Below, piece after piece: positions 1-36,037 of a DNA stretch of 36,037 bases. Origin of the DNA: Leptolyngbyaceae cyanobacterium SM1_4_3 (GTDB lineage Bacteria > Cyanobacteriota > Cyanobacteriia > Elainellales > Elainellaceae); assembly GCA_012031415.1 (NCBI GenBank), contig JAAUTN010000026.1, positions 1-36,037 of the forward strand. The letters are read 5' to 3'. Position 1 is the first letter of the stretch. The number at the start of each line of letters is the position of its first letter. The translations under genes were made by a program, and so were the position numbers. Under the pieces are notes generated by a model. The model was not told the DNA's origin. It made no database searches and saw nothing but the letters and a program-made list of their open reading frames with translations.

Positions 1-108
1 GAGCCTGTTCACGCTCTTTTCGATTTGACTTTTGGATATCGCTCATAGACTTTCCGGTTTCAATCAGTTTTATCTAGTGAACTTCAAGCTTTCCTATCAC
101 AGGGTAGC

Positions 109-127
109 TTAACAAACTGTTTGTTAA
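109..127. promoter_or_regulatory. Perfect 19-bp palindrome, operator-like
   Basis: TTAACAAAC and GTTTGTTAA form a perfect 9-bp inverted repeat around one central T. The size and spacing resemble sites bound by dimeric repressors, but no regulator gene lies next to it, and the nearest start codon (429) is 300 bases away. The operator role is inference. Confidence 0.35.
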
Positions 128-187
128 ACTCTCCAGAGAAACATGACCTGGAACATAACCTCTATACTTCAGTAATGCATGAGGTCG

Positions 188-243
188 GCAGAACGAAGCC
201 AAATTAAGCCCTATTTTTTAAGGTTTGGTTCGTTACCCCTCTG
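188..243. repeat. Long imperfect hairpin in the upstream leader
   Basis: AACGAAGCCAAA (192-203) pairs with TTTGGTTCGTT (224-234) with one bulge. GCAG/CTGC at the outer edges (188-191 and 240-243) and TTAA/TTAA inside extend the stem. A T6 run sits in the loop. It could be a small palindromic element or a structured RNA, and no neighbour tells which. Apart from this hairpin and the palindrome at 109-127, I see no gene in 1-428. The minus-strand reading frame there is antisense to the FIST gene and has no protein character. Confidence 0.35.
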
Positions 244-413
244 CATAAGCTGAGCCTGGTCACGACTTCCTGGATCGCATCTGCCGCTTAGAACGGTCGT
301 AACCGTCTAGATACAAAAGCTGATAGGAAAACATACTCATCTCCGTCTAGTTTAGCAAGAGAGTTGGAATTGCCACAGAGCATTGATGTATCTTGGTTAA
401 CAGTAGCGCTACC

Positions 414-420
414 AGAAGGG
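414..420 (+). promoter_or_regulatory. Ribosome binding site deciding the FIST start
   Basis: AGAAGGG lies 8 bases before ATG 429. The alternative TTG at 393 has no such purine tract, so translation most likely starts at 429. Confidence 0.6.
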
Positions 421-428
421 TAGAACTC

Positions 429-1673
429 ATGATTGACCGGATGAAATGGGCTAGTGCTTTATCAACCCGCCCGTCCTTAGAGGCGGCAGTTGGGGAAGTG
501 GTCGAGCGGGCTGAGCGATCGCTACAGGCTCCGGCAGACTTAGGGTTAGTATTCATTTCCTCGGCATTTGCCAGTGAATATTCTCGCCTACTGCCTTTAT
601 TGCAAGAACGACTTTCTCTGCCTGCCCTGATTGGCTGTAGCGGCGGCGGCGTAATTGGCATGGATCAATCCGGTGAAGCTCAGGAAATTGAGCAAGAAGC
701 TGGCTTGAGTCTCAGCTTGGCTCATCTGCCTGGCGTGAAAGTGCAGCCATTTCACATCCCCCTAGACGAGTTGCCTGACCTGGACAGCCCTCCGTCTGCT
801 TGGGTAGACCTGACAGGCATTTCGCCTCAAGATGAACCTCAGTTTGTGCTGCTGTCTGATCCTTTTTCTTCGGGAATTAATGATTTACTGCAAGGATTGG
901 ATTATGCCTATCCTGGTTCTGCAAAGGTTGGTGGTTTAGCTAGCGTTAGCTCAATGACCAACGGCAGCACCCTGTTTTACAACGATCAGGTGCTTCACAG
1001 CGGCACGGTTGGCGTGGCCCTGAGCGGCAACGTTGTGATGGAAACGATTGTGGCTCAGGGTTGTCGCCCAATTGGGCAGACTTACCGCGTGGTAGAGGGA
1101 GAGCGAAACATTGTCCTGAGCCTTGAGGAACAGATAGATGCAGATGCTCTAGCCTGCGGCATGGCGAAAACTCCGCTGGAAGTGCTTCAATCTCTGTTTC
1201 AGGATTTGGATGATGAAGATCGGGCATTAGCGCAACATTCCCTATTTGTAGGAATTGCCCGGAACGCATTTAAGCAGCGGCTGGAACAGGGAGATTTTTT
1301 GATTCGCAATTTGCTGGGCGTTGACCCGAAGGTGGGGGCGATCGCCATTGGCGATCGCGTCCGTCCGGGGCAGCGCATTCAGTTTCATCTGCGCGATGCT
1401 CAAGCCTCAGCCGAAGATCTGGAAATGATGCTAGAACGCTATCAGCAAAACACTCAGGCAAACTCCGAAGCGGCAGGTGCCTTGCTCTTTTCGTGCGTTG
1501 GTCGCGGGCAAGGGTTGTACGGACAGCCTAATTTTGACTCGCACTTGTTTAGCCGCTACATCCGCAATATTCCCGTTAGCGGCTTCTTCTGCGGCGGCGA
1601 AATTGGCCCAGTTGGAGACGCTACTTTTTTACATGGCTACACTTCGGTCTTTGGCATTTGTCGGCAACCCTAG
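429..1673 (+). CDS. FIST N/C-domain sensory protein
   Basis: This 414-residue soluble protein has a FIST N-terminal domain (about residues 30-225) followed by a FIST C domain (about 230-400). FIST proteins are thought to be small-ligand (possibly amino-acid) sensors in signalling. The sequence shows the Gly-rich GCSGGGVIG stretch, the SDPF segment, the VGGLAS segment, and the C-terminal GALLFSCVGRG and FFCGGEIGP motifs typical of the family. The upstream TTG at 393 would add 12 unlikely residues; ATG 429 has a good ribosome site, and MKWASAL at 441 is another in-frame option. There is no transmembrane segment and no kinase or cyclase fused or adjacent, so its output partner is not visible. 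The gene is single; a perfect hairpin follows the stop. Confidence 0.9.
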   Translation: MIDRMKWASALSTRPSLEAAVGEVVERAERSLQAPADLGLVFISSAFASEYSRLLPLLQERLSLPALIGCSGGGVIGMDQSGEAQEIEQEAGLSLSLAHLPGVKVQPFHIPLDELPDLDSPPSAWVDLTGISPQDEPQFVLLSDPFSSGINDLLQGLDYAYPGSAKVGGLASVSSMTNGSTLFYNDQVLHSGTVGVALSGNVVMETIVAQGCRPIGQTYRVVEGERNIVLSLEEQIDADALACGMAKTPLEVLQSLFQDLDDEDRALAQHSLFVGIARNAFKQRLEQGDFLIRNLLGVDPKVGAIAIGDRVRPGQRIQFHLRDAQASAEDLEMMLERYQQNTQANSEAAGALLFSCVGRGQGLYGQPNFDSHLFSRYIRNIPVSGFFCGGEIGPVGDATFLHGYTSVFGICRQP

Positions 1674-1687
1674 CAATTTGATTTTTC

Positions 1688-1717
1688 CTCGTTGCCAAGC
1701 TGGAGCTTGGCAACGAG
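1688..1717. terminator. Perfect 14-bp hairpin between convergent genes
   Basis: CTCGTTGCCAAGCT and AGCTTGGCAACGAG flank a GG loop 14 bases after the FIST stop and 12 bases past the end of the minus-strand phosphoesterase. It matches the dispersed cyanobacterial palindromes with a CGTT..AACG frame, like the group at 5543-5643. It could end transcription from both sides, although no clear T-run follows. Confidence 0.5.
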
Positions 1718-1728
1718 CAAGGGATTCC

Positions 1729-2853
1729 TCAGCCCCTCGCCCCTTCTCTTATTACTAGCGTTGTATCGTTATCAATCAAAGCTGGTTCACCAGCATGGTC
1801 TTTGGCGCTAAATCGTTCAAAATATTGACGAGCTGCATCGGGAAATTTGGGAAAGTCAAATAGCGCGTCTCCGTTAGCAATGTCAGCCCAGAAGTAGCGC
1901 AAGTCTGGGACGAGGGCTTCTGCTTCTGCAAGGGAAAGGTTGAGGGGCGGCTGGGTCAGAAGCTTGAGCATGAAGGGACGGGAGCGATCGCCCATCCACT
2001 CTCGCGATAGCGTTTGCAGATCTTCCCATTCGGGTACAGCAGCAACTCGGTCAGACTCAATTTGAAGGTGTTGTTTGCCCTGAGCATCCTGAGAAAAATG
2101 CAGCACTCGGTAAGGATGAGGGTAGCTGACTAAAGATCCGGTGGTGATGTCGTAGATCCCCTCGTGGCAAGCAATGTCCTGGACGTGCAGATGCCCTGTG
2201 AAAATTAGCTGCACCCCGGCAGACCGCAGCAGGCTCAGCAGTTCTGGTGCATTCTTCAGCATATAGCGGAGACCAAGACCGTCGCGAGACTGCCCCGGCA
2301 GATGCTCGACCACGTTGTGATGAATCATCACGATGACCAGTTCATTCTGGGTTTTTGCTAAAACTTCCTGGAGCCAGGTCAACTGCTCATCGTCCAGGTA
2401 GCCCGTACCAATTTGCTTTCCCTCAGCGTCAAAGAAGTTGGAATTTAGCCCGATCAGCCGTACCCCTGGCAAAATTTCATGGCTGTAGTAAATCTGCGTC
2501 GGGTCGTCATAGCCAAATTTTTGGTAATACGAAGGAAAGTCAGCTAGCCCAATCGATCGATCGGTCGCAAACTGCTCTGGCACATCATGATTTCCCGGAA
2601 TCACATAAACTGGGTAGGGCAGCTTTGCCAGTCGCTCTGCCAGCCAGCGATGATTTTCTGGTTCGCCGTGCTGGGTCAAATCTCCCGGCAGCAGCAAAAA
2701 ATCTAGTTCTAGCTGCTCTAGCCGCTCCAGCACAATTTCTAGCGCGGGAATGCTGACTTCTACTAGATGAAAGCGAGTGGGATGATCCCAAATCGTCTGG
2801 GGAAGGGCGATGTGAAGGTCGCTGGCGATCGCAAACCGAAAATCTAAATTCAT
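1729..2853 (-). CDS. Calcineurin-like metallophosphoesterase
   Basis: This 374-residue cytoplasmic phosphoesterase of the CpdA/Icc-like class hydrolyses a phosphodiester or phosphomonoester using two metal ions. All five metal-binding blocks are present in order: SDLH (D12, H14), LPGDLT, IPGNHD, MIHHN, and TGHLH. The substrate is unknown; cyclic-nucleotide phosphodiesterases share this layout, and an adenylate cyclase occurs elsewhere in the window, but a link is inference only. About 110 residues after GHLH form a C-terminal extension beyond the minimal catalytic core. The start ATG is preceded by GAGG and followed directly by the first catalytic strand, so the N-terminus is well supported. 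The gene is convergent with the FIST gene and appears to be single. Confidence 0.88.
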   Translation of the reverse strand: MNLDFRFAIASDLHIALPQTIWDHPTRFHLVEVSIPALEIVLERLEQLELDFLLLPGDLTQHGEPENHRWLAERLAKLPYPVYVIPGNHDVPEQFATDRSIGLADFPSYYQKFGYDDPTQIYYSHEILPGVRLIGLNSNFFDAEGKQIGTGYLDDEQLTWLQEVLAKTQNELVIVMIHHNVVEHLPGQSRDGLGLRYMLKNAPELLSLLRSAGVQLIFTGHLHVQDIACHEGIYDITTGSLVSYPHPYRVLHFSQDAQGKQHLQIESDRVAAVPEWEDLQTLSREWMGDRSRPFMLKLLTQPPLNLSLAEAEALVPDLRYFWADIANGDALFDFPKFPDAARQYFERFSAKDHAGEPALIDNDTTLVIREGARG

Positions 2854-2982
2854 AAAGCCTCAATCGAGTGGGTTAACAAAAGGCTAACGATTCAAATTAG
2901 CGGCAGCAGATAACCTCAAATCTAGCACTAGCAACCTTTATCTATATTGCTGCATCTAAACCCCCGTTATGCTGTATGGCTT

Positions 2983-3189
2983 CTACTGTAAGCCGAGAGT
3001 ATATTTTAATGCTTTATCAATCCGTAGAATTTTGGCTTTCACCTTATCGATTCCTTGAGAAGCAAGGTCAATTTCATCTGATTCAACAAAAGCTACAATA
3101 ACACGCGCTCCTTCACGGATATCCAAAGGTTGTTCAATGAGTTCTACTTGACCGTTTCGGTAAATTCCTTCAACTTTAGCTATTATCAA
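2983..3189 (-). CDS. Small antitoxin-like protein (AF2212/DUF104-like), orphan
   Basis: This is a 68-residue protein. Its first half, KVEGIYRNGQVEL followed by IREGARVIVAFVE, matches the short beta-rich N-terminus of the AF2212/DUF104-like antitoxin family, which usually precedes a PIN-type toxin. The C-terminal half is Lys-rich and helical. The only possible start is TTG at 3189, because an in-frame stop lies five codons upstream and no ATG is available. No toxin gene follows on the minus strand, where 130 bases of non-coding DNA lead to the phosphoesterase, so it is either an orphan or acts in trans. The family call is moderate because the protein is short and only the N-terminal pattern is diagnostic. 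Confidence 0.6.
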   Translation of the reverse strand: MIIAKVEGIYRNGQVELIEQPLDIREGARVIVAFVESDEIDLASQGIDKVKAKILRIDKALKYTLGLQ

Positions 3190-3277
3190 TTTTGTTCTAA
3201 AAAGCTAATGAACGTCATAGTTCTAGTATTCACGACATCATAAAACAAGCAGGTTCCTCTATACAGGAGTATTTGAA

Positions 3278-3910
3278 TTGCCTATCGTTCGTGTGCGCCA
3301 GCACGTTAACCCGCTCAGCGATAAGTACCAGCAGCCCGTTACCCCGCCCGACTGGGGAAAAGTTTATGCTGACCCGACCCAGCCTTTGCATCTAGATATT
3401 GGCTGTGGCAAAGGCTACTTTGTGCAAAACATGGCGCAGCAGCAGCCTGACTGGAATTTTTTAGGACTGGAAATTCGTGAACCGCTGGTCGAGTATGCCA
3501 ATTCACGCCGAGAGGAATTGGGGCTTACAAACCTGCACTATTTATTCTGCAATGCAAATATTTCTCTAGGGCTGCTGCTCAATTCCTTTCCACTAAACAC
3601 CTTAGAGCGCGTCACGATTCAGTTTCCTGACCCCTGGTTTAAGAAGCGGCATCAAAAGCGGCGGATTGTGCAACCAGAGCTAGTGGAAGAGTTGGCAAAA
3701 CATTTGGTCAGCGGTAGTGTCGTCCTGCTTCAGTCAGACATTGAGGCTGTTGCGGTGGAAATGCGCGATCGCTTCCTAGAACATCCTGCCTTCGCCTCAC
3801 AAACCGACGGGTGGCTTCCCACCAACCCGCTCTCCGTGATGACCGAGCGGGAACAATCTACCCTGTTGCGAGGTGAACCCGTCTACCGCATCCTGTTTTG
3901 CCGCCAATGA
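3278..3910 (+). CDS. trmB: tRNA (guanine-N7-)-methyltransferase TrmB
   Basis: The 210-residue enzyme uses S-adenosylmethionine to methylate N7 of G46 in tRNA variable loops. The SAM-binding strand LDIGCGKGYF (about 39-48) and the family signature PDPWFKKRHQKRR (about 117-129) followed by IVQPELV are clear. The start is TTG, with AGGAG at 3265-3269 eight bases upstream and the usual cyanobacterial N-terminus MPIVRVRQHVNPL, so the non-ATG start is credible. The length is normal for the family. It is convergent with the GT39 gene, with an 11-base gap. Confidence 0.95.
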   Translation: MPIVRVRQHVNPLSDKYQQPVTPPDWGKVYADPTQPLHLDIGCGKGYFVQNMAQQQPDWNFLGLEIREPLVEYANSRREELGLTNLHYLFCNANISLGLLLNSFPLNTLERVTIQFPDPWFKKRHQKRRIVQPELVEELAKHLVSGSVVLLQSDIEAVAVEMRDRFLEHPAFASQTDGWLPTNPLSVMTEREQSTLLRGEPVYRILFCRQ

Positions 3911-3921
3911 CTCTAATTGGT

Positions 3922-5433
3922 TTAAGTCCAGGATTCAAACCAGCGGCGCAATTCTAACCCTTCCACTGAAAGCGGCAACCCTAGATAAAGCGGCAACCAG
4001 AATACAAACGCCAGCCCAATCAGGAAAATTACTGTAATGCCTGTGGCTCTAAACCCTGCTTGGGGATGCCAGAGCCAGCGATCGCTGAGGTAGGCGATCG
4101 CCAATAGCCCAAACACTGACGCGCCCATGTAGTGATAGATAAACACACAGCGAGTTACCTTTGCCCAGGGAAGCCAGTTGGCAGCGTAGTTAAGGAGGAG
4201 GTAAAGGGCGATGAGATAAGGCGCAGGAGAAGGGTGAGAGCGGAGGAAGGGGGGAAGCGGTGGGGGAGCAGGGGAAGTGCTAGAAGGTTTCATTCCTGGT
4301 GCAGCAAGCCATTTCCAGGCTCGATAAAGCAGTACGCCGAGCAAGAAAATCAGTGCGGCTGTCGAAAACCACCAGAGAATTGGGTTTCCCATCGCGTGAA
4401 CATCGTAAATTACGGTTCCCGTTCCTTCGGGAAGAGGTGGCCCCATGACGGGAACGGGTTCACTAGCAGTTTGAGTCGCTTTATAAAAATAGGCAACGGG
4501 GCGTATCATCAGCGGCCAGGTATACCAGGGCGAACAGTACGGGTGGGCATCCATGCCGCCGACGCGCCCGTGATATTCCAGAATGGTAGACTGCCACTGC
4601 CAGAAATTGGTGCTGGGGTCAAGCCGGATAAAGGGAATCCAACTGACGTAATAAATCAGGAAGGGAATCAGCGCCAGGTTGGGCAGAATGTGCCAGAGCT
4701 TTAGCTGCGTCAGATGTTCCAACGCAGTTTTGTAAGTGGCTTTGGGCACAAAGGCTTTGGGGAAGAATTGGTTGCTCCACTGAAGCACCCAGGCTGCACT
4801 CCAGGTGAGGTAAGCGCCGAGCAGAAAGCCCAACCCATTCCACTTGACAGCAACCGAGGCTCCAAAGAATGCGCCTGCGATCGCCAGCCTCAACCAGCGT
4901 CGATAAGACTGAATCTTCAGCGCCATGATCAAAAATAACTGTCCCAGTAGCCCAAAAATCACCAGGTAGACGTTGATCAGGGCATAGCGAGACTCAACCA
5001 GAAACAAACCGTCTACTGCTGCAAATAGACCCGCAATTAAGGCAAAACTGCGGCGATTGTTGAGGTGGTAGGCGATCGCCGCCGCCACCAGTGGAATCAG
5101 CGATCCCGTCAGCGCATTAAACCAGCGATAGCTGACAGGCGACAACACTAACCCCGTTAGCCCATTTCTCAAATCGCCATCGCCAATTGGCGTATGAGTC
5201 GCAATCCAGATGCCCAGCGCAATCAAGTAGGTACTGAGGGGTGGATGTCCCTCAAACAGCGGAATTCCGTTCAGGTAGCCGCTGGCAAATTTGGCAAAAT
5301 ACACCTCATCAAACACCAGCGTGTTAAACCGACCCAATCCCCAAAAGCGCAGCAAGACCGAAAGTAAAAATACTCCAGCCATGCCAAACCAAAACCAGGG
5401 AAAACGGCTGATGGGTTTGAGCTGCGAAGTCAT
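3922..5433 (-). CDS. GT39-family (PMT/ArnT-like) membrane glycosyltransferase
   Basis: This polytopic membrane protein of about 504 residues is related to dolichyl-phosphate-mannose protein mannosyltransferases (GT39, C-terminal PMT-type membrane domain). It is expected to move a sugar from a lipid-phosphate carrier to a protein or glycan on the non-cytoplasmic face. The first extracytoplasmic loop carries the catalytic Asp-Glu in VFDEVYFAKFA and the conserved FEGHPPL segment; about 11 hydrophobic segments follow. I start at ATG 5433 (MTSQLKPISRFPWF). The frame stays open to 5571, but that extension runs into the palindromic repeat array and lacks protein character. A Pro/Ser-rich insert of about 27 residues (nt 4212-4294) interrupts the last membrane part and resembles pyrimidine-rich repeat DNA. 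The acceptor is unknown. Confidence 0.85.
   Translation of the reverse strand: MTSQLKPISRFPWFWFGMAGVFLLSVLLRFWGLGRFNTLVFDEVYFAKFASGYLNGIPLFEGHPPLSTYLIALGIWIATHTPIGDGDLRNGLTGLVLSPVSYRWFNALTGSLIPLVAAAIAYHLNNRRSFALIAGLFAAVDGLFLVESRYALINVYLVIFGLLGQLFLIMALKIQSYRRWLRLAIAGAFFGASVAVKWNGLGFLLGAYLTWSAAWVLQWSNQFFPKAFVPKATYKTALEHLTQLKLWHILPNLALIPFLIYYVSWIPFIRLDPSTNFWQWQSTILEYHGRVGGMDAHPYCSPWYTWPLMIRPVAYFYKATQTASEPVPVMGPPLPEGTGTVIYDVHAMGNPILWWFSTAALIFLLGVLLYRAWKWLAAPGMKPSSTSPAPPPLPPFLRSHPSPAPYLIALYLLLNYAANWLPWAKVTRCVFIYHYMGASVFGLLAIAYLSDRWLWHPQAGFRATGITVIFLIGLAFVFWLPLYLGLPLSVEGLELRRWFESWT
4212..4294. repeat. Pyrimidine-rich low-complexity insert inside the GT39 gene
   Basis: The coding strand is a run of CTTCCCC/CTCCCC-like units encoding a Pro/Ser stretch (PSSTSPAPPPLPPF and on) between two membrane segments. 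The composition matches the intergenic C-rich tract at 28470-28500, suggesting that an STRR-like repeat invaded the gene in frame. Confidence 0.5.
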
Positions 5434-5542
5434 ACGCCAACCGAACCTGCAACAGGCACACAAATTGCTATAGCCTAACTGCTGAAGCCAGAAAAATGTA
5501 GCCACAGAAGGAAGAATTTCCCCACTTTTCTCGGCCCTCTCG

Positions 5543-5643
5543 TTACAAGGCTCTGCCTTGTAATGCTGCACCGGAGGCTCTGCCTCCCGTATCGACCACG
5601 AGGCAGAGCCTCGCTACGGGCATTCCCAGGTAGAACCTGGGAA
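5543..5643. repeat. Array of four consecutive palindromes
   Basis: Four hairpins lie in a row: TTACAAGGC-tct-GCCTTGTAA (5543-5563), GGAGGC-tct-GCCTCC (5573-5587), CGAGGC-aga-GCCTCG (5599-5613), and TTCCCAGG-tagaa-CCTGGGAA (5623-5643). Related but degenerate copies occur at 21477-21522 and in the single hairpin at 1688-1717. This is a dispersed palindromic family. It lies between the enolase stop and the GT39 start on the minus strand and may attenuate transcription between them. Confidence 0.7.
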
Positions 5644-5675
5644 CGAGGGTCAAGAGAGAGGAGGCTGCAAATCGT

Positions 5676-6989
<1,314 letters not shown>

Positions 6990-7115
6990 TTAGTCACAGG
7001 CTTATCCTATAGCAGTTCCTTGTTCACTGAAGTACTGGCAGGTGATTTTTGTTAAACCTAAAAGTCTGCTTCAAAATGAAGGAGGTAAAACGTTAGAAAG
7101 AAACGGGAAAAACCG

Positions 7116-7550
7116 ATGCGATTACTCCACACCATGTTGCGGGTTGGCAATCTAGAAGAGTCCCTTAAGTTCTACTGCGATCTTCTGGGAATGAAACTGC
7201 TGCGGCAGAAGGACTATCCAGGCGGCAAGTTTACGCTGGCATTTGTGGGCTATGGCGAGGAATCGGATCATACGGTTTTAGAACTAACCTACAACTGGGA
7301 TACCGATCGCTATGATTTGGGCGATGCTTATGGACACATTGCGATCGGCGTGGATGACATCTACGCTACCTGTGAAAATATTAAGCAATTGGGCGGCAAG
7401 GTCGTCCGCGAACCCGGCCCGATGAAGCACGGCTCTACGGTGATTGCCTTTGTGGAAGACCCAAATGGCTACAAGGTTGAGCTAATTCAACTGGGAACGC
7501 AGGGAAATGCTTCTCAGCAGGAGTCAACGCCGCAGATGGCTTCTCGGTAG
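7116..7550 (+). CDS. gloA: Lactoylglutathione lyase (glyoxalase I)
   Basis: This enzyme converts the methylglyoxal-glutathione hemithioacetal to S-lactoylglutathione, detoxifying methylglyoxal in the cytoplasm. The 144-residue sequence has both vicinal-oxygen-chelate halves and all four metal ligands at canonical positions: H5, E56 (VLELTYNW), H74 (YGHIAIGV), and E122 (YKVELIQL). The length and the absence of the long insertions of the Zn-type enzymes fit the short bacterial Ni/Co-type form. The last 15 or so residues ([11 protein letters not shown]...) are a polar tail. The gene is single and is divergent from eno. Confidence 0.95.
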
Positions 7551-7785
7551 GTTGAGGAGGGGCGATCGCCCTAAATCAGCAAGTAAAAGCTGAAAATCAA
7601 CTTTGACAACTGATCTGCTGACAAGCAAAATCAAGCAAACTAGGCCTCTAACAAATTCAAATTGTTGAGGCTTTAATTTTTGCTGTGACTCACTGCACGT
7701 CCAAGAGCAACAATTGAATCAAGCCATAGCAAACAGTCCTACTCTAGAATGTATGAAACCTAAGTCTATTTAAGTTAAACAATTT

Positions 7786-7944
7786 ATGAATATCAAGCAG
7801 ACTATAAATTTGACCGAACTGGTGCCTTCGCTCAAAGAACTATCCTACTCTGACAAGCTTTTGCTACTACACTTTCTGGTAGCTGAACTACTAAAGGATG
7901 CTGATTTAGTTCCACTCAACGCTGAAAACAAAGTTCCCAGTTAA
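7786..7944 (+). CDS. Small cyanobacterial protein, probably truncated by a stop
   Basis: This 52-codon frame begins ATG AAT ATC AAG. Its product has a Leu/Lys-rich helical core (VPSLKELSYSDKLLLLHFLVAELL) like a common class of cyanobacterial small proteins found beside toxin-antitoxin-type genes. After the TAA the same frame continues as GLHDSFEAAAVLGK, which resembles the usual C-terminal xxYDSFEAAxxL ending of that class. I therefore read the stop as a degenerate site in an older, longer gene. No function is assigned. Confidence 0.4.
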   Translation: MNIKQTINLTELVPSLKELSYSDKLLLLHFLVAELLKDADLVPLNAENKVPS

Positions 7945-8170
7945 GGTTTACATGATTCTTTTGAAGCTGCTGCTGTTTTAGGCAAAGGCATTGACAGAAG
8001 AAACAACGGAGCGTAGGCGTAAAACAGAATTTTTAGGAAGTTTACAAAATATGCTAACTAGCTACATTCAAGCTGCTATGCACAGGGCTGTTTATAAGCT
8101 TTTAGAGGATAAAACCTTCTTTGGTGAAATTCCTGAATTGAAAGGGCTTTGGGCTAATGCTAAATATGAA
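7786..8170 (+). pseudogene. Decayed small-gene plus HicB-like remnant
   Basis: Two gene remnants lie here. The first is the small protein at 7786, interrupted by TAA at 7942; its sense reading continues to GGCAAA at 7981, where a one-base shift would restore KALTEE. The second starts at ATG 8051 and reads MLTSYIQAAMHRAVYKLL, then FFGEIPELKGLWANA. This is the N-terminal half of a HicB/UPF0150-like antitoxin, whose usual form continues for about 30 more residues. It stops matching at about 8165, only 28 bases from the end of the opposing acetyltransferase gene, so its 3' half appears deleted. No HicA-like partner is present. 7551-7785 holds nothing else I recognise. Confidence 0.55.
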
Positions 8171-8192
8171 ATTTCTCTCGCCGATTCACGCC

Positions 8193-8909
8193 CTAACGCA
8201 TCTGACGAGAATAGCGAGGGCGGCAGGGCGTTCCCAGGCAAACCTGCTGAGCGGGAATGCTGTTAAAGACGCTGCTGCGGGCACCGATTACGGCATTTGC
8301 GCCGACTTTTACACCAGGGGCGACAAAACAATCCGAGGCAACCCAGGCTCCATTGCCGATCGCAATCGGCGCAGTTTTTAGCTTAAAGGACGGGTCGCTG
8401 ATGTCGTGACTGCCTGTGCAAAGGTAAGTTTTCTGGGAAATGACGCAGTGCTGACCAATCTCGATTCGGTCAAGGCTATACAGCACCACATCATCGCCAA
8501 TCCAGCTATAGTCACCGATGCTGACCTTCCAGGGGTAGGTAAAGCGGGCGGTGGGGCGAATCAAAACGCCTTTGCCAATCTCAGCGCCAAATCGCCGCAG
8601 TAGCCAAACTCGAATGCCGCTAAAGGGGTGGGGGCTGAGCGGGAAGGCGATCGCCTGCACCAGCCACCACAGCAAGATAAACCAGCCCGGTCGCCCCCGA
8701 TCAAACCAGGATTGGTCATACAGGCGCAAGTCTGCCAGGGGCGCAGCGTTGAGAATTGGATCGGCATCGGTTGATGCAGATGTTGCCGAAGGGAGGCGAT
8801 CGCCCGCATCCGCGTTAAGCTGTGGAGCAGTCATAGCCGGGGAAGAATCCTGGGAGTTTAAGAGTTGCCAGGGTTGAAGAAAATCAGGAACGGGAAAGAA
8901 TTCAGGCAT
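8193..8909 (-). CDS. WcaF-like hexapeptide-repeat acetyltransferase
   Basis: This 238-residue protein has a C-terminal left-handed beta-helix of hexapeptide repeats (about 110-230: IGKGVLI, VSIGDYSWIG, IEIGQHCVI, IAIGNGAWVA, VKVGANAVIGA), the fold of WcaF-type acetyltransferases that O-acetylate exopolysaccharide sugars or precursors from acetyl-CoA. A hydrophobic stretch near 75-90 (WFILLWWLVQAIAFPL) precedes it, as in WcaF relatives. The N-terminal 45 residues are low-complexity. The start ATG overlaps the stop of the upstream glycosyltransferase by 8 bases (GATGCCTGA), so the two are probably translationally coupled. Cyanobacterial relatives act in hormogonium or sheath polysaccharide synthesis, but I cannot show which polymer is modified here. 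Confidence 0.85.
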   Translation of the reverse strand: MPEFFPVPDFLQPWQLLNSQDSSPAMTAPQLNADAGDRLPSATSASTDADPILNAAPLADLRLYDQSWFDRGRPGWFILLWWLVQAIAFPLSPHPFSGIRVWLLRRFGAEIGKGVLIRPTARFTYPWKVSIGDYSWIGDDVVLYSLDRIEIGQHCVISQKTYLCTGSHDISDPSFKLKTAPIAIGNGAWVASDCFVAPGVKVGANAVIGARSSVFNSIPAQQVCLGTPCRPRYSRQMR

Positions 8910-9837
8910 CAGGTTGAGGAACGGGTGCAGGGGCGCTGGTTGGTGCAGGGGTTGTATTCAACCGTCCCCCAAACTGCCGTAGTTCAAACAGTTTGACCCC
9001 GATTTGATACTCATACTGGCTCAGCAGACGACCATAGATATAGCCTGCCTTGCCGTCCAAAAAGCCCAAGCGAATGAAGTAGAACAGCACAAAACGCAGC
9101 AAAGGCTTGAACGGCAGGCGTACCCACACTTTCTTGAGGAATCGCTTGCGCTGCACCGAGTCGCCAAACAGGTTTGCGCCAATGGTGCCGCTTTCACCCA
9201 TGCCAGTCAGCAGGTTGTAGTAAACTCTAGCTTCCCAGTTAGAGTAGCGGTTGTGGCGCTCTAACCAGTGGAACAGGTCACGGAAGTCGATGTGTAGCAT
9301 ATCCTCTTTGAGATAGCCGACCTTGCCTTCTAGCACGACGTGTTCGTGAACTTCGTTGTCGCCCGTATTGCGGATTTCTTCCGTGCCCAGGTTTTCGTAG
9401 CGGCCTTTTTGATGGCGGAACAGGCGCAGATTCCAGTCGGGATATTTGCCGCCATGCCGAATCCATTTGCCCAGGAAAAAGACGCGACGGTTGAGGTAGT
9501 AGCCGTTAAAGTCTGGATTTTTGATCGCTTCAGCAATTTCATCCCACAGTTCGGGGGTGATGCGCTCGTCGCAATCGACGATTAGAACCCACTCGTTGTG
9601 AAAGGGCAAATTTTCGAGGGACCAGTTTTTCTTTTTCGGCCAGCGACCGTTGAAGTGAAACTGAACGACGTTAGCGCCCAGGTTCTCAGAAATCTCGACG
9701 GAGCGATCGCCACTCTGGGAATCGACGACAAACACCTCATCCGCACGGGCAACGCTAGCCAGGCAAGCGGGCAAATTTTCTTCCTCATTCTTAGCGGGAA
9801 TGAGAACCGACACGGGAAGTTTAGAGGTCATAGTCAT
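8902..9837 (-). CDS. Family 2 glycosyltransferase (WaaE-like)
   Basis: This 311-residue GT-A enzyme opens with VSVLIPAKNEEENLPACL, has the nucleotide-sugar segment VFVVDSQSGDRS, and the metal-binding VDCDERITPELW. The body is like beta-glucosyltransferases of the WaaE/KdtX type used in surface polysaccharide assembly. The C-terminus ends in a Pro/Ala-rich tail. A second ATG lies two codons downstream at 9831. The stop codon is shared with the start of the acetyltransferase, making these one operon; the next glycosyltransferase lies 152 bases upstream on the same strand. Donor and acceptor sugars cannot be read from the sequence. Confidence 0.88.
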   Translation of the reverse strand: MTMTSKLPVSVLIPAKNEEENLPACLASVARADEVFVVDSQSGDRSVEISENLGANVVQFHFNGRWPKKKNWSLENLPFHNEWVLIVDCDERITPELWDEIAEAIKNPDFNGYYLNRRVFFLGKWIRHGGKYPDWNLRLFRHQKGRYENLGTEEIRNTGDNEVHEHVVLEGKVGYLKEDMLHIDFRDLFHWLERHNRYSNWEARVYYNLLTGMGESGTIGANLFGDSVQRKRFLKKVWVRLPFKPLLRFVLFYFIRLGFLDGKAGYIYGRLLSQYEYQIGVKLFELRQFGGRLNTTPAPTSAPAPVPQPDA

Positions 9838-9989
9838 ATCGAGTCAAAGCGGGTTAACAACTAGAACAGAGGGAGCAAGGGAGTTTTGTGAACCGGGCAA
9901 ACGATTAAACAGAATAGACGGAATTTTAATCTGAAAGTTACAAAAGCCTGAACGATAGCCAATAGAACTGGAAGCTTGGACAGGTCAGG

Positions 9990-10943
9990 TTAGGAGGATT
10001 GCTGCGATCGCTTAGCCCACTGGGGAGCAGACACCATTCCTTGAATCGCAGACTTTAAGTAGCCAATTTGCCCATAAGCATAAACGAAGTTGTCAAACCG
10101 CTGCGCCGGATCGCTAATGTACTTTACAGAGCGATACAGCCCGCGCAGGAACCTTTCGCCACCTCGGTTGAGTTGCCCTACCCCAGCCCGGCCCGCTAGC
10201 TGTTCCCGATAACATTCGCTGATCCCCTGCCACCATCCTCGATTCAGAAACCAGGATCGCTGTAGTCGCTCTGGAGCGACATTATGAGCCACCAGCGCAT
10301 CCGGTAAGTAGGCAACCTGCCAGCCTGTTGTCAGCGCTAGTTCGGTGACGTGCAATTCTTCATTCGACAGCAGGTTTTTACCAACCCGTCCCAAATTCAC
10401 ATCGAATCCGCCAATTTGGTCTAAAAACGAGCGACGAATGGAGTAGTTTAAGCCTCTAGGAGTCAGTCCGGGTTTGTCGATGTAGACAATCGCCTCTCCC
10501 AAATCATAGGCTCCTAAATTGCCTGCCAAACCAGGAGAAAGCCAGCGGGGAGGCTCAACTCCGGGCGGCCACAGCAGCGTCACTTTGCCGCCTGCAATGG
10601 CTAGTTTTTCGCTAGCTTCGTAGGCAGCGTACAGCACTTGCAGCCAGCCTTTGCTAGCAACCGCATCATCATCCAAATAGGTGAGAATGGCGCTACGAGC
10701 GGCTTTGGCTCCCGTGTTGCGGGCAACCGACAGTCCCGTGACAGGTTCGTAAACGTAGTGCAGACGGGGATGCGGTAGACGAGCTTCGACGACCTCACGG
10801 GTGCGATCGCTCGATGCATTATCGACCACAATTACTTCAAAGTCGTCTGCAAACTCCTGCTCTAGCAAACTATCGATCGCGGCACCGAGATAGGTATCGC
10901 GGTTGTGGGTGCAGATAATAGCCGAAATCTGCGGCTCAGACAT
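9990..10943 (-). CDS. Family 2 glycosyltransferase
   Basis: This GT2 enzyme of about 318 residues starts MSEPQISAIICTHNRDTYL, with the nucleotide-binding FEVIVVDNASSDRT segment, the metal-binding YLDDDAVAS motif, and an acceptor-side region with GGFDVNLGR and NEELHV typical of exopolysaccharide transferases. I use ATG 10943; the longer TTG-started frame (11012) adds 23 residues with no family character. There is no membrane segment, so it probably works at the cytoplasmic face. Together with the downstream GT2 and acetyltransferase it forms a minus-strand polysaccharide set. The exact polymer is unknown; hormogonium/sheath polysaccharide loci in cyanobacteria carry similar enzymes. Confidence 0.87.
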   Translation of the reverse strand: MSEPQISAIICTHNRDTYLGAAIDSLLEQEFADDFEVIVVDNASSDRTREVVEARLPHPRLHYVYEPVTGLSVARNTGAKAARSAILTYLDDDAVASKGWLQVLYAAYEASEKLAIAGGKVTLLWPPGVEPPRWLSPGLAGNLGAYDLGEAIVYIDKPGLTPRGLNYSIRRSFLDQIGGFDVNLGRVGKNLLSNEELHVTELALTTGWQVAYLPDALVAHNVAPERLQRSWFLNRGWWQGISECYREQLAGRAGVGQLNRGGERFLRGLYRSVKYISDPAQRFDNFVYAYGQIGYLKSAIQGMVSAPQWAKRSQQSS

Positions 10944-11112
10944 AAGTTTTAATTCTGAGGTTTGGGTTCTGATCAGCCAGCAGTTCAGGCTGCTGTGGAC
11001 TAGCTCAACCAAGCTACTCTTTATTTAGCCCATAAACCTATAGTGCCTCATCAATTTTTTATGAAGAAGCTAATAGTGAAAATAAATTTCTCGGTATTCT
11101 TACGACCGTACC

Positions 11113-11862
11113 CTATTTGAGGGTGGGATCGTGCAGGCGACCGTGCAGTGCAATTAGCGTTTGGGCAAGCTGACTCAGCCGCGCTTCTAAATACTGCTTT
11201 CGTCCTAATAGTTGCCGCAGTTTTTGATAGCGGGCGATCGCCAAACTCACCTGAGCAATTTGTTCTGGCGGACAGGGACGCGACCAGGGCTGTCCGTCTT
11301 CCCCCAGCCCACACAGCCGATAGCCTGTGCGCGGCGATTCACAGGCGACGGTTTGTTCAGCTTCAGGCTGCACATTGCAGATTTCCTGCACGTAATCCAT
11401 CAGTCGGTCAACCTCAGCATGACGAATTACGGTCGAACTTTCTACGGTTGAAGGGTTTGGCTGAGCCTCACGAGGATGAGATTCTAGCCATCCGTCTATG
11501 ATCGGACCTTCCAGGTAAAGCGCCTGAATTTTCAACAAAATTTGCTGAAGCTCGGTTTGCCAGCCCTCTACGGTGCCCTCTAGCTCTTTGAGCAACCCCA
11601 TTGCCAGGGCAGGATTTGCGACATGGCGGTGGCTGCTAAAGCTGGGCAACTTAAACTTGGGCAGATTGGGAATTTCAGCGCTGCTTCTCTGGGTTGGGAA
11701 GGGGCGCACCTGCTCAGTTGCTATCCTGGAACGTCGGAATGGCGTGGCAGCGGACAGCTTGAAGGAAAATGCGCGATCGCCAGCCTGATCAGCGGTCGCA
11801 ACCCGCTGGGTTTGAAGCTGCTCCAGGGTTGCTTCGATCCGTTGCAGACCTGGTTTTCTCAT
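11113..11862 (-). CDS. Conserved cyanobacterial hypothetical protein
   Basis: I do not recognise a named family. The 249-residue soluble protein has a low-complexity N-terminal third, then a helical segment (about 88-125: GLLKELEGTVEGWQ, ALYLEGPIIDGWLE), a middle with CNVQ and CESPRTGYRLCGLGEDGQPW, and a C-terminal coiled-coil-like region (IARYQKLRQLLGRKQYLEARL). The EGPIIDGWLES phrase is reminiscent of proteins restricted to cyanobacteria. The start ATG has GGAGG about 10 bases upstream. It is divergent from cobU and has no operon partner. A function cannot be inferred from context. Confidence 0.75.
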   Translation of the reverse strand: MRKPGLQRIEATLEQLQTQRVATADQAGDRAFSFKLSAATPFRRSRIATEQVRPFPTQRSSAEIPNLPKFKLPSFSSHRHVANPALAMGLLKELEGTVEGWQTELQQILLKIQALYLEGPIIDGWLESHPREAQPNPSTVESSTVIRHAEVDRLMDYVQEICNVQPEAEQTVACESPRTGYRLCGLGEDGQPWSRPCPPEQIAQVSLAIARYQKLRQLLGRKQYLEARLSQLAQTLIALHGRLHDPTLK

Positions 11863-12082
11863 CGGCTACTTCCCTCCAGGAAATCAAAAACTACAGGTGA
11901 ATCAAAACGTAGAGATACAAAAGTTAGTGCAACCTGAAATTTTTACTGATTTTGCACATCGCGTTAAACGAGTATTTCTAAGCACTACTCGTGAAACTAC
12001 CACCAGTGATGATACCCGATAGATACGACGTTTCGACAGGTTAGAATACTTTCATAAAGTGCAATTTTATCAGTTCTAAATT

Positions 12083-12673
12083 GTGCCCTCTAACTTAAGG
12101 CAGTTGATTTTAGTTACCGGGCCTGCCCGTTCAGGCAAAAGCGAATGGGCTGAACATTTAGCTAAGCAATCCGGTAAGTCAGTTGTCTATGTTGCAACGG
12201 CTAAAGAAATTCCAGATGATGCAGAGTGGCAAACTCGAATTATTCAGCATCAGCAACGTCGTCCTACCAATTGGAAAACGCAGCTTATTCCGGTAGAATT
12301 AGCGGCCGCAATTTGTAAGGCTGCTCCGACGGACTGTTTATTAGTTGATTCTTTAGGCACCTGGCTAGCAAATTTGCTGGAGCAAGATGAAGTTCTCTGG
12401 GAGCAAACTTTAGTAGAACTATTGAAAAGCTTGTTGGACGCAACAAGCGATGTGATTCTTGTTTCTGAAGAGACGGGCTGGGGAGTTGTGCCTGCCTATC
12501 CAATCGGGCGAACTTTTCGCGATCGCCTCGGCAGATTAACCCGTGAAATTGGGGCGATCGCGACCTCAACCTATTTAGTTACCGCAGGATTTGCTTTAAA
12601 TCTCAACCATCTAGGTTCGCCCGTACCCAAATTCCACCCTGCTAGGGAGGAAACTAACTCAACCAAACCTTAA
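12083..12673 (+). CDS. cobU: Adenosylcobinamide kinase / guanylyltransferase
   Basis: This bifunctional cobalamin enzyme phosphorylates adenosylcobinamide and then transfers GMP to give adenosyl-GDP-cobinamide. At 196 residues it is normal length. Visible features are the P-loop TGPARSGKS (12-20), the HQQRRPTNW segment with the catalytic His region, LLVDSLGTWLANLL, and VSEETGWGVVP before the C-terminal TREIGAIA stretch. The start is GTG (12083), placed by the family N-terminus rather than by a visible ribosome site. No cobalamin riboswitch could be recognised in 11863-12082, only a small ACGAGTA/TACTCGT inverted repeat at about 11969-11993. No other cobalamin gene is adjacent. Confidence 0.93.
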   Translation: MPSNLRQLILVTGPARSGKSEWAEHLAKQSGKSVVYVATAKEIPDDAEWQTRIIQHQQRRPTNWKTQLIPVELAAAICKAAPTDCLLVDSLGTWLANLLEQDEVLWEQTLVELLKSLLDATSDVILVSEETGWGVVPAYPIGRTFRDRLGRLTREIGAIATSTYLVTAGFALNLNHLGSPVPKFHPAREETNSTKP

Positions 12674-12777
12674 CAATAGATGCAGATTCCACCCCAATTG
12701 CGCTCTTTGCTGCCCTGTAGCATTGATATAGAGGGTGAGGGATCAGGTCAGTTAGGCAACGGGTTCGATGGAACGTT

Positions 12778-13220
12778 ATGGCAGCTCAAGATCAAGTCAG
12801 ACAATATCTTGCCTATTGGTTTCAGTTAGGCAAAAAAGTATTTATTAAAAATGGTGAAGCGGCGCTTTTGCCTCAGCCCGTGATTCGGGGCGATCGCTAC
12901 AGTGACGAATTTGAGGAATGCTGGCAGCAAATTTCATCCCTCCATTCAAAAGACTGCTACCTGGAAGGAACCGATCAGTCTATTGCTGAACTGCTCACCC
13001 AGCCTGGGAGATTAGCGCTTGTGCCCGCTGTGCAATGCCTGTACCCATGCCCAATCTAGGAATGCCTGCGCTAAATTGCCCTTGCATTGACCTACCCACC
13101 TGGCCCGATACGGAAATGCCGCAGCCGCGATCGCCCATTAGCACTCAGAGCCAACTGATTCAAATTCGCGATCGCCTGATGCAAGCAGGCAAACGAGCCA
13201 GCGCCCCAGAAGAAGGGTAA
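12778..13220 (+). CDS. Conserved Cys-rich cyanobacterial protein, frameshifted
   Basis: I do not know the function. The first frame (12778-13059) gives MAAQDQVRQYLAYWFQLGKK through IAELLT. The sense then continues in the -1 frame as PAWEISACARCAMPVPMP, NCPCIDLPTWPDTE and QPRSPIST, ending at 13220. The join is at the CCC run 12998-13000: one extra C would restore a single 148-residue protein. The joined protein resembles a conserved cyanobacterial family of this size with CxxC and CPC motifs, possibly metal-binding. I annotate one gene with a one-base deletion. It lies just upstream of the converging ftsE-like gene. Confidence 0.7.
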
Positions 13221-13225
13221 ACCGC

Positions 13226-14005
13226 TCAGTGGCGAGGATGATACAGCCGACCATTGCGAATTTGCACCACCGGATGATTGGACAGTCTCACCAGATGCTC
13301 ATCGTGAGTCGTCACCACAACCGTAATCCCAATTCCATTTAGCTTTCTAAGAATTTTGATGACCTGCCAGGAATTGTCAGGATCAAGATTTCCGGTCGGC
13401 TCATCGGCTAGCAAAATCGGCGGGGTGCTAACAATCGCTCTAGCAATGCTAACGCGCTGCTGTTCACCGCCCGAAAGCTCATCCGGGAAGCAGTTTGCTT
13501 TATCCTGCAAGCCCACCATCTTTAGCGTCGGCAGCAGGCGGCGGTGAATTTCTTTACGAGTAAAGCCCTGCGCCCAGAGGACAAAGGCCACATTCTCAGA
13601 AACGGTACGACGCGGAATCAGCTTGTAATCCTGAAACACTACTCCAATGCGTCGTCTTAGCATGGATAGGTCGTTTCCCCGCAGTTGAGACAGGTTGCAA
13701 TCGTTGACAATGACCTCCCCCTGATTAACTTTTTCTTCGCCGTACAGAAGCTTTAACAGCGTTGACTTACCAGAACCAGACGGCCCTGTAATAAACAAAA
13801 AATCTCCCTGTCGAATTTGCAAACTCACATCTACCAGGGCGCGACTGCCATTCCGGTAAACTTTGCTGACTCGTTGCAGGCTGACGATAACTTTACCAAC
13901 CTTGCTCGAGTCAGACGGAGATGCAGCCGTGAGAGGATCGGTGGAAGGCTCAACAGAAGAGCCAAAGCCTGAATTTAAAGGCGGTTCGGTAGTGACGTGA
14001 GCCAT
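13226..14005 (-). CDS. ftsE: FtsE-type ABC transporter ATPase
   Basis: This 259-residue ATPase has Walker A GPSGSGKST (74-82), Q-loop VVFQDYKLIPRRTV (123 onward), signature LSGGEQQR (177-184) and Walker B ILLADEPTGNLD with catalytic Glu 202. The LIPRRTV segment after the Q-loop is characteristic of FtsE, which with FtsX controls septal peptidoglycan hydrolysis at the inner membrane. No ftsX is adjacent; the next minus-strand gene downstream is absent and the upstream one is nth. An N-terminal extension of about 38 residues, rich in Ser/Pro/Thr, precedes the ATPase core. A LolD/MacB-like export ATPase is the alternative, but the Q-loop favours FtsE. Confidence 0.75.
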   Translation of the reverse strand: MAHVTTEPPLNSGFGSSVEPSTDPLTAASPSDSSKVGKVIVSLQRVSKVYRNGSRALVDVSLQIRQGDFLFITGPSGSGKSTLLKLLYGEEKVNQGEVIVNDCNLSQLRGNDLSMLRRRIGVVFQDYKLIPRRTVSENVAFVLWAQGFTRKEIHRRLLPTLKMVGLQDKANCFPDELSGGEQQRVSIARAIVSTPPILLADEPTGNLDPDNSWQVIKILRKLNGIGITVVVTTHDEHLVRLSNHPVVQIRNGRLYHPRH

Positions 14006-14207
14006 AGAGCAAGTCTATAGAAACAATGAGTAGATTGTTGAAATAGATAAGAATCGCACCGAAATGCTCTGATGGTTGACTGAAAGCCAGGACTGCTTCA
14101 CGAGCGCTAATTGTAGTGGCTGTTGCCACCAAAGTCACTACCTTGACAGACTTTTGACGGAAATACAAGCTAGCAACGCGCAACCTACTAAAGTAGCGAA
14201 ACGATTA

Positions 14208-14240
14208 AGATCTGCGACTTCTTCGAGAAGTCGCAGATCT
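14208..14240. terminator. Perfect 15-bp hairpin after nth
   Basis: AGATCTGCGACTTCT and its complement flank a TCG loop, 6 bases beyond the nth stop on the minus strand. It shares its core and arm length with the hairpin at 30835-30867. The third pair is A-T here and G-C there, so both arms changed together. It probably acts as a transcript 3' end or stabiliser; only a weak T-run follows on the minus strand. Confidence 0.65.
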
Positions 14241-14246
14241 GGACGT

Positions 14247-14948
14247 TCAGCTAGGTGAGAAGGTGACGATGCTAGTGGGGGGTGGAGTAATTTTGGAAAG
14301 ATCGGCGGAGGGGCAGAGGTCAGCTAAGAGGCAGCGATCGCAAGCTGGGTTTCGCGCCATGCACACTGCCCGTCCATGATAGATCAGCCGAATCGACCAG
14401 TTTTCCCAGTCCGGCTGGGGCAGCAGCTTCATTAAATCTCGCTCAATCTTAACGGGATCGGTTTCTGTGGTTAAACCCAGCCGTCCGCTCAGCCGCTTCA
14501 CATGAGTATCTACCGTTACGCCAGCATTGATGCCATAGGCGTGAGCTAGCACAACGTTTGCCGTTTTGCGGGCAACCCCCGGCAGTTTCAGCAACTCTTC
14601 CATCAGCTTTGGTACTTGTCCCGCAAAATCTGAAACAATCATGTGGCAGGCTGCCTGGATGTTCTTTGCTTTGTTGCGGTAGAAACCCGTCGAGCGAACC
14701 AGGGTTTCAATTTCATCCAGGTCAGCCGATGCCAGGGCAACTGCATCGGGAAAGCGGCGAAATAGCTCTGGCGTGACCTTGTTCACCCGCTCGTCGGTGC
14801 ATTGGGCTGAAAGAATGGTAGCAACCAGGAGCTGCACGGGGGTTTCGTAGTCAAGCGAACAGGTTGCGTCAGGATAAAGACGCTTCAGACGCACCAGGAT
14901 TTCTAATGCCAGCTTTCGCTTGGCGGCAAGTTTACGGGTGTTACTCAC
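14247..14948 (-). CDS. nth: Endonuclease III (DNA glycosylase/AP lyase)
   Basis: This enzyme removes oxidised pyrimidines and cleaves the resulting abasic site in base-excision repair. The 233-residue sequence contains the helix-hairpin-helix LPGVARKTANVVL with catalytic Lys 128, the catalytic Asp 147 in TVDTHVKRL, and the 4Fe-4S cluster cysteines C196, C203, C206 and C212 with the canonical 6-2-5 spacing. The start codon is GTG at 14948; no ATG or clear ribosome site is available, but the N-terminus length matches the family. A hairpin follows the stop. It lies downstream of rseP on the same strand, separated by 98 bases that hold a dispersed repeat. Confidence 0.96.
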   Translation of the reverse strand: MSNTRKLAAKRKLALEILVRLKRLYPDATCSLDYETPVQLLVATILSAQCTDERVNKVTPELFRRFPDAVALASADLDEIETLVRSTGFYRNKAKNIQAACHMIVSDFAGQVPKLMEELLKLPGVARKTANVVLAHAYGINAGVTVDTHVKRLSGRLGLTTETDPVKIERDLMKLLPQPDWENWSIRLIYHGRAVCMARNPACDRCLLADLCPSADLSKITPPPTSIVTFSPS

Positions 14949-14993
14949 AGGGGAAAGTGAGAGAGATTAAAGGAATTGAGGGGAAGGCTGACT

Positions 14994-15026
14994 CCTGCTT
15001 GGACGGGCAAGATGCCCATCCCACAG
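14994..15026. repeat. Dispersed palindromic repeat copy (GGACGGGCAAGATGCCC type)
   Basis: The core GGACGGGCAAGATGCCC is shared, in inverse orientation, with elements at 24673-24722 and 31554-31609. It sits between nth and rseP. Confidence 0.65.
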
Positions 15027-15046
15027 AAGCCATTATGCCTACACTT

Positions 15047-16137
15047 TTACTGGAACAGCTTTTGAAACACCTCTAGCTGGGTAGTATCTCGCACAATCAG
15101 AAAAATACCCAAGCCCAACAGCACCACCAGTCCGGTTTGCATCACGTTTTCCTGGAGGCGGTTGGGCAGGGGTTTGCCGCGCAGCCCTTCGATCAGCAGG
15201 AAGGTTAACTGTCCGCCGTCCAGTGCAGGCAGCGGTAGGATGTTGATGATGGCCAGGTTAATGCTGATGATGGCGGTGAAGGGGAAGAGGCTGGCGCTGT
15301 CAGAGGCAGCAAGTCCTGCTCCCTGTTCAACGATTTTGACGGGGCCAGCAACCTGTCCTGCGACTTCGGAGAAATTGGTGATCAGCATGACAAAGCCTTC
15401 AACAATTCTCACGAAGGTTCTTTGAAACTCCTGAGCCGCAAGACCAAAGACCTCAAATACTCCCTCTGGACGGCGATATTCAGGGGTGCCATTGGGATAA
15501 AGCTGTACGCCAATTTTGGCTTTGCCGTCGGTTCCTGGCTCCGGAACGACGGTAAGTTCAAGCTGGCGATCGCCCGCTGCACGGTCAAATCTAGCGCTTC
15601 ATCTGGGCTATCTTGAATCGTTGTCATCAGCGTTTTGAGCGCAGTTTCAGAGGAGCCAAGCAGTTTACCGTCCACTGCCAGAACAATATCGCCTGAGCGA
15701 ATTCCGGCTTGAGCAGCGGGTGAGTTTTGAGAAATTACCTGAGGCACCAATACACCGGGCTGAAAATCGATCCCATCAGGAATGCCTACCGCCGTGAACT
15801 GCATCAAAAATACCAGGTAGGCAAATATCAGGTTGGCAATCACCCCGGCGCTAATCACGATGGCACGGTCGAGAATGGGGCGATTGTGCAACAGATTAGG
15901 GTCGTCTTCAGGAATGTCACTTTCGGGGTCGTCATCTGGGAAACCCACAAAGCCGCCGAGGGGAATGGCCCGAATCGCGTACTCTGTTTGGCTGCCCTGA
16001 TATTTCCAAAGAATCGGACCAAAGCCAACCGAGAAGCGATTAGCATAAATTCCTTGAAGACGGGCTGCCATGAAGTGCCCCGTTTCGTGTACCACAATCA
16101 AAATCGCTAAAACTGCGATCGCCGCCAAAACTGACAT
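15047..16137 (-). CDS. rseP: RseP-type site-2 protease, frameshifted
   Basis: This M50 intramembrane zinc metalloprotease cleaves membrane-bound regulators such as anti-sigma factors. The first frame (16137-15409) starts MSVLAAIAVLAILIVVHETGH; zinc-site HETGH is at 17-21 and a PDZ domain follows (about 115-190: VISQNSPAAQAGIRSGD). Its real sequence ends near VQR; the sense then continues in another frame as GDRQLELTVVPEPGTDG, VQLYPNGTPEYRRPEGVF and into the second frame with LPLPALDGGQL, which holds the third metal ligand Asp. The break is at the CCC at 15572-15574: one more C (G on the coding strand) restores a protein of about 364 residues, the usual length. I therefore call one gene with an apparent one-base deletion rather than two. 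Confidence 0.88.
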
Positions 16138-16178
16138 AGGTAAATTCTGCTGAAGTTCAGGTAGGTATCTACTCTATT

Positions 16179-17801
16179 CTAGGCGTTTGTACTGCGTCCC
16201 AACAGATTGGCGATCGTTTGGAGCAGGTTTTCTGGCTCAATCGGTTTTGCAAAATGACTTTGAAAGCCTGCGGCAAGGATGCGATCGCTGCTCTCTTGTC
16301 TGGCGTAACTGGTCAGGGCGATCGCCGGAACCGCTCTTGCTTCAGCAGCAGGCAAACTTCGCACATAGTTAATCAACGCATAGTCAGCTTCACCTGGCAT
16401 TATCACATTGCTAATTAACACTTCTGGTGCAAACTGACTGAATAAGCTGATTGCTTCAGGCAGTGAGGTTGTAGCTTTGACTTCCATCTCGCATTCCCCC
16501 AAAATCAGGGCAAGCAACTCACAGGTATCTGGCTCATCATCGACGACCAGTACCCGTACTCCGCTCAGCAGATGAACACCCGGTGGATCGGGACAAATTC
16601 TTGTATTGGCGGAAGTCTGAGCGTTTGCATCGTTGTAGCTTGTATCTTCACGCACTTTGGGCAGGCTAACGGTGAACAAACTGCCTTGTCCAAGTCCAGC
16701 ACTTTCTACCTGAACGGTGCCGCCATGTAGCTCAACCAGGTGACGCACGATTGCCAGCCCCAACCCCAAGCCGCTCTGCCGTCGGGTGATGGAGCCATCG
16801 GCTTGCCGAAAACGATCAAATACATGGGAAATAAAGTCGGAGCTAATGCCTTGTCCCGTATCTCGCACCGTTACCGTTGTGGCGGTGTCCGTTTGCGTCA
16901 GCCGTATTTGGACTCGTCCCCCTTCAGGCGTAAATTTGACCGCATTGGAAAGTAGATTCCACATTACCTGCTGGAGCCGCAGGGAGTCTCCGGCAATCGG
17001 CTCGATTTTAGAATTAGCCTGAAACTGGATGGCGATCGCTTTTGCTTCTGCGGCTGGGCGAAGGTTGCTCATTGCCGCTCTAATCACTGCTTCCAGATTG
17101 ATTGGCTGCATGGCTAACTGTAGATTTCCAGTAATAATGCGAGAAACGTCTAGCAGGTCTTCGATCAGCCGAGTCAGGGTTTGAGTGTTGCGCTCAATGG
17201 TTTTTACGGCACGAGCGTAGTTGACTTCATCCAGATTGCCCATTCGCAAAAGCTGCACCCAGCCCAACATTGCATTCAAGGGTGTTCGCAGTTCATGCGA
17301 TAGAGTTGCAAGAAACTCATCCTTAAGGCGATTAGCGGTTTCAGCTTCAGCACGGGCAGCTCGCTCCTGTTCCAAAAATTGCGATCGCTCTGCCTCAAAT
17401 CGAATTTTGGTACGACGGGACTCAGCCCGCTCCAGAGCAATATTCACTGCGATCGGCACCCGAACATAGCGATTTGGCGCTTTCACAAGATAGTCGTCTA
17501 GCCCAGACTTCATTGCCTCCACTGCGATTTCCTCGTTGCCCGTGTTGGTAAACATCACGACTGGACAATTTGGAAAACGGCTTTTAACGGCGTGCAGTAA
17601 GTCGATTCCAGTACTCCAACCTAGCTGATAGTCCGTGACTACCAGGTCAAATTCCCAGTTATCTAGCGCCTCTTCAAACCCTTGAGCATCTGAGACTTCT
17701 CTGACTTCAAGGTCAGAAAATTTGCGTCTTAGCTCACGCAGGGTCAAAAAGCGGTCGTCTTGATTATCGTCAATCAAGAGGATACGTAGTGGTTGACTCA
17801 C
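16179..17801 (-). CDS. Hybrid histidine kinase REC-HisKA-HATPase-REC
   Basis: This 540-residue soluble signalling protein begins with a receiver domain (1-125) with D11/D12, phospho-acceptor D57 and K107. A short coiled coil (125-160) leads to the HisKA dimerisation domain with H169 in FLATLSHELRTPLN. The ATP-binding domain (about 270-390) shows N-box QVMWNLLSNAVKF, G1 DTGQGI and G2 GLGLGLAIV. A linker precedes the second receiver (about 417-535, RVLVVDDEPDTCELL). In that receiver the phospho-acceptor position reads LISNVIMPGE, with Asn 465 in place of Asp, while DDE and the conserved Lys (FAKPI) remain. There is no membrane segment or sensor domain; input probably comes through the first receiver. 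The gene is an orphan with no neighbouring regulator. Confidence 0.92.
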   Translation of the reverse strand: MSQPLRILLIDDNQDDRFLTLRELRRKFSDLEVREVSDAQGFEEALDNWEFDLVVTDYQLGWSTGIDLLHAVKSRFPNCPVVMFTNTGNEEIAVEAMKSGLDDYLVKAPNRYVRVPIAVNIALERAESRRTKIRFEAERSQFLEQERAARAEAETANRLKDEFLATLSHELRTPLNAMLGWVQLLRMGNLDEVNYARAVKTIERNTQTLTRLIEDLLDVSRIITGNLQLAMQPINLEAVIRAAMSNLRPAAEAKAIAIQFQANSKIEPIAGDSLRLQQVMWNLLSNAVKFTPEGGRVQIRLTQTDTATTVTVRDTGQGISSDFISHVFDRFRQADGSITRRQSGLGLGLAIVRHLVELHGGTVQVESAGLGQGSLFTVSLPKVREDTSYNDANAQTSANTRICPDPPGVHLLSGVRVLVVDDEPDTCELLALILGECEMEVKATTSLPEAISLFSQFAPEVLISNVIMPGEADYALINYVRSLPAAEARAVPAIALTSYARQESSDRILAAGFQSHFAKPIEPENLLQTIANLLGRSTNA

Positions 17802-18212
17802 GAGTTACCTCTTTTGATGTCAGCATTTAGGCTGTGAAGGGACGAAGATCAAAACCTCCAGTTGAATTACTTACGATACTTAACAATTAGAGTTTAATCG
17901 TTACTGTATTTAAGATTTATATATAGACAGACATACTTAGATAGATAGATTTCTCCTTTGGCTCACTGTTTCCGCAGCGCCACACGCCTTGATTAAGACA
18001 TTTTTGGGAGATTTCCGGGAAAGAAATTATCGTATGGTCAGCAACGCTTTGGTAGAGGCGAACGGACGTTCGCCCCGAAAGGTAACTTTCTCAGGAACCT
18101 TGTGTGAACCCCACAGTGCAGGGGGAGTCACAAAAATGCTTCAGATCTGCTGCCCTATCTGCGGCCCTAATAGATTGGGCGCAGCAAAGCAAAACCCAGT
18201 AAAACTTTTCTT
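17802..18212. other. Intergenic region with small palindromes
   Basis: This 411-base stretch lies between the hybrid-kinase start and the RNase stop. It holds an AT-rich leader with short TAGA/GACA tandem units (about 17920-17951), a perfect GGCGAACG-ga-CGTTCGCC hairpin (18057-18074) of the type dispersed in cyanobacterial genomes, and a possible terminator-like pairing GCTGCCC/GGGCGCAGC (18149-18185) just after the RNase gene. An open frame at 17989-18216 runs through these repeats and does not look like a protein. Confidence 0.45.
18057..18074. repeat. Small perfect palindrome
   Basis: GGCGAACG and CGTTCGCC flank GA. This is a common intergenic palindrome type in filamentous cyanobacteria; a role is unknown. 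Confidence 0.5.
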
Positions 18213-20231
18213 CTAAGTTCCTACGGGTTGGGCTTCTCGCTCCGTAGACTCGGCAAACTGAATTACATCTTGCCGGGGATCAGCATAGGTTACTCTGACA
18301 TCGAGGCGATCGCCCAGTTCAATGGGACGGTTAAACCGCATTGCTAGCTCTAAACCCAACTCTTCCAGCAACACCAGCCCCAGGCTTTCGTGTTCTCGCA
18401 ACCAGCGCAACATCAACGCCTGCCAAACTTCCTTAGGGTGGCGACGCAAATATTCTAGCCCCCAATAGCGATTCGTCTGACGCTCAACCAGCGTTGCCTC
18501 ATAAGCGGCCGTACTCACAGCCAGCATTAGCTCTTTCATGGTCTCCGCTGGAAAGGGCAGCGCATCTCCCCGCAGATGTGCCTTGATCTGAAAATGCGCC
18601 AGCAGGTCTGTGTAGCGACGAATGGGAGAAGTCACCTGAGTGTAGTTGTCCAGCCCAAGACTGGCATGACGCAGCGGCATGATGCTCATCTCACTGCGCG
18701 GCATACAGCGCCGAATTGCACAATAGCGCACAGGCCCAGCAGGCAGCAGCATTAGCTCTTCTTCAGAAGGTAGCTCTGGCTGAGTCTGTCCCCGGTAAGG
18801 TAGAGGTAGTCCATGTTCGCGCCCATAGCGTCCCGCGACCTCGCCCGCCAAAATCATCATTTCCGCGACTAGCTGACGGGCGATCGAGTTGTCTAGAACA
18901 TCGATAGTAATCTCGTCATCCTGCACCTTGATAGAAGATTCGGGCATATGAATAGTGATTGCCCCCTGAGACTGTCGCCAGGTCTGACGGCGTTTTGCCG
19001 ACTGAGCAAGAAATTCCAATTCTGGCTCTGCCTGAACTCCCAGTTCTAAGATTTCATCTACATCCTCATAGGTGAGGCGATAGGTCGGCTTTACCTGACT
19101 GGCATGAATGCTGTAGTCTGCGATCGCCCCTTCCGAATCAAGCACCACGCCAAAACTCAGCGCCGTACAGATTCTTCCCTGGGTGAGGCTCATCGGCCCC
19201 GTTGCCAGATCCTGTGGAAACATGGGGATCATTCCAGTCGGCAGGTAGAGCGTTGTACAACGCCGACGAGCTTCTAAATCAAGCTCATCTTCCGGAGCAA
19301 TCCACCGAGTCGGGTCAGCAATATGAATCCACAGGCGCTGCTGGCCAGACTCTAAAACCTCGACGCTCAGCCCATCGTCAATCTCACGGGTACTTTCATC
19401 GTCAATGGTGTAAACCTTGAGATGGGTCAAATCTAGACGATTGGGGTCAAGGTCAGATGGAGGATCGGCTAAGCGGCGTTGAGCCATTTCTAGTACCCTG
19501 CTGGAGAACTGTGTGGGAATTTGACTACGCCGCAAAAATAGGTTTTCGTGAGGACTCCAGAGTCCGAGGTCTACCAATAGCTGAAAAGCGGCTTGGGTCG
19601 TTTCAGATCGTCCCAAAGCGGTTAAAACTTCCAGTGCAGGAGTCCGATTTTTGGCTTCTTCCCCAAAGGCAGCAAACCTTTCCAAAGCTTCAAGACGAAG
19701 GCGATCGCTATTTTGCCATTCTACCTGTTCTCGCTGGAGAGCCTGATTAGCTCTCTGCAAAAAGCCTTGCCATTCTTGAATTCGCTGAGCTTCTACTGTT
19801 AACTGGTGTTTCAGTTCTGTCACCTGCGCTTTTGAGCGAGGTTCATAAACATCTGCCTTCTGTTTGAAATAAATCCTATCTTCTGACAGCAAACAGTAGG
19901 CTGCATAACACAGCGCTGGGCTTTGATCAGAAAATAAGAGGAGCGCCATCCCAGAAGGGTCAGCCGATTCACCATCTTCGACAAGCAGTTCCCAGGCCAC
20001 CTCCAGACTGGAGGGATCAAGATAGGGCTGAACTTCTGCTCGAAAGCTAAGAATTTCACCGGGCTTGAAAGCTTGACCCGCAACGACATAAGTAAGCTGA
20101 CGAGGATGCAGCGTGTAAGGCTGTCCCCGCTCATCCACTACAACCCAGTGCTTCTTTCCCTCTGGGCGGTCTACTACTGCCAGACGGCGATCGCCATCCA
20201 GCCGAAATTCAACAAGTGTTCCCTTCTCCAT
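18213..20231 (-). CDS. RNase II/R-family exoribonuclease
   Basis: This 672-residue 3'-to-5' hydrolytic exoribonuclease degrades single-stranded RNA. An N-terminal OB-like part (1-90) and a helical linker lead to the RNB catalytic domain (about 270-580), with the acidic metal site YTIDDESTREIDDGLSVE, the HIADPTRWI segment, TTLYLPTGMIPMFP, and the conserved VTSPIRRYTDLLAHFQ. A C-terminal S1-like region follows (about 600-672, PIELGDRLDVRVTYADP). At 672 residues it is shorter than E. coli RNase R and close to the chloroplast/cyanobacterial RNase II type. It is the last gene of the rpmG-rpsR-RNase run, an arrangement known in cyanobacteria, 111 bases after rpsR. I leave the symbol empty because II and R cannot be separated here. 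Confidence 0.92.
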   Translation of the reverse strand: MEKGTLVEFRLDGDRRLAVVDRPEGKKHWVVVDERGQPYTLHPRQLTYVVAGQAFKPGEILSFRAEVQPYLDPSSLEVAWELLVEDGESADPSGMALLLFSDQSPALCYAAYCLLSEDRIYFKQKADVYEPRSKAQVTELKHQLTVEAQRIQEWQGFLQRANQALQREQVEWQNSDRLRLEALERFAAFGEEAKNRTPALEVLTALGRSETTQAAFQLLVDLGLWSPHENLFLRRSQIPTQFSSRVLEMAQRRLADPPSDLDPNRLDLTHLKVYTIDDESTREIDDGLSVEVLESGQQRLWIHIADPTRWIAPEDELDLEARRRCTTLYLPTGMIPMFPQDLATGPMSLTQGRICTALSFGVVLDSEGAIADYSIHASQVKPTYRLTYEDVDEILELGVQAEPELEFLAQSAKRRQTWRQSQGAITIHMPESSIKVQDDEITIDVLDNSIARQLVAEMMILAGEVAGRYGREHGLPLPYRGQTQPELPSEEELMLLPAGPVRYCAIRRCMPRSEMSIMPLRHASLGLDNYTQVTSPIRRYTDLLAHFQIKAHLRGDALPFPAETMKELMLAVSTAAYEATLVERQTNRYWGLEYLRRHPKEVWQALMLRWLREHESLGLVLLEELGLELAMRFNRPIELGDRLDVRVTYADPRQDVIQFAESTEREAQPVGT

Positions 20232-20342
20232 TGAGGCTTGGGGGTGAAGATATTACAAGTTAAGAGGTTAGAGGTGTGGCCACAGGTAAACAACCCGGAA
20301 ACGGTAAACAATTGATACTCGCTGCCCCAGCCCCCTAGCCTC

Positions 20343-20558
20343 TTAGCCTTCTTGGTTGACAAAAGGAAGCAAAGCCAAAATCCTTGCCCGTTTGATAGCT
20401 TGGGTCAAATCGCGCTGCTGCTTTGCAGTTAAGCCTGTAATGCGACGGGGCAAAATTTTACCGCGCTCAGTGATGAACTTCCGCAGCAAATCGACATCCT
20501 TATAGTCAATAGGATCTTCCGGCTTGATGGGTGAAACACGACGGCGATAGTAGGTCAT
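20343..20558 (-). CDS. rpsR: 30S ribosomal protein S18
   Basis: The 71-residue bS18 binds S6 and 16S rRNA in the platform of the small subunit. The sequence is complete: the motif YYRRRVSPI at the start, then [35 protein letters not shown] and a basic C-terminal helix. The start ATG at 20558 fits the family. It is co-directional with rpmG (66 bases upstream) and with the RNase gene downstream, an arrangement known in cyanobacteria and plastids. Confidence 0.98.
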
Positions 20559-20624
20559 AGGTCGATGAAATCTTTGAGATTTTGCAAGTCAATAGAGAAT
20601 TGAGTAGAGAACTAAGTGCAGGTT

Positions 20625-20813
20625 CTACTTAGTTTCTTTGTGAACCGTGTGTTTGTTGCAATGGGGGCAGAACTTTTTGAGTTCTATCCTTGCGGTTGTG
20701 TTGCGACGGTTTTTGGTGGTCGTGTAGCGAGAAACCCCTGGGGATCGCTTGTCAGGGTTAGTACGACATTCCGTACACTCTAGCGTGATGATAATCCGAA
20801 CGCCCTTAGCCAT
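20625..20813 (-). CDS. rpmG: 50S ribosomal protein L33
   Basis: The 62-residue bL33 is a small zinc-ribbon protein of the large subunit near the E site. Both Cys pairs are present (CTEC near 14-17 and CPHC near 52-55), so this is the zinc-binding C+ form. The sequence [13 protein letters not shown] and [10 protein letters not shown] match cyanobacterial L33. It is first in the rpmG-rpsR-RNase run; the RDD gene lies 48 bases upstream on the same strand and could be co-transcribed. Confidence 0.98.
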
Positions 20814-20861
20814 AATTCTACAAAATCAAATTTGCGGTAAAGAGTTAAGCACAAACCCTAA

Positions 20862-21401
20862 TTATTTCACACGACGCTTCGCTTCAGCAACCAATCTTTT
20901 GATTTTTAGGTCTAAAGAATAGCCACGCCGCGTTTGCACCACTAGAGTTCTACTAATTTGATCGTGAAATGCCTGACGCTTTACTCGGTCTGAAAAGGCG
21001 AAGCTACAGTCAAGCGGCAGCGGAATGAACAGCATCAGTGCCCAAGCGGCTCCAGAACCCAGCGTTAGCAAACTGACTAGACCCACATAAAACAACATCG
21101 CGCCCGCCCCAACTAGGGCTTCTCGCTTCAAAAGTTCCTGCAAACCAGGCGTGCCCCCTGCCCGTACATCCACTACTTTCATGTCCAGCGCCCATCGACC
21201 CAGGCTTTGCCCGTGATTTTTAGATACCCAAACGACGCGCATTCCCAACCAGACGACGATAAACACAAAGGCGACTGCGGTGATGCTGCCCCCAATCAGA
21301 GAGCTAACAATTCCGACGGCAAATAAGTCAATTAACAAAGCGGCTCCCCGCCGTTCAACTGGAACTTTGGGATAGGGAGGGGGAGTGAGGTTTGGGCGCA
21401 T
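20862..21401 (-). CDS. RDD-family membrane protein
   Basis: This 179-residue integral membrane protein has the RDD signature: an Arg near residue 18 (VPVERRGAALLIDLF), Asp at 26, and a later Asp in LDMKVVD. Four hydrophobic segments are visible (about 22-40, 42-60, 95-115, 118-135). RDD proteins are poorly characterised; some are linked to ion transport or stress tolerance. The C-terminal 40 residues are basic and cytoplasmic-like (RGYSLDLKIKRLVAEAKRRVK). The start is preceded on the other strand by a dense G-rich tandem array (21409-21435). It is 48 bases upstream of rpmG. Confidence 0.88.
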   Translation of the reverse strand: MRPNLTPPPYPKVPVERRGAALLIDLFAVGIVSSLIGGSITAVAFVFIVVWLGMRVVWVSKNHGQSLGRWALDMKVVDVRAGGTPGLQELLKREALVGAGAMLFYVGLVSLLTLGSGAAWALMLFIPLPLDCSFAFSDRVKRQAFHDQISRTLVVQTRRGYSLDLKIKRLVAEAKRRVK

Positions 21402-21408
21402 GGGAGTA

Positions 21409-21435
21409 GGGGCTAGGGGCTAGGGGCTAGGGGGG
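21409..21435 (+). repeat. G-quadruplex-forming heptamer repeat (GGGGCTA)
   Basis: Four runs of four or more G (21409-21412, 21416-21419, 21423-21426, 21430-21435) are separated by identical CTA loops. This meets the classical four-tract, short-loop rule for a stable parallel G-quadruplex on the plus strand. It sits 8 bases upstream of the minus-strand RDD start, so it lies in that gene's template strand. It also matches heptanucleotide STRR-type repeats of cyanobacteria. Confidence 0.75.
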
Positions 21436-21476
21436 TTGAGTTCTACTTTTAATACTAAAGTTTTACCTCGTTACCT

Positions 21477-21522
21477 CGTTTCCAGGCAGAGCATGGAAAT
21501 GCTGCTTTGGAGGCTCTGCCTC
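21477..21522. repeat. Degenerate copy of the GGCTCTGCC palindrome family
   Basis: GAGGC-tct-GCCTC and TTTCCA/TGGAAA pairings match elements of the array at 5543-5643. It sits in the leader upstream of moeA, in the 278 bases between the RDD and moeA starts. The rest of that region is AT-rich promoter-like DNA with a partial GACGGGCAA motif near 21590. Confidence 0.5.
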
Positions 21523-21679
21523 TTCTAAATATAAAAGTCTAAAACCCTGAGTTCCCTGTGAAATAGTCCAGATACCTGCTTGATTTAGACGGGCAAATTA
21601 AAGACTGGTAATTGGGTGCGGCAGTAGTCCTACAATTTGAGGCAGCACTGCGTCAAACGTTTTAAGAACATTTATAACT

Positions 21680-22945
21680 ATGCTGCCTGCACAACAAGCA
21701 GAAGACCTGATTTTGAGCCTGGTGAAACCACTGAATGCCCAGCAGAACTGCGAAATGATAGATTTGCTGGCGGCTTCGGGGCGAATTTTGGCAGAGTCCG
21801 TTATCGGTCAGCTTGACTTTCCCCACTGGGACAATTCGGCGATGGATGGCTATGCGGTACGGTTTGACGATGTGCAAGCTTGCACTGCTGAATCGCCTGC
21901 CGTCTTACAGGTAATTGAAGAAATTCCAGCGGGCTATGTGCCTCAGAAAACGGTGCAGGCAGGGCAGGCAGCCCGAATTTTAACGGGGTCGATGATGCCA
22001 GCGGGGGCAGATACGGTGGTGATTCAGGAGGTGACAAAACGGGAGGGCGATCGCCTCTCTATTCTCTCTGCGCCACAACCTCAAGCATTTGTCCGACATC
22101 GGGCTACTTTCTATCAATCGGGAACTCCCCTATTGCCTGCTGGGTTAACTTTGTCTGCTCCAGAAATTGCGGTCTTAGCAGCGGCTCAATGTACTCAGGT
22201 AAAGGTTTATCGCCGTCCGCGAGTCGCAATTTTATCGACTGGAAGCGAATTGGTTGAGCCGGATCAGCCTTTACAGCCCGGACAAATTGTGGACTCAAAC
22301 CAGTATGCACTAGCAGCACTGGTGGCACAGTCTGGCGCAGAGCCGCTGTTGCTGGGAATCGTGCCCGATCATCCAGAAGCGTTGAAGGGGGCGATCGCCA
22401 ATGCCATTTCTACCGCAGATTTGGTGCTATCTTCGGGCGGCGTTTCTGTAGGCGATTACGATTATGTCGATCGCATTCTTGCCGATCTGGGCGCACAGCT
22501 TCACATTCGAGCGGTTGCCGTTAAACCCGGTAAGCCCTTGACAGTAGCAACTTTTCAGAAGAATCAAACCTCTGAATCAGCAGTGCCGCTCCTTTATTTT
22601 GGTTTACCCGGAAATCCGGTTTCAGCCCTGGTTAGCTTTTGGCGCTTTGTGCAGCCTGCCCTGCGGAAACTATCTGGACAACCAGACGGATGGCGACCTG
22701 TATTTGTCGAGGGGCGATCGCTCTACCCGCTCAAGTCTGACGGAAAGCGGGAGAGCTACCTGTGGGGAAAACTGCGTCTGACTAATGGCGCTTACGAATT
22801 TCATCTAGCCACTGGCAGCCATAGTTCTGGAAACTTAATCAATTTGGCTCAAACCAACGCCCTTGCGGTTGTGCCTGTAGGTCAAACCTTGATTCCAGCC
22901 GGAGATTCCGTTCAAATCATGCAAGTAGGTTCTCCTTGTCGCTGA
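21680..22945 (+). CDS. moeA: Molybdopterin molybdotransferase MoeA
   Basis: MoeA inserts molybdate into adenylylated molybdopterin to finish molybdenum cofactor, needed for nitrate reductase in cyanobacteria. The 421-residue sequence covers all four domains. Visible landmarks are FPHWDNSAMDGYAV (about 48-61), TGSMMPAGADTVVIQE, the VAILSTGSELVEP strand, SSGGVSVGDYDYV, and the substrate-site LYFGLPGNPVSALVSFWRF. The C-terminal beta domain ends with VPVGQTLIPAGDSVQIM. The start ATG at 21680 is the first in frame and matches the family. It appears single, with promoter region 21523-21679 upstream. Confidence 0.95.
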   Translation: MLPAQQAEDLILSLVKPLNAQQNCEMIDLLAASGRILAESVIGQLDFPHWDNSAMDGYAVRFDDVQACTAESPAVLQVIEEIPAGYVPQKTVQAGQAARILTGSMMPAGADTVVIQEVTKREGDRLSILSAPQPQAFVRHRATFYQSGTPLLPAGLTLSAPEIAVLAAAQCTQVKVYRRPRVAILSTGSELVEPDQPLQPGQIVDSNQYALAALVAQSGAEPLLLGIVPDHPEALKGAIANAISTADLVLSSGGVSVGDYDYVDRILADLGAQLHIRAVAVKPGKPLTVATFQKNQTSESAVPLLYFGLPGNPVSALVSFWRFVQPALRKLSGQPDGWRPVFVEGRSLYPLKSDGKRESYLWGKLRLTNGAYEFHLATGSHSSGNLINLAQTNALAVVPVGQTLIPAGDSVQIMQVGSPCR

Positions 22946-23128
22946 TGGTTACGCTGGGAGTCTAGTGCTACTTCATCGGAAATTTGTTGAAAACAAATCA
23001 GGGAACTGATTCTAACGAGCGGTGGTCTTTCATCCTGATTAAGCTTCGGAATTCAAGTAGGCTTTGCTCATGGAATTGCTAAGCAAATTCATGCAATTTC
23101 AAAGACCTTAATACAGAGCAAGGATGCA

Positions 23129-23854
23129 ATGGTAAGATACCCGAAGGTTGAACTCATCACATTTTTTGTAAATCCTCAAAGTCGCTTCATGGTATTCCCT
23201 GGAACTGCCCGTTCATCTATTGTCTGTCTGCTGGCGCTATCCACTATGGCGGCTTTGATATTGCTGCCTGCATCGGCCCAGGCGCAATCCCCTGCTTCGC
23301 CAGACGAGGCTGAGCAACCCCTTGACGCAATTGAGGAGGGCATTACTCCTGAGTCAGATCCCGGCTCAACGGATGGTCTAGAAGAATTGCGTCCCCTCTC
23401 CCAAGACGGCAGCCTGCTCAGCATTGCTGGAGGACAGCGTTTGATGAGTGAGGCAAATGATGCGATCGCCTCTCAAGACTACGCTCTAGCCGCCCGCAAG
23501 CTTCAGGAAGCCCGTCAGGTCTTCAACCAGCTTTCTAACTTCTACCAAGAACTAGCGGCAAGCTTTTCCGGCATCGATAATCGCATTTCAGATAGCCAGC
23601 GTAGCCAAGCTTTAGAAACCGCCCAGATGCGCGACCAGGCAACCTATCAGCTAGCGCTAGTTCACCGGGCCCAAAACCAGCCTGAGCTAGCCGTACCGCT
23701 GCTGGTACAAATCATCCGCAGCCAGCAGCCCACTCGTGAGCTAGGTCAAAGAGCCTACCGTCAGTTGTTTGAGCTTGGGTTTGTAGATTCTCCCTATCCT
23801 AGAAACTCAGACGAGCCAACGTCTGCTGCTCCTGCTCCCAACGTCAACAACTAA
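23129..23854 (+). CDS. Secreted helical (TPR-like) hypothetical protein
   Basis: I do not recognise a named family. The 241-residue protein has a signal peptide: hydrophobic core IVCLLALSTMAALILLPASA followed by an AQA cleavage site. ATG 23129 has AAGGA just upstream and gives a long n-region; ATG 23189 would give a shorter, more usual signal peptide but lacks a ribosome site. The mature part begins with an acidic linker (about 50-95) and continues as helices with TPR-like spacing: LMSEANDAIASQDYALAARKLQEARQVFNQ and RDQATYQLALVHRAQNQPELAVPLLVQI. It probably lies in the periplasm and may scaffold other proteins. It is followed by bolA, 74 bases away. Confidence 0.7.
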   Translation: MVRYPKVELITFFVNPQSRFMVFPGTARSSIVCLLALSTMAALILLPASAQAQSPASPDEAEQPLDAIEEGITPESDPGSTDGLEELRPLSQDGSLLSIAGGQRLMSEANDAIASQDYALAARKLQEARQVFNQLSNFYQELAASFSGIDNRISDSQRSQALETAQMRDQATYQLALVHRAQNQPELAVPLLVQIIRSQQPTRELGQRAYRQLFELGFVDSPYPRNSDEPTSAAPAPNVNN

Positions 23855-23928
23855 ACGCTAGATTAGGCTTAAGAATCTTCCGTTTTCGTGGTTAAGACTG
23901 GTCTTTAAAGCGTTGGTAAGGAGGGTGA

Positions 23929-24189
23929 ATGATTAGCCCAAGTCAAGTTGAAGCAATGATTAAAGCTGGATTGCCCGATGCTCAGGTAGAGGTTCAAGAT
24001 CTGACGGGCGGCGGCGACCACTATCAGGTTACGGTGATCTCATCTCAGTTTGAGGGAAAGGGGCTGGTTCAGCAGCATCAGCTTGTGTACGGTGCGGTGC
24101 GACAGGCAATGTCTTCCGAGGCAATTCATGCGCTGTCCCTTAAAACCTACACCCCTCAAACCTGGCAATCTTCACGTCAGATCGTGTAA
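23929..24189 (+). CDS. BolA-family protein
   Basis: This 86-residue BolA protein acts with CGFS-type monothiol glutaredoxins, sharing a 2Fe-2S cluster in iron and redox regulation. Conserved positions are GGDHYQV (H31) and the QQHQLVYGAV segment (H50), with the C-terminal IHALSLKTYTP. A GGAGG site sits just ahead of the ATG at 23929. The glutaredoxin gene follows after 67 bases, matching the well-known BolA-Grx association. I name the family, not an exact gene symbol, because BolA subtypes are not separable here. Confidence 0.93.
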   Translation: MISPSQVEAMIKAGLPDAQVEVQDLTGGGDHYQVTVISSQFEGKGLVQQHQLVYGAVRQAMSSEAIHALSLKTYTPQTWQSSRQIV

Positions 24190-24256
24190 GTCCGCAGTTA
24201 AGCAAAAATTTAGTTCCCGTTAGTATAGAGCCAGGTAGCTATTTCTTGAAAGAATT

Positions 24257-24580
24257 ATGACTCCAGAACTGCAAGAGCGAATTGACAATCTGGTGAACCA
24301 GAACAAGATCGTTGTTTTTATGAAAGGCAACAGGCTGATGCCTCAGTGTGGCTTTTCTAACAACGTCGTGCAAATTTTGAATATGTTGGCTGTTCCCTAT
24401 GAAACGGTCGATGTGTTAGATGACTACGAAATTCGTCAAGGCATCAAAGAATACTCAAGCTGGCCCACTATTCCTCAGGTTTACATCAACGGGCAGCTTG
24501 TGGGTGGCTCTGACATTTTGATTGAGCTATACCAAAAAGGCGAGCTTCAGCAAATGGTTGAAGTAGCTCTAGCGTCTTAA
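24257..24580 (+). CDS. CGFS monothiol glutaredoxin (Grx4/GrxD type)
   Basis: The 107-residue glutaredoxin carries the CGFS active site (C31-S34) in [14 protein letters not shown], the VVFMKG strand with Lys 23, and the [20 protein letters not shown] stretch that binds glutathione. Members carry and transfer Fe-S clusters and pair with BolA, encoded just upstream. Normal length, no extra domain. A palindromic region with a terminator-like hairpin (24744-24798) lies 160 bases downstream. Confidence 0.95.
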
Positions 24581-24645
24581 TTCTCTTTAGCTGGTGTAGT
24601 GCTAATCAACTCAGGTTAGGACTACAGCTATAGCGATCCTAAGAG

Positions 24646-24735
24646 TCGTGAATTAAATAAACTGTACATTTTGTGGGACGGGCATCTTGCCCGTCCGGGT
24701 GGGTGTCTCACCCACCCCACAGTTATTTAATCCAT
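24646..24735. repeat. Cloverleaf-like dispersed palindromic element
   Basis: Two perfect stem-loops, GACGGGCA-tct-TGCCCGTC and GTGGGTG-tct-CACCCAC, sit inside an outer GTGGG/CCCAC pair. That pair is in turn flanked by ATTAAATA-a-ACTGT and ACAGTTATTTAAT, which pair with one bulge. The GACGGGCATCTTGCCCGTC core recurs at 14994-15026 and 31554-31609. Confidence 0.7.
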
Positions 24736-24743
24736 GATCCTAG

Positions 24744-24798
24744 ATGATTTGTAAAAGCGCCCGCCCGGAGGGCGGGCACTCTTACAAATCATTTTTTA
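24744..24798 (+). terminator. Two-tier hairpin with T-run
   Basis: Outer arms ATGATTTGTAA (24744-24754) and TTACAAATCAT (24782-24792) enclose an inner GCCCGCCC-gga-GGGCGGGC stem. A run of Ts follows directly (24792-24797). This is a plausible rho-independent terminator for the bolA-grx transcript, or a mobile palindrome that mimics one. Confidence 0.55.
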
Positions 24799-24833
24799 AA
24801 TAGGGTTGCTATATATTGCTTAACTTGGGTGTG

Positions 24834-24880
24834 AAATTGGATGGGAATGCCACGCTCAGTACGGCACTCACATCCAATTT
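24834..24880. repeat. Imperfect 18-bp inverted repeat
   Basis: AAATTGGATGGGAATGCC (24834-24851) pairs with GGCACTCACATCCAATTT (24863-24880) with two mismatches and an 11-base loop. Confidence 0.5.
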
Positions 24881-25036
24881 GGTAATTTAAATTCAGCAAC
24901 GCCAGCCGTAGAAGGATGTGCGTAATGCTATAGAAGGTCTACTTGGGGGAGGTCAGGTTAGAGAAACTGTGAGAGAATCGTCGCAGATTTTCTTCATTTC
25001 AAGCAGTTTAGTAAGCTAATTCCCTTAAGTTTGCCC

Positions 25037-25603
25037 ATGCACCACAGTTTTTTGCTTCAAGTTGCAGCTATTCCACTCATTGTGACTGGGTTGTTGGCTG
25101 CTGTGTCCACTGCTCCGGTTGCCGCCATCGGCAATGATTATCAAACCTGTGCTAGTGAGTTGCTGGGTGCAGGCATTTCTGAGGAAGAAGCCGCTGCTGC
25201 CTGTGCGGCATCTCTCAACCCTGAAGCGCTATCTGAATGTGTAATTGAGATTGATGCGGGGACTGCGGTTGAGGCGACGGATGCGCTGTCGGGCTGTCAG
25301 CGAGTGCGTCGTCCGGAGGAGTTGTCTACTTGCGTTGTGGATATCGCTTTTGATATTGATGCCGCAGAAGGGCTGAGCGTGTTGGATTATTGCCGTCGCA
25401 GTCTGCTGCCAGAGCGTTTTTCAGAGTGTGTTGTAGGATTGCGGACTGAGGTTGGATTTCCAACGGATGAGATTCTTAATACCTGCATTGCAGCAGGCGA
25501 TCGCCCCCGTGACCTATCCCCCACTTTTATTCCTGTAACCCCCAATCAGTCTCCTATTAATCCAGATATCCGAGTGACTCCTATTCTCCCAATGGGGCAA
25601 TAA
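25037..25603 (+). CDS. Secreted four-repeat Cys-pair hypothetical protein
   Basis: I do not recognise a named family. The protein has a signal peptide (hydrophobic stretch VAAIPLIVTGLLAAVSTAPVAA). The mature part is four repeats of 28-32 residues, each with two Cys: it opens YQTCASELL, SECVIEI, STCVVDI and SECVVGL, with the second Cys near the end (AAACAA, SGCQ, DYCRR, NTCIA) and a closing Pro. The pairing suggests one disulfide per repeat in an exported helical protein. After the repeats comes a Pro-rich tail (PTFIPVTPNQSPINPDI). I use ATG 25037; the TTG at 25031 only adds two residues. No neighbour explains its role. Confidence 0.7.
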   Translation: MHHSFLLQVAAIPLIVTGLLAAVSTAPVAAIGNDYQTCASELLGAGISEEEAAAACAASLNPEALSECVIEIDAGTAVEATDALSGCQRVRRPEELSTCVVDIAFDIDAAEGLSVLDYCRRSLLPERFSECVVGLRTEVGFPTDEILNTCIAAGDRPRDLSPTFIPVTPNQSPINPDIRVTPILPMGQ

Positions 25604-25682
25604 AACGAATTGCTGAATGAGATTGCTGAATAAAAATGAAGGGTGAATTCGCAAAAGTGCTGAATGTAGCACCCCTTACCGA

Positions 25683-25703
25683 CTTCATCCCTCATCCCTC
25701 ATC
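25683..25703. repeat. Heptamer STRR-like array (CCTCATC)
   Basis: Three copies of the heptamer (the first with one mismatch) lie just past the 3' end of the TPR gene. The same heptamer occurs inverted at 27650-27677 and direct at 27927-27954. Confidence 0.65.
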
Positions 25704-25714
25704 CTCTACCCCCC

Positions 25715-26590
25715 CTACCCCTGGCTGGCTTCCTCAGCGCTGTCTCTTGCGGCTGAGCAGTCCTGATTTCTGCCAGTTGCGCGGCTATCGGCGCGGCAAG
25801 CCTCCCAGGCAATTTGACCCGCCAGGTTAGGAAGCAGTTGAGTTTGCCTTGCTAACGCCTGCTGAAAGAAAACCAGACTTTCCTGGTCTCTTTCCTGCTG
25901 CACCAAGATTTGGGCTTTGAGATAGAGCAGGTCGGGGTTGTCAGGAGTTGCTTGCAGTGCTTGCTCAACGGCTACCATTGCCTCTTCTTGTCGATCTAGA
26001 TCGCGGTAGGCGATCGCAATTCCCCGCTGCGCCAGATATTCAGGAGCCGCATAGTTCTCTAGCCGTTCAATGGCTTGAGCCGGGTCGGAAAAAGGCAAAT
26101 TCACCGCCAGCATCAAATCCATATAGCCCTTCACCAGATTTAGCTCTGGATCGAGGGGATCAATCTCTTCCGCCTCCTTGAGGCTGTCAAACACCAGTTG
26201 CAGTTTACTGAGTGCGGTTGGTGTGCCTCTAACAACTCCCTGAATGGTAAGCGTATGGGCACCTTCCAGGAAATGACCAGCGGCGACGTAGATATTTCCC
26301 CGCAGTGGGTCAGAGGCGATCAGCCGCTCAGCCGCTTCACGGGTCAGGGTCGCATTCTCTGCCATCGCGTCCAGATCTTCGTTCATGTAAGCCAGAGAAG
26401 CTTTCATAGCATAGGCAAGCGGTTCATCGGTTTCAACCGACTGGAGCAACTGTTCCGCTGAACGATAGTTTCCTTGCTCAAACAGAGCATTGAAAGCAGC
26501 TTCGGTCTGGTCGTCGATCGCACGGGGATTGCTGGCTCTGAAAGGGTCGCCCGCTAGCGTTGGAGTCGCCCCTAGTGTGGCGATCGCCAT
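25715..26590 (-). CDS. Secreted TPR-repeat protein (Sll0314/Alr1548-like)
   Basis: This 291-codon frame encodes a helical repeat protein with TPR units (about 30-80, 160-240: QAIERLENYAAPEYLAQRG, EAMVAVEQALQATPDNPDLL). It resembles the cyanobacterial Sll0314/Alr1548 TPR family. The first ATG (26590) gives only MAIATLGATPTLA before the likely cleavage site AGDP, too short for a signal peptide. The same frame upstream reads RRFKRTIVRQAAAAIAGA, exactly the missing basic and hydrophobic part, but has no ATG, GTG or TTG before its stop at 26731. One base less in the A9 run (26703-26711) would connect it to ATG 26723. The true start is therefore probably 26723. The role is unknown. Confidence 0.75.
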   Translation of the reverse strand: MAIATLGATPTLAGDPFRASNPRAIDDQTEAAFNALFEQGNYRSAEQLLQSVETDEPLAYAMKASLAYMNEDLDAMAENATLTREAAERLIASDPLRGNIYVAAGHFLEGAHTLTIQGVVRGTPTALSKLQLVFDSLKEAEEIDPLDPELNLVKGYMDLMLAVNLPFSDPAQAIERLENYAAPEYLAQRGIAIAYRDLDRQEEAMVAVEQALQATPDNPDLLYLKAQILVQQERDQESLVFFQQALARQTQLLPNLAGQIAWEACRADSRATGRNQDCSAARDSAEEASQG

Positions 26591-26974
26591 TGCTCCCGCG
26601 ATCGCAGCCGCCGCTTGTCTAACAATTGTTCGCTTAAATCTTCGCAGTCCTGTAGCTTGGTGGGATTGCGAAGGCTGTGATTGCGAAGGCTGTAGTTGCG
26701 ATAAAAAAAAACACTGTAGGCATTTCAGTCACAAATAGCTTCAATAGGGTCATGGAGCGGGAAGAGAGTCAAAACTGTTCTAAGGATGCTTCAGGTGATG
26801 TGAACTTTGGGTCATCTCTCAAAAGCGTATATCTCAAAGGTTAAGGGAATTTTGAGGACATCGACTATGACGCGATCGCCCTCAAGGGGTTCCTACCTCT
26901 AGTTGCCATTTTGATCAGGTTTTTAAATTCGTAGACTAGTATAAGAATCACGTCACTGCTTGCCTGACTGCGTA
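26591..26974. other. Divergent intergenic region with tandem 15-mer
   Basis: This 384-base region separates the TPR frame from the ECF ATPase. Its left part is probably the signal-peptide code of the TPR gene and contains two perfect copies of a 15-mer, GATTGCGAAGGCTGT (26664-26693), plus a partial third, read as QPSQS repeats. The right part is AT-rich and likely carries both promoters; no specific motif stands out. Confidence 0.5.
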
Positions 26975-27643
26975 ATGCTCTATCTTAGAAATCTGGTCTA
27001 TCATCCCGCTGCAACTCCAACCGCAATTCTTAAATCAATCAACTTAGAGTTAGCGCCCAAACAGATGGGATTGGTAATTGGCCCAAGCGGATCTGGCAAA
27101 AGTACGCTACTCGAAATCTTGGCAGGTTTGGCACAAAAGACCTCTGGCGCAATTCACTGGCGCAGCCAAGAACTCACACCCGAACATTTGCAGCAATTGG
27201 GCGGACTGGTTTTTCAGTTTCCAGAACGACACTTTTGCGGCAGCACGATTCTGGACGAACTGCGGCTGGGTCATCCCGAATTAGGCAAAGAGCGGATTGA
27301 GCAAGCCCTTCAGCAAGTTGGGTTAGCCCACCTGCCGCTGAAAACTTCGCCTCACTCGCTCAGTGGCGGACAGCAGCGACGCTTGGCTCTGGCAGTCCAG
27401 TTGATTCGTCAGCCCTATCTGCTGCTGCTAGATGAACCCACAGCAGGACTAGATTGGTCGATGCGTCAACAGTTGGTGAGCCTGCTGGCAAGGCTAAAGC
27501 AGGACTGGAGTTTGCTAATTGTCACGCACGATGCGGGGGATCTGCTGGCGATCGCAGACCAGTGCTGGACGCTCAATCATGGAGAGTTGGCTCCGGCAGA
27601 TCCAGCAAAACTGGCGATCGGTAGACCGCAAACAGTGAGGTAG
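26975..27643 (+). CDS. ECF/CbiO-type ABC transporter ATPase
   Basis: This ATPase of about 222 residues has Walker A GPSGSGKST, the Q-loop FQFPERHFCG characteristic of energy-coupling factor/cobalt-type ATPases, signature LSGGQQRR and Walker B LLLLDEPTAGLD. It would power uptake of a vitamin or metal with an S and a T component, but neither is encoded nearby. I start at ATG 26975 (MLYLRNL); the frame also opens at TTG 26960. It lies 45 bases upstream of rsmG on the same strand. Confidence 0.85.
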   Translation: MLYLRNLVYHPAATPTAILKSINLELAPKQMGLVIGPSGSGKSTLLEILAGLAQKTSGAIHWRSQELTPEHLQQLGGLVFQFPERHFCGSTILDELRLGHPELGKERIEQALQQVGLAHLPLKTSPHSLSGGQQRRLALAVQLIRQPYLLLLDEPTAGLDWSMRQQLVSLLARLKQDWSLLIVTHDAGDLLAIADQCWTLNHGELAPADPAKLAIGRPQTVR

Positions 27644-27649
27644 GGGAAG

Positions 27650-27677
27650 GATGAGGAATGAGGAATGAGGGATGAAG
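27650..27677 (+). repeat. Heptamer array (GATGAGG) upstream of rsmG
   Basis: Four heptamers, GATGAGG/AATGAGG with one variant, occupy the space between the ABC stop and the rsmG start. They are the reverse complement of the CCTCATC array inside rsmG (27927-27954), so the two can pair in one transcript. Confidence 0.65.
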
Positions 27678-27688
27678 GGGAAGGCAAA

Positions 27689-28453
27689 ATGATTTTGCCT
27701 GAGATGAGTGAGTTGTGGCAGGAGACGCTGGGTTGGCAGCCGGATGAGCAACAGCAGACGAAGTTTCAGCGGCTTTATGAGTTAATTTTGGCAGGCAACC
27801 AGAAGCTAAACCTGACTCGGATTACAGCACCTCAAGAATTCTGGGAAAAGCACCTGTGGGACTCCCTTCGAGGTGTCGCTTTTTTGTTAAAAGATGAAAA
27901 CAAACCTCCACTGGATGAACTAACTTCCTCATCCCTCATCCCTCATCCCTCATCCTTTCAACTGCAAGTTCTCGATATTGGTACTGGAGCAGGTTTCCCC
28001 GGACTGCCTGTGGCGATCGCTCTCCCCCAAACAACCGTCACTCTACTCGACTCAACCCGCAAAAAAATTGCTTTTCTGGATACCCTAATTCCTGAGCTGG
28101 CTGTTGAGAATGTGAAAACGTGGGTAGGGCGGGCAGAGCAATTGAGGGGCGATCGCCAACACCGGGAGCAGTATAATTTGGCGCTAATCAGAGCCGTTGG
28201 TTCTGCCGCAGCCTGTGCTGAATACGCCTTGCCGCTGTTGAAACCTGGCGGTTCAGCCATTCTCTATCGGGGACAGTGGACAGAGGCAGAAGCAAAAGAG
28301 TTGGCTCAAACGGCTGAGCGATTTCACAGCAAACTCAATGCGGTTGAGGAATTTACTACGCCGTTAACCCAAAGCATTCGTCATTGCATCACGCTACAAA
28401 AGGTTAAAACAGTAGGCTGGGTGAAGCCTTCCTCGGTTTTATTCTTGAGATGA
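27689..28453 (+). CDS. rsmG: 16S rRNA (guanine527-N7)-methyltransferase RsmG
   Basis: RsmG (GidB) methylates N7 of G527 in 16S rRNA using SAM. Clear landmarks are NQKLNLTRI, FWEKHLWDSL, the SAM-binding VLDIGTGAGFPGLPVAI and LIRAVGSAA. The start is ATG 27689 with GGGGAAGG (27677-27684) upstream; the frame also opens at ATG 27665. Between the WDSLRGVAFLL and LQVLDIG segments there is an unusual insert of about 24 residues, ending SSSLIPHPSSFQ, encoded by a CCTCATC heptamer array (27927-27954). The insert is in frame and sits in a loop position, so activity may be kept. Followed by purE after 60 bases. Confidence 0.94.
   Translation: MILPEMSELWQETLGWQPDEQQQTKFQRLYELILAGNQKLNLTRITAPQEFWEKHLWDSLRGVAFLLKDENKPPLDELTSSSLIPHPSSFQLQVLDIGTGAGFPGLPVAIALPQTTVTLLDSTRKKIAFLDTLIPELAVENVKTWVGRAEQLRGDRQHREQYNLALIRAVGSAAACAEYALPLLKPGGSAILYRGQWTEAEAKELAQTAERFHSKLNAVEEFTTPLTQSIRHCITLQKVKTVGWVKPSSVLFLR
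27927..27954. repeat. Heptamer STRR array inside rsmG
   Basis: Four perfect tandem copies of CCTCATC lie inside the rsmG coding sequence and encode the Ser/Pro part of its insert. Because four copies total 28 bases, copy-number changes that are not multiples of three would shift the frame. Confidence 0.8.
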
Positions 28454-28513
28454 ATTGCTTTATGAACCTCCTTCCCCCTTCCCTCTTCCGCCCTCCCCCT
28501 ATCTTTTTCAATC

Positions 28514-29032
28514 ATGGCCCAGGCAACCATTGGCATCATTATGGGCAGCGATTCCGACCTGCCGACTATGCAAGAGGCGATCGCCATTTGCGAAGAATTT
28601 GAGATTCCTTGCGAAGTGGCGATCGTTTCCGCCCATCGCACGCCCGAACGCATGGTGGACTATGCAAAACAGGCTCACTTGCGCGGACTCAAAGTGATCA
28701 TTGCGGGGGCGGGTGGTGCCGCTCATTTGCCGGGAATGGTGGCCGCGCTAACGCCGCTGCCTGTGATTGGTGTACCCGTCGCCAGTCGTCACCTTCAGGG
28801 AGTCGATTCGCTTTACTCGATTGTGCAGATGCCTGCTGGAATTCCCGTTGCGACAGTGGCGATCGGCAATGCCAAAAATGCTGGACTGCTAGCCGTACAA
28901 ATCCTCGCTAGCCATCAGCCCGACCTGCTAGAAAAAGTGCAGCGCTATCGGCAGAATTTGAACAACCTGGTAATGGACAAACAAGCTAGGTTAGATGAGA
29001 TAGGCTATCGACAATACCTAGCAGAATCTTGA
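28514..29032 (+). CDS. purE: 5-(carboxyamino)imidazole ribonucleotide mutase PurE
   Basis: PurE class I converts N5-CAIR to CAIR in purine synthesis. The 172-residue sequence has GSDSDLPTM (12-20), [20 protein letters not shown], and the [10 protein letters not shown] strand. Length and motifs are canonical. It follows rsmG by 60 bases, which include a C-rich tract (28470-28500), and the M61 peptidase gene starts 9 bases after its stop, so purE and the peptidase are probably co-transcribed. Confidence 0.97.
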
Positions 29033-29041
29033 AGACGCGAC

Positions 29042-30826
29042 ATGACAGAAGCTACTCAAATCCGCCCTGCTGCCAAGCCCACCGCAATGACAATTCACTA
29101 TCAGGTGGCAATGCCGCAGCCTGAAACCCACCTGTTTGAAATCACGCTTCAGATCAAAGGTTGGCAGTCAGATGTACTGGATTTGAAAATGCCTGTCTGG
29201 ACACCGGGATCATACCTGGTGCGAGAATATGCCAGACACCTTCAAGATTTCAGCGCCGAAATACCTGATTCAGCCAAGCCGCTTAACTGCCAAAAGCAAA
29301 GCAAAAACCACTGGCAGATTACAACGGCAAATACGCCAGACATCATCGTGCGCTACCGCGTTTTTGCGAATGAGCTATCGGTGCGAACTAATCACCTGGA
29401 CGCAACGCACGGTTACTTTAATCCAGCGGCTACTTTCTTTTATTTGCCTGGATTTGAGCATCAGCCAATTCAAGTCACGATTATTCCACCTAGACCAGAC
29501 TGGCAAGTTTCCACGCCCCTTCCTGCTGCTTCAGGGGCGAATACCTTTGTCGCGGCTGACTTTGACACGCTGGTAGACAGTCCATTTGAGGTGGGCAAGC
29601 AGCAAGTGTATGAGTTTGAGGTGTTAGGCAAGCCCCATGCGATCGCCATTTGGGGACAGGGTAACGCTGAGCCAGAGCGAATTGTTGAAGATACGCGCAA
29701 AATCATTCAGGTTGAGGCAGATCTGTTTGAGGGATTGCCTTACGATCGCTACCTTTTCCTCTTGCATCTCTCGGCTCAGGGCTTTGGCGGACTGGAACAC
29801 AAAGATTCCTGCTCACTCAACTATCCCCGCCTCGGCTTCCGATCGCCAGAACGATACAACCGCTTCATGCAGTTGGTTGCTCACGAATTCTTTCACCTGT
29901 GGAATGTGAAGCGCATTCGCCCCAAAGCCCTAGAGGTGTTTGACTACGAGGCAGAAAACTACACCCCTTCCCTCTGGTTTAGCGAAGGTACAACGAGCTA
30001 TTACGATCGCCTCCTCCCCCTTCGAGCAGGCATTTACGATGTCTCTTTCTTCATCAAGGAACTGAGCAAAGGCATTACTCGCTTTCTGCAAACTCCCGGT
30101 CGCCTGGTACAGCCTTTGGGCGAATCGAGCTTTGATGCCTGGATTAAGCTTTACCGCCGCGATGCTCACAGCGATAATGTGCAGATTTCCTATTATCTCA
30201 AGGGCGAAATGGTGTCGCTGCTGCTGGATTTGCTGATTCGGGCAAAGCATGGAAATGGGCGATCGCTCGACCAGGTAATGCGCCAAATGTGGACTCAGTT
30301 TGGCAAATCTGAAACAGGTTTCACCCCTGAGCAGCTTCAGTTTGTGATCGAATCGGTTGCCGAAACCGACCTATCCGATTTCTTCCAGCGCTTCCTCAAC
30401 ACCACCGAAGAATTGCCGTTTAACCCATACCTGGAACCCTTTGGACTTCAGCTTTGTGCTGAAGGTGAAGATGAACAGCCGCCTTTCCTGGGAATGACTG
30501 TGAAGACAGAAGGCGGACGGGAAATGATCAAGTTTGTCGAAGCAGATTCTCCAGTGCAGCAGGCAGGCGTTGATCCGGGGGATGAACTGTTGGCGATCGA
30601 TGGCTTGCGGGTGACGGCTGAGCAATTGGGCGATCGCCTCAAAGACTATCAGCCCAACCAGGTAATTCACCTCACCTTCTTCCATCAGGATGAACTGAAA
30701 ACGCATCCCGTTCGGCTGGCAGCACCCCGCCCCTCGCGCTATCAGCTTAATACGATCGACAAGCCTTCAAAGGCGCAGCAAGAAAACTTTTTGGGCTGGC
30801 TCGGTGCATCCTTAAAAGACATCTGA
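29042..30826 (+). CDS. M61-family metallopeptidase with PDZ domain
   Basis: This 594-residue glycyl-aminopeptidase-type M61 protein has zinc site HEFFH (281-285) and the third ligand Glu in WFSEGTTSYYD (E315), in the order of M1/M61 gluzincins. An N-terminal beta domain (about 15-200) precedes the catalytic part, and a PDZ domain (about 485-575: FLGMTVKTEGG, VQQAGVDPGDELLAIDGL) follows. No signal peptide is visible, so the enzyme is likely cytoplasmic. Substrate unknown. It is co-directional with purE (9-base gap), and a perfect hairpin 8 bases after its stop probably ends the transcript. Confidence 0.92.
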   Translation: MTEATQIRPAAKPTAMTIHYQVAMPQPETHLFEITLQIKGWQSDVLDLKMPVWTPGSYLVREYARHLQDFSAEIPDSAKPLNCQKQSKNHWQITTANTPDIIVRYRVFANELSVRTNHLDATHGYFNPAATFFYLPGFEHQPIQVTIIPPRPDWQVSTPLPAASGANTFVAADFDTLVDSPFEVGKQQVYEFEVLGKPHAIAIWGQGNAEPERIVEDTRKIIQVEADLFEGLPYDRYLFLLHLSAQGFGGLEHKDSCSLNYPRLGFRSPERYNRFMQLVAHEFFHLWNVKRIRPKALEVFDYEAENYTPSLWFSEGTTSYYDRLLPLRAGIYDVSFFIKELSKGITRFLQTPGRLVQPLGESSFDAWIKLYRRDAHSDNVQISYYLKGEMVSLLLDLLIRAKHGNGRSLDQVMRQMWTQFGKSETGFTPEQLQFVIESVAETDLSDFFQRFLNTTEELPFNPYLEPFGLQLCAEGEDEQPPFLGMTVKTEGGREMIKFVEADSPVQQAGVDPGDELLAIDGLRVTAEQLGDRLKDYQPNQVIHLTFFHQDELKTHPVRLAAPRPSRYQLNTIDKPSKAQQENFLGWLGASLKDI

Positions 30827-30834
30827 GGAGGGCA

Positions 30835-30867
30835 AGGTCTGCGACTTCTCAAAGAAGTCGCAGACCT
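30835..30867. terminator. Perfect 15-bp hairpin between convergent genes
   Basis: AGGTCTGCGACTTCT pairs perfectly with AGAAGTCGCAGACCT around CAA, 8 bases after the M61 stop and 8 before the Uma2 stop on the other strand. A TTTGT run follows on the plus strand. Nearly identical to the hairpin after nth (14208-14240), with a compensated pair change. Confidence 0.7.
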
Positions 30868-30875
30868 TTGTCCCC

Positions 30876-31469
30876 TTAACCTTGCCCAAATGCTAGAACT
30901 TGAGCAGCACTCAGGTCAAACCCAGGAATTACTGTTGACTTAATTGGATTATCGTCTGTGTAAACAGTGTCTTCATACTGCCCATTCACCCAGAGACACA
31001 CTGTTATCTGCTGCATTTCTGGGTCGATGATCCAGTATTCTGTAATTTCTCGTGCTGCATACTCTGTGCGCTTGTGGCGATAGTCGCGATCGCGGTTCTC
31101 CGTTCCTGGTGACACCACTTCAACAACTAAAACGGGTGGCAACATATCTTGGGTAACTGTATTGCTCCGTTTTCCTGTTAGAGCCGCATATCCTTCTTCA
31201 CTCAGCACAGTCAAATCTGGCAAACGCACTTTTGCTCGTTTGCCGCTGACCGCGATCTCTATGTCTTTGAGGTTAATTAACACGATCGAAATATGTTTTG
31301 CCAACTCTAACATCAGCAGTTTGGCAAGCTTGCAGTTCTCTGGAGATTCAGTCGGCATTTCAACTAGTTCTCCGTCTACAAGCTCATAGCGCTTATCGGT
31401 GCCATTGTCATAGGTAAGATATTCCTCCATCGTCAGAAATTTGGTGGAACCGGATATAGTCTGCGTCAT
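30876..31469 (-). CDS. Uma2/DUF820-family PD-(D/E)XK protein
   Basis: This 198-residue member of the Uma2 (DUF820) family, very expanded in cyanobacteria, has the restriction-endonuclease-like core: [12 protein letters not shown], then [10 protein letters not shown] with the active-site Asp, and [19 protein letters not shown] with the Glu and Lys, closing with [14 protein letters not shown]. Uma2 proteins are suspected nucleases of uncertain role, possibly linked to transposon-like dispersal. I start at ATG 31469 with GGAGG nine bases upstream; the TTG at 31478 sits too close to that site. Confidence 0.88.
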
Positions 31470-31805
31470 GGTTGGCAACCTCCACGATTGATACTACCGT
31501 ACTGTAAAAATTAGACAACACGTTAATACAACCTACAGCTTTTTGAGCCTCTCGTGGGATGGGCATCTTGCCCGTCCAAATCAAGCAGGCAAGATGTCTG
31601 CTCCACAGGAAACTAGGGTTTTCTGGAATTCTAGTTGCACATCAATAGTTACTGTCACTGGTGCGGATCACAGCGATCGCCAAGATTCCGGGATTAAATG
31701 GAAATAGCTTAAATTTGTGAAGGGGTTTTGAATTGATTCAGGTTGCACTACTGAGTCAGCGGGCGATTTGGATGATAGCGATCGCCCAATTTACAGTAGG
31801 AAAGC
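31470..31805. other. Divergent intergenic region with a dispersed repeat
   Basis: This 336-base stretch between the Uma2 and cyclase starts holds a palindromic repeat copy (31554-31609) and AT-rich flanks that must contain both promoters. I see no other feature. Confidence 0.5.
31554..31609. repeat. Dispersed palindromic repeat copy (GGGCATCTTGCCC type)
   Basis: GTGGGATGGGCATCTTGCC is followed, after a short spacer, by its partly complementary GGCAAGATGTCTGCTCCAC. Same family as 14994-15026 and 24646-24735. Confidence 0.65.
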
Positions 31806-33866
31806 ATGACAAGACAACGATGGGGCCGCTACCTCAGACAACAGGGGACTGACCTCTGGCAGCGCTTAAAAACTCATCCACCTAGAGAATGGGTGCGGCA
31901 TCTGCAAGCCAGAAGTGCCGAACTTTGGCGATACGTTAGGGCAGACTATTCCGAAGATTGGGTTCATCGCTTCAGGAATCAGCGGGTTAAGGTCGTTGGC
32001 TATCTCAAGACAAACACACCAGACGACTGGCGTGGACATCTTAAGGTACAAAGTGTAGCTTTTCGTCAACATCTGGCGACCCATCCATCCTGGCTACCGG
32101 GGGCAGCGGCAGCGGCAGTTTCGCTGATTTTGTGGCAGATTGGCGTGTGGCAACCCTTAGAGCGGGTGGGTTACAACACACTGTTTAAAGTAAGGCGACT
32201 GTTGCCTCATGAAGGCTGGTCTTCAGAAATCGTGTTGATTGCGATTGACGATGAGAGCTTGAAGGAATACGGTTCGTTTCCCTGGTCACGCGATCGCTAT
32301 ACCCAACTTCTGCAAGCTTTAAAGGCATCTCCTCCAGCAGTCGTCGGCTTCAACATTTTGTTTGCCGAGCCAACGCCCGAAGACGCAGCACTGGCGCAAG
32401 CAATATCAGACAATGGCTCTGTCGTGCTGGCAGTCGGTTGGGATGTCTCAACCGAACCAGTGCCGCTAGTGCCAGAATTTGACCAGGTAGCGGAAACAGG
32501 CCACATTTACAATCCAGTTGAGCCAGACGGCATTACTCGGCAGGTGCCGCTTTACCTGCGGGGAACTTCAGCGGCAGGAACTTCGGCAACGTTTTCGGCT
32601 TTTGGGTTAGTGGTGGTTCGCACCTACAACGAGGGGAGCGATCGCCCCATTCCCCTAATTCAACCCTTACCGAAAGCCGAGGAGCAAAACGCCTGGGTAA
32701 ACTGGCCCGGTTCACGAGAAGACCTGCGCCCATCGACCTATTCTTTTATAGATGTGGTTGAGGGTAGAGTATCGCCCGAATTGTTGGCTGGCAAAATTGT
32801 TCTGGTTGGCCCGACTGCAACCGGACTCAGTTCACTACAAACGCCGTTTGACCAGAATCCGCCTGCCTCCAGTCTGCAACTCCATGCCGCCGTGATTGAT
32901 AACCTATTACAACAGCGGTTTTTGCAGCGATTGCCCTGGTTTGCAGAAGGATTGCTGATTGTCGGTGTGGGAGTGGGTTCTAGTTTAATTCTGGCTTCGC
33001 TGGGGTTTAAGCGGCGAACGGCAATGACGCTGCTCGTGCCGATTAGCTGGGTGGCGATCGCCACGCTCCTATTCACCAGTCAAAACCTATGGATTCCGAT
33101 TGCAGCCCCAGTAGGTTGCTTTTTGCTAGCAGGGGCGGGCATTCAAGTGCGCGACCAGCTTGAAAAGCAGCAAATCATGAGCCTGTTTGTGCGTCACGTT
33201 TCTCCCCAAACCGCTGCTCTAATTTGGCGCAACCGAGCCAGCATCTTTCAACACGGACAGCTTGAAGCTCAAGAACTGATGGCAACCGTGTTGTTTATGG
33301 ACATTCGCAACTTCACCACCATCTCTGAAAATATGTCGCCGCGTGAGGTGCTGAACTGGCTTAATCTCTACCTGGGCACCATGACCAACTGCATCCTCAA
33401 ATATGACGGCGTGGTAGACAAATACATTGGCGATGCAATCATGGCGGTATTTGGCATTCCGCTGCCGCATACGTTAGTGACAGAAATTCAGCAGGATGCG
33501 GTGAATGCAGTCACAGCGGCGATCGCCATGCAAGAGCAGCTTACCCGACTCAACCAAAGACTACAGCAGTCTGGCTTACCCACTATCCAGCATGGCATCG
33601 GCATTCACACAGGCATGGTTGTTGCAGGCAGCGTCGGCAGTCCCCAGCGGCTTAACTATTCCGTCATTGGTGACACTGTGAATATTGCGGCTCGACTAGA
33701 GCGGTTAAACAAAGAGCTTAAGTCCACCAAACCTCACACATTACTCGTCAGCAGCACCACATTTGATTATGTCCATCATCACTTTGCAGGTAGCCCCGTG
33801 CAAACCTTACAGCTTCGAGGTCGCCAGGAACCAACCATTGTCTATGAAATTACAAGTCAACTGTAA
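31806..33866 (+). CDS. CHASE2-domain adenylate cyclase with N-terminal 23-residue repeats
   Basis: This 686-residue class III cyclase makes cAMP and is built of three parts. Residues 6-97 are four tandem units of 23 residues (see the repeat feature). A membrane segment (about 98-118) leads to an extracytoplasmic CHASE2 sensor (about 120-375: IVLIAIDDESLKEYGSFPWSR, PAVVGFNILF). Two or three more membrane segments (about 378-445) precede the catalytic domain (about 490-680). The catalytic Asp pair is D499 in FMDIRNFTT and D543 in KYIGDAIMAVFG. K539 and the D623-T624 pair in VIGDTVNIAARLE point to ATP rather than GTP. CHASE2-cyclases are common in filamentous cyanobacteria. No cAMP receptor is adjacent. 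Confidence 0.93.
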   Translation: MTRQRWGRYLRQQGTDLWQRLKTHPPREWVRHLQARSAELWRYVRADYSEDWVHRFRNQRVKVVGYLKTNTPDDWRGHLKVQSVAFRQHLATHPSWLPGAAAAAVSLILWQIGVWQPLERVGYNTLFKVRRLLPHEGWSSEIVLIAIDDESLKEYGSFPWSRDRYTQLLQALKASPPAVVGFNILFAEPTPEDAALAQAISDNGSVVLAVGWDVSTEPVPLVPEFDQVAETGHIYNPVEPDGITRQVPLYLRGTSAAGTSATFSAFGLVVVRTYNEGSDRPIPLIQPLPKAEEQNAWVNWPGSREDLRPSTYSFIDVVEGRVSPELLAGKIVLVGPTATGLSSLQTPFDQNPPASSLQLHAAVIDNLLQQRFLQRLPWFAEGLLIVGVGVGSSLILASLGFKRRTAMTLLVPISWVAIATLLFTSQNLWIPIAAPVGCFLLAGAGIQVRDQLEKQQIMSLFVRHVSPQTAALIWRNRASIFQHGQLEAQELMATVLFMDIRNFTTISENMSPREVLNWLNLYLGTMTNCILKYDGVVDKYIGDAIMAVFGIPLPHTLVTEIQQDAVNAVTAAIAMQEQLTRLNQRLQQSGLPTIQHGIGIHTGMVVAGSVGSPQRLNYSVIGDTVNIAARLERLNKELKSTKPHTLLVSSTTFDYVHHHFAGSPVQTLQLRGRQEPTIVYEITSQL
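31821..32096 (+). repeat. Four-fold 23-residue repeat in the cyclase N-terminus
   Basis: Residues 6-97 split into units starting at W6, W29, W52 and W75. Each has Trp at position 1, a hydrophobic residue at 5, an aromatic or hydrophobic residue around 12-13, Leu/Val at 16, and the first three end in Pro/Ser plus acidic residues before the next Trp (PPRE, YSED, TPDD). The pattern predicts amphipathic helices on the cytoplasmic side of the first membrane segment. The DNA repeats have diverged, so this is an old protein repeat and not recent DNA slippage. Confidence 0.75.
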
Positions 33867-34109
33867 GTGAGGTAAATATCATAACGAAGCTGTACAGCGG
33901 CGCATAAGAACAGCATAGGTAAGACCTAAAAGGTGGCATGGCTCTTTCACTCCAACTTAAGAAGCTGGCATTTTTGCGTCTTGGTAGTGCAGTGTTAAAA
34001 AGTGCTTGCTTGTGTTGCAATCGTGTTGCTTAGTGCTATCTTAGGTGAAATAGTGTGTCTACCTGCCTGTTCTTACTTACTTGTCAAGGAAGACTCTTAG
34101 TTCTTAATT

Positions 34110-34430
34110 ATGGAAGACACATTTTATAGACTAGCCTGCCGAATTCGCTCTAGCGGAGGAATCGCCAGGAGTGCTGATTATCACGACCTCCAAACTGTTC
34201 AAAGTCAGGCAATGGCGCTGAACGCCGAGCGGGGTGAGGCTTGCGAATATTTTGTTGAGAGCGTGAAGCTGAGCGCTTTGCTGCCCTGGGAAGTCATGAG
34301 TTTAGCAGAGCGCAATTTAATCACTTTGGATCAGCTAGAGCGCTATTCAAACAAAAGTGATGATTATCGCTATGTCAGTAACATCAAGGAGTTGATTCAG
34401 AAAGGGCGAAGCAAGGTGCGCTCAGCTTGA
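34110..34430 (+). CDS. Small hypothetical protein
   Basis: I do not recognise this family. The 106-residue soluble protein is mostly helical and charged: a first part (EDTFYRLACRIRSSGGIARSADYHDL), a middle helix (VQSQAMALNAERGEACEYFVESVKLSALLPWEVMSLAERNLI), and a basic C-terminus (IKELIQKGRSKVRS). There is no signal peptide and no known motif. Normal codon use and HIP1-flanked context suggest a real gene; AAGGAAG lies about 17 bases upstream of the ATG, farther than usual. The 243 bases before it hold only short GTGTTGC/TAGTGC-like near-repeats. Confidence 0.6.
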   Translation: MEDTFYRLACRIRSSGGIARSADYHDLQTVQSQAMALNAERGEACEYFVESVKLSALLPWEVMSLAERNLITLDQLERYSNKSDDYRYVSNIKELIQKGRSKVRSA

Positions 34431-34474
34431 TTGCAGTGCAGCTTTTGGTCAGAGGTATCTGTCGTGCTTTTGCA

Positions 34475-35299
34475 CTACATTTTCAGAAACTCTGCCAGCG
34501 TTAGCCTCGGAAATAGCTCAAGATGTCCTCCTTCAGTGGCGTTAAAGATGGCTCTGCCATTGGCGAGAAAAGACTCTTGAGCTAAACGATAGGAGACTTC
34601 GCTGCGAAATAGGTCGGGAAGCTGCCACTTTACACCGCCCGCAAAGTAGTTTGGGTCAAAGTGGTTAGGATCTTTTTCGCCAGATGTGACGGTCTGGTTT
34701 GCGGCTCCTTCGGTCACAAAGTTATGATCGCAGCCAATCAGGGCAACTTGCTCAAACCCCAGGTGATAGGCAATCTGCAATGCAACAAAGGTGACGGTTG
34801 CACCTTGAAAGATGCTAATTGAACAATCGTTAGGAAACTTGAACTGGTTGGCAGAGTGCAGGTAGGTAGTGTTGGAGCGCGATCGCACCCACTTCACTGC
34901 TTTGCTATCTAAAAATAATGGGATTTTTGTGTGTCGATAAAACTCGGCGTTTTGCTCAATCACAAAGGGATTTACGGCCACAATGCAGGAGGGACGAAAC
35001 TCACTGTATTGGAACAGCAGGTTAATTTTATTCAGCCCGAACGTATAAATCTCCTTCAGCAGCGACAGGTCACTTTTGAGTAGGCTAGGACCGTTGCAGA
35101 GAATGACGGCTTTTTGTCCCAAATAGCGGTTTTTTAGGGCTTTGAGCTTTTGGCGCGATCGCCACGAGTCGGGCTGCAAATCCCAACGTATCCGATTCCA
35201 GAGTTCATGAACGGCATGACGATAGGGGTTAATCGTTGGATTCTGAACCAGAATAGGATTCTCAAATGGTTTAGTGGATGGATTGGGAAAGGAATTCAT
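34475..35299 (-). CDS. DUF115/MptE-like protein, likely surface-glycan related
   Basis: This 274-residue protein contains a Rossmann-type DUF115 domain: KAVILCNGPSLLKSD (about 63-77), YTFGLNKINLL, a QVALIGCDHNF motif (about 192-202), and the HFDPNYFAGGVKWQLPDL segment. The family is named after archaeal 6-hydroxymethylpterin diphosphokinase MptE, but bacterial members are mostly linked to glycan or flagellin glycosylation loci, so that is the likelier role here. No membrane segment is visible. It starts 2 bases after the SDR gene on the same strand, indicating one operon; a nucleotide-sugar pathway would fit both. Confidence 0.72.
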   Translation of the reverse strand: MNSFPNPSTKPFENPILVQNPTINPYRHAVHELWNRIRWDLQPDSWRSRQKLKALKNRYLGQKAVILCNGPSLLKSDLSLLKEIYTFGLNKINLLFQYSEFRPSCIVAVNPFVIEQNAEFYRHTKIPLFLDSKAVKWVRSRSNTTYLHSANQFKFPNDCSISIFQGATVTFVALQIAYHLGFEQVALIGCDHNFVTEGAANQTVTSGEKDPNHFDPNYFAGGVKWQLPDLFRSEVSYRLAQESFLANGRAIFNATEGGHLELFPRLTLAEFLKM

Positions 35300-35301
35300 G
35301 G

Positions 35302-36037
35302 CTATTCCGTACTCAGTCGAATCGTTGCGCCACCGTCAATCACCAATGCCTGACCTGTCATAAAAGCAGATCGGTGATTGTCTGCTAAAAACAGAATTGC
35401 CTGAGCAATTTCTTCAGGCTGACCGACTCGGCCCATCACAGTTTTTTGTCCCAACTGGTGCATCAGTTCCACAAGGCTAGTGCCAGCAAGATGTCCTCGC
35501 TCCAGTCCTGCCCGCAGCATTGGCGTGTCAACCGCACCGGGCAAAATTGCATTTACCCGAATCTGGTCAGCGGCAAACTCGATCGCCAAGGCTCTGGTAA
35601 AGGCAACCAACGCGCCTTTGCTGGCGGCGTAGGCAGCAATGTTGGCAGAGGTGGCTACCGCGTGGACAGAACTGACGTTAACGATATTGCCCTGGGAAGC
35701 CCGCAGCAAGGAATAGGCGGTTTTTGACCAGAGGAAGACCGAGCGCAAGTTTACCTCCATCACCCGATCCCATTCGGCAATGGAGGTTTCAATCACGGGT
35801 TTGCAGACTTGAATAGCGGCGTTGTTGATCAGTGCGTCAAGTCTGCCAGCGGTTTGAGCGATGTGGGCGATCGCCTCCACAATTTTTGCGGATCGGCTGC
35901 ATCGGCATGAATGTAGCAGTCGATTCCAGCCAAACCCGGATTGGGCTTCTGGTCAATGCCAATCACATACCACCCTTCCAGCTTGAAACAGGAGCGATCG
36001 CTTGACCAATTCCGCCTGCGGCTCCGGTGATTAGAGC
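35302..36037 (-). CDS. Short-chain dehydrogenase/reductase, partial and frameshifted
   Basis: This NAD(P)-dependent SDR enters the window from the right edge and lacks its first few codons. The unbroken frame (35880-35302) holds LINNAAIQ, the SSVHAV strand, catalytic AAYAASKGALVAF, and the C-terminal GRVGQPEEIAQAILFLAD. The N-terminal part is readable in other frames: ALITGAAGGIGQAIA (cofactor-binding Gly motif) near the edge, then CFKLEGWYVIGIDQKPN through HADAADPQK, then the main frame. Two one-base changes reconnect them, one near 35991 and one in the T5 run at 35883-35887. Restored, it would be a standard protein of about 245 residues. It is the upstream partner of the DUF115 gene; the substrate is unknown. 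Confidence 0.8.

Follow-up and report, generated by a model that had tools for sequence, protein, structure and literature searches.

A fourfold 23-residue tryptophan repeat ahead of the likely first membrane helix in CHASE2 adenylate cyclases of one cyanobacterial genus

The window analyzed here, a whole stretch of 36,037 nucleotides of DNA from Leptolyngbyaceae cyanobacterium SM1_4_3, contains a gene for a predicted CHASE2 adenylate cyclase that begins, before its likely first transmembrane helix, with four similar units of 23 residues. What is this repeat, from what did it arise, and what could it do so near the membrane? The reading that we favor, with a probability of roughly 0.6, is that it is a lineage-specific multiplication of a cytoplasmic arm that precedes the first transmembrane helix, giving a cationic, tryptophan-rich tail that probably rests against the inner face of the membrane.

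Results

The cyclase frame spans positions 31806..33866 of the plus strand, on which all coordinates below are given. Its 686-residue product matches Pfam Guanylate_cyc with an E value of 3.5e-23 and 82.6 bits (cut-off 21.9), and CHASE2 at residues 104 to 390 (32115..32975) with an E value of 1.5e-48 and 166 bits (cut-off 26.3). The adenylate/guanylate cyclase catalytic domain, placed by Pfam and by motifs at residues 493 to 677 (33282..33836), holds FMDIRNF (at residue 497), DKYIGD (538), and GDTVNIAAR (622), the residues of which presumably have their customary roles in class III catalysis. By domain content the product is a class III CHASE2 adenylate cyclase, its catalysis and substrate being predicted. 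A likely first transmembrane helix (TM1), at about residues 98 to 118 (32097..32159), was placed solely by its position before CHASE2, the stretch lying below the Kyte-Doolittle cut-off of 1.6, and hydropathy gives three further hydrophobic stretches within residues 378 to 446 (32937..33143). Since a single helix would precede CHASE2 and three hydrophobic stretches follow its core, both ends of the protein should be cytoplasmic. The likely ribosome-binding site, AGGAAAG (31798..31804), lies ahead of M1 and was judged by eye. Upstream of the gene are an M61 peptidase and, on the opposite strand, a Uma2 protein; downstream are a 106-residue ORF, an MptE-like protein, and a short-chain dehydrogenase, and in none of these neighbors did we see anything bearing on the repeat. 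The 106-residue ORF directly past the cyclase (34110-34430, plus strand) matches nothing in Pfam at 0.001.

Residues 6 to 97 (31821-32096) form four gapless units, which read in order WGRYLRQQGTDLWQRLKTHPPRE (unit 1, residues 6 to 28, 31821..31889), WVRHLQARSAELWRYVRADYSED (unit 2, residues 29 to 51, 31890..31958), WVHRFRNQRVKVVGYLKTNTPDD (unit 3, residues 52 to 74, 31959..32027), and WRGHLKVQSVAFRQHLATHPSWL (unit 4, residues 75 to 97, 32028..32096). The original prediction had described such a fourfold register, with tryptophans at residues 6, 29, 52, and 75 and acidic ends in the first three units, and the translated frame bears it out: the tryptophans stand exactly 23 residues apart, and units 1 to 3 end in RE, ED, and DD, while unit 4 closes with WL. 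At period 23 the BLOSUM62 scores of the four units sum to 168, compared with -125 ± 24 (SD) for shuffled sequences, and the highest score in 5,000 shuffles scanned over periods 10 to 25 was 63; a chance origin was rejected on this comparison, and the repeat is real. Since any two units share only 4 to 8 of 23 residues and 26 to 32 of 69 bases, the copying that produced them is old. Residues 1 to 97 contain 19 Lys/Arg, 8 Asp/Glu, and 7 Trp, and the net charge across residues 1 to 98 is +11.

The repeat had been thought to lack a named domain and to lie close to the membrane, and both expectations held. Within residues 1 to 100, Pfam returned only Ribosomal_S15 (E values of 0.068 to 0.72) and CMAS (E value of 0.06), both below their cut-offs; NCBIfam returned no match, and the best E value in a sequence comparison with the PDB was 1.4. 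Unit 4 directly precedes the likely TM1, itself placed by position.

That the repeat is an artefact of a wrongly chosen start was considered and rejected. Before TM1 the frame has just two start codons, M1 and the GTG of residue 30, so nearly all of unit 2 and all of units 3 and 4 are translated regardless of which is used. The region is under purifying selection: in comparisons with two relatives, dN/dS over codons 1 to 97 is 0.09 and 0.12, close to the values of 0.09 and 0.08 for codons 98 to 250. Constraint is strongest in unit 3, which has a dN of 0.000 and 0.019 and is nearly frozen within the genus, where 1 of its 23 columns varies, as against 7 in unit 1, 10 in unit 2, and 5 in unit 4. 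Unit 1 has a dN/dS of 1.08 in the comparison with L037 (Leptolyngbyaceae cyanobacterium RM1_406_9), a value resting on a dS of only 0.071, and in the relative from Cyanobacteria bacterium FACHB-471 (L038) the tryptophan of unit 2 is replaced by arginine. One could regard the extra units as a near-neutral spacer by which the tail grew longer without harm and without a new function, and both the greater variability of units 1 and 2 and the presence of the copies in one genus only would fit such an account. It is nevertheless improbable, given a dN/dS near that of the codons that follow and the strong constraint on unit 3. As a separate observation, unit 3, which would be a copied unit on the reading that we prefer, is better conserved within the genus than unit 4.

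The repeat is confined to one genus among the genomes searched. With a profile of residues 1 to 100, the full region was found in 3 of 388 genomes of the class, all three from the Leptolyngbyaceae-like genus of the source (the source itself, RM1_406_9, and FACHB-471), each with four units and with period-23 z scores of 8.5, 7.7, and 6.0. The 388 genomes are a sample of a larger group, and no more than 12 first-look candidates per genome were scored, so relatives may have been missed. The same profile gave three weak partial places outside the genus (E values of 0.0015 to 0.0075); two of them have a stop inside the match and the third falls within an open frame of 528 residues, and by eye, in the frames of those loci and with the matches not placed to the residue, no such repeat was seen. 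A search of 36 genomes of the order returned the three genus members and one weaker relative at an E value of 1e-100. Plasmids gave one poor match only (E value of 0.4), and viral contigs gave none.

The original prediction had also raised the prospect of a domain common to many CHASE2 cyclases and variable in copy number, and this part did not survive; the distribution over the 388 genomes led us to reject a widespread domain. Of 55 related frames, L080 gave no arm, and among the other 54 there were 31 with arms shorter than 40 residues that were left unscored. The source's genus differs here from the other cyanobacterial CHASE2 cyclases: none of the 51 related frames outside the genus (20 scored, 31 too short for two units) has the fourfold arm or even two units, and the best z score among those scored was 3.3, at period 21. 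Across the order, where CHASE2 matches sum to 285 in the search table, we examined 90 N termini besides that of the source (30 loci returned by the search and 60 chosen among the listed rows). More than 60 residues precede the CHASE2 match in 45 of the 90, often kinase or other parts, and many of these 45 were truncated where the retrieved sequence ended. No comparable repeat was found in those N termini with arms of about 40 residues or more, the best z score being 3.4 versus 8.1 for the source cyclase.

Outside the genus we find single arms. Related cyclases elsewhere in the cyanobacteria are 40 to 54% identical to the source protein and have one arm where unit 4 stands. Whole-protein searches matched at least 36 of the 388 class genomes at an E value of 1e-100 and at least 31 of 148 genomes of another order at 1e-150, in overlapping genome sets with at most 3 (class) or 7 (other order) candidates scored per genome, and none of the matches outside the genus begins before query residue 72. 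Counted from the first start through the end of the PLE motif, the distance is 119 residues in the source cyclase versus 51 in L042 and L044 and 50 in L045; the difference of 68 to 69 in these three relatives is that of three units of 23. In other relatives the distance runs from 34 upward, the motif search having taken the wrong place in a few rows, and some have earlier possible starts (in L084, up to 101 residues before PLE). Judged by eye, the arm of L045 (WMVHLKKTISVVQKYLASNPPWLTG) aligns to unit 4 without gaps, and the Trp/Leu strip described below is kept in L045 and L050. Unit 4 is the arm common to these single-arm relatives, and its place and its spacing before TM1 are those seen in L042, L044, and L045. 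One genome (G140) also has a second cyclase of this group, on contig 67 at 5956-7776, with one in-frame TAA; it is perhaps a decayed paralogue.

A common origin of the four units with the single arm is supported by a profile and a tree. An HMM of the single arm, built from six relatives, none of them of the genus, scores unit 4 at 19.1 bits, unit 3 at 10.2, unit 2 at 7.0, and unit 1 at 3.0, all in one register with the matches 23 residues apart, and strongly for units 4 and 3 only. Because the best of 2,000 shuffled 74-residue stretches reached 9.2 bits, units 1 and 2 prove nothing alone; jointly, units 1 to 3 score 14.1 bits, a value reached by none of 2,000 shuffles (best, 10.1). A second profile, of twelve arms including shorter ones, is weaker, giving 3.6 bits for units 1 to 3 jointly and 8.2 for unit 3 versus 8.3 for the best shuffle. 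In the reverse direction, when the 51 outside arms were scored with a profile of units 1 to 3 without unit 4, 18 exceeded the 95th percentile of shuffles, as against the 2.6 that 5% would give, although these arms are related to one another and the 18 are not independent hits. In a midpoint-rooted tree without an outgroup, built from residues 98 onward of 56 rows, the three four-unit proteins form one clade with support of 100/100, and this clade is grouped at 100/99 with five outside proteins, L039, L040, L041, L043, and L046. The arms of those five hardly resemble the unit, so it is among more distant relatives that the arms closest to unit 4 are found, and this is the weak point of the origin argument.

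This weak point is also what would favor deriving units 1 to 3 from a repeat of another protein, their likeness to the arm before TM1 being due to chance, and the scores of units 1 and 2, which singly fall below the best shuffle against the arm profile, would agree with that. We consider such a source very unlikely all the same: the register continues without a gap into unit 4, which, like unit 3, matches single arms, and in the three genus genomes no second copy of the repeat was found at an E value of 0.01 among the 12 of 34 to 53 candidates scored in each. Taken with the length arithmetic, the profile and tree make an origin of the repeat by copying of the arm before TM1 fairly well supported.

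Structure prediction was of little help, as AlphaFold runs on the full length and on residues 1 to 150, with three near-identical rows each, gave pLDDT values of 41.6 and 31.2, which are unusable. At that confidence unit 3 is mostly strand or coil, and Chou-Fasman values do not favor helix for it. On a helical wheel, positions 1, 12, 5, and 16 of the unit are contiguous and form one Trp/Leu strip. The amphipathicity of the units is modest: the hydrophobic moment gives p values of 0.037 and 0.026 for units 1 and 2 and of 0.11 and 0.18 for units 3 and 4, and the pooled moment at 100 degrees gives 0.039, 0.049, and 0.076 for 18, 20, and 23 positions, rising to 0.33 to 0.39 when the angle is left free. 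Within the genus, strip positions vary no less than the others (4 of 16 versus 19 of 76), with one Trp-to-Arg change among them.

These properties also bear on a different placement, in which the four units stand off the membrane and pack in the cytosol into a helical bundle or short solenoid, binding a partner protein or joining cyclase dimers. The original prediction had likewise suggested that the repeat could be a helical bundle, near the membrane, or a protein-binding platform. A narrow hydrophobic strip suits helix packing as well as it does membrane contact, the acidic ends of units 1 to 3 could cap helices, and an almost frozen unit 3 is what one would expect of a binding surface. However, no known family or solved chain matches residues 1 to 100 significantly by sequence, the models are unusable, and the lone copy beside TM1 in the single-arm relatives could not form a bundle by itself, so that we hold a bundle or solenoid to be a credible but minority possibility.

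Discussion

On the reading that we favor, multiplication of the cytoplasmic arm, unit 4 would be the inherited arm, and units 1 to 3 would be old copies that were inserted ahead of it in the ancestor of a single genus. Each of the four would most likely form one cationic helix of about 18 to 20 residues, with its Trp/Leu strip at positions 1, 5, 12, and 16, ended by a proline or by a turn of serine and acidic residues. The tail adjoins the membrane, and its positive charge and many tryptophans suggest that it touches the inner leaflet. It would probably lie along that leaflet next to TM1, near enough to reach the C-terminal cyclase, and there it would strengthen the hold on the membrane or, depending on a lipid or a partner, act as a brake on the output of cAMP. 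We infer the helicity, membrane contact, topology, and regulation of this tail from sequence. A more specific version is that a receptor-type cyclase acquired a new regulatory element by copying its own helix before the membrane step by step, and that the result works from the cytoplasmic face as a lever of four steps at the membrane surface, or as a lipid sensor, with copy number setting cyclase output; it is speculative and on balance doubtful.

Tandem amphipathic repeats of 11/22 residues, with proline-broken units of about 22 residues, occur in apolipoprotein A-I, perilipins, and synuclein. The present unit is like them in that the Trp/Leu pair at positions 1 and 5 appears again at 12 and 16, a spacing of 11, and unlike them in its period of 23, its occurrence in one genus, its attachment to a membrane enzyme, and its modest amphipathicity. 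The comparison concerns how such a tail might work, and no kinship is claimed. Cyclases also have a helical regulatory segment in the cyclase transducer element, which, like the signaling helix, stands between sensor and catalytic domain; the source repeat, in contrast, is N terminal and comes before TM1. The signaling helix is described as a helical regulatory segment of signaling proteins, cyclases included (PMC1592074).

Closer in overall design are CyaD1, CyaD2, and CyaK of Sinorhizobium, which, like the cyanobacterial relatives, have CHASE2, hydrophobic stretches, and a class III cyclase, a likeness drawn from descriptions of the S. meliloti proteins. The S. meliloti CHASE2 cyclases are reported to raise cAMP when the plant protein uL2 is sensed through NsrA (PMC13001267). 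In the titles and abstract openings of the open-licence literature searched, we found neither an N-terminal repeat of CHASE2 cyclases nor anything like a membrane lever or lipid sensor based on copy number in CHASE2 proteins.

If the repeat did arise by multiplication of the arm, it would be a clean case of a new protein region made from a short arm, one in which the likely parent copy, the single-copy relatives, and the outcome are all visible. It would also provide a natural comparison, one unit versus four, for asking whether the output of CHASE2 cyclases is under the control of their N-terminal arm.
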